From NCBI GenBank assembly GCA_030998225.1, contig JAPYXD010000738.1, positions 1,550,001 through 1,614,000 of the forward strand: a DNA stretch of 64,000 nucleotides. Reading direction: 5' to 3'. Of this stretch, positions 1 to 64,000 are shown piece by piece; position 1 is the first letter of the stretch; the number at the start of each line of letters is the position of its first letter. The notes under the pieces are model-generated. The model was given only the letters and a program-made list of their open reading frames with translations. It did not search any database and had not been told where the DNA came from. Both the position numbers and the translations under genes were made by a program. Origin of the DNA: Diplolepis rosae (taxonomy: Eukaryota > Arthropoda > Insecta > Hymenoptera > Diplolepididae).

Positions 1-424
1 ATAAAATAGTCCAGGGTTGTTTCTCAATGGTTGACTTTCATATTGTGTTGGGGTGAATGGGGTTGCAAAAATAATGACGATCAAGATCCAGGTCCATTTT
101 TCCCGGCCTTGGGTGGGGTTTAGTTGGTCCATTCTGCTACTGGATGTCGCTGCGTATCAGAAAATATATAATTACTTTTCAAGATAGGTTTTATTTAATC
201 TTATCCCTTTACTCTGTTAAATTACTGTACTGTTGAATTTGGGGTTTCTTGATTTATCAAAATTAAATTTTATGATTTTAATACAGTTTATTTTGATCAT
301 TTTGAATATTCTACATGCGGTTACAGGGTCTATAGGTGTTATGATAATATATATATATATATATGTATTAGACATTATGCCCATTACAATGTGTTTAATA
401 AAGTTCGAGTAGTGTGTGAGACAT
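1..424. other. No gene seen; AT microsatellite
   Basis: No supported reading frame was found here. The only structure is a short (AT)n run near 345-364. The sequence is AT-rich and I cannot assign it to an element. Confidence 0.5.
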
Positions 425-616
425 TTATTGAGTGATATAAATTAAATTTGGATTTTTAATGTTATCTACAGGATCCCAAAAGTCCTCTTCCGTAACAGTG
501 TAATTTTCTTTAAAATTTTTATTACGTTTTATTTTCCTTGAACAATTTTCTACTTTATGTCCTCGTAAATAACAATATTCGCAACATTGTTCCCACTTAT
601 ATAGTTTAATGAGCAT
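425..616 (-). pseudogene. Isolated CCHC zinc-knuckle fragment, retroelement gag-like
   Basis: A short minus-strand frame of 63 residues carries a complete retroviral-type zinc knuckle. The pattern is C-x2-C-x4-H-x4-C (CEYCYLRGHKVENC), followed by a basic run. In Ty3/gypsy and BEL elements this nucleic-acid-binding knuckle lies at the end of Gag and packages the RNA. Nothing else of a gag is recognisable next to it, so it is read as a fragment. Minus-strand gypsy pieces lie at 2.4-4.4 kb and could be relatives, but linkage is not shown. A cellular CCHC protein exon is possible but less likely. Confidence 0.5.
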
Positions 617-639
617 CCTACTTTCTTTGTCTTGACACT

Positions 640-1385
640 GTCACGTATCCATGACAGTTATATTATATATTATAATCATATAAAACTATTATGCTATTAT
701 ATCATATAACACGTTTTCTTGTTGCTATAAATATTGCTGCTAGATACATGTAATTGTTTTTATAAATAATTTCACTATTACTATTAACTAAAATATCAAT
801 AAACAATTGATTTTATTAATAAAATACTAATTAAAACAAATATTGCCTTTTATTATTATTAACTATTATTATTACTATTGTTAATAATAACAATTAACGA
901 AATGCAACAAATGTTATATAACAATAATATTACTTCAACCTTTATATTCAAAATTATTATTAATATTTAATATTATTATTAACATTAATTGTCAAAATGC
1001 AACAAATATTAAATAATAACAATGTTACTTCAATTTCTTGATTTGCAATAATTATCAATCACTTTCATTACAATTATTTAATATTGTTATTAAGATTTGC
1101 AACAAATATTATAATAATGTTACTTCAAATTTTATAATAATAATTTTATAATAATTATCATTATTGTTAGTATTCTTATTTGATGTAAATCAACAATCAG
1201 CAATTAATTATAAAATACGTTCTTTTAATAACTATTACTATTATGTTATTTTATAAAAAAAAGCAATGTTTAAATATACAGATTAATAGAATTATAAACA
1301 AATCATAAACACCATTTATGTACAACAATTGTATTATAGTTACTCTATTACTTACTTATGTATACAAATAATTTTATTGACCCTT
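640..1385. other. Very AT-rich low-complexity stretch
   Basis: About 750 bases dominated by ATT/AAT runs with scattered 'caacaaatatt' words that recur at irregular spacing. No reading frame or element end was seen. It separates the zinc-knuckle fragment from the LTR-like block that follows. Confidence 0.6.
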
Positions 1386-1399
1386 GTGACTAAATCTAC

Positions 1400-1965
1400 C
1401 TAAAAACCTGATGGTACGGGTTTACACAGCCCTTGAGAAGATGTGAGTACACCCACACCACGAAAGCATGACCCACACGGACTTGGAAAATCGGTGTGAG
1501 TCCCTAAGCTCACCAACGCAGCACACCAGCAAACTGGGCCATAGTCTCAACTCACCACACTGACACCTAAGATTCTAATGGACTTCGAAAAAGCTATTGA
1601 AACCATGGAACTCAAATTCCCATACTTTCTACCTACGAGTTGAAACTACAGATGACAATATAAACCAGGCTGCAAGGCCTAGACACCAGTCTGAGTCGGA
1701 GTCTGAGTCTGAGTCTAAGCGAGTCTAAGCGAGTCTAAGGGAGCGTACAATCAAGCAGCATCGTTAGAACCGGTTTTCGTCGCCGTACTGCAATAAATCT
1801 AAGTGGCCGTAATTTCCACGTGTTCGGGAAAACCAATATAATAACAACGGAGTGAGTTTCAATAAAACTGGATTTAGTGTCATTGTAATCGAGGCATCAA
1901 AATAAGGATACCTGTTAAACAAAGGATTGACCTGCCACTGTTGGTCAACAAGGATAATTAGGGGA
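1400..1965 (+). mobile_element. LTR-like promoter/polyA block (possible solo LTR, plus orientation)
   Basis: This block has higher GC than its AT-rich surroundings and the order of signals expected of an LTR. A TATAAA box lies at 1659-1664, and a CAGTCT initiator-like word 28 bases further on at about 1687. A 10-base tandem repeat follows, then AATAAA at about 1791 and again near 1861. Such U3-R-U5 order is typical of insect gypsy LTRs. The ends and target duplication were not found and no plus-strand pol follows, so it is a solo or truncated LTR at best. A host promoter cannot be excluded. Confidence 0.4.
1693..1744. repeat. Tandem GAGTCTAAGC / GAGTCTGAGTC repeat
   Basis: About five short copies of GAGTC-containing 6- to 10-mers lie in a row just downstream of the presumed transcription start. 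They would be in the 5' leader if the TATA box at 1659 is used. Confidence 0.7.
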
Positions 1966-2430
1966 GGTACCCGATTAGCAGAGGATACACAGAAGTTAAG
2001 GGATTATCGCTTTCAAGAGGCCACCTCATCAAAAGCAAGTTTTTATTAAAGTTCTCTTTTCTTTTGAGCCCTTTAGAATCACGGTGTGTTTTTCTTTAGG
2101 GTTGGACCAATCAGACTCGACCAACCAAAGGAAAACAGCCTGCAACCAACAACTAAAAAAGTCGCTTGTGTTAAAATAAAATTTGTATTTTTATAATAAA
2201 TTATTATTAACAATAATTGTAATTTGATTCATTTGGCTTGTCCTCTACCCGGTTAATTGTTAATTTTAACAATAAACAGAGGAACATAGTTAGGGTAATT
2301 GGCTCTAGACTTTAGGTAGGAAATATTTATATTAATTTAAAACTTAGGACGTTTATTAAAATCTGGATATTATAAAATAGGGCTATTACATAGGGCTTGT
2401 CTTAATATTTTGAAACTTTCCAGAAAGAAC
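1966..2430. other. No gene seen
   Basis: This stretch lies between the LTR-like block and the minus-strand gypsy remnant. It is AT-rich and contains no supported reading frame or repeat. Confidence 0.4.
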
Positions 2431-2794
2431 GGAGCGCGAAGCGCAACGATCAAATCCCGCGCCCTAGGCGCGCTCAAACTTGCGAGCGAAGGTATAATTA
2501 GTAGTGGAGAGTTGTAGGGTGATTTTGAATTTTGAATGGCTCCTTCAGTTTTTATTTTAGTTATAACGCGTTCTATTTCTTTTTTCTGAGCTGGTGAAAA
2601 CCGGTAAGGGTGGGTGTTTATCGGTATTTCGTCTGTTGTATGTATTTTATGTTGTACCAGATGTGTAGAGGTTAGTGGTTCCCCAGGCAGATAAGAGCTA
2701 TCTGGAAACTCTCGCACTATTTCTATAACGTGCTCCTTTTCTTCTTGATTGAGATGATCTAACTGTAATTTGTCAATTACTTCCTCTATTTTGT
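2370..2794 (-). pseudogene. pol: Ty3/gypsy reverse transcriptase, N-terminal fragment
   Basis: The frame reads the start of a gypsy-type RT. An acidic lead-in is followed by the HKI-x-T-x-D-x-IP-x-NTHPYRF block, the 'EI..VI.K...EGAI..SKSPYNSP' helix and the beginning of finger motif 1. Homology stops near 2490. From there the frame runs into a GC-rich palindromic patch (AGCGCGAAGCGC and GCGCCCTAGGCGCGC) that is not RT. Palm motifs with the catalytic aspartates are absent. The open frame extends upstream of the first methionine to about 2795 and lies one frame away from the protease, with an A-run at the junction. This is a truncated, inactive copy. Confidence 0.8.
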
Positions 2795-3549
2795 CTCATT
2801 CAAATTTGAAATTTCGGCTAAAAAATATTCGTCTGAATCTTCTCCTGGTAAATTATAATATTCGAAGAGTATTAATTCTTGTGGGGGTATTTCAATGCTT
2901 AAATCTTTTTCAGTTGTGTTGATTGCTAATACGTGGCAAATTCCGTTTGCGTTTGTTACAGCTGCTTCATCCACTAGTACTCCTTCTGTAGTTTTAATTA
3001 AGGGTGGATAACCTTCTTTTAATTCTGTATTTGTGACTTCTACGGGGATTACTCGTTTAGTTCTGGCTTTGATTTGGATAGGTCCTAATGTCCCTTTGTA
3101 GCCTTCCACATTTTCCTTGGCTATTTTGGATTCTTCGTCTACAAATGGTACGGGTTTGGTTGGGTTGGAATGAGTGACGATTGTGTTGTGCCAAAATGAA
3201 ATCTCTACCTTTTCTTGTCGGAGGTATTCTCTTCCTAGAATCCCGTCGGTGTTGATAGAAAAATCTGGTTCTGTGACGTGAAAGGTCACTCTTGAGTTTT
3301 TAATTTTTATTTGAACGGTTCCAAGGGTTGAAATCTTGTTCTGGGTTATACCAGCTATTTCAATTGCTTCATTGTGTGATACTATTATGTCTTCGTCGAG
3401 TGAGCTTAGCTTAATTATGTTTACGTCTGCTCCAGTGTCGACTAGTAATTGGGCCTTGTTTCCTTTAAAATTGGGTGAACTGATCTCTACTACTGGTGAT
3501 TCTCTCCTAAATTTTGTGCACAGGATTTTCTTTGCTGCATTAATATCCT
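2786..3549 (-). pseudogene. pol: Ty3/gypsy aspartic protease and protease-RT linker
   Basis: The frame is open from about 3549 down to the stop at 2786. It contains the retropepsin active site LLVDTGADVNII, with D-T-G near 3435-3445, and later the DGILGREYL block where the second protease strand ends. A linker with acidic ends leads towards RT. Retropepsin cuts the Gag-Pol polyprotein as a homodimer, and the catalytic triplet is intact. The frame ends just before the RT frame, with a one-base shift inside an A-run. Upstream it overlaps the gag end at 3549-3914 in another frame, as expected for a gag/pol frameshift design. The domain itself could be functional, but the element is truncated. 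Confidence 0.8.
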
Positions 3550-3914
3550 CACACTGCTTTGACGCTCTTTTTGGTCTGTGCTCGTCGTCGCGTCCTCTCG
3601 GCGAGCAAGGCTGGAGTTAAAATGTTCTGTGTTTGATGGAGATGGGGATGGCGTACGAGGGGGGTTGGTGGGGTTCTTATAGGGGTAGTTAGGGTTTGGA
3701 TATGGAATAGGGTGAATTGAGTAATAAGGATATGGTTGATAGTGTGAATATGGGGGTATGGATAGGGGTGGGGGAAACTACTGGGGTAGTTTTGTTCCGT
3801 TGGGAAATGGTTTCGTCTATTTAATTTAGGTGAATTTTGCCTATCTTCATTGGGTCTATTTCTTTCTGGAGAGACCGCAAATCGGACGTGCGGACTAGGG
3901 CTGCGATCACGCAT
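3549..3914 (-). pseudogene. gag: Probable C-terminal part of gypsy Gag
   Basis: A 121-residue frame sits directly upstream of the protease on the same strand. It is rich in Pro, Arg, His, Asn and Gln and ends in a basic tail. This composition is common for the nucleocapsid end of errantivirus-type Gag proteins that lack a zinc knuckle. No sequence motif proves it, so the call rests on position (gag end overlapping pol) and composition. The N-terminal and capsid parts are missing. Confidence 0.5.
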
Positions 3915-4041
3915 TCCTGAGTAGGCAGGTTGAGCAAAATTTCTCGACGTCTGTATTTAATGCTCAATCCAAATCTCTATTTTTGAAATTTATGGGCCTA
4001 AAATTGAATATGAATTACAAGTTTACTTTTATCAATTTTGT

Positions 4042-4392
4042 CTATTTGGCTAAATCCGGAATAGGAAGATTCAATTTAGAAATAAAGGATTTTCCAATTA
4101 CTCCTGCGATACCTGTACCTATTTCGTGTTTAATTATGTTGAATTTAATTGAATTACGCAAAATTGGGATTTCTACTGATCCTACTGTTGAAAGAGTGGC
4201 GTTATGTAGTATGTAGATTTTTAAATGGTTTATTTTGATTTCGGAGATTATTTTATCCTTTTGGATTAAATTGATATTTAGTGTTGGATCGTACAAGAAT
4301 TCTCCTATTTTACTTTTTAATAGGTCAGAATATACTGAAATTATAATATTGGTCTGATGTTTTATTATTATTTGAGTTTGGTTAGTTGACAT
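4042..4392 (-). pseudogene. Retropepsin-like domain with lost catalytic triplet
   Basis: The 116-residue frame follows the fold order of a gypsy protease. A hydrophobic strand ending in FLYDPTLNINLI lies where LLVDTGADVNII lies in the neighbour. It is followed by an EIPI...KFNII strand pair and GIAGVIGKSFI, which matches the DGILGREYL position. The usual D-T-G reads D-P-T, so activity should be lost. It lies upstream of another gag end and protease, so two protease-like domains occur in tandem. It probably comes from a different gypsy copy or from an element in which the domain was duplicated. The assignment is by pattern only. Confidence 0.45.
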
Positions 4393-4399
4393 ATAATGT

Positions 4400-6155
4400 A
4401 GACAACTTTATTATTATTATTTAGTATAACTATTGATTTTGAATTTCAATTTGTTTTTGTTGAAGAATTTATACTGTAGTTTCAACGCACTGTCGATTTT
4501 GGTCGCGATGTATGCAGGTACTCTACGTTCTTAGCCTTGAATGCTATGATTCCAGTGATGGAAAGGGGGTCAGGTCAGGCGTATTTAATATTCGCCTGAG
4601 TGAATTTTACACTTGTTATTTTTAATAGTTGATTAAGAGCATTAACAAAAGTTATTTTCAGCGATGTGAAATTGGACAAGTTAGATTTAATGAAAATGCG
4701 TGAACAATTCTGGCAATTAAAAAATTTGTTTATTGCTAACAAATAACAAAATTGTTTATTGTTACAGAATTTTAGTGATGCAAGATTGGACAAACTAGCC
4801 TCAAGCACAATTTTTGGACAATCTTTACATTCAAAAATATTCTGTTAGTTAATTAAGTTGAAAATTGCAGTTTATAAACAATACACCGATAGAAAGGAAT
4901 GGCTGTTACAACGATATTTATGATTAATTTAACCTTACCTTATTGCTGGCATAGATACAGCAATATGAGATTTGTATTTTAACCATCCGATTATAACTGA
5001 ATAAATATGAACGAATCAACCATATTATTGGTTGCTATGGAAAAATGTATTGTTCGCCTTCCCATATTATATTTCTGTCTCGACCAATTTCACTTATAAT
5101 ATTTTGATTTCTGTATTGAACATCCTGCTTTGTTCAGAGAGACATATTATTTAATAAATACATTTATAAATTCCCAGCCTACAACCGAATGGCTAAAACT
5201 CCCGAACCATTTCTATCAGTGTACAATACGAGCACTTCAAATTTTGCCTTACCCAATGATCGAAATCACTAGTGACCGTTCAACGTATCTAAAAAGGACT
5301 TATACTCTTGAAGGCTGTTTTTTTGTTTGTATTAAAGTCAATCTGAAACTTAATTAACAATTTATGATTGGAAATAAACTGTTATATTTTAAGTAAATTT
5401 GATAAAATGTTCACTGTTTGATTTATTTTTAGTTTGATTTTAATGTGATATAAATTTTATTTATTTTGTTTGCCTTTTTATGTGTTTTTATTTATTTTAT
5501 TAGATTTCAATAATTTCAGTTATTCAAGATTGGGCAAACAAATCTTGACTAATTTTAGGACTTAGAGAAATTATTTAGTTGAGTATAAATTATTGGCAAT
5601 TATTAGTTTAAGTAATGCAAAATTAGACAAGCATGACTCAAGCACAAATTCCTGAATAATTTTCGCATTTACAAAAACTACAATATGTCGATAATTTGCA
5701 CAACACTTTGGACAATCTTATGCAATCACAAGTATTCTTTCAATTGTTTAAAGTTAAAATGAAAGTTATAAACAATACTTGACACACACTACGAACTTTG
5801 CCTTGCCCAAATGATCGAAATCACTGGTGACCGTTCAACGAATCTAAGAAGGACTTATACTCTCGAGTGCAGTCTTCGTTCTGTTTAAAACTTAGTTAAT
5901 AACTTATCTTATTTAAATAATTATTCCAAAAATGTTTCAATTTTGAAAAGCGGAAATAATTTTTGATTAATTCCGACTATTTGAAATTCAACAAATTTAA
6001 ATTTATTTATTTCAATTTATTTATTAATAATTCAGAAAATTTCCGAAATGTGAAGCTTAATAGTTATGTAACAATCTAAATTTTCCGAAATGATTTTACA
6101 TATAATTTTGTCGCTTCAAATTATAAATTTGGAATTTATTATTAATTGTGACAAC
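4400..6155. repeat. Degenerate internal duplication, no gene
   Basis: No coding sequence is supported. Two diverged copies of the same block occur: a segment near 4765-4870 matches one near 5605-5790 ('tgcaa(g/a)attgga caa' ... 'ctcaagcacaa' ... 'tataaacaatac'). A segment at 5245-5325 matches 5802-5870 ('gaccgttcaacg' ... 'aaggacttatactct'). The order of the blocks is kept, so this is an old tandem duplication about 0.6-0.8 kb apart, probably of a non-coding retroelement part. Confidence 0.5.
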
Positions 6156-6159
6156 AATA

Positions 6160-6186
6160 GTGACGATCCCATCGCTGCCACCAAAT
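6160..6186 (-). other. Possible primer binding site next to the LTR
   Basis: Read on the minus strand, the LTR end GGGACGTAACA is followed after a few bases by TGGTGGCAGCGATGGGATCG. A TGG-starting, tRNA-like complement at this distance is where a retroelement primer binding site lies. This orients the LTR and its internal region towards lower coordinates, in agreement with the minus-strand gag/pol pieces at 2.4-4.4 kb. Confidence 0.4.
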
Positions 6187-6402
6187 CAGCTGTTACGTCC
6201 CGAGCTAAGGCGAGGGTAGGTTGGTAAAATTAGGAAAAGGGAGGAAAGTTTGCTGATTAAATCAGAGTGGTAAATTCTGATTATTTATATTTTTGTGGGA
6301 TCGTGGTCACTAGACAAACCTATGCGGCTCGAGTTGTTCACAATAATAACAAATTTGATTATATTGCGGTGTACAAGCTTTATTAATTAAAAGATAGATA
6401 TA

Positions 6403-6790
6403 CAATAAGTTTTGAGATGCTTATGTGTATGGCTTATACTACTTCTCAGGATGAGAAGGCAATATTAAGGGTTTTATGCGTTTATGAGTTAATAATACAG
6501 GTTTTGAGATGCCTATATATGTAACTCACGCGTTAAAAGTGTGCGTCTATATAAGTCAATAATACAGGTTTTGAGATGCCTATATATGTGACTTCCGCGT
6601 TTAAGTGTGTGCGTCTACGAGTTATTAATACAGGTTTTGAGATGCCTATATATGTAATTTGTACGGTTTATGCTAATATACTAGGTTTTGAGATACCTAG
6701 GTATACAACTCACGCACTACAATTGGCGTTATAGTTAATATAATAAGTTTTGAGATGCTTATATATATATATATATATAACTTACGCTTT
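6403..6790. repeat. Tandem repeat, unit about 65-75 bp
   Basis: About six copies of a unit built around 'AGGTTTTGAGATGCCTATATATGTAACTCACGCG' variants occur in a row inside the LTR. Unit length and sequence drift between copies. Repeats of this kind in LTRs often act as enhancer or silencer arrays; no function is shown here. Confidence 0.85.
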
Positions 6791-7469
6791 TTCCTTGCTT
6801 GAGAAGGCAAGAGAAAGAGTTTTGTCGTATATTTCTCCTTGTTGATAGCTGGATAACGGCACAATCCTGGCTGGAGTTAAGTAGTGCTAGTCAAGTAGTA
6901 CAGGAAGCGTATCAGACAATCCAACTTGCTTGCTAAACACTGGTTAAGTTCGTTTTCTGTGGATTTGACTCTCAGAACTGGACTTAATACGGCGATACAC
7001 GTATTTAACGGCACTTATTTACTCACGACCACTGGACTTTCACCACTTAAGGACCAGGGATTTTATTTACCAAGTACCGAGGTATTCCTTGTGTAAGATA
7101 CTGATGAAATTACGAATATCGAAGGGTCAGTTCGTGACACCGACAGTATGACTGGCGGACGGAGTGATTACCGACGTTAAGATCTTGAAGACTGAACAGC
7201 TACTAGCGAAAAGACAACATCCAGAGGTAAATCTGGGGTTTATATATTATTGATTATTCCCATAGTGGGAGAGTGACTGCTAATTTGTAGATCGGCACGT
7301 ACAGTGATAATTTGTTGATCGGCACGCGTCTGGCGGCAATGTCGATGAGCATGCTTGCTGACAGTCGCGTAAACTCGTGAACTCGCGACTAGTTCTCACG
7401 CAGGTCATACTATCGGGATCAAAGTCCATTGATGCTCGGTGCGGTATATCTTTCTCTCGCCTTTTCAGC

Positions 7470-7508
7470 TATGTTACTTAATATATATATATATATATAT
7501 ATATGTTG
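7470..7508. repeat. (AT)n microsatellite inside the LTR
   Basis: An uninterrupted TA dinucleotide run of about 25 bases. Confidence 0.8.
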
Positions 7509-8019
7509 ACAGGTCGGTGCAATTGTACTAGGTCATAATTGCACTGACTCATCTATTATTTTACAACTTGGTTTATATCCTTATAGTATTTATGAAGTAC
7601 ATGAATTTTTGGTGTTTATATTCTAAAATATTATTCAAGCTAATTTGCGGATCCCCAATAATGTGATTGATATTATTGATTGATTATCCATTATTGGTTA
7701 TCGCTGATTATTATGTGCTGTTGTTTGATTATTATTATCAATCATTTAACGGCTGTTCTTAACAATAATGAATATTATTGTTATTTTTAATAAATAATTA
7801 CTAATGTTTTATTGGCTTGGTTTTCTACATTACCGACGGTAAGGTAGTTTTCCTATTTTATGCAACTCAACTGCCTTGTCGAGCTCAGGTAATTATCCTA
7901 TCGACAAGTAGTTATCATTGCAGTGATATGATTTACGTTCGTCAATCGCCTGGTTGTATGCCGGGTTGCCTTGCTGTAGGCGCGATTTTAAATTTTTATT
8001 AATTTTTACGGGATGTAAC

Positions 8020-8447
8020 AAAACTTAAAAATTCTTTATCTTCAAATAAAATTATTTAAGCAAAGAAGACGAGGCATAGCAATTTTGTTTTCCAAAGTTA
8101 GAAGGCTTATGACTTTATAGCTCCTCTTTATAGATCTTCCATGGGACAAACTTTTGCTGAGGTGTATATACATTTATACTTCCTTTTTTACAACAAAAAA
8201 TTATATATTGTATAGAACAGAACTTAAAATTATAAGCAAGCATAACCCCCTCAAAAATGCAAGAAATAGCATCTATGTGGCAAATTTCACTTGAATGGTT
8301 ATTACCATGATACAGAAATTCTCGATTAAATAATCAATGAAAAAAGTTCGTAAAAATATTTCTCTTTAAATATTCTACACTTAGCACTACTTGATTCAAA
8401 TTAAAACAATGGGATTAAATTAAGTTAAACTTACAGTACTAAATTAA
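8020..8447. other. No gene seen
   Basis: AT-rich sequence between the LTR and the 3' pseudo-LTR of the Penelope-like element. No supported frame. Confidence 0.5.
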
Positions 8448-8545
8448 TAGAAAGATTTGTGTCTATCAGTCAGGGTATAAAATTAAGAAACGAAAGACAG
8501 AATGTTGCGTTGTCAAGTGCGACGTTTTGTTGGCATGGGTACGCC
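8448..8545 (-). repeat. 3' pseudo-LTR of the Penelope-like element
   Basis: This direct repeat matches 11421-11518 in the same orientation. On the minus strand it lies downstream of the GIY-YIG domain. It continues upstream (in element sense) into the hammerhead-like core at 8521-8556. Confidence 0.85.
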
Positions 8546-8560
8546 AACCTCATCAGGCTT
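8521..8560 (-). ncRNA. Hammerhead-ribozyme-like motif in the pseudo-LTR
   Basis: Read on the minus strand, the sequence has the box CUGAUGAG (8549-8556). A hairpin GUUGGC-GUACCCAU-GCCAAC (8529-8548) forms stem II, and AAAACGUC follows. The hammerhead core is CUGAUGA, stem II, GAAA, a short stem III and NUH. The upstream pseudo-LTR has the canonical GAAACGUC instead. ACGU is self-complementary, as expected for hammerheads with a minimal stem III that act as dimers. Hammerheads are known from pseudo-LTRs of Penelope-like elements. One extra G in stem II and the G-to-A change suggest this copy is weakened. Stem I pairing is not clear. Confidence 0.5.
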
Positions 8561-8859
8561 AAGCTTTATTGAAAAAAACACAAAAAACACTTGAAAAAAA
8601 CACATCTTATGAAACCAATAACAAATAAATAATACGAAAACAGACAATGATTACCATAATAAATAAGTTAAAATAATTTATAAAAGTCACATAACGTTAA
8701 TAATTAAAAGCTGAGTCCGTCATTATAATAGGTGTTAGACGAGCATACAGAGTTTCTAAACTAAGGGAATACATCGACGAGAGTTTATAGTATAAGTTAA
8801 CAACGAAGAAACTAACACAAATAAGAGCCAATGTGTAAGAAATTCAAACCTGAATTCAA

Positions 8860-9531
8860 TCACGAATCTAATAATTTTAATAATGGGAAGTAAATTCTAT
8901 TTAAAGTAAATATGTCCTCCTTTTTGTTGATACTAAATTTGTTGCATTTTATATGAATCATCTCAGATGTTAGTCTTTTTTTATAATCAGATTCGTAATC
9001 AATAATTTTAACATGTTCCCAATCAAATTCGTGATTAAATTCAGCCCGATGTTTAAATACGATACATTCGCTATTTTTGTTGTTTTTATGTTCATTAATA
9101 CGAGTTTTTAGAGATCTTTTCGTTTCACCTATATATATGGCAGGACAGTTATGACACTTGAAGCTATAAACAATGTTAGTTTGTTGCCATTTTTCTGTGA
9201 AATCCTTACCTAATTTAATAATTGAATTTAAACTTTTTTCCACTAACGGAATCGTAGAAATGTTATATTTTTTTAAAATTTTGGATAATGTTATAAAATT
9301 ATTATTTGAAAAGGGAAGACAAACTTTTTGTTGGTATTTTCGTGGGCATAAAGAGTTATTACTAATGTTGGAATTGTCAGAAGAGTGATATTTAATTTTA
9401 TTCAAACGTTTTTCAATGATCTTACCAATGAAATTGATTGGATAATCATTGTTAATTAAAAGTTGTTTAACTTTTTTTAAATTGGTATGATGAAAGGATT
9501 CATGGGACAACAAAATCGCTCTATCTATCAA
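8860..9531 (-). pseudogene. Penelope-like element, GIY-YIG endonuclease part
   Basis: This is the C-terminal part of the element's polyprotein. After a linker of about 120 residues come the paired cysteines (FKCHNC, near residues 125-129) and the GIY-YIG signature AIYIGETKRS (131-140). The LKTRINEH block (141-148) provides the catalytic Arg and His. The nuclease nicks the target and primes reverse transcription. The frame is shifted by one relative to the RT part just upstream, and the junction falls in a run of seven A residues, so an assembly error or a single mutation explains the break. It ends 21 residues after the last conserved block, as is usual. Confidence 0.9.
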
Positions 9532-10532
9532 GTTGTATACAATATTTTTTTCTGTTGTAGTGGATGATTTGAAAAGTAATTGATAAATCTACCAGATGTA
9601 GTTGGCTTCTGGAACCAGTTAGTGATAATATGGTTGTCGCTAGAGATGAGAGTCATATCTAAGAAATTAATTGAATTGTTTTTCTGTAATTCGTGAGTAA
9701 ATTTTAAATTTTGATGATAGGAGTTAAAAGTATTGATGATTAACTCAATATGTTTTTTTTGTACACACAAAATGGTGTCATCAACGTATCTGTAATAAAA
9801 GAGGAGAGAGCAATTATGGTTATCTTTTAAAATTCGTAAGCAATCACTTTCCAAGTCATCCATTACCATGTCTGCGAACAGTGGTGAAATTGGAGAACCC
9901 ATGGGAGTACCAAAAATTTGTTTATAAATCTTGTCGTCGAAAGTAAAATATGTGTTATTAAAAAGAAATTTAGTACAATTAATAATTTCATTAAACGGAA
10001 TATTACAATTGTTATGAATATAATGACATCTACGCTCTAAACTCTCCAAAACCAAATCACAGGGTATATTAGTAAACAATGAACTAACATCGAGTGAGAT
10101 TAAAACATGATCATCGAGAAGGTTAACATTTGTTAATTTACTTTTTAGTTCGAAACTATTATTTATATGAGAGTTAGGGGCTTTTATAATCACTTTCAGT
10201 TCCTGATATATGATTTTGGCTAAAAAATGTGTAGGATTGTTAATCAACGAGATGATAGGGCGGAATGGCAAATCTATTTTGTGAATTTTGGGTAAACCAT
10301 AACATTTCGCTAATACAGTATTCGTTAAGGTGAGTTGGTTATTATGAAATTTGTGTTTTAAAAAATTGTTGTCATTGAGACCCTTAAGAACCTTGTGAGT
10401 GTTATCTTGCAACTTTTTTAGGGGATTTTTTTTTAATTGGAATGTAAGTAGAGGTGTCGGAAAGAAGGTTGAGCATTTTTGTATAGTAAGTAGAGTTTTG
10501 TAAGCATACCGTGACATTGCCTTTATCTGCAT
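9528..10532 (-). pseudogene. Penelope-like element, reverse transcriptase core
   Basis: The 334-residue frame carries the RT palm. LISLDVSSLFTNIP (motif A, Asp148) is followed by GTPMGSPISPLFADMVMDDLE (motif B region), YYRYVDDTILC (motif C, residues 247-256) and INFLDMTL. This block set is specific for Penelope-like RTs, which are close to telomerase. The RT copies element RNA at a nicked target. The first 30 or so residues are out of frame; real homology enters at about residue 31, where the upstream frame (10402-11004) overlaps. The catalytic aspartates are intact. Confidence 0.9.
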
Positions 10533-11004
10533 TTGTAAAGAAAATGTCCGGATTATTTTTTAAAAAAATTTTTGTGGTTTTTAATTTTTTGGAAAATATT
10601 CTATCTTCATTAGAAATATGAGATTGTTTCTTTAAATTATTATTAATATTGTCATTGACTTTTTTTCTAATTTCATTTTTGAGATTCTCTTGGATATCTA
10701 AAGAAATGAGGGACGACTCTAAATTCTTAATAGTGTCAATGACATTTTGTTTTGAAATTTTGTGCGAAATACTATGGTCAGGACCCAGGGAAGCAATGTC
10801 AATCACTTCGTTGGGTATAACTGTTTCAGTAAAATTCTTAACCCAGTCATCTTTTTTTAAATTACTGTGGTTATGTTGTTTGGATAAGAGTGAATTAAAT
10901 TTCTTATTATGTTTATCGTTACATATTTGTCGAATCGAGTTAAATTTTTGCTTACTAAGTTCAAAAAATCTTTCTTTAGTATTAGGAACCAAATCGGAGA
11001 ACAT
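10402..11004 (-). pseudogene. Penelope-like element, N-terminal RT region
   Basis: The frame has 200 residues upstream of the RT palm. It contains the conserved 'FFTNADKGNVTVCLQNSTYYTKML' type block that precedes RT in the family, with the ADKG core. It then runs out of frame at an A-rich stretch near 10430 and overlaps the next frame by about 130 bases. The rest is helical and Lys/Asn-rich. Together with 9528-10532 it forms one RT domain. Confidence 0.8.
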
Positions 11005-11122
11005 TATGTCTTTTTTGTTTTTTGAATTGACTTATTTAAAAATTCAATGTGAATATGCATATCTCTAATTTCTAAATTTAAAAGTTTCTTACAAAAATAC
11101 CTGTTTAATTTTTTAAAAACCC

Positions 11123-11410
11123 TTAAAAAAAATTGCTGTAGAAGGAAACATTCTTCTTACTATTATTGTGATCTAAAATATGTTGAGGAACTAGGTCATT
11201 CTGTCTGCACCTTATTAAAAATTGTCGTTTAGATGTTGCTTCAGCTAAGCGTCTGTTGTTATTGGTCCATTCTTTGAGATGGTTTTTCACTTTTAATCCA
11301 AATTGGTCTTCAATGCGTGAGAAAAAACTTGGTGTTACCAATGATGGTGATAGTGAGTCTGTATCTGATCCAAGATTCAGTATTTTAGAATCAGTAATAT
11401 TACCCTCCAT
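11123..11410 (-). pseudogene. Penelope-like element, N-terminal conserved block
   Basis: A 95-residue frame starts right after the upstream pseudo-LTR (ATG at 11410, 11 bases downstream of it). It carries the 'R.FLIRCRQNDLVPQHI' block typical of the N terminus of Penelope-like proteins. A frame break separates it from 10402-11004. The position decides the start: this is the first ATG after the repeat. Confidence 0.75.
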
Positions 11411-11420
11411 GGTTAATTCT

Positions 11421-11518
11421 TAGAAAGATTTGTGTCGATCATTCAGGGTATAAAATTAAGAAACGAAAGACAGAATGTTGCGTTGTCAAGTGCGACGTTT
11501 CGTTGGCATGGGTACGCC
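11421..11518 (-). repeat. 5' pseudo-LTR of the Penelope-like element
   Basis: This copy matches the one at 8448-8545. Its outer end (about 11518) cuts through the hammerhead-like motif: the 3' half GCCAAC-GAAAC-GUC (11494-11507 on minus) is present, but the CUGAUGA box is missing. Such a boundary inside the ribozyme is what self-cleavage or 5' truncation would leave. Confidence 0.85.
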
Positions 11519-11934
11519 TAAATTAAGGTACTGAGTAATAAACCAGTAATATTTTTATGAACTTTTTTCATTATTTTAATAGAAAGAAAAAAATATATAT
11601 TACGTATTCGTAAAGAATGGCTCGTTTTAAAAAAAAAATTATTTAAACCATAGAAAATATGTTCTCGAAATTGAAAGTTCTGTTATTTTGATATTGGAAG
11701 ATATGTTGAGTCTTTTTATTGAATAATGAAAATATTTTGAGTTGCGATGAAATAAATATAAGAATTATTATTTATAAACCATAATTATACTTGCAAATAC
11801 AAAAATATAGTAACATCGTATAAAATTTGATATTTTCATTTTTTACTCACTTTTTTTGATTTTCTAATTTAATTTCCCTGACACTCCAAGTTCATCAAAA
11901 TTATTGTCAAAAGAATTTATTTACTTATTGGATC
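11519..11934. other. No gene seen
   Basis: AT-rich spacer between the Penelope-like element and the mariner element; nothing supported. Confidence 0.5.
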
Positions 11935-11936
11935 TA

Positions 11937-13202
11937 TAACTTAATTCGTGCGGCTTTTTTTTCCAAATTTGAACGTTTATTTAAGAAAAACATCTATAAT
12001 AGTATTATTAAAAGTATTGCCCATCTGAAACTATCATTTTTTCCGATCTTTCTGGCAATTTGTGGTTTCCATCCCAAAAGAACTGCGCCGGCTTGGCGGT
12101 CAAGAATGAATCAAGCCAATTTTTCATACCCTGTTCTCATGTGAACCGTATTCCAGTGAGGGCGTTCTGCATCGACCGTAACAAATGGTAGTCAGAAGGG
12201 GCAAGGTCTGAGCTATATGGCGGGTGGGGCAAAACTTCCCGTCCACTGTTTTCCAAATAGTGCTTAACCGGAATAGCAACATGGGGCCGAGCGTTGTCAT
12301 GATGGAAAATTATTGCCTCGTGTCTGGTCGCATATTCTGGGCGTTTTTCGGCTATTGCTCTCTTCACACGGATTAATTGTGTTCGGTGGCGTTCTCCATT
12401 GATGGTTTCACCTGGTTTTAGCAGCTCATAATATAGCACACCCTTCTCATCCCACCAAATACAGAGCATTACCTTCGCGTCATGGATATTCGGCTTTGCC
12501 GTTGATTTGGATGGTTGGCCGGGTTTCACTCATGATTTCTTGCACTTGGGGTTGTCGTTATGGATCTATTTTTCATTACCAGGAACAATCCGATGCAAAA
12601 ATGACTCCTTTTTGTGGCGTTCCAGCCGCATTTCGGACATGCAGAACCGCCTTTCAACGTCTCTCGTCTTGAGTTCATGTGGAATCCAATTTCCTTGCTT
12701 TGAATGTATCCGGCTGCTTTTAAACATTTTAAATGGCCCCTTCAGTGACTTACAAAGATTTTGCGAGCTCTTCTTGTATTTGGCAATAATCTTTATCGAG
12801 AAATGCTTTCAGTTCTTCATCTTCAAACTTTTTCGGCTGCTCAGGACGTTCTTCGTCTTCCAAGCCAAAATCACCACTTTTAAATCGTGCAAACCACTTT
12901 TGGCACGTCCGCTCAGATAGAGCATGTTCACCATAAACCTCCACCAAAATACGATGACTTCCGGCAGTAGTTTTCTTCATATTAAAGTAATGAAGAATAA
13001 CTCCCCGCAAAACACTTTTTCAAGCACAAAGTTCGACATATTTGAGTAAAAAAAAATTATTGTTGTTTACGCTTTAAATGAATGACATATACTGAGAAAG
13101 ACGCACAATGACAGTAGCTTTCCAACGCATGTTCGGAGTATTGGAACGATCGAATAATAATCTAGTTACGCCATCTCTTAGCAAACCACATGAATTAAGT
13201 TA
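11937..13202 (-). mobile_element. Full-length mariner element
   Basis: The element is 1266 bp long, the usual mariner size. Its ends are inverted: TAACTTAATTCGTGCGG at 11937 and CCACATGAATTAAGTTA ending at 13202. Each is flanked by TA (11935-11936 and 13203-13204), the mariner target duplication. The transposase lies on the minus strand and is broken. The fragment at 61999-62473 carries the same end sequence and belongs to the same family. Confidence 0.9.
12050..13010 (-). pseudogene. Mariner transposase, frameshifted
   Basis: The N-terminal part (12750-13010) has the helix-turn-helix region with the 'CQKWFARFKSGDFGLEDEERP' block that ends the DNA-binding domain. The C-terminal part (12137-12529) has the catalytic region: the KPGQPSKSTAKPNIH block, HHDNARPHV (second Asp) and YSSDLAPSDYHLL, which gives the D,D34D signature. 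The first Asp motif lies in the broken segment between the two frames. The enzyme would cut and paste the element at TA sites. Several frame breaks make it inactive. The family is close to mariners common in Hymenoptera and Diptera. Confidence 0.88.
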
Positions 13203-13204
13203 TA

Positions 13205-14958
13205 GATCCAATATTTTCATTTTTAAATTTTTACGAAACTTAATCAAATTTATATTTGAGGAAAAGAATTTTCAAAATAAAGTAATGATGGTATAGAAGT
13301 GACTTACATTATAATTATAATTATTTTTGAATAATTTATTAAATATGTATGAATTGCAAGAATATATATAGATATATGAATATATATATATATAATTATA
13401 ATACCACCGACCTCATTTAATACTTTAAATTTTGTTTACACACTGAAAGAAAGTATTTAGTCGTGGCTACCCATTTTTTGTGTAAAAAAGGGTCACAAGT
13501 ATGTTTTTTACTGTGTATCATCTAAACACCTTAGTTCTTACAGCTAGATTAAATTAATTAATCTTAAAGCAATAATTAAAATTTTTATTAAAACTTACTA
13601 ATTTCGTTAGTTGCTATTACTATTTGTCCAGTTTAAAAATAGTCGTCACAAAAAAATATATTTTTTCGACATAACGGAGAATAGTTGTATTAAAAACTAT
13701 TTCAATATCTTAATTAGAAACTGATGAATTTTATCATCCGTACATGATTAAAATAGTAATTCTAACTTTGAAAAAAATGTTAAATTCATCATTCTATCTA
13801 TTTTATTACGGTTAAAGTCGATGGAAACTTTCTTAGGTTAGAATTGTTTAGGAGAAAAACTTTTTTAATTATGGTTTTTCAAAATGTAACAAAGGATGAT
13901 GATTACTGACATATTTTTCATCGCAAACTGCACAACAGTTTACAATTATACTTTAAAATTACCATGATTTAATTCTTCTCATTTTGATGAAGAAAAAAAG
14001 CAAAATTTTAAGTAATCAATGTATGTGACGATTTCAAAACGACTTAAATCAGTTGATAAGCAGGAAAAATTTAATTCGTCTGTGCAATTATTTCTTGGAG
14101 TTTATTATTATCAAAGATTTATAATTACACGAAATATAACATATGAAAATAAAATAATTACTTTTCTCAAACTAAATGAATTTGATCAATTTTACAAAAA
14201 AAAAACTAGTAGCTTACTTCTCAAAAATATTTGAGCCGCAATCTGTAGAATTAGAGAAGTTATCGGCCGCCGAAGAGAGTAAAAAACCTACACACACCAA
14301 CTTTAACGCTAATGTGATGATTTTTTCAAAAAATGCCTGTCATTGTGTAGCCGCCGTTTTGTTTTTTGGAAAATCCATTATCCAATTCGGAATCAGCGGT
14401 CAGCGACAGGTCTCGAAGCGATAAGAAAATAAGTTTGGGCAATAATAAAATTTATTAATAAAATTATTCTTTTGTGATTCAAATTTTGTTCATGAAAAAT
14501 AATCTTTTCTCTTTCAATTTAGCCCTTCAATAATAATATTGCTATTCTTGAAGAAAAATTATCTATTTTTGTCTAAGGTCTAATTTTCGTGAACGAACTA
14601 CCTTAATACAATTACTTTGATATCCAGACGAAATTTCAAGTGTTTATCTTTTTAACTTTTCACCCGAAAAATTCGACAAAATGGTATAGCTTTTTGACCC
14701 AACAAGGTAGAAAACCCCCTTCACTTGTAACTTGAATAAAATTTGGGGCAATGAATGAGCTCGATCAGCCTGAGGATTTATTTAGATAGGCATCCTAAAA
14801 TATTAAGAAGTGGATAGGAATTATGAAATTTCCACATGTAGATGAAGTCCCTAAAAAATTATGCTTTAGCGAAGTAAAAAGATCTCGAATCTGTAAATCA
14901 CCTATTCCTATAATTAAATATGTATGAAATTGCAAAAGATTATTTATTTTTTCAAAAA
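13205..14958. other. No gene supported
   Basis: About 1.75 kb of AT-rich DNA. Open frames of 60-80 codons exist (for example near 14020-14420) but none shows a recognisable motif or splice context. Short AT microsatellites occur near 13370-13400. Confidence 0.45.
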
Positions 14959-14960
14959 GT

Positions 14961-15498
14961 GTTTCGGTTCTAATCGGAGCCCTCATCAAAGATTTATTTT
15001 TCGAATGAAATATGCATAATAAAAAGTTGTTAACTTAGGATTTCTTTGTTGGAAATTTTTAAAAATCAACATAGTTTTACATGCGAGTCAATAATAAACT
15101 TGACATTGTTTCGAAAGAAGAGGTTGAAAAAATTCATCAATTTTTCAAAATATTTCTTTGGTATAAAATAATTGAAAATAATTACAAATTGAAAGGTTGA
15201 GTTCGAAATTTTTCCACTAAGACTTGGGCTCAAATCCCAGCGCAGTAGAAAGCGTCTTTTTTTCACAGAAAGAATTCAAATTATTCAAATTGAAAATAAT
15301 GTTTGAGAATATAATTATTTGGTTTCATATCGATGAAAGGACTTAAGGATAAGTTTAGACAGCTTCTTACAAGTTTTTTTTCTCAAATGTTGATTTTTAA
15401 AAATTTCCATCAAAGAAATCCTAAGTTAGTAACTTCTTATTATGCATTTTTTATTTTAAAAATAAATCTCTGATGAGGGTTTCGATCAGAACCGAAAC
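14961..15498. mobile_element. Inverted-repeat (foldback/MITE-like) element
   Basis: Two arms of about 110 bp are inverted copies: 14961-15072 begins GTTTCGGTTCTAATCGG and 15388-15498 ends CCGATCAGAACCGAAACTT-like. They enclose about 315 bp without coding capacity. Identity is high but not perfect. This is a non-autonomous DNA element or foldback; the target duplication could not be identified. Confidence 0.75.
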
Positions 15499-15727
15499 TT
15501 CTATAACTACGTAAATCTAAGTTTTTATTTACTTTGGACCCTAGAGCCAATTATCAACAACAACACATATTGTGAAAACGTGTGCAAATTTTGTCACTCG
15601 AGAGAGTGACTGGCGCTCAACGATTTCAAGGTAGATCTTTTATTTCACAGGTTTGGAACTAAGATAAAATCGGTTGGGTTAGCTAGTTTAAAGAGTTGCC
15701 AGGCACGGGTAAAATCTGCATCTCAAC

Positions 15728-15745
15728 TGGCGCCCAACGTGGGGC
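15728..15745 (+). other. Primer binding site TGGCGCCCAACGTGGGGC
   Basis: The 18-base TGG-starting sequence has the form of a tRNA 3'-end complement, as used to prime minus-strand DNA synthesis in LTR elements. A shorter echo (TGGCGCTCAACG) lies at about 15610. Confidence 0.7.
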
Positions 15746-17993
15746 CGGGCATGATCGAAACAAGTTGTTTTGCCCGGACAACAGGAGCCAGAATTTAATT
15801 AAAAATATTAATTTAAAATTTAGAATTAGTTAACAGATATAAAATTTTTATAAAATAAAAATTTTAAATCAAGTTTTTTTGAAGAATTTGGATTTTAGGT
15901 GTAAATGAAAATTGTTGAATTTAAATTTTTCGTGTGAAATTTAAAAATACAGGAATTCGGAATATGATAATTATTGGAAACATTTTTTTTGTGCAATTAT
16001 ATTTCAGGTTAGAACAAGGTTTGTTGTTGGAAATATTAATTGGACAATTTGAGAGATTTGAAGATTCTCTTTCAAATTTCCGAGGCCAATAAAACCCGTA
16101 CCAAAGAGAGAACACCTAACTCGGCCCGTTAGTGAAAATGAATTTATTCGAATTTTTAAAATCTCAAGAATGAAAATTCATGAATGTTGGAAGATTTTGA
16201 AAGTTGGAAATTGATAACATTGAATATTTTCTTCAGACCTCGAAAAATTTTAGAAATTGGTGGAAGTTAAAATTTTCCTAAGTAGAAAATTTTAATATTA
16301 TTTTGAATCAAGGAATTTTGAAAAAGTGGATCTCGGGAAATTGGAAATTTTAAGATTTGGGGACACCACGACTTCGGAATTTCTCTCGAAGATATCATTC
16401 AAGAAATTTGAGAGATTTGAAGTGCCTCTTCTAAATTCCCAAGATAGAGAGAACCCATACGAGGTAGAGAGAGAGAGAGAGAGAGAGAGAGAGCACTCGA
16501 TGTTTGAAAATTTTGATTTTAAATGGCTTACTTATAATTTTGTATGTAATATATATATATATTTTGATTATAAGGTGTATTTGCATTGGAGATATATAAT
16601 TTCACATTTTCTTCCTTTTTTATGGATTTTGAGAATAAGGGCCTAAAAGTTTAATTGATCTGGTATTTGAAAATTGAGAGGAGCTGGAATTCGGAAGTGC
16701 AGTGTTTGACCGCTTATGAGTAGAATTCATGAACTTGAAGATATCATGAATTTTTTTTATGCATTTAGATAACCTGTCAAGTATCTGCAAGAGTGCGAAT
16801 TTCAAACCTGCCTTTTATTAGTTTAAAGGTTAGAAAGTGTAAAATTGGAAATTGGAACATTTTATGTGAAGTTCAGTACCAAAGGAGAAAATTTTTTGTT
16901 GGAAGTGAACTTCCGAGTCGTGAAACAAGGTCGATAGTCACCGACCACGATCATCATCGGCCTGGAAGATTTTTCTTTATTTTTTTATTTAAAATCGGGA
17001 ATATTATTGAGATTCATTTGAAAATTTTCCGGTCATTCTAGTCGGAAGAAAATTTTGAAGATAGATTGGAAATAAAAATTTTGGAGAAATATTTTTGACG
17101 TTTTGAAAGTTCGAATTTATAAGGGATTTGTAAGTAAATTATATAATTGTGTCAAATGAGTTTCGTATGAACGAAATAAGATAAATTTAATAGAATTTTT
17201 GTAAATTTATTAGAATTAAATAAATTTAATAAAATTTTGTAAACAAAATAGAATTTTTAATTCTTGATTAAGATAGGAGTTTAAATTCGTGATTCGCTAT
17301 CTGGGTGATAAAGACGCATTTTCGAAGGTTGCGTCGCGGTTATTAGTTTATTCGGAAACGAAGTGCAAGGTAAGAAGTATTAAATCGTGAATTTCAATGG
17401 TTTTAAATAGCTTTTTTCTCGGGAGATTTTACTGGTGGATCTAAGAGGAATCACTGGCTGCCTAAAGTGCGCTGGATTTCCTAAGTGCTTTCAGACTTGA
17501 AATTATTTACATTAATTTTCGTGTATTTTCTGTCTTTATATATATATATATATATGCCCTGCTAGCACTGTTTTACTAGGCAACTGTCATTTATTTTCTG
17601 CTTAACTTGATATTATCTGGTTTTGTGTGTTCGCTGTTTTTATTTTTTTATTTTATTTGAATCTCCTAGGACTTAAGAATATGTTATTTACCTGTGTTTT
17701 TGTTGTATGCTATTTTACCCTAATTCTATCGCTGCCTTTTTCTTGCATCTGATCATTTCTGGTGGCGATTATTTTCTGCTTTCGAACGTTTCCGGGCTCT
17801 TGTAAATTTTGTTCGGTACTGCCATTACGCAGCAGTGCTTCTCGCCCCTTTCCGATTCTTTTGCGAGTTTTAATAAACAGTATACTCTGGACGGTGGGAA
17901 AAATTTTTTTTGGCCTTTGAAAATTACAACGCAGAGTTTATCTTCCGAAGTTATTCGAGCGATTTTGGATTTCGAGCTATACAGCTCTAGTTA
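15746..17993 (+). other. Long untranslated leader of the gypsy element
   Basis: No coding frame is supported between the primer site and gag. The leader holds diverged internal copies of a 'aattTGAGAGATTTGAAG' block (near 16047 and 16405), each followed by 'TAGAGAGAACCC'-like words, a GA microsatellite and a TA run near 17540. Such long repeat-bearing leaders are seen in gypsy elements. Confidence 0.5.
16467..16494. repeat. (GA)n microsatellite
   Basis: About 14 GA dinucleotides in a row. Confidence 0.9.
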
Positions 17994-18548
17994 GTGTCGC
18001 TATTGACCAGAGTAATAATAACAATGATCATGTCTCTGGTAGGAGAGATTCTCAAGTGTCCCACGCCGGAGCAGGTCTTGATCTACTTGTCAGAAATGTC
18101 GGAACAGGAATTGGGAGAGGCCCTAGATGAAGTCAAACTGGTTAATGCTGGAAATAGACGGTCTAAGATTAAGCGGCTTCGCAATTACGTATTCCGTGTG
18201 AAAGGATTCTCGGGCGAATATTTTTCGGATACCTCTTCTAACGTGACGCGGGAAAATTCCATTGACCTAAGCGATATTAGAGGATTGTCTCCACATGATC
18301 TGGAAGGCGTTTTGGACGAGATCCCGGTATCAGTCACCGCTCCGGTTACAGTTACGGCTAGCGAGTTCATACCCAGTTTTCCGATTACGACAATGGCGGG
18401 TACGTTGAGTAGGGGCATGGAAGGTTTTGTGATACTCTCCGAACTGGGACACGATGTCACCACGTCAAGAATAACGCCCTCTCACAGTGCCATCGGGCTA
18501 AGCGTTTGCATACGGGTATGCAAACATCTCCTATACCGGGCCACGTGA
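17994..18548 (+). pseudogene. gag: Gypsy Gag, N-terminal part
   Basis: The 184-residue frame lies just before the capsid frame. It contains an acidic helical region (PEQVLIYLSEMSEQELGEALDEV) followed by a basic stretch and a Ser/Thr/Val-rich linker. In gypsy elements this is the matrix-like start of Gag. No domain signature is diagnostic, so position carries the call. The frame ends early, at 18548, and capsid continues in another frame from 18681, so a frameshift lies between. The true start is probably the internal ATG near 18030, after the LTR leader. Confidence 0.6.
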
Positions 18549-18680
18549 CTCATTTTATCTACCGGACCCGATATTCCCGTCGATGAGACTCTCACGGGCG
18601 TCGGCTGAGACGGCCGATGAAGATGTGCGACCGAGCATAAGGGGCGTATCACCTTTCGAGCAACAACGAGAGGCCAGTTT

Positions 18681-19541
18681 TTGGGACTGAACCGTTTTTC
18701 TCGGTATGAGGCGGATTTCAGGTCACTAAATTTGAACGGAGACCCAGTGCGAAGGACGCACGAAGACCAGGGCCAACATAACCAGCTCCCCGATAGTAGA
18801 GGAGCAAGAAACGACTTTTACCACGAGGATACAAGGTTGCCTGAACGTGAACGCATGAGTGGCTACCCGGAAAACCGTGGATTAGGGTTTACCAGCTCAC
18901 GGTTTGAAACCCAGCGAGAGATTCAGAATCTTAGCAGATTTCTATATGATTGGAAGATCTCTTTCAGCGGTAAACTTAGAGCTAGCGTAGAAGACTTCTT
19001 AACCCGTCTGGAGGAATGTCGAGGTATCACTCCCATAAGTGATGACGACCTGCTGAGAGCCCTGCCATTGTTATTGAAGGATGTAGCTCTATTGAGGTTC
19101 CGGATCAGCGATGATGAGTGGCGAAATTGGACCGAATTCAAGACGGCCTTTAGGGGAAGATTCGGCAACTATGACTTCGCAGCACGAGGCCGCGAACAAA
19201 TTGTCAACCGAACGCAAGGTGCGAGAGAAAGCATGGATTATTATTTGACCCACTTACAAAGATTGATTGCGATGCTAAGAGATAGAGTGCCGTTAGTCGA
19301 GCAATTGGATTGGGCTTATCGCGGATTGAGACCGGAGTTTAAAAGAGTGATCCCGAAGTTCGAATTCCGAGATTTTAGTGATGTGACCCAAATAGGTAAA
19401 AGTTGGGAAATGACGTGGGCAGCAGCCAGGGACTACCGAACTCGACACCACCAGAAAGTTCCTTCCTTCCCGAATTCGCGTATCGGGCGGAAACTACGCC
19501 AGCGGCGCATAAACCAACCTCGGTTTCGGCGATTTCCGTGA
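18681..19541 (+). pseudogene. gag: Gypsy Gag capsid domain
   Basis: The frame has 286 residues. Residues from about 95 to 235 follow the retrotransposon Gag (capsid) pattern: FSG-x-LRASVEDFLTRLEECR, then WRNWTEFKTAFRGRF and 'YLTHLQRLIAML...RGLRPEFK'. It would form the particle shell around the RNA. The last 40 or so residues are out of frame, because the next frame (19403-19948) takes over around 19445 by a one-base shift. It belongs to the same element as the zinc-knuckle frame that follows. Confidence 0.8.
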
Positions 19542-19948
19542 CAGCAACCCCTCAGAGAAATTCAAGAGGACCGCAACTCGGAAGCCGGGATGCCAAGCGT
19601 CAGGAAAACAAGAAGGGAAACGACATCAGGAACAAGGGTCACCCTATGGGATCCACAGGGGACAGACCTAAAATGAGTGAAGAACCCAGAAGTCCTAGGA
19701 ATTTTGGAAATACCGAGTCAGATCTTAAGATGGGGGTAGGTTCGAGACGTCCTAGTACGTCCGCTGAAAAGGCCCCTAAGGACTCTGGGACCGAGAAAGA
19801 TGTTATTTGTTTTCCGTGCGAAAAACCTGGCCACTTTCAAATAAGTTGCGCCCCACCGCGAAAAATAGCGTGTTACCGCTGTAAAAAGGAGGGCTACACG
19901 ATAAAAAATTGCCCTAATTGCTCGGGAAACGGGGAAAAGAAGCAGTGA
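19403..19948 (+). pseudogene. gag: Gypsy Gag nucleocapsid with two zinc knuckles, one damaged
   Basis: A basic, Pro/Ser-rich linker leads to two knuckles. The first, CFPCEKPGHFQISC, is intact (C-x2-C-x4-H-x4-C). The second, CYRCKKEGYTIKNC, has Tyr where the zinc-binding His should be (CAC to TAC), so it should not bind zinc. Nucleocapsid binds genomic RNA. The next frame starts around 19918 and leads to the protease. Confidence 0.85.
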
Positions 19949-20370
19949 GACCGGTATTCGCTGCCTTTCAACCTTCCGTGACCGAAGAAATGTCCGATTT
20001 AGGTATTAAGATTAGTATCAGATGCGCTTCGAAAGTCCCGGGCTCGCTAACAACTAAGACAGTTCTCGCAAAAATAGATATGCCAGGATATAGAGGCGTG
20101 AAAATGTATATCATCGACAAGTTCGACTCTGTAATTAGCGAGCGAATCATCAGTGGAATAGAGGACTATAAATAAATTGTTGAAGATCCCGGAAATTCAG
20201 AGGTTAACGATCGGGAAAAACCTCATGAGCTCCCGTATAGACAAGTAGATTTAAAGGATGTTAGCGACGAGCCCATGAATACCGAAAATAATAAGGAACT
20301 TTGGAGATCGGGTAAATAATTCGGAGCCGAAGAGCATAACCAGATCACTGTCCTAGATCAAGTACACAGG

Positions 20371-20787
20371 GTGGACGATGCTAAAAGATCTTCCAGTTTT
20401 AAGACCTTGGTAGAGAAGACAGGGCCAGACGCGGCTCCTTTAACTCCGAATAACTTGGGCGAAGTTATTGCGGAGGAGCCACCTCACTCGGACTCATTAG
20501 ATTTTGTTGAGGTTGAGTTCCGTCAGAGTGAGGGTCTGGAGACTGACTTTAATAGCGGCATCGTCCCTAACGACGAGGTTCGCGGTAGAATACATCTAGC
20601 CGTGGAGGTGGGATCGGTTACCCTAGATGCTTTGCACAACCCGGGATCAACTAGGACGTTTGTAAGAAGTAAAGTGGGTCAGAAGATTTTATACAGTATC
20701 CGGAAAGAGCTGGACAGGCCACATAGATATCGATCTATGCCAATGGATCTATGCAGATTATCGAGGGAAAAGTCGAGCTGCCTCTGA
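20371..20787 (+). pseudogene. pol: Gypsy aspartic protease, active site destroyed
   Basis: An acidic pre-protease region (residues 1-65) is followed by a retropepsin-like start: VEVGSVTLDALHNPGSTRTFV. The family has A-L-L-D-T-G-S-T-R-T-F here. This copy reads N-P-G instead of D-T-G, so the catalytic Asp is lost. The C-terminal half is out of frame and the next frame starts at 20751. The protease would have cut Gag-Pol. Confidence 0.75.
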
Positions 20788-21811
20788 CCAATGAAGAGGT
20801 AACTTGGCTTTGTGAGGTTAGATTTGCAAAGAACCTCGATAACGAGATGATCTTGGGGTTGGACGCTCAGGCTGAATTCGACATTTATTTCGCATCTAGG
20901 TTGAAGAAAGCCTTCATGCCTGACAATTCCGAAAGACACAACCCTTTAAAGACATGGTTGGTTGAAGAGGAGGGTTGCGGTGCCATCGCGGATTTGTCAG
21001 ATGACGAACAGGTAAGGCTAAAAGAATTGGTAGACAGGAATCATCTGGCAACGCACCACATAGACGTTAAGGGGCAGCCTCCCATTAAGCAACGTTACCG
21101 AGTAGTGTCTCCAAAGGTCCAAGAGGCCATGTACCAAGAGGTAGATCGGATGTTGGCCGAAGGCGTTATTAAAGAATCTTTCAGCGAATGGTCAACACCG
21201 ATTGTCATGGCGAAAAAGGCAAATGGCGGCTACCGCCCGTGCCTCCATTCCGGAAACTGAACGCTGTTTCGAAAAAGGATGCCTATCTGATACCGTATAT
21301 GTCGGACATCCTGAAGCAGTTGGAATCGTGGAAGTACATCTCGACGATAGATTTAAGTTCAGCGTTCAACCAGATTCCTTTAGACGAAGCGTGTCAGGAG
21401 TACACGGCGTTCACAGTACCGGGCAGGGGGTTATTTCAATTTGTGAGGATGCCCTTCGGAGTTTCGAACGCCCCGGCTACCTTTCAGAAGTTAATAAATC
21501 GTGTGATAGGCCCGGAACTTAGACCGCACGCGTTCTGTTATCTAGGTGATATTATTGTCGTTACCGAGATATTCAAAGAGCACTTTAAGTGGCTGGAAGC
21601 GGTTTTGGACAAGATTACACAATCCAACTTAACTGTGAACCCGGAAAAGTGCGAGTTTTGTCGATCCAAGGTGAAATATGTGGGTTATGTTGTAAAAAGA
21701 GATGGTTTGAGTGTTAACCCTGAAAAGACGGAACCGATTTTGTCCTACCCGGCCCTGAAGAATATTAAGCAGTTAAGGCGTTTTATAGGCTTAGCTTCGT
21801 GGTCCCGGTGA
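20751..21811 (+). pseudogene. pol: Gypsy reverse transcriptase, catalytic Asp lost
   Basis: Two overlapping frames (20751-21260 and 21188-21811) form one RT. The first has the end of the protease (MILGLDAQAEF), the linker, and HHIDVKGQPPIKQRYRVVSP with EGVIKESFSEWSTPIV. The second has the palm: STIDLSSAFNQIPLD (first Asp), FVRMPFGVSNAPATFQ, and YLGDIIVV at the place of YLDD. The first Asp of motif C is therefore Gly (GAT to GGT), and polymerase activity should be gone. The one-base shift lies near 21245. The connection domain continues to KYVGYVVKRDGLSVNPEKTE and IKQLRRFIGLASW, followed by a stop where Tyr-Arg is expected. Confidence 0.9.
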
Positions 21812-21844
21812 TTCATTCCGGAATTTGCTGTTGTTTCTGAGCCA

Positions 21845-22420
21845 TTGACTCGGTTATTTAGGTCTAATGTCAAGTGGAATTGGGGCGAGGAGCAACAACA
21901 AACGCTAGAATCGTTGAAAGGAGCCTTGACGAGCGCGCCAATCTTATTGCGCGCCAAAGATATTGGAGTGAACCCCTTCCACCTACAGACCGACGCGAGT
22001 AACACCGGTCTAGGAGTTGTCTTGACCCAAGTGCAAGATGGTGAGGAGTGCGTGATCTCCTTTCCGAGTCGTACTCTGCTATCGCTCGAGAGAAATAACT
22101 CGGTAACCGAAAAGGAGTACCTGGCTCTCGTGTGGGGAATCCACAATTTTCGGGAGTACCTTGGAGGCTTTTCCTTCAAGGTCATAACCAACCATAGCAG
22201 CCTCAAATGGCTGCACAACTTGCAGAATCCCACGGGGAGACTAGCCAGGTGGTCCCTAGAGCTTCTAGAGTATGACTTCGAGATTATTCACCGCAAAGCA
22301 GCGCTCCATCACTTCCCAGATGCCCTGCCGAGAAACACAGAGGATGGACAGGTACTGATCTCATCCGCCTGTGATACAAGCGACTCTTGGTATAGGCGTC
22401 GCGTCGCAGCTGTCCTGTAG
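21845..22420 (+). pseudogene. pol: Gypsy RNase H, catalytic Asp replaced by Asn
   Basis: The frame contains FHLQTDASNTGLG (first Asp), the TEKEYLALVW helix (Glu) and VITNHSSLKWLHNL. The last normally reads T-D-H, so the third acidic residue is Asn. The final FPDALPRN block holds the last Asp. It removes RNA from RNA:DNA hybrids during reverse transcription; with Asp to Asn it should be inactive. The frame continues the RT after one stop codon and then runs out before the integrase zinc domain, which is frameshifted. Confidence 0.88.
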
Positions 22421-22622
22421 AGGCCCTGGAGCTTCCTAGATTGGAATGGTGGGAGACCAGAGGCTGTATAGGCATAGGCCAAACGGGATGACCGATCCAC
22501 TCGGCCCGGACCTTGAAGCGTGAAAACTTGTGGTACCCGAGGAGCAGAGGTTAGATGTATTAAAAGAGGTTCACTCGAAACCACAAGCGGGCCATTTGAG
22601 GGTCGAGAAGATCTAACATCGG

Positions 22623-23285
22623 TTGTCGCTTCGCTACTACCGGCCAGGGATCTACGTCGATATGGCGAAGTTTGTGAGACAATGCGACCCCTGCCAGAGG
22701 TCCAAGGTCGAACAAGACCGAGCGGCTGGCTTTATGGGGCAGCGCATTGTCGAGCAACCCTGGACGGTGGTGGCGAGCGACGTGATGGGCCCATTTCCAC
22801 GCAGCAAGAGTGGTCATAAATACGTCTTGGTTTTCCAAGGCCTATTTACGAAATGGGTGGACGTGGTGATAATCAGGACTGCCAACGAACCCACGATCAA
22901 ACGACGGTTTGAAGACCTGGTCGTGTCGCGTTGGGGTGCCGCGGAAGTTGTCCATACGGACAATAGCACCGAGTTCTCTAACCGCCTGATTGAGCAGACG
23001 TGCAAGGGCCTGGTTATTGTCCACACCACTTATCCGGTATATCATGCCCAGGCAAATCCCACGGAGAGGGTCAATCGAGTCTTAAAGACCATGATTGCGG
23101 CCTTTCTCAGAAACGATCATAGGGATTGGGATTGGCACTTGCACGATTTCCGGTTCGCTTACAATAACGCGGTTTACGGATCCCTTAAGGTAACCCCGGC
23201 GTTTTGGAATTTCGCCAGGGAGCCCTTGCATTACCCTTCGTTGCGCAACGAGGTAGATGTGAAGCAGCAGCGGTGTGTTCCGTAA
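22623..23285 (+). pseudogene. pol: Gypsy integrase
   Basis: The 220-residue frame starts inside the zinc-binding domain (YYRPGIYVDMAKFVRQCDPCQRSK gives the C-x2-C pair). It then has the DDE core: ASDVMGPFP (first Asp), VVHTDNSTEF (second Asp, where the family has D-N-G-T-E-F) and HAQANPTERVNRVLK (Glu). All three acidic residues are present. Integrase joins the cDNA to the target. The zinc-domain His pair lies in a shifted frame upstream. The frame ends at 23285, while the C-terminal module continues in another frame (23481-23603). Confidence 0.9.
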
Positions 23286-23480
23286 CCTTCGTAGGGGCTG
23301 GAGAGAATGGAAAGATTGAGCCATCTACGAGATTTGATTACGAGAAATTAAGATCGCACTTGTGGGACCCAGGCCAAGTATTACAACAAACACCGACGCG
23401 TAAGACATTTTAAGGTTGGTGATTTAGTCCTCAAACGTGAACGGGTCTTGTCAAAAAAGGAAAAGAACATCACGGCGAAA

Positions 23481-23603
23481 TTGTCGGAAAAGTTTTCCGG
23501 GCCGTATACGGTGGTGCGGTGGTTATTCCCGGTGGTTTTCCGTCTGGTGGACTCCAGAGGGAAGTATGCGGGTAGGGAGCACGTAAGGCACTTGAAACCT
23601 TGA
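23481..23603 (+). pseudogene. pol: Integrase C-terminal GPY/F module
   Basis: A short frame reads LSEKFSGPYTVVRWLFPVVF and ends in REHVRHLKP followed by a stop. The K-F-x-GPY-x-V start and H-V-R-H-L-K-P end mark the GPY/F module at the C terminus of gypsy integrases, which helps multimerisation and target binding. No chromodomain follows. Confidence 0.8.
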
Positions 23604-24004
23604 GTCGCCGGCGGTGATCAGAATGAGGGCGAATACTCGGGGAAATGATTTTGGTGTAAGTCCAGGAGTAACATGAGTAATGTAGGTTCTCTTGTCCCTT
23701 TTCATTCAGCTTCCGAATCCCACTACGGCCGAGCATCAGGCCGGAAAAATGCCTGGACCGTTTGACGCATGGACCCGGCGGAGTACGGGAGTAACGCCCC
23801 AGCAGAGGACTGGAGTGGAAACCCTCAGAAACACCTCTCAAAGAGAACCGACAAATGTTGGACGAGGCCCGCTGGGTGAGAAACCTCCCCAAGGATCTGA
23901 GCCGGGAGGAATGGCTGCGGAAAGGAGCCCCGAAGCCCAGGCCTGACTACAGGCTGCCTTACAAGGCCTGTTGGGCGTGTCGTGTCAGGGGCTATAAGCG
24001 CGGT
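23604..24004 (+). other. Region between pol and 3' LTR
   Basis: About 400 GC-richer bases with no recognisable product; an 84-codon frame at 23692-23946 has no motif. No env homology was seen. It should contain the polypurine tract just before 24005, but no clean purine run is present. Confidence 0.45.
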
Positions 24005-24770
24005 TGTTACATCCCGGTAACATTAAATTTTTAACTGCCATTATTGCCCCTGCATATGAGCAATATGTCACACACTAGTGTAACTAAGTAGTAAATACTC
24101 TTTAAATTCAGTCTTATGGTAAATACTATCTGGACCGGGTAACTGTTCTATAGAGGTAAACTAATGCGCTACCTCACGTCGATAAATCGGCTCAACACTT
24201 GGTAAATAGTGATAAAGGAGAGCATCGCTCGGTCCATATGGTAATTACCCGCGCGGTAATTAGTCAGTGAATTACGCCGCACGTCGATAAAATAGTGATA
24301 CAGCGCTAGTAACTTAGTAAACCAGTGAGACCTAGTTGATATATATATATACAAATTTGCATGGAGCGTGACTTTATACCATTTTGCGCGATTCACTCTC
24401 ACTGCAGTCACTATTGGAAGATCCAATAATATATATATATACCCCAGATTCACCTCTGGAGGTTTGTCATTAAGTTCCGAGCAGTTGTACGGTTATTAGT
24501 TTCGGACCGGTAATTCAACGTCGTGAGCAGACCATTCGATAAACGTAAGTCTCAGTGGATTTCTATGAGAAATTCTACATTCGGTACTTGGCAAATAAAA
24601 TCCTTGGTCCTTAAGTGGTGCAAGTCCGGAAACCGTAGTGCTAGATAGTTCCTTTAAATTACGTGTACCGTCGTATTTAGTCGTGTCGGTTAATAGTAAT
24701 TCATTTCTGAAATCGGGACGAACTAACCTATCTTGTTAACAAGTGCATGTTTGATTCATTTCTCGTGTAC
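24005..24770 (+). mobile_element. 3' LTR of the gypsy element (truncated)
   Basis: It starts TGTTACATCCCGG directly after the pol region. The segment around 24576-24690 matches the LTR at 6191-8019 in reverse orientation ('CGGTACTTGGCAAATAAAATCC', 'TGGTCCTTAAGTGGTG', 'TAAATTACGTGTACCGTCG'). The expected CGGGATGTAACA end is not found before similarity fades near 24770, so the distal part seems lost or replaced. Confidence 0.6.
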
Positions 24771-25865
24771 TTAGCAAGATACGTATGTAAGCGGATAATG
24801 GATGACATCATTTGCTGGTGGACTTGCATCCCTTACACCATACCTCCTGCAAGATTTATCGTTGTTTTGCTAATTCACGGAGACTCAAACGAAACCCGAC
24901 TATCCTGCAAGGATAGCATCAATAGAAGCATCAATAGTATATATGGTTGATTATCTGCGAGGACGCAGTTTTGGAAACCCAAAATTTTGTAAACGAAAAT
25001 TCTCTTTTTTACGGTTTTTGTCATTTTCCTTTGTGTTTTTACTACTGAAATACACCCTAAATGTGGTCAAGCTGCAAGTGTCATGGTCTGTTCTTGGCGA
25101 TAGAATCTTTAATTTTCGGTGCCACGGTTGTGACCAGATTGCCGCGGTTGTGACATTTTTCATACTTTTGGTGCAGTTGATTGCTGTAAGTGGTTTCATA
25201 GAACGACAAAATACATTGGATAACAAAGTACACAATATTTATTATATTTTTCTTGAAAACAAAATTAATACACATGTTTTTTTACTTTGAATAATTACAA
25301 AATAAATGAAAAGTAAAACCAAATTATTGCACCAAATCAAGCTTCGATAAATAGTAATCTTTCTTTCTGGTCCCCTATTTTATTAGCATTGGAAACCGAC
25401 TTTCATTTTCGTAATATCTTGCTGACGTTTTTCAGTAGCCTTCATTGATTTTTTAGAAACAAGTCGCGTTTTACAACGTACCATTTTTCCTAAAAAAAAG
25501 TATACATTGTGCAAATATTCAAAAGATAGGGGTGGATACGAAAACAATTGTTGCGTGCGTCATAAAAAAAAATTTGACAAATAAAATGAATTAGTGTGAA
25601 AGGCGTATAATGCTTGACAAAAATATTTATTCACACAAATAATAAAAAATATAATTATTCCTTTTTTTTGTGCTTATATTGAAGTAGGAAAATATTTATT
25701 ATCCCAAAATATTCGAAGTTGCACAAGTATTCCTCAAACTAACGATCATTTAAAAAAATATCGATGCTTTTTGGGAATTACAATTTTCATGAAGACTACA
25801 AAAATACGAAAAAAAATACTGGTAATCTATATGAAAGGTAAGGTTTTCTGTAGAATCAATTTAAA
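24771..25865. other. No gene supported
   Basis: A 115-codon frame on plus (24943-25290) and its minus shadow are open, but show no motif beyond hydrophobic runs. The region is AT-rich towards 25.8 kb. It may include the distal part of a decayed LTR. Confidence 0.4.
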
Positions 25866-25867
25866 TA

Positions 25868-26741
25868 CTGTTACGTTAGAAACGTAACATTTCCCTTCTT
25901 TAAAGATCTCCTCGTTTTATGTAAGGATCGGAAGGATCCTCGCTAAGGGATGAGGAATAATTAGTGAATAAGAAGGGTTGATCATATGAATATATTTATT
26001 AACAAAAGTATTTAAAGTAAGTACCATGGAAAAGGTGGACATGAATATATAAAAGTTAAAATACTTAGCAATTACCCTACGTTGGTATTTGGTCGGTGAT
26101 GAAATGAGTCCAGTAGATTGGATATGAATACTTGAGTATTCACTTGTGGATGGTGAGATAGTTTCAGTTTCATTTGGGAAGAGATTTCCTTTCACTTCTT
26201 ACAGTCGTTGAACTTGGCGTCGAATTAGAACTGGTCCGAACAGCGGTGAATAATTTGATGAGGCTGGACTGAACTACACTACACTGACTGGACTGAACTC
26301 GCGGTAAAAAGTGACAACACTGAACTGGACTCGCATTGGTTACATTCTAGAAATCGGACGTTGACTAACTTACTGAACTGACTTCTATTGGAACCTTCGC
26401 CTTTTATAGGCCCAAAGTATGTCAATCATGGTGGGGGTAAAAGACCAGGTGTGCTAGCTTTTCCATATTGGGTATTGAAACTTAAGATCGGATGAGTTGC
26501 CTTCTCCGATGACTCACGCGCCGATGAAATTTATTACCTGGGATTAATATCACAGCCAAATAGATCAATTCCATTTTAATCTGCACTTCGATTTTAACCA
26601 TCTTCCTATTTCATATCAGATCTTGCTGTATCTTGAGTCGATATAATCACGCACACGGTAATGTTGCCTTGATCCCTTCATTGGTTCCTGAATTTTTTTG
26701 TTACTCTAGGTGGTAGAGTCGCGGGATGTGACACATCCCCC
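25868..26741 (-). mobile_element. Solo LTR, minus orientation
   Basis: Read on minus it begins TGTCACATCCCGCG (26741) and ends CGTAACA (25868), giving TG...CA ends related to the TGTTACATCCC family. Inside are a TATA box, an initiator 28 bases further and an AATAAA word near 25995, in U3-R-U5 order. No internal retroelement sequence is attached on either side. No clear target duplication was seen. Confidence 0.6.
26376..26408 (-). promoter_or_regulatory. LTR core promoter: TATA box and TCAGT initiator
   Basis: On minus, TATAAAAG lies at 26401-26408 and TCAGTT at 26377-26382, about 28 bases downstream. TCAGT is the arthropod initiator consensus, and this spacing is the standard one for RNA polymerase II. 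Confidence 0.65.
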
Positions 26742-28092
26742 TTAGTTCGAACGCGGGGAGTTAACGATTCGCGATCGAAACTTCGGTAGAAGAATAAATT
26801 TAATCCGAGGTGCTTACTCAATCAAGAACATATTTTTAATTTAATTTAACAATTTATATAAAAATTTCGCTTATACATAATTATAGGAATTAACATTTAA
26901 AATTATTGTTGCGAATTAAAAATTTATAACGAGTTTTACAAAAATTTTACAAAGCTAATTACAAAGCTTCAAAATTTTGTAATTAAAATCTTGATTTAAA
27001 ACTTTAAGCATTTATTGACCTTGAATACCATTGGAAAATTTTTTTTACTGTTCAAATCTTCGTCCGATTTCAAAAGAACAGACAAATTAAAAATTACCAA
27101 ATATTTCATTAAAAAAATTGAACTCGTACATATGATCTTGTCAAATTGTAACAAGATTTCAACACTTCGAACAAAAATTTTCAGGTAAAATTTCATATCG
27201 GTAAATATTTACATGTTCATATGAAGATATCAATGAACACATTTTTTAACTTTTTAATTTATCCAGTTCTATTAGAAAATTTTTCCTTTTTGTAGAACAT
27301 TTCATTTTTTGAATGAAAAGTCTGTGCTTAGGCTACAAATATGTAAGATGAAAATATTTCTAGCATAAAACTGAGAACGTAAATTTTAGACTTGAATTTT
27401 ATGTTTATCTTTTCCTAATAGAATATATCTTTCTTACTGAAAATTTTTTGAATGTACAAAATTGATTAGAAGCATGGAAATTTAAATAGAAAAATATATA
27501 TTGATTTACATTTTAAACATTCATTCGCAACTAATTTTACTACAAGTTTATTTTTGAAATGTTTAAATGCTTATAAAATTTTATAAGATATTTTAAATGT
27601 TTATTTTAGGCAGATTTTTCCCAAAATATCTGAAAAAAAGGGCTGTTTATTGAAAAATATATTTCAGAAATTTGAAATTGTCGTCTGCTTCGCGCCTCTT
27701 TTGCACGGAGTCGAGCAAACTACAATTCTCAATTTCAACTCGATAACTGAAAGCGTGAAATCTAAAAATAGCTTTGCATGGAGGAAGCGAGGAGAATAAG
27801 GAGAAGTGGGACGAGTCGTTCTCGCGTGCAAGAGCGAAGAGGAAGAAAGAGAGGCAGCGCGCGCCGCCGCCTTTCCCTACTCCCTTCTCACTGACAGGAG
27901 GTGCTTCTGTAGTTGTGACTGCGTCGGTATCAGATCTGAGCACACTGAGACGACCAGCTGCCACCACGTAACCCGGAAGACGTACCCTGAGGCACATAGA
28001 CCCCGGGACTTGATATTTAGTATTTTTGACATTTGTGATACTAAATTTATGTCGTATGATGTAAATGGACACTAATTACAATAGTGCCAATG
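26742..28092. other. No gene supported; GC-rich patch at 27.7-28.0 kb
   Basis: The first kilobase is AT-rich without a supported frame. From about 27680 to 28010 the sequence becomes GC-rich (for example GGCAGCGCGCGCCGCCGCC). Frames there on both strands lack motifs. It could be a leader or promoter of a decayed LTR element that continues beyond the Tc1-like insertion at 28095. Confidence 0.4.
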
Positions 28093-28094
28093 TA

Positions 28095-28851
28095 AAGGGT
28101 TTCCCAATAAGGGTGATATGTTTTGAAATTGAAAAAAAACACTGAATATTCATTCGGAATTGATCGAAATCTTTTTTATTATATTGGATATTCTATGCCA
28201 TTTATGATTTAAACAATATCTCGGCCAAATGTCCCCCGAGACTTGAGCCAAAAATGCGCCTCATCAGAAAAGATGATTTTTTGATGAAAATTGGGATCAT
28301 TTTCAATTGATTCGAGAGCCCAATCCGCGAACTCCCGACGCAAACGATGGTCATTAGGCTTCAGTTCTTGGGCCAGAATCATCTTATAGGGATGCAGGCC
28401 AAGATCCAATCGCAAAATACGCCAGGTAGTCATCCTGGACAGGCCCAATTCCTGAGATCGGCGTGGCACGGACAATTCACGGTTTTCCTCGATACTGGCC
28501 TGTACGGCGGCTATATTCTGTGTAGAACGTGCGGTACGCATACGATTTTTAGGCTTAGTATCCAATAGAGTAAATTCACTCTCCAACTTATCGATTATTC
28601 GACGAATTGAGAGCGCGGATGGAGCAGAATGACGACCATATTTTGCACGATATGCTCTTTGAACACCGACAAAACTTCTCGAATTTTGATAAAATAATTG
28701 GACAATTTCCAAACGTTGTGGAAGCGTGAAACTACTCATGATTAAATGGCAAACCTTACTGATGACAACTGACAGCAGACGTCAAAAATTTCAGTTCAAA
28801 TGAGCACGATAGGGACATTCAAAATCATATCACCCCTATTGGGAAACCCTT
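28095..28851 (-). mobile_element. Tc1/mariner-superfamily deletion derivative with intact ends
   Basis: The element is 757 bp with terminal inverted repeats AAGGGTTTCCCAATAAGGGT at 28095 and the nearly perfect complement ending at 28851. TA flanks both sides (28093-28094 and 28852-28853). Inside is the first half of a transposase on minus. Well-preserved ends and a clean TA duplication suggest a fairly recent, mobilisable non-autonomous copy. Confidence 0.9.
28209..28739 (-). pseudogene. Tc1-like transposase, N-terminal half
   Basis: The 176-residue frame starts at the ATG nearest the 5' TIR. It holds two helix-turn-helix regions (residues about 5-60, 'RLEIVQLFYQNSRSFVGVQRAYRAKYG', and 75-120). 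Then follow the PYKMILAQEL linker and the first catalytic block, IIFSDEAHFWL. After that Asp the protein stops within 20 residues, because the rest of the DDE domain is deleted. It could bind the TIRs but not cut. The family is the insect group of Tc3-like transposases with this N-terminal domain. A truncated protein of this type could act as a repressor; that is inference. Confidence 0.88.
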
Positions 28852-28853
28852 TA

Positions 28854-29712
28854 CTACACGCGTTGTTTGCCGTAATAGAGAGAACCGCGTGCTTATAGAA
28901 ATTATTTGCCGAGGGCAACTACTGTACTAGGCACGGGTTGCCTAGTCGTCTTCTAGATGCATGACATGTGATCTGCTTCTGGGTCCGCGGTTGGGTCACG
29001 CGATTAATTCGTGGGGCAGGTCGAGAACTTTGCTGGCGTCGCGACTTCCGTCATCACTCTCGTCCTACAACTGTTTACGGCCACTCACGGCAAAGTTGTC
29101 TCCCGCTGATTAAAACCTGTCAATGCTTTGGGATCGAACGAAATGGAGGGCGAGTTCGTTCTGAGGTACGACCTGGAACTCCAGGATGTAGTTCAGGTAG
29201 CGTAAGTGGTTTTATTTAACTTTTTCTTTCTGGAAAGTGGCTCGGGATTCCGAGCAAGCAGACATTATTGACTCTAACGCATTGTGGCGTTTGTCACCCA
29301 AGCCGAGACCACTTCCCCTCTCTCTCTCTCTCTAGTGTTCGCGAGTGTTCTTTCTTATATTTGTATCTTTTCCTTTTGTAATTAACTTCACTCCCTCGCG
29401 GTGTTAAAAGTTTAATTATTGAATCAAGTATTCGTTCAATTCTCGTTCATTCTCGTGGTGACGCGCGGTAATCAATCGAATTCGCCATATTGTCGCGTGG
29501 CTCGGAAAAATTCCAAGATTTCCGTCATTTTACTGATACTTATTGATCTTGATATAGATGTTTTGGGCTTTTATTAATATTTATTTTGCTTTGTATAGAG
29601 TCATCATTCGTTTCAATAAATTTTGTTCAGCCAATCTATTTTAGTAAATTAAATTGTGGTGTCTTAATTATTTTACCCGGTAAACGGTTGTGACTTTGTG
29701 GTGACCCTGCCT
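28854..29712 (+). other. LTR-like remnant with polyA word and possible primer site
   Basis: This mixed, GC-richer DNA ends with AATAAA (about 29617), then TTATTTTACCCGGTAAACGG and TTTGTGGTGACCCTGCC. A TGG-starting tRNA-like word right after such a tail resembles the U5/primer-site junction of an LTR element. It may be the plus-orientation partner of the GC-rich patch at 27.7 kb, split by the Tc1-like insertion. A CT microsatellite lies at 29316-29333. Confidence 0.35.
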
Positions 29713-29714
29713 GG

Positions 29715-30495
29715 TATTTATTTGTATTTAAGGAAGTTTTTCGGAAAATTTCAAATGATTCATACTGAAAATAAAGAATTGAGAGGGTTGTTAATAAAAA
29801 GTGCGCGACGCACGAAGCGCTAAAGTTGAATTATTCAACAGAATTTCGCGGTTTTCTTAGTTTATTTGGATATTAGATTAAATATTTGCCACTGAAAATC
29901 ATTAAAATTCATAATATGTAACAATAAAATAAAATTACTTAAGTTCAAACTTCTTCCACCTCCAAAACCTTATATATTTGATGAATTCTGTGAAACAACT
30001 CAGGACGATTCCATTGGAATAAGCGCGGAAAAAGTTAAAGATATTCGAGCCTTATTAAGATATTTGAGCCCAGGTGTAAAAAAATATTATGAAGATATAT
30101 TTTCTAATGTCCCAGTTAAGAAATCCAAATGAAATAATTTTTTAAGATGCAAGATTAAGGTATTATTATTGAGGTAGTATAGAATGATGTTTTAATAGAT
30201 ATATTGTGTACAATTGTAAATTATTTTGATTTTCATAATAATAAAATTTGTATAAAAAATACAAAACGTCAAATTTAATTTCACGATTAATTGTTAACGA
30301 ATAAATTATGTACAATTGAATGATTTTCAATGGCAAATTCACAAATAAACTAAGAAAACCGCGGAATTCTGTTGAATAATTCAACTTTAGCGCTTCGTGC
30401 GTCGCGCACTTTTTATTAACAACCCTCTCAATTCTTTATTTTCAGTATGAATAATTTGAAATTTTCCGAAAATCTTCCTTAAATACAAATAAATA
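29715..30495 (+). mobile_element. DNA element with 154-bp terminal inverted repeats
   Basis: The arms 29715-29868 and 30342-30495 are almost perfect inverted copies (TATTTATTTGTATTTAAGGA at the outer end; GTGCGCGACGCACGAAGCGC inside). Total length is 781 bp. The centre holds one short coding remnant. The arm length and a transposase-like tail fit a deleted DNA transposon; the superfamily is not clear and no target duplication was recognised. Confidence 0.8.
29944..30132 (+). pseudogene. Unassigned C-terminal coding remnant inside the TIR element
   Basis: The frame has 62 codons without its own start: a PPPKPYIFDEF segment, an acidic stretch and a final helix (VKDIRALLRYLSPGVKKYYEDIF). It ends with a basic tail and stop. 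It looks like the last exon of the lost transposase of this element. I do not recognise the family. Confidence 0.4.
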
Positions 30496-31630
30496 ACTTT
30501 GTTACTTCATATTTTCCGAAACATAAAATTTATTCGTCACTTTTTCACTCCGAATCGCGAAAAACAAATAATTGACAGGTATTAATTTGTTATTGAATAT
30601 TATCAAATGTTAATGGTATTTATTGTTTTTAAATTACTATTCGGCATCAGCAATGAATACTGAATAAAAATACGTAAACTTTAATCCATTGCGTGCAGTA
30701 CTTACCGAGAAATCGCAATTTATGTTTTTTGAAACATTGATTTTAGGTTATTCAAAAAATACCTTTTATATTTTTTTTTGGTAATAATCATGTGGAAATG
30801 AAAAATACTTGAGGAATAAAAGTTGTATTTTGACAAGCTCTATCAGCTTATATTTTTTTATTTTGAGTTGTTACAACTTTATTTTTACTTCAATTTTAGA
30901 AAGTGGACAATACTTTTCCCCCTTTTCGAGCGCTCCGCGAGTTCGTCTTCCCGTAGGCTCAATTTGTCAATGAAGTACCACGATTCAGGAAGTATTGGCT
31001 CCACAAAAATACAATTTATCAACCCAAAAAGACTAACGATTGCTGTCAAGGAAAGTGCATTAGTCAAAGCATATTAAATAAGCATGAGTAGAACTTCACC
31101 AATGTTCTTATTAACTGGTGTATCGATAGGGTTTGCACAATCGAATGAATGGATGAATGAATGAATGAATGAAGATGTTTGAAATCCTTCTAACATTCGT
31201 TCTCGACAACCGTATCGGAATCGTCATTACTTTCCAAAACAATATTGAGGTCCTCATTCCGCACCTGAAATTAAATATCTCTAGAATCTATTCACTTCTC
31301 GAAAAGTGAGTTCAATAAAATAATTTGCTATCATGATTCTTGTTGAGACTTATTTTATAAGTTCCCGTGTCACATATGGTCGCAAACCTCAGCCCCCCCC
31401 TTTCGATGTCACGTCACACCTCTTAATTTTATAAAACATTTTTCGTTAACGCGTACAAAATCCAGTAAAAATAGAAGCTATTAATTATTATTGTAGATAA
31501 TCTTTTCAGAACTTTCATTCAACTTTTAGAGTAACATAAATAAGTTTTGAGATCATTTAAATAATAATAATAATAATACGTTGGTGTAATACTTTGGTAA
31601 TTTTAAATAATAGTAGAACAATTTCAATAG
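30496..31630. other. No gene supported; (GAAT)n microsatellite
   Basis: AT-rich intergenic DNA. A GAAT tetranucleotide run lies at about 31143-31170 and a C-run at about 31393. An 84-codon frame at 30823-31077 has no motif. Confidence 0.5.
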
Positions 31631-31633
31631 TTC

Positions 31634-31952
31634 TCAATTATCATTTGTCCATTGACAAGAACACCACGTTCGGATATTTGTAATGACAGGCATTCCTTGA
31701 ACGCTATTATCTTCTGAAAATACAGGAACAAGGTCACTATCCAATTCTTTTTCATCAAGCCAAATAGCATCTTCTGCATCAGGAGTATCCTCATTAAAAA
31801 CGCACAAAAGTTCTTTGGCACGTCGAGCTGCCACTCTTTCGTGGCGAATTTTTCTTTCTTTCACAGTTAGCTTTTCTTTCTTGTGCGCTAACTTCATGTG
31901 CTGTGTGACTGCTCTCTGCGATGCCCGATAAATTCCGCAAATTTTGCTAACC
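31634..31952 (-). pseudogene. Last exon of the DDE-like gene, degraded C2H2 finger
   Basis: The acceptor is taattaacag before 31952. The exon reads V-S-K-I-C-G ... H-M-K-L-A-H. One of the two zinc cysteines seems replaced by Ser. A Lys/Arg-rich helix (KERKIRHERVAARRAKEL) and an acidic tail with DAEDAIWLDEKEL follow. The end of the frame is probably shifted, because an alternative frame (31624-31821) carries ERGVLVNGQMIIENY. Confidence 0.55.
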
Positions 31953-32338
31953 CTGTTAATTATTATTAGAGTCAATAACAAAAAGGATGATTATAATTAA
32001 TTTGTTTTGAATGAACAAACTTTTTAAAGAGTGTGTGTATATTCGTTATAGGCAGTGACAAAAATTTCAAACTCAACTAATTAATTTGAAATTATTTTCA
32101 TATTCTTTGCATATTTGCATAGAAATTAACGTTTCTTAATCGACTTTTAATATGAATGATTTAACTTTATCTATAATGAATAAACTTTTTTGCATAAATA
32201 AATTTAAATAATTATACTCACAAAATTGGTTTTAATATGTCACAACTCTGATAATATTTTCTAAAAATTGAACGGAAAATTCAGAAATTAACTACGGATT
32301 TGAAGAAAGTATGAATCTATGATTCAATGCAAAATTAC

Positions 32339-33710
32339 CTTTTCGCAAGCAAACGTTGTAAACTTGGGCAATAACGATCGTATGGTGGTTTCATGAATTT
32401 CATGTTACAAGGCTCAAGTTTAAGGGCCAGTTGAAGAAGAAGACAAATTTTATCTTTATTCTCGGAATTTTCGACAATAGTGTATCCTGCGGAGATTTGC
32501 TTCACAGGTACTGGTAAAGGCAAAAAACCATCATGAAGTAAGTTCCAAAGGCTTGATCTTCTGATACCACAACACTGCTCTGTATCACATTTAACGATTT
32601 AAAGGGAATATTGGGACTCTCGAACATGTCTCGTATACCATTGTTCATCAACAGACAGTTCAGCAGCTGGATGTTCTTCTGGTCCAATGTATTCTGCCTC
32701 AACGAGAAATCCATCTATTTCCAAAGATTTCCAAACTTCGGATAAAACACGACCGTCATGCTCGAAATTTCGCTTTTCCAATTCATCGTCAATTGTTTTA
32801 TTATTAGAGTCCAAATGAGACCCAAAATGTTGATGTTCTAAAATCAATCAAGTCAGCTCTCTGCTAAGCGGTGCCATGCGTCGCTCCACCCTGTTATATG
32901 TACTTCGTCCCGGAGAATTGGTCGCGAGATAATAAGCATCCAAATCATATTTCTGGAAATGCTCTACAGCTCCAGCTATGACTCGGGTGTAGCGAGGGTT
33001 TTCATCTGGGCCACCATCAGACATCGAGATGAAAATTGGTTTGACTAATCCGTCTGGTGTTTTCACAAATGATTCAAAAGCGGACGAATCAATAAGTCTT
33101 TTTAAGTCAGCAGCATGATTTTCAGCAGTTGATGAACAATGTTTCCCACTGCGTATAGCGATGTATGTTGATCCTGAATATGAAACAGCGGAAGGTTTCC
33201 CATCTCCTTCTCTCCCAATTTGAATGACTGCAGACACGGAGGGAATCAGTTTATGCCGCTTCGCAACCACAAAGTCGTGGTCAGGCAAACGAACTTGATA
33301 ATCAACGTGCATTAAAATTGGTGCCTGCTTATTGGCCGTCGTAATTCCCAACGGAACTCTGGCTTTGTCATCTTGAGATAAATAAAACACCTGATCTGGA
33401 CCCAGCACTGATGCAACGGATTCAAGAGCTGGCATAGTCGCGGTACAGAATCTCGCATCTGGATGTTTTGAATGCCGATCAGCTTCAGGTCTTCCAAGTT
33501 TCACTGGTATACAGTAGTAACATGGCGTTTTCCTTCTATCGTTGTCGTACGTTTAGGAAGAAGCCTCAGGTACAATGCAGAGCGGCTTATTTGTAAACCG
33601 TATTTTTGCACTTCATTGTGTAGATCATCTAATGTGCGGCAAGTTCGAATTATTTCTGTGCGACGTCGGTCATCTGCGACCGCTCCAAATATAGCAATGT
33701 CCGATAATAC
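32339..33710 (-). pseudogene. Main exon of the DDE-like gene
   Basis: The acceptor is ttacag at 33711-33716 and the donor AAAAG|GTAATT at 32339. The exon codes for the HTH-like region and the whole candidate nuclease. Frame breaks: near 33515, two extra bases after VTTV cause a shift; TGA at about 32848 stands where Gly is expected after SRELT; TAA at about 32599 stands where Gln is expected after QYSL. Everything between these points stays in one frame, so decay is mild. Length and the retained triad D, D, E argue that the ancestor was functional. Confidence 0.65.
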
Positions 33711-33953
33711 CTGTAAGCACTCGGAAGTATAAGTGTTTTCTGGTAATATATTTTTTAATATATAATTGTTGTGATCGAATTAAAGTGACATTAAACTTTC
33801 TTAATCAGCTGATTTTCAGTTTTTTGAAAGCAAATTTTTTATCAAATTTTATATAAATCAATTTTTTGAATTAACGGTATTCTTTTAATCTGTTAAATCA
33901 ATTGTTTATCAAATTTCAAAATAAACTTTACTGAAATATATTTATAAACACAC

Positions 33954-34247
33954 TTTCAGGAGATCAGGTTGATCATATTCGATTCTCGGCTTTCCTTTCT
34001 TATTGCGAATTTTGAGTTGAGCTGCCAATTCAGGATTTTTTTCCAAAATATCAATCATCTTCTGTAATTTCAAAATTACAAGCTCTTCCCAGGAAACAAA
34101 AAACCATTCACTTGCGTTAAATTTGAATGGGCTTTGAGGTGTTCTGAATTGCGTATCTGTCACTGGAATTTCAGCATTAACAGATTGAAAACCAATATTT
34201 CCGATAGAAAATAATGTATTTAAAGTGAAAAATCGTTTACAATACAA
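33954..34247 (-). pseudogene. Exon 3 of the DDE-like gene
   Basis: About 97 codons with a hydrophobic core (WFFVSWEELVILKLQKMIDIL) and the segment KGKPRIEYDQPDLLK. They end at a GTGTGT donor at 33953. The join to the exon at 33710 keeps the frame (DLLK then VLSDIAIFGA). The acceptor on the 5' side is uncertain. Confidence 0.5.
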
Positions 34248-34764
34248 TTCATATTCTGTTTTTATTGTATTTCTCTTATTCAGAGTGACCTTTTAAGACT
34301 TCCATTTCATTTGGAATTTCAACCGATTCATGCGAACATCAATGAATCGTACATTGCCATTAGAAATTATTTGAGGTTAATCAGTCTTATTCAACCCTAT
34401 TCACTTAACGATTTAACCAATGTCGAATGGCAGATTTAAAACATTGCGCACAAATGGCAGATTCCAAGTGTCACCATCCGATTGAATTTTTATTACCTGA
34501 ATATGCAAATGACAGATACACAATTCAAAGAGACGCGCGTTCTATCGGTTTTCTTTTCCTGGGTTGTATTTATTGATCCATACAATATCCAATAAATTTT
34601 TAGAATTATTCCTAGTTAATATTAATTTCTAAGTTTCTATAAAAATATTTCAGCTTTAAAAGCATAATATTCGATACCAACAATTTTTGAATAAACTGAT
34701 AAAAAACCATTAAAATTTTAATAAATTGATTTATTTATAATGTTTCAAAAGAATACTTATTTAC

Positions 34765-35091
34765 TTGATTATTGGAGGGTTCCACAGATCTTTTGTTTCT
34801 TCGAGGTTGGGTTTGACGTTCTTTTTCGTAACTATTCAACACTGGAGAAGCCTCATCTACTTCAGGTGCAGATGCTGAGAAATAACTCAAAAAATTCGTT
34901 TTTTTAGCGGTCACAACGAGATTTAATTTTTTAGTTTCCTCTGCGACGGCCTTTTCAAAATTTGTACTCCTTTTGAGGTTAGCCCACAAAGCGTTCACTT
35001 TCTGCTGTATAACTTGTTTGGACTTTTTCTCTGAGTATCTTTTTTTATACGCATCGTAAAAACGATAATATAAACTATTTAGATCATTCAT
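34765..35091 (-). pseudogene. Probable 5' exon of the DDE-like gene
   Basis: ATG at 35091, then 109 codons of helical, Lys-rich protein (YYRFYDAYKKRYSEKKSKQVIQQKVNALW), an acidic/Ser-Pro linker and RRNKR. A donor CAA|GTAAATAAG follows at 34764. Its membership in the gene is inferred from strand, spacing and the splice donor. Confidence 0.45.
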
Positions 35092-35241
35092 GATTAACTC
35101 AATGAAGCAACAAATACGTTTTTTTTTAATATCTCAGAAAATGTCCGGAAGTTCGAGAATAAATACACTCTCAAGCGTCAGTACAATGTACAATGACAAG
35201 TGACACAAAACATATTTCCAACATTTTACCGAGATTTTTTC

Positions 35242-35959
35242 AAAGGGCATAGCCGGGTTTCCATGTGAAATCGGCCCTAAAACCAAATCAAATTTCGCAT
35301 CAACCATGTGAAAGGGGTTGGGCAAGAGATTATTTTGTCAAATTTTCAAATCATTATCTGCCATTTTAAATGAGTAATGGCGGATTTTACCATTTTCATT
35401 TTCTTCTTTTTCCAACTAAACCAATCATAGGAAAGTTTTTTGAAAAATCAGGGTTGTTTTTTCCAATAGAAGACACATTTGTAAATTTTTGTGGATTGTT
35501 TCATGCATAATTCGCAATGCAAAAAATTGCGAAAATTTTTGCACGCAATGTTGTTCATGTTTGAATTGCGCGACCACTCTTTTGAATTATTCTATTCATT
35601 AGTTACCTATCGATGATTAAAACAGAAATTTTGCAGATTTTTGCAAGGTGTGGACGGGGGTAAAAAAAATAAAAACCGTCAAAATACGCATTCTTTCAAC
35701 ATCTTACTATTAAAGCACATTTTATAATAACAGTAGACAAATGAAAAAAAAAATTATTTGGTAATCAATCTCTAACACGGTTTACTGCTGAAATTTTTGC
35801 AAAATATTTTGCGAATTTTTTTTTGCGAAATATTGAAATTTTTACATGCATTGTGAACAAATGGTTGATTGTGATTATTCACAAGTCGAAAGAGTGTTGC
35901 GAACATTATCTATTTGTATTCTTGAATATTTTTCACATGGAAACCCGGCTATGCCCTTT
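35242..35959. mobile_element. MITE-like element with 29-bp TIRs
   Basis: The ends AAAGGGCATAGCCGGGTTTC... (35242-35270) and ...GAAACCCGGCTATGCCCTTT (35931-35959) are perfect inverted repeats of 29 bp. The 718-bp element sits between two exons of the DDE-like gene, so it would be intronic. It has no coding capacity. No clear target duplication. Confidence 0.8.
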
Positions 35960-36130
35960 CGTGGGTACACATTTAATGTGTGACGTAACGCAGAGGGCAG
36001 ACCCCCCTCCCAACATGTCACAACACGTCACAATTTGCAGACCCCCCCCCAATAAACTGTGTGACGTATTGTGTAAACGCCCCCTTATATATCATTATAC
36101 GAAGACAACAATGTAATCAAATCTAAATAC

Positions 36131-36330
36131 CTCAGATTCCACGTTTCTGACATCCACGTCATCATCAACATCAGCTTCAGTTTCCTCGAAAAAATCATTT
36201 TCTACAATGTTTTTGATATTTCTCATTTTTTCATCACTCCAGGTCACCGGAGCTTCGTAGTTAAAGTTTTCTAAAACAAAATGTGCTCCAGTCCTTTTAG
36301 ATTTGCCTACTTGAGTGTTCCCATTGTTAA
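36131..36330 (-). pseudogene. Acidic exon upstream of the DDE-like gene
   Basis: An open frame of about 66 codons (KSKRTGAHFVLENFNYEAPVTW, then a strongly acidic run ETEADVDDDVDV) ends at a donor GAG|GTATTTAG at 36130. No start codon was found; the P-like derivative begins 18 bases upstream and may have cut the exon. It could belong to the same gene or to an independent one. Confidence 0.35.
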
Positions 36331-36347
36331 CTCAATTTACGAATCAG

Positions 36348-37307
36348 TACACAGAGAGAAATTTTAGGTTTCACTGACCAAAGTTTTTTTGTTAAAATCG
36401 TCTTTACAAAAATGTTAAAGTTCTCATGACAACCATGGTAGTGGCTGGCATACATTGGAAAAGTGTTTACTTCAACTGCAAGGAACGTTACTGAGACCAC
36501 GATTCTGGTACTTGAAATACCATAGCGCTGCGGTTACAGGAACCAAAGTTCATCGTAAAGCCGCGCATAGAGTTTAGTTAAAATGACTAAGTCTACGGAC
36601 AGTAAATACCCAGCCAAAATTATTTTTGAGGTTATAGGTATGGTTCTCTTAGTTATCAAAATACAAATTCAATTTGATGAGAAAAAATAAAGTTTCACCG
36701 AAAAGATCTAAGAAAAATAATCCGGTATAATGATATTTATGATAACTTTCGTCGATTAAGTTAAAAAATTGTCACTTTTTTCATCACCATAAACTTTTTT
36801 TGACTGACTATAGTTTTGACAAAATACGACGAGACAGCAAAATTGGAACGCATTGCATTGTCCCCGAACAAAATCGTTTATCATTTAGAAAGAATTGTCA
36901 AATTATATTTATAATAGAATTATTTACCTGATAATGCTTGGCACGGTGAAATATAGTCCAGGAATCGAGAACGAGAATTGGCAGGATTCAACTTAGGCTG
37001 CATATCTTTCAATGAAAGTTATACTTGATTTGTCTAGCGCAACAGCGAACGCTGCGGTTGTAGTAACCAAAGGAGCTTGGCAGTACACATAAAGAAAATG
37101 TATGTGTACTAACCGTTGGGGTACGTATAAAGCTCATTCTAATCATCAACTTTGGTCACAACAACCGAATACACAAAAAAGTCCAAATTACTGTCATGAT
37201 AACTATAAAAGTAGTAGCTTCTCTCAACTTTTTTGGTCAAGGCAACTATTGTACAAAAAATTTATGTGCTATGTGCACAGGAACCAAAGCCGATTTCTCT
37301 CAGCGTA
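36348..37307. mobile_element. Non-autonomous deletion derivative of the P-like transposon
   Basis: The ends are TACACAGAGAGAAAT (36348-36362) and ATTTCTCTCAGCGTA (37293-37307). The first ~370 bp match the left end of the P-like transposon (44278-44823), and the last ~260 bp match its right end (50737-50997), in the same order and orientation. The middle 330 bp are unrelated. Several ACCAAAG words sit near both ends and may be transposase binding sites. It lacks coding capacity and would depend on the transposase at 46.4-50.1 kb. Confidence 0.8.
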
Positions 37308-39435
37308 CTTGGACTGGACTCTGTATCACTCAAACACTGAAAGATTTTTACTTTTCTTAACATATGATAATGTAAAGAATAAAAAAGCTAGATGGTTTAC
37401 ACCTTTACACCGTAATCCTCCAAAATCAACAGTCAACAGTTGTCAGCAGTCTCATACTGCTATATAATCTCTTCCCTCTTGGTTGGGTACACATTTACCC
37501 TTAAATGATAAAAAAATGCATATTCCTTTTTCACATAAGTCATTACTCTTTTTGAACATTTTTGTTGTATTTTTATTATAAATATATATTATTATTAAAT
37601 CTACAATTCATTGGAAAAGTTACCAATATTACAAAGAATAAATAATGATAACGCAGGAATGAACCAAAGCTTTACAATGCAAGCCTTCTTAATGACATGG
37701 CATTTCATTTTTTTTTTAAACGACTAATTAACGAATAAAATATCAAAGCGCAGCATTAAATGAAAAATTATTAGTAAAAAATGGTATAACTCCATGCCAT
37801 AATACATACTAAGCATATTAAAGTATGCTGCAGTTGTTTTCTAGATTAATAGTTATGACGCTTTGATACGCACGCAGAACCAAACTGAACTGACTGCAAT
37901 AAACGGTCTCGCAGAACGCCATATTTCTCATTGATGATATATTATGCAACTAGGAAAAAATAACTTTAATTTAAGAGTGTGAATTTTGATGCTCGAGAAA
38001 AGGGCAACAATGACACAAGTATACGTAAAAGAAATGTTGATCTTGTGTTGCATACGATTTTTTGTACGCAAAGTTCGAAAAATTAAAAAGATATTAAAGG
38101 AAATTATGGAACAAAAATTATGATCTAATATTGATGAAATACGGAGCTACTAAAAAGTCAATTCATTCTTTCAAAAGTGATAATCTACGAAAGTTTGGAT
38201 AGTATTTTGACAAACAAGGGTTACGGCGTATAGGTATAACAATTCTTAAGTATGAATTCAAAAAAGTGAAGGTATCTTAACATTATTTAATATTTGTATA
38301 CCGTATTAGTTTCCAGGAGTAACTTTCCTTTTTCATAATACTTCGTAGTTCTTGGCATCTCTGGTCCTGTGTAACGTTCCACATTTTGATATTACTCGAC
38401 ATAAAGTAAAGAATAAGAAGAACTTGTTAAGTACTATTACTAACGTTTTTATTCAGGAATTTTTCTTTTGAGAAAGGAGAATAATTCTTTATATACAATG
38501 CTACTGTATTCGAAGCCAAAAAGTGCATTTTCAATTTTGACAGGTCTGTTATGGCTTTCGAGTCAAAAATCTGTTAGATGATTGATAACTCGTTTTATGT
38601 GTTGTTTGTTTGACCGTATTTCATTACCGCGAGTCTCACACGATATTACGGGTGAAGGAGTTGGCAGAAAGTTTCTATGTTTTGTTTATAATTTTCAAAA
38701 TTAGAATTTACAATATTCGTTTAGTAGAAACTTTATTGGTGATATCTGAATCTCATAAAATTGTTCACATCAGTGAGATATTAAAAAACGTATTGGTCAT
38801 GAACGACTCTCGTTTGCAAGTTGAAGTTGAATATTTAAATTAGCAATTTTGAAGAAAATCACTGTTTAACCTATAATTATTTCCTTTTACCCTCGTACAG
38901 CAAAAAAGCTAGCAAAATTACCCCAAAATGCTTGTTTTTCATAATATTTCATTCAATACAAATTTCAAACAGACACCATTTTTAAATATTTACTGTGAAA
39001 ACTACTAATTAGCAGTATTTGAGAAAACAGAGCGACAGATTCCATTAAAAGTGTAGTCTTTTACAAGATATAAGTAGACCGGGGTTCAAAAAAGGTGGAA
39101 ATCAAGTGTTTTCATTTGTTTGGTTGCCTTTTGTATCTTTTTGGTCGTGCACTCATAATGGTTCAATAACTTTCCTATAGATTAAGATGAAAGACACAAA
39201 GAAGTCTGGCTCTATGACGAAAAATTAGTATCATATGAGAAGAAAGTAAACAATTGTTTTTCTTATTTTCAGAATATTTTTATATCATTATTGTAGAAAA
39301 ATATACCCGGGAATCACCATAGTGTCATAGTCGCTGCCATATGCAAAGACGATAACTTTCAGAAGAATATCGGATAGGATTGTGCTTTGGCACACTTTTC
39401 TAGAGATCAAAATAAAAGGTTCGCCAGTGGGTCAT
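37308..39435. other. No gene supported
   Basis: About 2.1 kb of AT-rich DNA. Frames of 60-80 codons (for example 38610-38843) have no motif. No long repeat was recognised. Confidence 0.45.
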
Positions 39436-39781
39436 ATACACTACCGTCGGAAATTTTGCGCACGGTGCTTGTCATCGCTATTCAAAATCACTGCTGACTT
39501 TGAACCACGATATCTCGGTGAAAAAAAGAGATAGGGCATTTTAAAAAATACAGTTGGAAAGCCTATGAAATTCCACGTCCAGTGATGCTCAATAAATATT
39601 TTTTGAATTTCTGAAAGTAATACATCACGTGAGGAGTAAAAAAAAAAATTCAAGATTTTTTCAAACTCTCTACCACAACTTCAACTTTTTGCATGACCTA
39701 GGAAATTTTTTTTAAAAAAATTTTTAAAAATCAGCGACTCAGTAGCGCTCGAATCGTCTAAGACAGCTGACGTGAGTAATA

Positions 39782-40402
39782 ATGAGTTCTGTGTACGCGA
39801 AATGTTTTGAAGCGGTCTTCTTGTGTACCCATCCAAAGGGACCACTTATGTCCTATACACTCGCTGCTAAACACATCAAAAAGTCGAAATCGTTCGTGAA
39901 GAAGTAGGTTGAGCGTTATAAAGCCAATAAAAAACACCCCGTAAAGGTCCATGTTTGGGGATGCTTCTCATAGCGCGGTTTTGGGTGTTTAGAGCTCTTG
40001 ACCGAGAACTTGAATGCTCAGAAAATGCTCCAAGTATATGAACGTGGTCTCCTAAGGTCTGCTACAAAGATGTTTGGAGCCGATAAAGCCGATTGGATCT
40101 TACAAGAAAATAACGACCCGAAACATCGAAGCCGTCTCTGCACCGCCTGGAAAACAGAAAAGGGCATCACAACTTTGGACTGGCCATCACTGTCCCCCGA
40201 TGCGAATCCAATCGAAAATGTCTGGAGTGTTTCAAAGAGGAAGCTTGCGGGAAAACGTGTGTTCACCCTGAAACAGCTCTCGCAAAAAATCAGGAAGATA
40301 TGGCAAGAATTACCAACGGACTACGCTGAAAAATTGGTGGAAAGCATGCCGAAAAGGTGCCAGGCCATTCTGGACAACGATGGGGACTGGACTATCTATT
40401 AG
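39782..40402 (+). pseudogene. Tc1-like transposase, internally deleted (copy 1)
   Basis: The N-terminal helix-turn-helix segment (MSSVYAKCFEAVFLCTHPKG, AAKHIKKSKSFVKK) ends in a stop (about 39905). It then joins directly to the DDE core at HPVKVHVWG. What follows has ENNDPKHRSRL (second Asp) and LSPDANPIENVWS (Glu), the DD34E signature, and a C-terminal end at GDWTIY. The first catalytic Asp region is missing, as it is in copy 2, so the deletion predates the duplication. Two or more stops make it inactive. Confidence 0.88.
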
Positions 40403-40407
40403 ATAGT

Positions 40408-40434
40408 AGCGCCGTAGTCCTTCGAGAGTACTTT
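40408..40434 (+). repeat. 3' TIR-like end of the Tc1 derivative
   Basis: GCGCCGTAGTCCTTCGAGAGTACTTTT follows the transposase stop at once. In copy 2 the same word stands at 42440-42466 and, inverted, at 43148-43173, so it is the terminal repeat of this derivative. Copy 1 has lost its 5' partner. Confidence 0.65.
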
Positions 40435-41159
40435 TATTTTTTTTAAAAAAACGTTTTAAAATCTCTAATAGTTTTCGAAAAATCGAGGACTCGCTCTTGT
40501 TGAACCCTTTTCATTCTAGTACTTGAGGGTATGTGATGCGTAATGACGTCATAAATCACCAATTATTTTATATTATTTATATTCATCGGGTTGATTAGGA
40601 CAGAAATGTAAATATAATCATGAAATTATAGGCAACAATGAGGAATCCAGTAAAAAATCAATCTCCGGTACCATTTGGATTTTTATTTCAAAAAATAAAA
40701 TTTTTCATAATTAATGTTTTAAAAAAAAAATTGGACATGTACCAGACATTGATACCTTGATACATTCCTGATTATTTTCCAAACGTCTGGCACTATATTT
40801 TCGTTTCTCTCTTAATCAACACGATAAATATAAATAATAAAAAACCGTTGCGAATTCCTGACGTCATTAGGAATTATATACTTTTAGAAATGGATAATCA
40901 TAGAGGAGGTAAGGAGAATCTTCGTTGATACTCTTTAAGATCCTCCAACGTGCAGAAACAGAAATATCTCCAGGAGAAGAGCACCAACAGAGGATCAAAA
41001 TTACATTGATTTAAACAGCTAATACGCCTCTTTTGATTCTCTCGAGTCCTCGAAAATGGAGCATCTTAGAGAATCAATAAAGAATCAATAGTTCGACTTG
41101 GGTACATTACCAGTCCGAATTATTTGTTCACCTGTTGCTGCAGCTATTCCCAAAGTACC

Positions 41160-41780
41160 TAATAAGCCCAAGTTGAAGGCAAAATGTTAATTTTATAAAT
41201 ATATATTGCAAAAAACTTCAGAGTTCGATCTTTTTGAAAAATATTAATAACACTGGAATTAATTAAGATTTTTGAAAGCTTTTAGTCTCATTTTGAAGGT
41301 TAGTCTTCATAATATATTGCTATTTTATCAACATATTTTTAGAATTTTTTTGATGGATTCTACCCTGGGTTCAAACATGGTACAAAGAATTCGAAAAATT
41401 CCGAATAAAGACAGTGGTCTATGAATCAATTTAAAAAATTGAAAATATTACTATTTTTATAAATGTTCTTAAATTTTGTCAAAATAAGATAGACATTGAT
41501 TTTTTAAAATTTTTTGTAAGTAGCTACAAATATTTTAAATTTTACGACCTTTTTGTATTATGTTTGATACCGGGTAGAATCTAGGAAAAAAATCTGAAAA
41601 TATCTTGATTAGTTAGCAAAATACTGTAAAGACTCACCTTTTAAATGAAACCAACAACTTTTAAAAATCTCAATTGATTATTGTTATTAATATTTTTATT
41701 TAATTTGAAATTTGACGTTTTTTGCAATATACTTTTATAAAACTAACATTTTGACTTCAAATTGTGCTCATTAGATGCAA
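41160..41780. repeat. Long imperfect hairpin (foldback) in the spacer
   Basis: About 41165-41400 and 41553-41775 are inverted copies ('CAAAATGTTAATTTTATAAA' versus its complement, 'GATTCTACCCTGGGTTCAAAC' versus 'GATTCTACCCGGTATCAAAC'). Identity is roughly three quarters, judged by eye. It has no coding capacity and is probably an old foldback or MITE. Confidence 0.65.
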
Positions 41781-42181
41781 AATTCAATTAACTTTCATGC
41801 TATCATGGGGAAGAAAATTTAAACTTGTTATTATAAAAATTGAGACACTTTAGGAATAACTGACATAACAATTTAACAGATAATTTCGACCGGCAGTGTA
41901 TCTGTTATGCTTTTTTTTCAATCATTTTTTCAAGGACAGCTCACATAGCATCTTTTGGCATGTTCATTTTCATTTCTTCGTATAATTTATTCTAATCTTT
42001 TGGGGGCGGGACGGGCCAGTATACTGGTCACCGACGGACTTGACGACTCTACGCTCAGTCTTTCTTGAGCATAAATATAATAAAGCATTTCATTTAAAAA
42101 AAGAATTTATCATCTTCGTGAATGAATGTTCAGATATGTAAATACATGGCCTTGCCGGGCAATACAACTTGCATGGATTTC

Positions 42182-43138
42182 GAAATAAAAATCCAAATGG
42201 TACCGGAGATTGATTTTTTAATGGATTCCTCATTGTTGCCTACAATTTCATGATTATATTTACATTTCTGTCCCAATCAACCCGATGAATATAAATAATA
42301 TAAAATGGTTGGTCATTTATGACGTCATTACGCATCACATACCCTCATGTACCAGAATGAAAAGGGTTCAACAAGAGCAAAGTCCTCGATTTTTCGACAA
42401 CTATTAGAGATTTTAAAACGTTTTTCTTTTTAAATAAAAGTACTCTCGAAGGACTACGGTGCTACTATCTAATAAATAGTCCAGTCCCCATCGTTGTCCA
42501 GAATGGCCTGGCACCTTTTCGGCATGCTTTCCACTAATTTTTCAGCGTAGTCCGTTGGTAATTCTTGCCAAATCTTCTTGATTTTTTGCGAGAGCTGTTT
42601 CAGGGTGAACACACGTTTTCCAGCAAGCTTCCTCTTTAAAACACTCCAGACATTTTCGATTGGATTCGGATCGGGGGACTGTGATGGCCAGTCCAAAGTT
42701 GTGATGCCATTTTCTGTTTTCCAGGCAGTGCAGAGACGGCTTCGATGTTTCGGGTCGTTATTTTTTTGTAAGATCCAATCGGCCATATCGGCTCCAAACA
42801 TCTTTGTAGCAGACCTTAGAAGACCACGTTCATATATTTGGAGCATTTTCTGAGCATTCAAGTTCTCGGTGAAGAGCTCTAAACACCCAAAACTGCGCTA
42901 TGAGAAGCTTCCCCAAACGTGGACCTTCACGGGGTGTTTTTTATTGGCTTTATAACGCTCAACCCACTTCTTCACGAACGATTTCGACTTTTTGATGTAT
43001 TTAGCAGCGACTGTATAGGACATAAGTGGTCCGTTTGGATGGGTACACAAGAAGACCGCTTCAAAATGTTTCGCGTACACAGAACTCATTATTATTCACG
43101 TCTGCTGTCTTCGACGATTCGAGCGCTACTGAATCGCC
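42182..43138 (-). repeat. Right arm of the large inverted repeat
   Basis: Inverted copy of 39734-40689. On the outer side this copy keeps the second TIR-like end (43148-43173, just outside the shared part). Confidence 0.85.
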
Positions 43139-43174
43139 TTGGTAATTGCGCCGTAGTCCTTTAAATGTACTTTC
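42439..43174 (-). mobile_element. Tc1-like deletion derivative with both ends (copy 2)
   Basis: The ends are AAAGTACTCTCGAAGGACTA (42439) and the inverted GTAGTCCTTTAAATGTACTTT (ending 43174). They enclose the deleted transposase on minus. The length is about 736 bp. Confidence 0.7.
42469..43089 (-). pseudogene. Tc1-like transposase, internally deleted (copy 2)
   Basis: It has the same layout as copy 1: HTH part MSSVYAKHFEAVFLC...SFVKKWVERYKANKK, then HPVKVHVWG. A stop after FS separates it from the core, which has ADWILQKNNDPKHRSRL, SPDPNPIENVWSVLKRK and the GDWTIY end. The first catalytic Asp is deleted. Where copy 1 has a stop after FVKK, this copy has Trp, so the two have decayed independently. 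Confidence 0.88.
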
Positions 43175-43177
43175 ATT

Positions 43178-43312
43178 AAATCAAGAGAGTATAAAGAGAA
43201 GCAAAAGAGAATCAAAAGAGTATCAAGAGAAACAAAAGAGAATCAAGAGAGTATCAAGAGAAGCAAAAGAGAATCAAGAGAGTATCAAGAGAAGCAAAAG
43301 AGAATCAATAGT
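43178..43312. repeat. Minisatellite, about 29-bp unit
   Basis: About four and a half copies of 'GAGTATCAAGAGAAGCAAAAGAGAATCAA' variants occur. The block ends in GAATCAATAGTTCGACTC, which also occurs at about 41084-41101 (GAATCAATAGTTCGACTT) in the same orientation. Confidence 0.85.
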
Positions 43313-43423
43313 TCGACTCGGGGTATCTTTATCCACAAAAATGACAGGGAAATTCTTAATTTAAAGAAAAAAAGTAGTCTATGGATACTGGGTCTAATAG
43401 ATATAATGTGAACTAATGGGCTT

Positions 43424-43776
43424 GAAAATGAATGTTTAGATCCTAAAAGAGCTCATTCTCGAGTTGAGGGTCAAGTAAGAAGTGAGCTCATCCCTAAAAA
43501 AGTTAACGCAATGAAAAGTAAGTAAGATGTATGTAAAATTATAAAATATGTACCATAAAAATTTGTAAGGTCGCGTTTTATTGAAAACGGATTTTTATTT
43601 CAGAGCTTTTTAAAGATAAGCTAAAGAAAGAAGGCATCTCTGGAAAAATGAAACTCGATTATCTGGTTAAGGAAGTAAGAAGTATGCTTACGCAAAGAAT
43701 AAACGATCTGAATAGAAAGGATAAGCAACAAAAAAGAAGGGAGAAGAATGAGAGCGAAACGACTGATTTAGAATAA
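43424..43776 (+). CDS. Possible last two exons of an unidentified gene
   Basis: The exon before 43525 ends ATGAAAA|GTAAGTAAG, a near-ideal donor. An acceptor tttatttcag precedes 43602, and the frame continues across the join for about 57 codons to TAA at 43774-43776, directly followed by AATAAA words. The protein end is basic and helical (KLKKEGISGKMKLDYLVKEV, QRINDLNRKDKQQKRREKN). The start of the upstream exon could not be fixed. No family is recognised; it might be a host gene 3' end or a transposon exon. Confidence 0.4.
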
Positions 43777-45052
43777 AAAATAAACACTAAAAAAATTACA
43801 AAATAATGTTTTTAACATTTTTCTAAACTTAAATTTTCATATTAATTTTAATTTTCTTATTTAAAATTATGAATGTGTTATAAAATACGATTTTTTATCG
43901 TTCATTAAAAGAAAACTGTTAATAAAAGTTCCGAATATTAATTTGACATGATTATTTATATGCTTAATGACTGAGCATAATTTATGATTTTTGTGCTTCG
44001 TTCTGTATTGATTGTGGTTGATATTGCAGTTCCTTAGTTAAAATTAAATATTGCAGAATATAATTAGTTTATTCATTAAAGAATGCAAATATAATGTATT
44101 TTTCATTGCAGGATTCTTTATTTTATGTTTGAACATTTATTCTTATTTCAATTAATTTGTTCATTTCTGTCAACAATCCGAATCAATGAAAAATAATTAG
44201 ACCTCGGAATGATCAAAATCGAATTTTTTATTCATCAAATTCATTCTCATTTATTCGAATTGTTGACAGAGTTCGGATACACTGAGAGAAATTTTGGGTT
44301 TCACAAACCAAAGTTTTTTTGTTAAAATTGTCTTTACAAAAAATGTTAAAGTTGTCATGACAATCATGGTAGTGGCTGTTATACTTTGGGAAAGTGTTTA
44401 CTCCAACTGCAAGGAACGTTACTGAGACCACAATTCTGGTAGGCCGAGTGGCAGAAACTTGATTAATGTGTTCGGGGTAACAGCTTTTATGTACTTGAAA
44501 TACCGTAAGAGCTGCGGTTATAGGAACCAAAGTCCATCGTAAAGCCGCGCATAGAGTTTAATTAAAATGACCAAGTACAGATATTATCAAATTGCTTTAT
44601 TTATAGAATCTACATTATTTCATGGAAATTCATCTTTATTTTTGTAAGTTTTCTGCATAAAAACCAGAATCACTAGGTTATGATCATTTTCTAAGATTAA
44701 TTTGTAATTAATTCTCTATGGACAGTAAATACCCAGCCAAAATTATTTTTGAGGTTATAGGTATGGTTCTCCTAGTTATCAAAATACGAATTCAATTTCA
44801 TTACAAAAAATAAAGTTTCACCGAAAACCCTATCTGGGGTCCTTTCTAGGGACTTTAAAAATATTCAGTTTGCGGAAATGTAGTGAGTTTTGAAATCGTT
44901 AGTGTTGTAGCACTGATGTTACGGCAAAAACAAATGCAAAAGCGGCAAAGCCAGCCGTCAATTCTAATAGCCAAATGGAAAAAATGGAACAATTAATAAG
45001 GTAAGAGCCAATTAATATTTATATGGATAAATGAGTTTAAAAATTATGTCTC

Positions 45053-45363
45053 TAATAGCGTTTTCTACTGGTAGCACCAGTTATTGCACTCGGTGCAAGA
45101 ATTTTTTTGCAAAAATAATTATTTATTTGTGGTTATTTTGAATGCCTGAAAAAAACCAAAAACTTTACCAAAAAAAAAGTTTCACACTTTGTTACACTCA
45201 TTCCATTCTTTTACACGGTCTTAAGAAGGTGGTGTAAAGAACTTTTCAGATATTTTATTGGTTATTTCTAGGCTCCCAGCATAACCAAAAATAAAAAATT
45301 ACGGTTTCAAAAAATTCTTATTCCGAGTGCAAGAATTGGTGCTGCCAGTGGAAAATGCTATAA
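45053..45363. mobile_element. MITE-like element with about 40-bp TIRs
   Basis: The left end TAATAGCGTTTTCTACTGGT...TTGCACTCGG and right end complement (TTATAGCATTTTCCACTGGC...) are inverted copies. The total is 311 bp, without coding. It is nested in the P-like transposon upstream of the THAP frame. Confidence 0.75.
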
Positions 45364-45761
45364 ATGCAATAAAAGTAGGGCGATACATTTTGTAGTAAAG
45401 GTTTTATCGGTTATAAATTATTATAAATTTAATCCACTTAAAAACAGGAAAATATAATATATCGAGAATAAAAGCTGTTAAAAGTGAAGAATTTAAAAAA
45501 TTTTTAAATGTGATTTGTTGGTGTCTGAGTGTATATTGTCGTATTTCAAACTGCTTTAATGTAGACTTCTAATATACACTGTTTTATTCACAAGTTTTTC
45601 AGAATGAAATAGGACCGATGATAAATCCGACCTTGGTCGGTTATAGTTCCCAAGAACCGTTAGCTATACCGATACTTAGCGACATGAAAAACCAAACTGC
45701 GGTAAATAAAAGCTGTTTTCATTCTTGAAAGATGTACCGCCTTCTCCGGAGACGAAAAAGT

Positions 45762-46123
45762 AGAACGGATTGCCTGCTGACAGGCGACGCACCAAAAATA
45801 ATAATCTTAATTTAAAAAAGTGCGTTAAACGGAGTGCTTCTGCGAAAATAAGGACACAGAGTTTGAATTCGTTTCGATAAACAGAAAAAATTAGTTATGT
45901 GGACAAAAATAGTAAATAAAATCTCTGTGTTAAATAACGTTGTTACCGACCGCAAATAACGTTTTTAACGCAATATTTTTATTTACTATTTTTGTCCACA
46001 TAACTAATTTTTTCTGTTTATCGAAACGAATTCAAACTCTGTGTCTTTATTTTCGTTTTACGTACTTTTTAAATTAAAATTATTATTTTTGGTGCGTCGC
46101 CTATCAGCAGGCAATTCATTCTG
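45762..46123. repeat. Palindromic element (arms ~155 bp, loop 54 bp)
   Basis: The arms 45762-45921 and 45976-46123 are inverted copies with few differences and one 15-base gap. The outer ends read AGAACGGATTGCCTGCTGAC and its near complement. It stands 300 bp before the THAP start codon. It may be a foldback element or part of the P-like promoter region. Confidence 0.8.
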
Positions 46124-46430
46124 TTTTTACATTGTTTGGAGAACACACGGTATATTTTTAAACAGCATAACAATTGTACTAATACTATGTATTAATTTAC
46201 AGATCGTCGAAAGGTTGTCGAAAATTCCCTCCGAAAAATGGCTTAATTTTACAATATATATCAAATAGTTTGTAGTCCGACGGTGAGCCCTAATAGGACT
46301 CCCTTGACGCTCAGGGAGTGTCTTCTTAAAAAGTGATATTATTGGATCTAGTCGTAGCGTACAACACTATGTACAACTAATAGCTTTATTGAAACATTAG
46401 TCTTAAATTTGTCACTCGCATGGGTTGAAA

Positions 46431-47501
46431 ATGGAATCGAAAATCGGAACGCTTCGATATTCGTGCAAATTTCCAAACTGCAATTGCAGGTATTATTCTC
46501 CGGTAACTGATCCCTCTTATAAAAACAAACGTTTTCACACTTTCCCTAAGCAGAAAAGTTTAAGGAAAAAATGGAATCAAGTGTGTAATATTGAGGAAGA
46601 AACTAATGTTGACCATATGTATATCTGTTGTGATCACTTCCTCAATTTACATTATAGAGATCGGAATTGTGTCAGGTTAACTTGGGATGCTGCACCTTGC
46701 TTCACTGAGAAAAATGTTGAGCTTGACGTTACTTTGTCTACTGGCGGAAAAAACGAAAACAGTATAATTCTTCAAAATGAAATTGAAAATATGAACTGGG
46801 ATGAGCAAAATCTTGATCTTAGTGCAAATTTAAGCGCAGTACAATCAGTTGAAATTGGAACATCTGCAACAGTGGAAATTGTAACCTATGAAAATGTAGG
46901 CGCAGTAGAATCAGTTCAAATTGAAACACCTGAAACAGTAGAAATTGAAACTTCCGGAAGGGTACAAAATCTAAATTTAAATATAAATTCCATTCATTCA
47001 GACAGGAAAGATGATCAAAATCTTTACAGATGTGCATCGGTACAAAATCACAATTCTGATTTGAATTCTATTATTCAGCAAAATGAAACTGAAATTGATA
47101 ATATTTTGAATGAGCATTCTTACTGTGCTGCACCTACAGACCGATACGACCCTTTCGAAGGCCAACCTGCTTTATTAGAAGACGTTAAAGAAATCTTGTC
47201 CATTTCTGAGCAGCCAGTAGATGATACTAAGATTCTTAATGATATTTCTAGTAAAGAAAATGTATTTCCAGTGCATATTAAACGTAAAAGGAATGCGAGA
47301 AATTTAAATAGCTTCATAAGTGAAAGTGGTGCATCGAAATCGAACCGTACACCTCGCGAAGAAGCAATGTATAAAATTCATCGGAAAGTAACTGCAAAAT
47401 TATGCAAATTGCAAGAAAAATTAAAAAATCAAAGAAATGTAGTTCAGCATCTTGAATACTTGCACAATCAACATTTATTTGCGGCTATTGAAAAGATTTA
47501 A
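46431..47501 (+). CDS. THAP-domain protein, N-terminal part of the P-like transposase
   Basis: ATG at 46431 opens a 356-codon frame; a TTG two codons earlier is in frame but unlikely. Residues 12-70 form a THAP (C2CH) zinc finger: C12 and C17, the FHTFPK motif at 35-40, W48, then ICCDHF with C66 and H69. In P elements the THAP domain binds the subterminal sites. A long acidic, repeat-containing linker follows, then a coiled coil (about 305-356, KVTAKLCKLQEKLKN, VVQHLEYLHNQ), as in P transposase, which dimerises there. The frame stops at 47501. The transposase continues in the -1 frame, and the sequences join smoothly at GAAAAGATTTAAAC. Confidence 0.85.
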   Translation: MESKIGTLRYSCKFPNCNCRYYSPVTDPSYKNKRFHTFPKQKSLRKKWNQVCNIEEETNVDHMYICCDHFLNLHYRDRNCVRLTWDAAPCFTEKNVELDVTLSTGGKNENSIILQNEIENMNWDEQNLDLSANLSAVQSVEIGTSATVEIVTYENVGAVESVQIETPETVEIETSGRVQNLNLNINSIHSDRKDDQNLYRCASVQNHNSDLNSIIQQNETEIDNILNEHSYCAAPTDRYDPFEGQPALLEDVKEILSISEQPVDDTKILNDISSKENVFPVHIKRKRNARNLNSFISESGASKSNRTPREEAMYKIHRKVTAKLCKLQEKLKNQRNVVQHLEYLHNQHLFAAIEKI

Positions 47502-50107
47502 ACGAGATAACAAAAAATTTCATCCATTCGCAATTAAGAAACTGCTCTCAAAAACCGCCAGCCAGAAGGTGGACTGTTAATGACAAAATATTTGCTCTAT
47601 CTATTTTTAAGCGAAGTCCGAAATTGTACAGACACTTATGCTCGATTTTTATCTTGCCATCAACCAGATTATTGAAAGCTATCTCTGCTAAAATACCTTT
47701 TGAACCCGGTATTAATATAGCCGTCGTGCAAGAATTAAAACGGAAATGTAAATGTTTAAAAAAATTAGATCGAAATTGTGTACTTCTAATGGACGAAGCA
47801 CAGTTAGCTGCCGAGTTATCATATGAATCTCACAACCAAAAAATAATTGGATTTGAAGATCTTGGTCATTTAGGTCGAAGTATCGGTCAAGCAAATCATG
47901 CTTTAGTGTTTATGGTCCGAGGTGTTAGAAAAAAATGGAAACAAGTAGTTGCGTATTATTTTACGAAAAACACAATATCTACAGATAGCTTAAAAGCCTT
48001 GATTGTTAAAATAATATCTGAGCTGCAAGAGTGCGGTTTTAATGTTATGAGTACTGTTTGCGATCAAGGGCCCACTAATAAAGCTGCTGTACATCAATTA
48101 TGTGATGAAACTGCTAAAATACTTGAAGACGAAAAAATTGCAAACGTTAACTCAGCCTCGGACTCTTCTGAAAATGTAGAATTGCTACAAAAATCGGAAG
48201 TTTCTTTTTTCCTTGTCAATGAACAGCCCGTGGTATTAATATTTGATGTTCCACATCTGTTGAAATGCTTACGAAATGCGATGCTTAAGTGTGACGTAGT
48301 TTTTGACACTGACAAAGTAGCTAAATTTGAATATATTCAGACCGTTTTTGAACTTGATCAAAGAAAAGAATTTAAAACTCTCAAAAATTTAGAAAAAGAA
48401 TATTTCGATTTTAAACAATCGTGGGTTAAAATGAAAGTACGAATTGCTGCTGCTCAGTTAAGCAGCTCAGTTGCAAGCGAGATTAATACGTATGTTAGGC
48501 ATGGAAAACTCCCAGCAGAGGCAATCTTTACGTCTGAATTTATTCACCTCATTGACACCTTATTCGATTATTTAAATGGTTCAACTATTAAGCCGGACAA
48601 TATAAACAAAAAATTGCGATGTTCGGTATCTAATCAAACTTTTCATGTACAATTTTGGACTGATATGATAGACCATATATCCAAATGGCGTTTTTTAGAA
48701 AATGGTAAAGACGTGACGAACCGATTTCACTTTATACAAGGTTGGCTAATCACTATAAGATCAATGATTCATATTTGGACCAATGTCAATAGACTTGGGT
48801 TTTCCCATCTAAATCCACGTAATTTTAATCAAGATCCACTGGAAAATTTGTTTTGTCTTGTTAGACAACATTCAACTGACCGATCCCCCACGTGTCAACA
48901 TTTCACTGGAATTTTGAAAACAGTTGTACTCACAAATTTAAGTTTACCAGAAAGCAAGGGAAACTGTGAAAATGACGATTGTTCTACATTAGGATCATTA
49001 AGACACTTTGTAGAATCCGATACGACAGATGAAGATACCCTCAGTCCGAATATTGAGGAAGATCAAACTCAAGTAATACAACTAAACAGTGTGCAGGGAG
49101 AAAATAAAGAAGGTTTAGGACTTGAAGAGTTTGCTAATTCATTGCTAATAGATCTACCAATTAAAAACTGCATCAGTTGCAAATCTAGTTTATTTTCGTT
49201 TGTACCAACTGTTCAAGATATTTTACTTCAAAATTGCGACACTGATTATTCTTCGACAAATGCGAGTGACAAAGTTAAAGTACTAATTAAGAACATAAGC
49301 GATAAATTGAAATCTTTCCTCGATATAAGGGGGCACGTTTACCCAATCGAAGATATTTTCATATCTGCTTTCAGAAAAGAAATAACTAATGACATCACTT
49401 TTTGTTGTGAACATTTACCGGAAAACTTGGTCATTAACAAATGCGTTAAACAAATAATTTACGATTATATTCAATCAAAAAAACCGAAAAATATTCCAAA
49501 AGAACATAAGAAAAGTGCTAAACAGCTAAATAAAATGCAAGTGTTCGCCAAAAGTTCATTAAGTCACGTTCAAAAGACAAAATTTGATTGCAGAAATAAA
49601 AACGATACAAATCTTAAAATAGAATCCAATACAAAAGAATCGCGGCCTGCTAAACCTCACATTAATTCTATAAAAATAGGAAATGTTAGTGCAGAATATA
49701 TACAGCAACTTAAAAGCTATGCGAATCCAAATTCTTCTATTCAACCAAAAATTACTAAACTTCGTTATGATAGTATTCCAAATTCTTATGTAAAACGCAA
49801 AGTATTAAGTCTTCGCAATGATAGTATTGAAGTTAAAAGAAGAGCGAATAAAATCTCAAAAGAAAATATTGATTCGATTGATATTGAAAAAAAATGTAAA
49901 AAAAGAAAAATAGTTCAATTCTCAAATGAAAACCACGAAAACCTCGTTGAAGTACAGACGCATAATATTCAAAGCAAGGTAAAACCGATAAATCGGTCAC
50001 GAAGTAGAAAACAAAAAATTATTTTTCTTCAAGACGAAAATTTGTCTTTCCCGCAGGTTGAAAACGAATCTTCGATCAATTTAAAATCTGAATTTAAAAG
50101 ATTTTGA
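47489..50107 (+). CDS. P-type transposase, catalytic part
   Basis: The frame opens after a TGA at about 47486 and runs to 50107; the first methionine at 47624 is not the biological start. The homology begins with the ARRWTVNDKIFALSIFKRSP block. Numbered from Met47624, the RNase-H-fold triad is Asp57 (LLMDEAQ), Asp147 (TVCDQGPTN) and Glu407 (NQDPLENLF). Between them lie the GTP-binding insertion region and FDVPHLLKCLRN. A long Lys/Asn-rich tail of about 300 residues is unusual for the family. In P elements the enzyme cuts and inserts DNA with GTP as cofactor. No internal stops are present. The only break is the -1 shift from the THAP frame, which could be a mutation, a sequencing slip or a frameshift site. 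Confidence 0.85.
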
Positions 50108-50997
50108 TGTTGATAATTGTAAACATTATTTTTTAATGACATTGGGTTGAAAATTCAATTAGATATATGTACTGTTCAGATTCTACTTATTCTTAATAAA
50201 TGTTTTATGCTCCAAAGAGCTTGTTATCACGTTCGTTCAAAACGATGTTAATTATAAGCATTTATAAAAATTGGTTCAACAAAGCCACATGTTCTTCTAA
50301 TAAATCTATTTATTGTTCCGTTCCATAATTTAAAACAATGTTTCTTTAGGATGCGTTAGACAATATTGTATATTTTAAGAAAACATTTTTAAAAATTTCT
50401 GTGATATATGTCGAATAAAAACCCATGCTCAGAATCTTTGTTTATTGATTTTTAAAATTATTTTTATCAAATTCTATTTACCAATAACGTTGGCAATAAT
50501 TTATAATGCCATTTATTGATATTATTGTGTACTTCAATGTATGTAATAATTTCAATAAACGGTTTTTTAAATTATTGACATTAATAATAAGTACAATATT
50601 TCAAATTCAAATATCCCGCTCACACGCCTGCTTGCGATGTTAGTTCCCCCAGGCCTCACATGTTGTGCACATGTCGCTCCATAACCGGCCATATTGAAAA
50701 TATTTGTTTCCAATTTTTAACATGCAGCATCACCCCCGTGGCTGCGGTTGTAGTCACCAAAGGAGCTTGGCAGTACATATAAAGAAAATGTATGTGTACT
50801 AACCGTTGGGGTACGTATAAAGCTGATTCTAATCATCAACTTTGGTCACAGCAACCGAAAACACAAAAAAGTCCAAATTACTGTCATGATAACTATAAAA
50901 GTAGTAGCCTCCCTGAACTTTTTTGGTTAAGGCAACTACTGTATAACAAATTGATGTGCTATGTACACAGGAACCAAAGCCGATTTCTCCCAGTGTA

Positions 50998-52790
50998 CAT
51001 TTGAATTGCGTCTAATCGGCACTTTAAATTTATTTTGATTCGTTCTGCATCAGACAGGATCCATAACGCTTTTAGGATTGGTTTGGAATAAGTCCGAATT
51101 GTTCGGGAACAGATATCGAAAGGCCTCGGAATAGCTTCGACTCCTTTGGTTGAATTTTATTCTTATACTTCTGTCAGGGTCCACACATGGTTTTCGGGTA
51201 AAATTCCAGGTAAGATGTATTAAATGAGGCATTCTGAGCAGATTTACGGAATGACTATAATTTGGGAGTCGGCATAACAAATGTAGTCTGAAAGATCCTA
51301 CAAGGATTTCCGAAAGCGTTTGTATATTTGTTTTCACTAAGGAATATTTAAAGAGGAATTTCAGATAGGCTTTAGTGTGGGGTTTTATAAAGGAAAATAT
51401 ATGGGATATAACACAGAGGAAACTTCATAAAATCCCATGTGGAATTCCATATAGTTTCCCGTATGAGTTCCTGTATAAGTTCCTATATGGTATCTATCCT
51501 CTCCTAATTCCTGTTCCAATTACATATACGATTTCATGTAGGATCCTATATGGGATCCTATATAAGGATTTTCAGTAGGGTTTTCATCCTCTCTAACATT
51601 CACGAAATGTAAAAGTTGAAATTTAGGGAAACAAAAAGTTATGAAAATTCAAAGTATTCTCGTGCCTAAAAAGCGGATCCTACAAATTGTGAAAATTAAT
51701 TATTAAAAACAAAATAGAAAATACGTAACTTAGAAATACATCAAAAGTATTTTTATGTTTCTTTTATGAATGATTTCACGAATTTTAATTTTTACAACTT
51801 TGTTTCCCTAAATTTCAACTTTCACAGCATCCAGGTAAAAATAATTACAGTTTCTTTCATGTACATCGGATATTTTCCGTAGATCTACCTTTGTGACAGA
51901 TGAACAAAAGTTTTGGAAAGTTCATTGCTTTAGGTGTTATTAAAAAATGGTAAAAACTATGAAATTTGGACTTTTTTGCATTATTTTTGTCAATGCTGCA
52001 CAAAAACACTTCGTTTTTAGGTCACTAAATGCAAAATTTCATTACTTCTGACGTGATTCCTAGAAATGTAATTTATCTGATCTATTACCAAAGTTATGAG
52101 CATTAAGGACATGTGATATTTGAGAAGAGTAGCAAGTTCATATGAATAACTTGGTTCAGTTTCTACATGTTTGTGTGCAAAGTACATAAAATGTTGTTTC
52201 CAAAATTTCGTGTATGTTAGAGAGGATGAAAAGGGACGTAGATAGACTACTTTTGGTTTCGACAATTAAAATTTTTTTTTTTATATTCTATTTTCTTTTA
52301 TTATTCATAATGATTTCCAACTAATTACAACTCTCATCAACTTCGTTTCTTGTTCAGAATTCTTCATTTTTTTTCCATTCTTTAACTTAATTTTGCCTCA
52401 AAAAAATAATATAAATGCAGTGATATGTAGAGAATTAAATATAAAAATTTTAAATAAGTTATTGTTCCATACCATAAAGGAATAAAAGAGATATTAATGT
52501 TTAAATATTAATATCAGCTGAATGTTTCAAAATAGATTTTGTACGAGATTAATATGAATAATAAGGGGAAAATTTAATTTAAAATATTCAAATAATATTA
52601 ATATTTAAAGTCTGATCTCTTTTATTTGCTTATGGCATTGAATAATCTATTTTCAAAAATTTTATATTAAATTCTTCGTATGTTACTGTGAATTTTCAGG
52701 GAGTGATGGTTTTTAGCGCCGCGTGTGACGATTCGGCAAACTAACCTAGGAATTCAATTTAAGACACTGACGGGGTCAAATTAGAATCGT
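50998..52790. other. No gene supported; inverted repeats
   Basis: The region holds an inverted pair: 51601-51655 matches the complement of 51770-51826 ('AAAGTTGAAATTTAGGGAAAC'). An outer pair also occurs: TTTTCATCCTCTCTAACAT at about 51583, with its complement at about 52215. A run of 'TATGGGATCCTATATAAGG'-type words lies at 51390-51560. These look like a decayed foldback element. Confidence 0.5.
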
Positions 52791-52831
52791 GAAACACGGG
52801 CTGATGCATACCCCTGGTTTTATGATTTAAT

Positions 52832-53290
52832 ATGGACATAAATCTTTTCATTTATGAAAACGATACTGCGCAAGCGCGAAATATCCACAGTACTTCCGAC
52901 AGTTTCAAGCTATTTCTACCGATAAAGTACATCGGCAAGGTAAATATTTACGGGAAAAAAATGTCTGACATACCTGGAGAAAATCTTTTTAAAAGGAGAA
53001 AGGTTGGTACAGATAAAAAGTGCTGTTTTGCAAATTGTAGAAGTAACAGCCAATACAAGTCGCACATAGAATGTACTTATTATTTTATTTCATTTCCAAA
53101 ACCGTGTTTGGAATTTCGAAAAGGTAATATTCCAGATGATTCGTTGAAAAAACATATTGAAAATTTTGCGGGGTGCAAAAATGTGATATGTGGGTGAGGT
53201 TATGTGCGCGTGAGGACGAGTACTTTTGTAGTATAAAGAATTTCAAGAAAGATACATATATATTTGCTGTGAAAGTAATTTTTTTCCATT
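52832..53290 (+). pseudogene. Degenerate THAP-domain fragment
   Basis: A 121-codon frame (52832-53197) contains KKCCFANCRSNSQ, the cysteine pair of a THAP finger, and FISFPKP, the F-x-x-F-P motif. A one-base shift near 53185 brings in WVRLCAREDEYFCSIKNFKK, which holds the conserved Trp. A second shift, in the TA-rich stretch near 53262, brings in ICCESNFF. There the zinc His (C-x2-H) is Asn. The domain is thus complete in order but broken. The N-terminal 45 codons before MSDIPGENLFKRRK are probably not part of the gene. No transposase follows. Confidence 0.55.
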
Positions 53291-53698
53291 TTATATTTTG
53301 TATGTTATAGAATTAATTAAATTATCTGCGGACTATAGAAATGTAATAGAGACAGAGAATAATAATTTCATATTTAGATTTACTATGATCTATTCATTAT
53401 AAAGAATTGTTTACCATTTAAAAAAAATTTATTTGTATAAATGCATTTACTATTTTACAGTATAGAATTTTAAGATTGGGAAAGTCATTACCGAATAATT
53501 CATGACAAGTAGCTGTCAAGAAATCACTTATTTATAAACATTATGCAATATAAATTCAGCGATTTCTTATTTTTTATACTTTCAAATTAAAAACAAAATT
53601 AATTTTTTTACATCACTCTTTTCATTGACAGAAACAGTTTTATATGAAAGTACAATTTTTCTATGCATTTCTCAATATCACTGATCTAAATATAACCT

Positions 53699-53878
53699 TC
53701 ATACTACATACCGGTCAACAAGTTGTTGCTTTTTTCCTTTAATGGACTGTTTTCTACATTTCAACCATTTTTTTAATTCATAAATGGTATTCTTCTCCAC
53801 CTTTTTGTATGAAAATTCTGCACCATGAACGACTTTTTCAGTTAATTTTACTGAAAATTTTGTTATTATTGTGTACAT
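53699..53878 (-). pseudogene. SAP-like exon fragment
   Basis: A 59-codon frame from ATG 53878 reads a short N terminus, then KNTIYELKKWLKCRKQSIKGKKQQLVDR. The L-K-x-W-L-x2-R ... G-K-K-x2-L-V-x-R spacing is that of a SAP motif, a DNA-binding helix pair. A splice donor CCG|GTATGT follows at once (about 53711), so it may be a first exon. No next exon was found. It may belong to a retained transposon gene. Confidence 0.4.
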
Positions 53879-53899
53879 TTTTCCTAAAATGAGCTCGAA

Positions 53900-55140
53900 A
53901 CACTAAAATGCGCGGGCAGCATCATGGTGCCGTCTAAGATTCCGCTCTTAAATGAAAAGGTCTATTTGTCGACAATTTATATTGGGGACCATTACCGAAG
54001 GCCTTAGGCCTTGTATATCTATATATTATATCTATATCTATATCTTATATGTTCTATATCACTTTACGTGATAGATCTTCGGAACTCCAACCCAACGGAT
54101 GCAAGTTGTGGGGCTGCAACGCTCTTTCAGTAATTACAGCCAGTGAGTGCGGATAAGGATGGGGACTGTACAATCCCTTCCAAGACGGTGTTCGAATTGG
54201 GGAAGTACATTACGAAGCAAATACTTCCACTATAAGATGAAAAGAGGCGGACGTTTGCCAAAAATATTATAAACCAAGATGCGGTGCAGGCCTAGATCCC
54301 CGCGAAGATTGTAGACGGCGCGTCCATCGAAAATGTTCAGGTCCCCCCGTACACCTCTACCCGCCGATTTGGTCAATCGAAATAGTACGCCAACTAAACC
54401 TTAAGAGCGCTGTCCACAACTCTCCCCGTACCCCTGAATCCTGCCGAATACCAGAAAGCTTACATTTTCTTAATCTGTATAAATTGAAAATGTTCAAGTC
54501 CAACGATATACCATAGCGCAAGATATTATATTGAACATTTGGGCGTATAATATGATGAGTTTGATTTTGAATTTTCTATTGATTTTAATATCAGAAGTTT
54601 ATTGGTAATCATAAAACATTAATTGATCATAATGTTAAATTATAATAAACAATTAAATTTTAATTAATAAATAAATTTAAATAAATTTTAATTTTAATAA
54701 ATTAATATAAATAATATTGAAACATATATCCACATTAGACTCTCTTTCTACAAAGCTGAATTTTGGAATTACAAAAAAAAATAATAACAGATGCTTTCCA
54801 TCTCAATTCAACCCGTAACTGTTATATAACATGTAAGTAACTGTTACGTAACAAATTGTAACACGTTACATAGCGTGTGACTTACATGTGAGTCACCTGT
54901 GACGCACAATGTCACACACTGTGTGATGAATTAGTTCTATTACAGCCATTACTATTTAAATAGTATGTAACGGAGATATGTTAAACAGATATACGATGAT
55001 AAAATAGGGCATGTGAAATTTTACCCTAAGAGCAATTTGGTTTACACAAGTTATTAGCCACAATTTTTCATTTTTCCAACTATTATTGATGTCGGTATTC
55101 GGAAAATTAAAATATCTATATATAATATTACATGATTGTT
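53900..55140. other. No gene supported; GC-richer island and palindromic cluster
   Basis: From about 54060 to 54490 the sequence has clearly higher GC and unique-looking text, but no frame above 60 codons. It could be a decayed non-LTR element tail. At 54829-54925 many words of the form GTnAC, GTAAC and GTCAC occur in both orientations. Confidence 0.45.
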
Positions 55141-55431
55141 ACATATCTGATAATAACGTTCATTGTACACATCTTACAGAGAAGCACTACACAGTGATGC
55201 CGTCATAGCACACTTACGTAACACTGCAAAGAAAGTGTTATAGATCATTCGCGTAACCAAGTTACAGAATCAAAGTTACAGTATTGTCACATAAAAATTA
55301 TGTCGCTCAGAATGCTTTCTGTATAGTCTAGACTGAGTCTCGCATTAATTAATTCTTTACTAGTGATAATCTTAGGTAGTTGTATCAATTGTTCCTTCAG
55401 TTATTTTAAATCGTTGTAATCGTATTTAATT

Positions 55432-56058
55432 TCATAGGTCACATTTAACCATTCTGTGTGTTAATGTCATAGTCGAGCTTAGGTATAATATGTCATATTC
55501 ATTATAAACTTTACATTTTTCTCCCTCCAGCTTTTTAGGTGTTAAAATTTCTTCGTGTTTTACAAATGCTTCGCATGCTATATCTAAATTCATAAGTTGT
55601 AATGGTATTATGAAATATCCGTATTGTATAGGGATGAACGTTTCGCGTTGTAATGAAAATGAAGAATTGTGACATTTAGCTTTTGTCGTTTTTCTTAATA
55701 ATGTAGCTTCACAAGAATTGCTATCTCTTATTATTATATTAGGTTGTTTTCTTTTACAAATTTTGTATTCAGATATTGATTTACAAGTCATCTGTTTTAG
55801 TCTTTGTATTTGATTATATGTATGGCCATGTTCAGGAATTAAGGAGAAATAGATTTTTTGGTATAAGTGTGGTATTGGGATCAAATGTAATGACGTTCCC
55901 TCTTCTTTTTCTAATATCGGAATCTCTAGTATGTAAGTAAAGAGTCCTCCTATGACGGCTACTGATAATGTACTTGTATCGAATATGTGTTGATAATTTT
56001 CTTCAGTATCATCAAAGTGGTATCTTTTTCTCTGGTTGTTTTCGAGTTATTTAGTTTT
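55432..56058 (-). pseudogene. env: Env, C-terminal part (F1-like subunit)
   Basis: This minus frame continues the env after a break near 56050 and is open to the stop at 55432. It holds the conserved hydrophobic strand region before IPHLYQK, then cysteine-containing segments, as in the ectodomain of errantivirus fusion proteins. No strong membrane anchor is visible before the stop, so the transmembrane end seems missing or shifted out of frame. In insects such proteins are related to baculovirus F proteins and allow spread between cells. This copy is not functional as it stands. Confidence 0.7.
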
Positions 56059-56063
56059 TTCTT

Positions 56064-56795
56064 TTACATCGCCGGTGTTAGTATTTGAGGATCTATAATC
56101 CCGTGTTTTTCATCGTTAATTGCGTTTATCGCCATATCGATATCTTGGTTTATTTCATCTATTAAGACAGCCGCTACTACTAGCTTACTGTTTATAAAGT
56201 TTTCTTGTATAGCTTTATTAATTCCATTGCTTGAATTCCTTGCTATCGCTCTTACCTGATTTTCCTGCAACATTAACGATACATGATTCGCTGAGGATGA
56301 ATCCAGGATCAACTTAAGTATTTTAGTATGGTTGGTCAAGATGGAAGCAATATTTTTATTATCTCTATATAAGTTGTCGAATTTGCAATTAATTTGAGCA
56401 AGGTCTCCTTCATTTAAGGTTCCAAATAATGTTTTAGAGATGTCTCCGACAAAGTTGGCCAATCCTCGTTTATTGCGCTGTTTTCCTAATAGCTTTGTTA
56501 ATATATAATTTCGAGATATCAGTCTATTGTACCTTCCCCGAATGAGTTCTATTTCATGTTGGGGTAGGCACTTTTTAATGCATGCTTGTTCTGCTATTGA
56601 TATTGTTTTGTCTATTGCGCTGATTCTTTCCCTGTTATTTGTCATATTGAATCCAACTATTAGTCTCCAAGTTTCGTGGTATAGATGAATTTTAGTTTCC
56701 TCTTCGATGTATATATTTCCTTCAATATCGTTGATGGTGTAGTTACCCCTAACGATCGTTAGTAGATGTGGCAGGAAGGTCGTCTTCACTATCAT
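56064..56795 (-). pseudogene. env: Env, N-terminal part with furin site and fusion peptide region
   Basis: The frame has 243 residues. Residues 1-106 correspond to the outer subunit, with paired cysteines (about 72-76). RNKR at 107-110 is a furin-type cleavage site, followed by a Gly/Phe-rich fusion-peptide-like segment. Then comes a helical region with repeated hydrophobic spacing. It stops at 56064 and the rest is in another frame. In the family env is made from a spliced RNA; the frame overlaps the end of integrase by about 46 bases, which is usual. Confidence 0.8.
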
Positions 56796-57003
56796 CTGAA
56801 AAATAAGGTAGGCACTGGTCTATATGTATCTTCAATATTTTTTCCTTATTCTGAATTACAATATTATTATTGTCTAGTAAATCAATTATCTCAAAACGGC
56901 CTTTCCAGGATTGTTCTAATTTATTCTTTTTTGTGTTGTTCATTATTTTTACTTTATCCTTAATTTTATAAATGGGGTGTTTTCGTGTGATGTTCTCGTC
57001 CAA
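56749..57003 (-). pseudogene. pol: Integrase C-terminal segment
   Basis: The 84-residue frame reads 'HPIYKIKDKVKIMN', then LEQSWKGRFEIIDLLDNNNI and IHIDQCLPYF. The W-K-G-R/P-F-E-I-I pattern is the integrase C-terminal (GPY/F-like) module of errantiviruses. It is one base out of frame with the core, with the shift near 57000. Its end overlaps the env start. Confidence 0.8.
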
Positions 57004-57545
57004 TCTTCTTTTTTTCCATTTTCAACTGTATATTTCCTTTAGCTTTTCTTACAGTATCTTCGTGTTTCTTTTTCGATTTTCTTATCAAGTGTTGGTGGGT
57101 GAGATTGGTGGATGTTCTTAATGTCGATGGAACATTGGGATTTCTTCCAAACGTTAACTCGTATGGTGTGAATTTCGTAGTTTGATTTGGCGTAGTATTT
57201 ATAGTAAAATTTATTATTTTTATGTTATCGTCCCATTCTCTATTATTTTCAGCTATACTTGTTTTGATAAGGTTTAATAACGTAGTGTGCATTCGTTCTA
57301 TATTGCCATTTGATTGTGGATGGAATGATGTAGTTTTTATATGTTTTATGTTTAAAGTTTCTTCAAATTGTGTTACCAGTTCTAATAAGAAATTGGTTCC
57401 TTGGTCTGTTAAAATATTCTTAGGTGCTCCGAATGTGTAAATGTAGTGATCTAAGAGTGCTTCTACTATAGTATTCGATGTTTCGTCTTGCAGTGGTATT
57501 AGCACGGTGTAACGTGTTAGTCTATCCTGAATGCTTAGTATACAT
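56966..57545 (-). pseudogene. pol: Integrase core, second Asp and Glu part
   Basis: From the insertion junction the frame reads CILSIQDRLTRY, then GAPKNILTDQGTNF (second catalytic Asp) and SFHPQSNGNIERMHTTLLN (Glu). The first Asp block lies on the other side of the insertion, at about 59447. The codons join exactly at the duplicated ATGT, which shows that the core was continuous before the insertion. Confidence 0.9.
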
Positions 57546-57847
57546 TGAAACGGTCACGATTCACATCAGCTGACATAGCCCACGACATACTAGCGACATA
57601 GTACACGCGGCGCAGTAGGAACGCAGGGGTAGTGGTACCGACAGTCTCCGCTAGGCTCGCAGCGCGAGCCTACCCACTGTAGACCTGAAACCGCGTGTCG
57701 ATAACGGAGCACTCATAACTCTCAGCAGTATCTCCAGCTAGGGTTCCACCACCCATCGCCACTACAGTCAGCGACAACTGGAGTACTTCAAACACCTTCG
57801 GTGAAATAAAGAATCAACCACGAAGAGAGCATTGGTAATTATATTGT

Positions 57848-58106
57848 AGAGTGACTCTGGGTACGCTGCCCTAGGCTCCAGACCACTCTTAAATTTTTTG
57901 AGATGTCAAATCGTTTTCTGGGTACGCTGCTCCAGGCTCCAGAAAACGATAATTAATTTAACAACACACCCGCTAGGTACGCTGCCCCAGGCTCTAGCGG
58001 AGGTGTATGATCAAAAAACCACCTCTCTAGGTACGCTGCCCCAGGCTCTAGAAAAGTGGTTCTGTAGGATACCTCTCTAGGTACGCTGCACCAGGCTCTA
58101 GAGAGG
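57848..58106 (+). repeat. Array of five hairpins with one shared 17-base loop
   Basis: Hairpins lie at 57848-57889, 57910-57950, 57966-58006, 58017-58061 and 58072-58106. Each loop is GTACGCTGCCCCAGGCT with at most two changes, always 17 bases. The stems differ in sequence but pair: ATCGTTTTCTGG with CCAGAAAACGAT (12 of 12), CCTCTCTAG with CTAGAGAGG (9 of 9), and ACACC-CGCTAG with CTAGCG-ga-GGTGT. The others are AGAGTG-ac-TCTGG with CCAGA-c-CACTCT, and AACCAC...TCTAG with CTAGA...GTGGTT. A constant loop with covarying stems points to a structured RNA or DNA signal. The function is unknown. Confidence 0.9.
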
Positions 58107-58179
58107 CTAGGTAGCAAATTAAAGGTATGGTATAGGATAAAGATTCGCGATCAATAACCAATATGTATCTGAAGAGTCG

Positions 58180-58988
58180 CCATATTGGCTCTTAAGTGCC
58201 TACCAACATTAATATATACTTAAGCGGGATAACGTCGGCACGAAACGCGATAGATTGTCCGTGAGACGCCATATTGGCTCCTATGTAACCAACGACCAAC
58301 AAACGTCCATGATTTAAAATCATAGTCTCTTAGCATCAATTGATAAAGTAGAAAATTTATAAATTTTTTATTAATGCTTGAGCACATCATCTGGATGGCC
58401 AAGTAAACTTAGCTTATTCATTAATAACTTTATCATTGTTGCTAAACAAATATTTTCTTAGAAAATATCTTAAAGGGGAACTAACCCCGCCATATTGGCT
58501 CCTATCGAGCACTCGACTGAAATGCACTCGTGCATATGAGTATTTAATTTGCATATTTGGCGAAATTGCTTAACAGTATTAAGTTTACAAAAGAATTAAT
58601 TAAACATTTATTAACTTATTAATAATTTAAGAAGTAATTACTCCAAACTTCGATTAATAAAGATCAAGTTCACAGTTTTGTTAATGCTTGTGCACATCAT
58701 CTGGATGGCCAAGTAAACTTAGTTTATTCATTAGTAGCTTTATCATTTGTTATTGATTATAATAAATATCTTCTTAGAAAAAAGAAAAAAGGGGAATTGG
58801 CCCCGCCATATTGGCTCCTATTGAGCACATGACTGAAGTGTATCTGCACCTAATATTCTTGCTTATGAAGGAGAATTAATCAAACTCTTAAGATCGTCAA
58901 ATGCGTCTATGAAATAATTTGCAATAAGATATACCTGTGTTATAGCGAAACTAGTATTAAGAATTTAAAGAATAGTTGCCATATTGGC
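58180..58988 (+). promoter_or_regulatory. Five GCCATATTGGC(T/C) sites
   Basis: GCCATATTGGC followed by TC occurs at 58180, 58268, 58489, 58805 and 58978, all in the same orientation. The core GCCAT is the binding word of YY1/Pleiohomeotic-type zinc-finger proteins. Regular same-strand copies in an LTR suggest a regulatory array; binding is inference. Confidence 0.55.
58355..58850 (+). repeat. Internal direct duplication (two copies of ~175 bp)
   Basis: 58370-58530 and 58680-58845 share 'TTAATGCTTG(A/T)GCACATCAT', 'CTGGATGGCCAAGTAAACTT', the GGGGAA...CCCCGCCATATTGGCTCCTAT block and 'GAGCAC..GACTGAA'. They are tandem copies about 315 bases apart. Confidence 0.85.
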
Positions 58989-59404
58989 TCTTCGAGTTGA
59001 AATAATTGTTATAAACTATTCTCTGGGTAATTGCTCACTAGATAAAACGATTGTGATTTATAAAATAATTAAAGAAGCCATTAGATAGCGAAACTCGCGA
59101 ATATAAGCGCCAGTTAGCAATTGTTAAGATAGATCTGCCTCTCTATATAGACTGTATAGTTTTAGTTTGGCCCACAACCAATAAATGCATATGCTCCAAG
59201 ACCAAATAGGGAAATTACAAATGCGGTTAAGATTATAAAGGACTGATTTCAGCTTAGGTCATAGAATTCCAAAGACTGTTAAATATTTATTTATGTATGA
59301 TATTATTCGCCAATTTACTGAATAAATGTCTTCTGAATAATATAAACCCTTTGAGTTCATTTAATTAATCATAACTAATATTAATAAATAAACGAACTCT
59401 TTCA

Positions 59405-60276
59405 ACATTTGTTTCTCTTCTTGTTTATCGGGAGGGGTCCAAAGATGTCCAACGATATTTTTTCGTTTGGGGCAAGTGATATATCTGGGATTATACTCTC
59501 GCCTTGATTTTCTACTCGTACTGTTCTTAAAGTTGACAAATTGGACAGGATTGCACAAATTTTTTTATATCGTCCAATCCATGCCATAGTCCTATTTTAC
59601 GGGCTTTCTCTATAGTATTTTTTTCCCCAAGGTGTGTGGAATTGGCTTCTAACATTATCTTCCTTTTTTCTTCTTTGGTTAATTCTCTGGTTAATGAAAA
59701 GCATACATGAAGACTTAGGCGAGGATAGTGGTTTGACAAACATTCTATCAATTCTTGAATACTCTCCTTTTTAATTGGGGTGAACAACGGATCCCCGAAA
59801 ATTAGTCTTATCATTGTCAGTTTTTTGTTTTCTATTTTTTCTGTAATCCAGGTGAGTTTTGTCAACCATTCTTCTTCGTTATATGGCAGCATATCTTCCT
59901 TTTTTATGTCTTTCCATAGTTTGCCTATGGCATTTGGTTTTGTTTTGACTTTCCCATAGGATGGGTTTAGTCTCCATCCCATGAAATCGCTGTATACGGA
60001 ATTACTGGGATGGCTCGTTGACGGGGTTTCTTCTTCTATCGAGGCTTCCCGTATTTTTTTGTGAGGAATTTTGATTTTTTCTTTGTCTTCTAAAATCCTA
60101 TCTTCTATTACCGTTGATTTGGGATTTTCTGTAGGTTTTATTTCTTGTAAATTGCTTTCTATGTCTTCCAGCATTTTTTTACTCGTTTTCCCGCTGTCTA
60201 AGTTTAATTCTGCGTTTGCTATCTTCTGTCTAAGGATATCGTTATCGTTTATTGGAAATAATCGAGAGAGAGACAA
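59405..60276 (-). pseudogene. pol: RNase H-integrase spacer, integrase zinc domain and first catalytic Asp
   Basis: The frame 59527-60276 carries an acidic, Lys-rich spacer and then the integrase N-terminal domain: LWHGLDDIKKFVQSCPICQ gives the C-x2-C pair. At the first His pair only one His is kept (STHLGEKN; the family has G-x-H). A one-base shift near 59527 moves the frame, after which ISLDIFGPLP holds the first catalytic Asp (codon at about 59447). The sequence then meets the ACAT duplication and the insertion. The spacer between RNase H and integrase is much longer than in gypsy elements without env. Confidence 0.8.
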
Positions 60277-60570
60277 TCTGCTACTTTATTATCCTTTGTT
60301 TTCACGCATTCAATATCGTAGTCGTATTCCTCGATACGTAATCTCCATCTTAAAAGTCTTGAGCTTGGGTCTTTTACATTATGTAACCATACAAGGGCTT
60401 TATGGCCAGTTTGTAACTTGAATTTATTACCTAATAAATATTCTTTTAGTCTTTTCATCGCCCAAACTATTGCTAAGAGTTCTTTTTCCGATGTAGTACA
60501 TTTAGTTTAGTTTGATACGTCTGTGGTTAAAATAAATTGTTCCTTAAAGTCGGGGAATTTCAATTTTCTA
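60249..60570 (-). pseudogene. pol: RNase H, catalytic Asp replaced by Gly
   Basis: The frame 60249-60458 has the second half of RNase H: FKLQTGHKALVWLHNVKDPSSRLLRWRL and DNKVADCLS. The family has T-D-H-K-A-L, so the catalytic Asp is Gly. The first half (ILTTDVSN with Asp, SEKELLAIVWAMK with Glu) is present upstream but broken by in-frame stops near 60505 and 60580. Confidence 0.8.
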
Positions 60571-61136
60571 TAATATCATGCAAGTCCCAAAAAGGATTGT
60601 ACGTCCTCGACGGTTTCCAATTTTTTAAAATTTTTTATTGTGCTTAATTTTTCAGGATTGGGTTTTACCCCTTCTCCAGTTATGATATGTCCTAAGTATT
60701 CAAGTTCAGGTTTAAAATATTCGTACTTAGTCGGCTCTAGTCTCAGTCCTAATTCCTTTATTCTCTAGAGCACTTCTCCTGTATTTTGATTGTGTTGGTT
60801 TAGTGTTTTTCTAAATATCACAATATCGTCGATGTACGCAAAACATTTATTTCCTATCAGTCCTCGGAATGCATTATCCATCATTTTCTGGAACTTTGCG
60901 GGGGCATTTTTGAGTCCATAAGGCATCCTATTATACTCAAAATGTCCCTGTGAAGTAGAAAATGCTGTGTATTTCTTATCTTGTTCTCTCATCGGGATCT
61001 GCTGATATTCTGCGGAGAGGTCAAAGGCAGAAAAGAATTTTGCATTTCCTCGTTGGTCTAATATATCGTCTATAATTAGTAGTGGGTAGGCGTCTTGATC
61101 GGTGCCCTCATTGATTTTCCTGTAGTCTACGACCAT
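60571..61136 (-). pseudogene. pol: Reverse transcriptase palm and connection
   Basis: The frame 60765-61136 starts at MVVDYRKIN (finger/palm border). It has FSAFDLSAEYQQIPM (Asp39), YNRMPYGLKNAPAKFQKMM and FAYIDDIVIF (YIDD at 101-104); both catalytic aspartates are intact. After a stop at 60765, the connection (FKPELEYLGHIITGEGVKPNP, NFKKLETVEDVQSFLGLA) follows in a shifted frame to about 60575. It copied the viral RNA to DNA. This is the best preserved domain of the provirus. Confidence 0.9.
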
Positions 61137-61988
61137 TCGTAATTTGTTTCCCTTTTTTGGTAATATCCAAAGTGGGGAGTTATATGGGGACTGTGATTCC
61201 CTAATGACTTCTTTGTTAATAATTTATTAGTTTCTTCTAGCGAAAATTCTCTGTGTTTATCTGATAGCCTATGTGGTATTAAATTTATGATTTTTCCAGA
61301 TTTTAATGTTATTTCATGTTCTGTCAGATCTGTACAGGGTAAGGGCTCCGTATCGATCGAGAATACTTCTTGGTATTGCGCTATTAATTTCTCGATAATT
61401 TCTCTTTGTTCTGGTTCTAAGTGACTTAGTTTTGATGATTGCAATATTTGTAATGTTCCCGGGTGTATGTTTTCATTATATCAGAGTGCTGTTTCCTCTT
61501 TTTCACTAACTTCAAAGATCGATTTATATTTTTCTAGGTTATTTTTTACTGGTAGTGGATTCAAGATATTATTTCGTATTGGGATTTTTACAAATCCTTC
61601 ATTAACTCTGTAAATACCATCAGAGATATTTTCCTGATCCAAAATTAGGATGTCCTGATGCACTTCTTCTTTTATTTTTATTCTACATATTTTTTCTGAG
61701 TTGGGCGAAACGAATTCCCCATCTTCGTATATTGGAAGTTTTATTTGATCTATTATTAGATACTCTGGTGTTATAGAGTATCTGTCGTATTGACAGATTT
61801 TAAAAATTTATTGTGAGTATTCCTTCCTTGTGTAATAGAAAATCATCTGGTACTATATAAAAAGTTTGTTCTTCATCAAAAAAGTTTAGGGTGGTTCTTC
61901 GTTTTGATATATGTACATCTTTTCCCATTGAAAAACTTTTCTCGCATTCTTTTCTCTCATCCTTTTTTTCCAGAGTTTTTTCTTTCAT
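61127..61988 (-). pseudogene. pol: Protease end, linker and RT N-terminal part
   Basis: Three short frames are collinear. 61800-61988 holds a basic Lys/Glu-rich start and an FYIVPDDFLL..GIL strand that matches the end of a gypsy protease. 61481-61663 is a linker with ISDGIYRVNEGFVKIPIRN. 61127-61444 holds the RT lead (EREIIEKLIAQYQEVFSIDTEP) and 'TEHEITLKSG' with 'IPHRLSDKHRE'. The D-T-G active site is not present; the sequence is cut near 61990, where a mariner fragment begins. Confidence 0.7.
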
Positions 61989-61998
61989 TATATTATTT

Positions 61999-62396
61999 AT
62001 TTTCGCATCGGATTGTTACTGGTGATGAAAAATGGATCCATCACGACAACCCCAAGCGCAAAAAATCATGCGAAACCCGGCCAACCAGCAAAATCAACGG
62101 CAAAGCGGAATATCCATGGTGCGAAGGTAATTCTCTGTATTTTGTGGGATCAGAAGGGTGTGCTGTATTATGAGCTGCTAAAACCGGGTGAAACCATCAA
62201 TGGAGAACGCTACCAAACACAATTAATCCGTTTGAAGAGAGCAATAGCCGAAAAACGCCCGGAATATGCGACCAGACATGAGGCAATAATTTTCCATCAT
62301 GACAACGCTCGGCCCCATATTGCGCAGTTCTTTTGGGATGGAATCCACAAATTTCCAGAAAGATGGGAAAAAGTCATAGCTTCAGATGGGCAATAA
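61999..62396 (+). pseudogene. Mariner transposase, C-terminal half with internal deletion
   Basis: A shifted frame at the start has the TGDEKW motif. From 62013 the main frame runs KPGQPAKSTAKRNIHGAKV, LLKPGETINGER and HHDNARPHIA (second Asp). Directly after it comes QFFWDGIHKFPERWEKVIASDGQ, which is the C-terminal end of the family. The segment with the third Asp (the S-x-D-L-A-P-S-D-Y block) is deleted. It cannot be active. Confidence 0.88.
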
Positions 62397-62473
62397 TTTG
62401 AATAATACTATTGTACATGGTTTTCTTAAATAAACGTTCAAATTTTGAAAAAAAAACCGCACGAATTAAGTTA
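61999..62473 (+). mobile_element. Truncated mariner fragment with 3' TIR
   Basis: The sequence starts inside a mariner transposase (IVTGDEKWIHHDNPKRKKS with the first catalytic Asp) and ends with the terminal repeat ACCGCACGAATTAAGTTA at 62473, followed by TA. The same terminal sequence ends the mariner at 11937-13202. The 5' half is missing, and the fragment abuts the env-bearing provirus. Confidence 0.85.
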
Positions 62474-63559
62474 TAGATGCGTTAATATTGCCATTAGTCA
62501 AAGTTGGGCTTGTGTATATTTCTAATAGATTATATCGTACAATTTGTTGTATTTTATTCTCGAAATTATATTTCCTCTGTATGTCAAATTATTTCATTTG
62601 CACGCCAAAGGAAATACTTTGAAAGTAAAAGGATAACATTTGAAATGACTATCTTTTAACTGTTAAAGGATATCCTCTCATACAAATTTTGAATAGAAAA
62701 TTTTTTAATAGTAAAGGGAATCGTTTGACAGTCAATAGTCTGTTTTTAGAGTATAAGAAAACTTTTCCTCCAAATTTTCTGATTTAATTTTTTATAAATA
62801 TATAAAAAAAAATTCTATCTGTTAAGGCATTTAAAATTTGTGATCGAAGCTTAAATTCACAAAGTTAACCATTCCTTTATATCTCGTATTAAAACTATAA
62901 AAATTTAATGATATTAATTTTTATTGAAACATTTTTTTAAGTATTCAAAACATCCCAAAATGATATAAAATCTTCCACATATTTATTTCAGGTAAATAAT
63001 TTTCAAAAGATTTTAAAAAAAGGTTAATATTTCAAACAATATGTTTCAACTATGACATATCTTTCGCACCTTTTTTGTATGGAATCGAGAGAAACATAAA
63101 ATCTTAGCAAGCTGTCAAGTTTTAAGAAGTTCACCAATACACTCTTTGATTTCATATAGCGATTAAACTTACACAACTTCAAATGACAGTGCGTATCCGT
63201 GAATTTTGCGCACGCATTATTTTAAAATTTACAAATTTAATCATCAGTTATTTGAAAACAAACTTTCTGAATATGTAACATTTTTTTAATGAAAATTCTA
63301 ATATAAAAGTGTGAAAAAGATTCGTTAAATATCAAATAAATTATATTTAAATTTGAATACTAAATTACATGTTGAGATTTTTATAAACTTAAAAGTATCT
63401 TATGAATCACAATTTGAGTTGTGAATCGTCTTTCTTTCCTTGTAGAATCAGTTTACAATAAATTCAATAAAACGTAAATTTATGTTATTCATATTCTGGA
63501 TAGTATTCAATACTAATATTTTTATTCAATTCATAGTTTTCATTTGAATTTTGGTAAAA
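62474..63559. other. No gene supported
   Basis: AT-rich DNA. A Tc1-end-like word (GTGAATTTTGCGCACGC) occurs near 63200 and resembles the one at 39448, but no partner was found. The last 100 bases may be the leader of the gag-like frame. Confidence 0.4.
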
Positions 63560-64000
63560 ATGTCTACATCTGCAAAGAAAAGGACGATTTATACACCGAG
63601 TCGGACTGAAATTTTATATAAAAATCAGTTCTCTCTAAGGAACAATGTTGCGACGAATTTTTTTAACGACAATCAAATTAAAAAACACGAGAATTTAGTT
63701 GCTATAAACTATTCTCAAAAGCATTCCACTATTGAGGGCAGAAATAGTAAAAATACGACCAATGCTTCCAGGCTGTCATATTCAATGCGTAGCAGTAATG
63801 GTGGAAATAATCTGACGATCGGAATTCGACATCCATTGATAAATAATCACGAGACTGAAAATTTTGCAGAAATAAGAGACTCAGATGCAGGCTGCTCATT
63901 TCAATCTATTAGAGGCAATGATATTACAGTTTTAAAGACTCTAATTGATGTAATTCCACCTTTCACAGGGCAAGATGGTTCTTTCCAAATCTTCTCTAAA
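63560..64000 (+). CDS. Gag-like open frame, runs off the window
   Basis: ATG at 63560 opens 147 codons with no stop up to the last base. The protein is polar, rich in Ser, Asn and Thr, with a basic start (STSAKKRTIYTPSRTE). It then reads LKTLIDVIPPFTGQDGSF, close to the 'I.xIPxFxG' start of the capsid domain in Ty3/gypsy Gag proteins. The most likely meaning is the start of gag of another LTR element. A host gene is possible; the remainder outside the window would decide. Confidence 0.45.
   Translation, partial: MSTSAKKRTIYTPSRTEILYKNQFSLRNNVATNFFNDNQIKKHENLVAINYSQKHSTIEGRNSKNTTNASRLSYSMRSSNGGNNLTIGIRHPLINNHETENFAEIRDSDAGCSFQSIRGNDITVLKTLIDVIPPFTGQDGSFQIFSK

Follow-up and report, generated by a model that had tools for sequence, protein, structure and literature searches.

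Five hairpins with one loop

What keeps the loops of five neighbouring hairpins almost identical when their stems have little in common, and to what kind of element do such hairpins belong? The preliminary description of the window (the whole 64-kb stretch of DNA analysed here, positions 1550001-1614000 of contig C410) had reported five hairpins in about 260 bases with a common 17-base loop, and this is borne out. The loop, GTACGCTGCCCCAGGCT, occurs five times on the plus strand, starting at 57861, 57922, 57977, 58031 and 58081. Each copy is 17 bases long with zero or one mismatch; the "one or two" substitutions first reported are too many, as no copy has two. No further copy was found in the window at up to three mismatches, for which the chance mean is 0.02.

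All five hairpins are on the plus strand. Hairpin 1 (57849-57888, loop 57861-57877) consists of an inner helix of five pairs and, beyond a bulge, an outer helix. Hairpin 2 (57910-57950, loop 57922-57938) forms 12 of 12 Watson-Crick pairs, hairpin 3 (57964-58006, loop 57977-57993) 11 of 13, hairpin 4 (58017-58061, loop 58031-58047) 12 of 14, with two C.A, and hairpin 5 (58072-58106, loop 58081-58097) 9 of 9. The stems of 12, 9 and 11 pairs that had been called perfect or nearly so are accordingly 12/12, 9/9 and 11/13. Identity among the five copies is 93.5% in the loop, 32-34% at stem positions 5-14 and 28-31% in the spacers. Stem identity is about that of the spacers: the stems differ as much as unrelated sequence does, and still each arm finds its partner, just as originally claimed. 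The pairing of each arm with its own partner ranks best among 120 arm permutations, with both strands tested. The 280-nt array region folds more stably than 200 of 200 shuffles on either strand. For single hairpins, 0 to 23 of 200 shuffles fold equally well, the 23 belonging to the plus strand of hairpin 5; not all five are thermodynamically exceptional when taken singly. A covariance model built from 30 relatives matches only these five hairpins in the window at E ≤ 1.

The array lies in a solo LTR

The array (57849-58106, +) is located inside a solo LTR of 1859 bp (57546-59404, + as the sense strand), which begins with TGAAAC, ends with CTTTCA and is flanked by the 4-bp duplication ACAT on the left (57542-57545) and right (59405-59408). 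Similarity to many other copies likewise ends at its first position. The surrounding DNA encodes, on the minus strand, an integrase core fragment (56966-57553, Pfam rve), whose frame extends a few bases into the LTR, and the integrase zinc-binding part (59527-60285, Pfam Integrase_H2C2). The integrase frame becomes continuous once the insert and one ACAT are removed in silico. The TG..CA ends, the ACAT on both flanks and the restored frame together identify the insert as a solo LTR. The original assignment of the array to an LTR element therefore stands, with the correction that the LTR is solo and nested in the integrase of a different gypsy-like element.

The orientation of the LTR was obtained from two-LTR relatives. 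Among the loop matches listed, at least five pairs of arrays lie on the same strand about 6-8 kb apart (contigs C313, C374, C375, C376 and C383). Along 944 bp the compared LTR parts of the C376 pair do not differ, which makes at least this insertion a recent one; the other pairs are 92-99.8% identical over the longest match. The C376 element is bounded by the target duplication AGGT, with TTGGCGCCCGAACAGGGACTC directly after its 5' LTR, an 18-nt site that we take to be the primer site for tRNA-Lys found also in HIV, and with a purine-rich stretch ahead of its 3' LTR; primer site and purine tract were read in this one pair. A reverse transcriptase frame, recognized by eye, runs in the direction of the hairpins in all three pieces read (C376, C383 and C313) of the five pairs. 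The primer site of C376 and the reverse transcriptase on the hairpin strand make the plus strand the sense strand. The family thus has the features of an LTR retrotransposon: TG..CA ends, a target duplication (ACAT in the window, AGGT in C376), paired copies around a primer site, a reverse transcriptase and a purine tract.

Within the LTR, the array lies 0.3-0.6 kb from the start. Judging by motif positions, TATATA at 59144-59149 (+) is a possible promoter box, a second TATATA being at 58213, and AATAAA at 59321-59326 (+), one of seven in the LTR, is a possible poly(A) signal. These would put the promoter and the poly(A) site downstream of the array, which would then belong to U3 and sit close to the 3' end of the genomic RNA.

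The same LTR contains five copies of CCATATTGG (58180, 58269, 58490, 58806 and 58979, all +), mostly as GCCATATTGGCTC, a motif that we regard as CArG-like. It is present in 2-5 copies in 14 loci (L089-L102) and in 0-1 copies in the eight A2-type loci of that set. The LTR also has two direct repeats of 160 bp that are 83% identical (58366-58524 and 58676-58840, +). Like the LTR of the window, the C376 element (about 1362508-1371743) apparently sits within the pol of another gypsy-like element, the flank being judged by eye. Beside the interrupted pol in the window are two frames (55432-56819, -) that by eye may be of the envelope type and that have no family in Pfam. A mariner-type transposase fragment (Transposase_1; 61932-62396, +) adjoins the nested region. 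Elsewhere the window contains P-element/THAP-type transposase frames (46407-50107, +), the closest named relatives of the P-element-type protein being beetle proteins (Callosobruchus, Tenebrio, Coccinella and Zophobas); GIY-YIG domain frames adjoining a reverse transcriptase-like frame (8860-11031, -), presumably a Penelope-like element; and a second, GC-richer gypsy-type element with gag, reverse transcriptase and integrase frames (18621-23285, +).

Genome-wide distribution of the arrays

A scan of the 757.7-Mb genome (428 contigs) for the loop, which had been proposed as a check, found 611 matches with at most two mismatches, compared with 13 for a reversed-pattern control. Arrays were then analysed at 81 loci: 60 grouped by eye among about the first 100 of the 611 matches; nine of 30 more loci obtained by similarity to the array of the window, the rest being mostly repeats of places already included; 11 further places; and the window itself. 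The 81 loci contain 443 candidate loops, of which 391 with at most three mismatches were kept and 52 dropped.

The arrays fall into families with differing stems. Family A, to which the window belongs, has up to five hairpins, A2 and B up to six each, C four to six candidates, and others up to eight. The fetched arrays have 2-8 candidate units, compared with five in the window. Loop positions 10 and 11 are variable and the other 15 are 91-99% conserved in 371 loops of 17 nt, a figure raised by the manner in which loops were selected. The four bases on each side of the 443 candidates are most often CTGG/CCAG (167), followed by CTAG/CTAG (79), CTGG/CTAG (37, with one G.U pair) and TTGG/CCAA (30). 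One locus (L030, G000:C154:8911650-8912600) has eight candidate hairpins with several diverged loops and is possibly an older relative. Two others (L014, G000:C13, and L032, G000:C170) have one and the same sequence, in which three loop-like motifs come with poor stems and which shows no resemblance to the LTR of family A.

One alternative is that the hairpin itself is mobile and spreads by copying of its loop, as has been suggested for mitochondrial double-hairpin elements. The number of hairpins does vary among LTR families, and among the part of the 611 places that was read there are a few (L014 and L032) with loops outside any LTR similar to that of family A. Against this, all loops of an array have one orientation in 30 of the 30 loci compared, and array positions match along related LTRs. 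A mobile hairpin, offered as the alternative in the preliminary description, is not supported by these loci, and we consider it extremely improbable.

Pairing and covariation of the stems

Pairing was assessed on 35 hairpins chosen by their loop and their mutual dissimilarity, blind to pairing, with the four bases adjacent to the loop excluded. The own arms of these dissimilar stems give a summed score of 164, compared with a mean of 65 and a maximum of 104 for swapped arms (20,000 permutations). Taken singly, 14 of the 35 stems are above the 95% point of swapped arms and three score 0.5 or less. For covariation, 30 ungapped hairpins were used that had been preselected for at least 9 of 12 paired arm positions. 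This preselected set scores 0.393, compared with 0.168 for shuffled arms (none of 500 reaches 0.393) and 0.075-0.171 for slid arms. Ten of its pairs have changed on both sides, a number that 42 of 500 shuffles also reach. The covariation check that had been called for therefore came out positive, both against the shuffled and slid controls and in the comparison of own with swapped arms.

Within families the signal is different. Two Watson-Crick types that differ on both sides occur at 7 of 72 pairs in B (1-2 when slid), at 5 of 65 in A and A2 combined (0-2 when slid), at 1 of 64 in A (0-1 when slid) and at none of 59 in A2 (0-1 when slid). Unrelated stems thus covary strongly, and stems within the narrower families weakly. 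Variants were further divided into private (found in one copy) and shared (in at least three copies). Shared two-sided Watson-Crick variants (A 1, A2 0, B 3, A+A2 5) are fewer than shared one-sided variants that break a pair (A 6, A2 7, B 9, A+A2 17).

Selection on the loop

The comparison of private with shared variants was made separately for loop, stem and spacer. A dead copy is free to mutate, and a lineage that is still jumping need not be. The private/shared counts are 16/0 in the loop, 43/14 in the stem and 31/13 in the spacer for family A (21 copies); 31/1, 64/28 and 36/32 for B (25 copies); 22/0, 44/14 and 60/38 for A2 (14 copies); and 32/0, 74/45 and 35/61 for A+A2 (35 copies, a set that reuses the A and A2 copies). 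Loop positions 10 and 11, tallied apart, give 6/1 in A, 7/4 in B, 7/1 in A2 and 9/6 in A+A2. The loop differs from the spacer with p = 0.013 in A, 3e-06 in B, 9e-05 in A2 and 9e-12 in A+A2, and the stem from the spacer with p = 0.65, 0.047, 0.079 and 0.0002, respectively; the variants behind these values are non-independent, were counted without a tree and in A include both LTRs of one element. The A and B loci were mostly identified through a perfect loop, which favours intact loops; the A2 loci were found through similarity of the whole array. Changes in the loop are common as private variants and zero or one is shared per family, unlike in the spacers, which indicates that the loop is under purifying selection. 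In the multiplying lineages it is frozen, in copies after their insertion it is not; the stems are much less constrained.

Could the pairing have arisen without selection, through tandem duplication of the unit and replicative template switching that keeps the arms complementary? Template switching can create and repair stems without selection, according to the available part of PMC8794818, and private two-sided Watson-Crick changes do exist in the arrays (one in A, three each in A2 and B). They are far outnumbered by private one-sided changes that break a pair (28 to 1 in A, 26 to 3 in A2 and 39 to 3 in B), so stem repair in single copies is rare. A neutral origin also leaves the loop unexplained, as private loop changes are common and shared ones nearly absent. 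Template switching may have helped to form the stems, and it does not explain the loop; as a full account we find it improbable. Selection for a folded signal of the LTR element, the suggestion with which the preliminary description had begun, is supported by the recurrence of the arrays, the pairing of differing stems, their covariation and the rarity of loop changes in multiplying lineages.

Fold of the repeat unit

On the sense strand the consensus folds into a stem, followed by a 3-nt bulge, three further pairs and a loop of 6 nt. The sense strand and the other strand have consensus energies of -11.6 and -0.7 kcal/mol when the rows are chosen counting sense-strand G.U as pairs, -7.0 and -5.8 with a strand-neutral choice (34 hairpins), and -5.6 and -1.0 without selection (57 hairpins). 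Among 270 distinct hairpins, the sense strand is the more stable one in 184 and the other strand in 83, with three ties; their wobbles (63 G.T and 51 C.A) have no strand polarity. The preference for the sense strand is modest, and folding of the minus strand is almost as good. Sixteen hairpins at 11 loci belong to a second loop class, GYACGCCACC(C/T/A)AGGCT. It replaces the U.G of the upper helix with C-G, shortens the loop by one base and keeps the sense fold; among eight of these hairpins that were folded, some of them identical, seven take the same form and one is distorted.

Two other structural models were rejected. An apical triloop (CUG/CAG) has a mean pair probability of 0.19-0.20 on the sense strand, compared with 0.54-0.58 for the GCY/GGC helix (222 hairpins), and is also broken by the second loop class; on the minus strand the triloop form is likelier (0.55-0.57). 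A minus-strand RNA, on which the C.A mismatches of the window would be G.U pairs, was dropped because the two-LTR element makes the plus strand the sense strand and because the polarity is gone over 270 hairpins.

That both strands fold would also fit an element acting as DNA, in which the loop would be a protein-binding site of an enhancer or insulator in U3, comparable to the repeated sites of other LTRs, and the arms a by-product or cruciforms. U3 is the usual place of transcription factor sites, and CCATATTGG, another short motif, recurs in the same LTR. Binding to double-stranded DNA, however, gives no reason for arms that are unrelated but complementary, and we rate this explanation as very improbable.

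Function of the array

We propose, with a probability of roughly 0.6, that the array works as a cis-acting RNA element and belongs to the U3 of a Ty3/gypsy family with Osvaldo-like structural features, where it would serve as a multivalent platform for protein binding. The constant bulge and loop, the free but paired stems, the repeated units, the place in U3 and the purifying selection all point to such an RNA-protein platform. The unit would be a bulged hairpin with a free lower stem ending in CYRG/CYAG, a 3-nt bulge YAC, the pairs GCY/GGC and a loop of 5-6 nt. The array is presumably transcribed and folded in vivo, so that the 3' end of the genomic RNA would present a multivalent surface to one sequence-specific RNA-binding protein, which may read the bulge and the loop. 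As a first guess, carrying about half of the weight of this explanation, the platform would export or stabilise unspliced genomic RNA in the manner of the CTE and RTE; packaging would rank second.

The partner might instead be the element's own Gag, and the array a packaging or dimerisation signal. Packaging signals usually lie in the 5' leader, whereas the array lies in U3, and any spliced RNA with the same 3' end would carry it too. A constant loop across several subfamilies would nonetheless fit a co-evolving Gag partner, the array would be part of the genomic RNA, and dimerisation of retroelement RNA through hairpin loops is known, for example in Ty1 (PMC5454406, from the part of the article at hand). 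We regard a Gag-bound signal as a possible but doubtful explanation.

A broader version of the proposed platform seems to us evenly balanced between true and false. It holds that the unit, with the core GYACGCYRC(N)NCAGGCU, is an undescribed RNA-protein recognition module, of which retrotransposons gain and lose interchangeable units (2-8 candidates per array) and so tune a platform in the 3' UTR. The stems would drift with pairing as the sole demand, and several LTR families of one genome would keep the module because it recruits a single host or Gag protein.

To our knowledge, most cis-acting RNAs described in animal retroelements come from vertebrate retroviruses and a small number of mouse elements. 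With its several hundred loops and dozens of stems unrelated to one another, this natural repeat family would distinguish the parts that a protein may read, bulge and loop, from those that need only pair. It makes the export, stabilisation or packaging of the genomic RNA of insect LTR elements a directly testable question, for which the array, with five natural aptamers, would be a ready-made affinity tag.

Comparison with known elements

No Rfam family matches the window at the gathering level; below that level one match falls in the rest of the LTR (E 2.8) and three weak ones fall within the array (E 2.2-4.4). The tRNA scan of the window found none. Public sequence collections yielded only matches that were taken for chance: one in a bacterial coding region that by eye resembles a metallo-beta-lactamase fold (L001), one without pairing arms (L002), a single copy in GC-rich DNA, whose complementary flank is short and imperfect (L003), and two in GC-rich coding DNA that is phage-like by eye (L004 and L005). 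A 31-base piece of the LTR had no match in these collections, and the 18 pattern matches of the integrase fragment include no relative. A literature search, with subscription literature and repeat libraries outside its scope, found no report of such a hairpin array. The array would be a retroelement cis-acting RNA, which is a known kind of element, and an array of this form is apparently undescribed.

In structure the host element resembles the Osvaldo lineage, which includes Woot of Tribolium and has LTRs of 997-2055 bp, a tRNA-Lys primer site and mostly 4-bp target duplications (PMC3286476, in the part consulted). The LTR of 1859 bp, the 4-bp duplication and the Lys-type primer site agree with this, a putative assignment by structural features. 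The accessible part of PMC3286476 mentions no hairpin array in that lineage, in which respect the family here differs.

As RNA, the array resembles the RTE and the CTE of type D retroviruses, both retroelement cis-acting RNAs of several stem-loops. These too are placed near the 3' end of the genome. The minimal RTE of mouse transposons consists of four stem-loops that interact with RBM15 (PMC4588045, from an excerpt). Unlike either, the array described here consists of repeated units that share a constant bulge and loop and differ freely in their stems, in the U3 of an insect-type gypsy LTR.

The single unit recalls HIV-1 TAR, which has a 3-nt bulge on the 5' side, a short upper stem and a 6-nt loop. 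The likeness is in bulge, upper stem and loop size, the sequences being compared through Rfam only; TAR is single and located in R, whereas the units here are repeated and in U3. Iron-responsive elements have the loop CAGUGN with a bulged C. The loop of the array differs from this in composition, and in Rfam no iron-responsive element family matches the array at E values up to 10. In overall design, however, the closest counterpart is the 3' UTR of the transferrin receptor mRNA, where a row of iron-responsive elements with a constant loop and differing stems is read by one protein; the array of the LTR has the same plan with another loop and another bulge.
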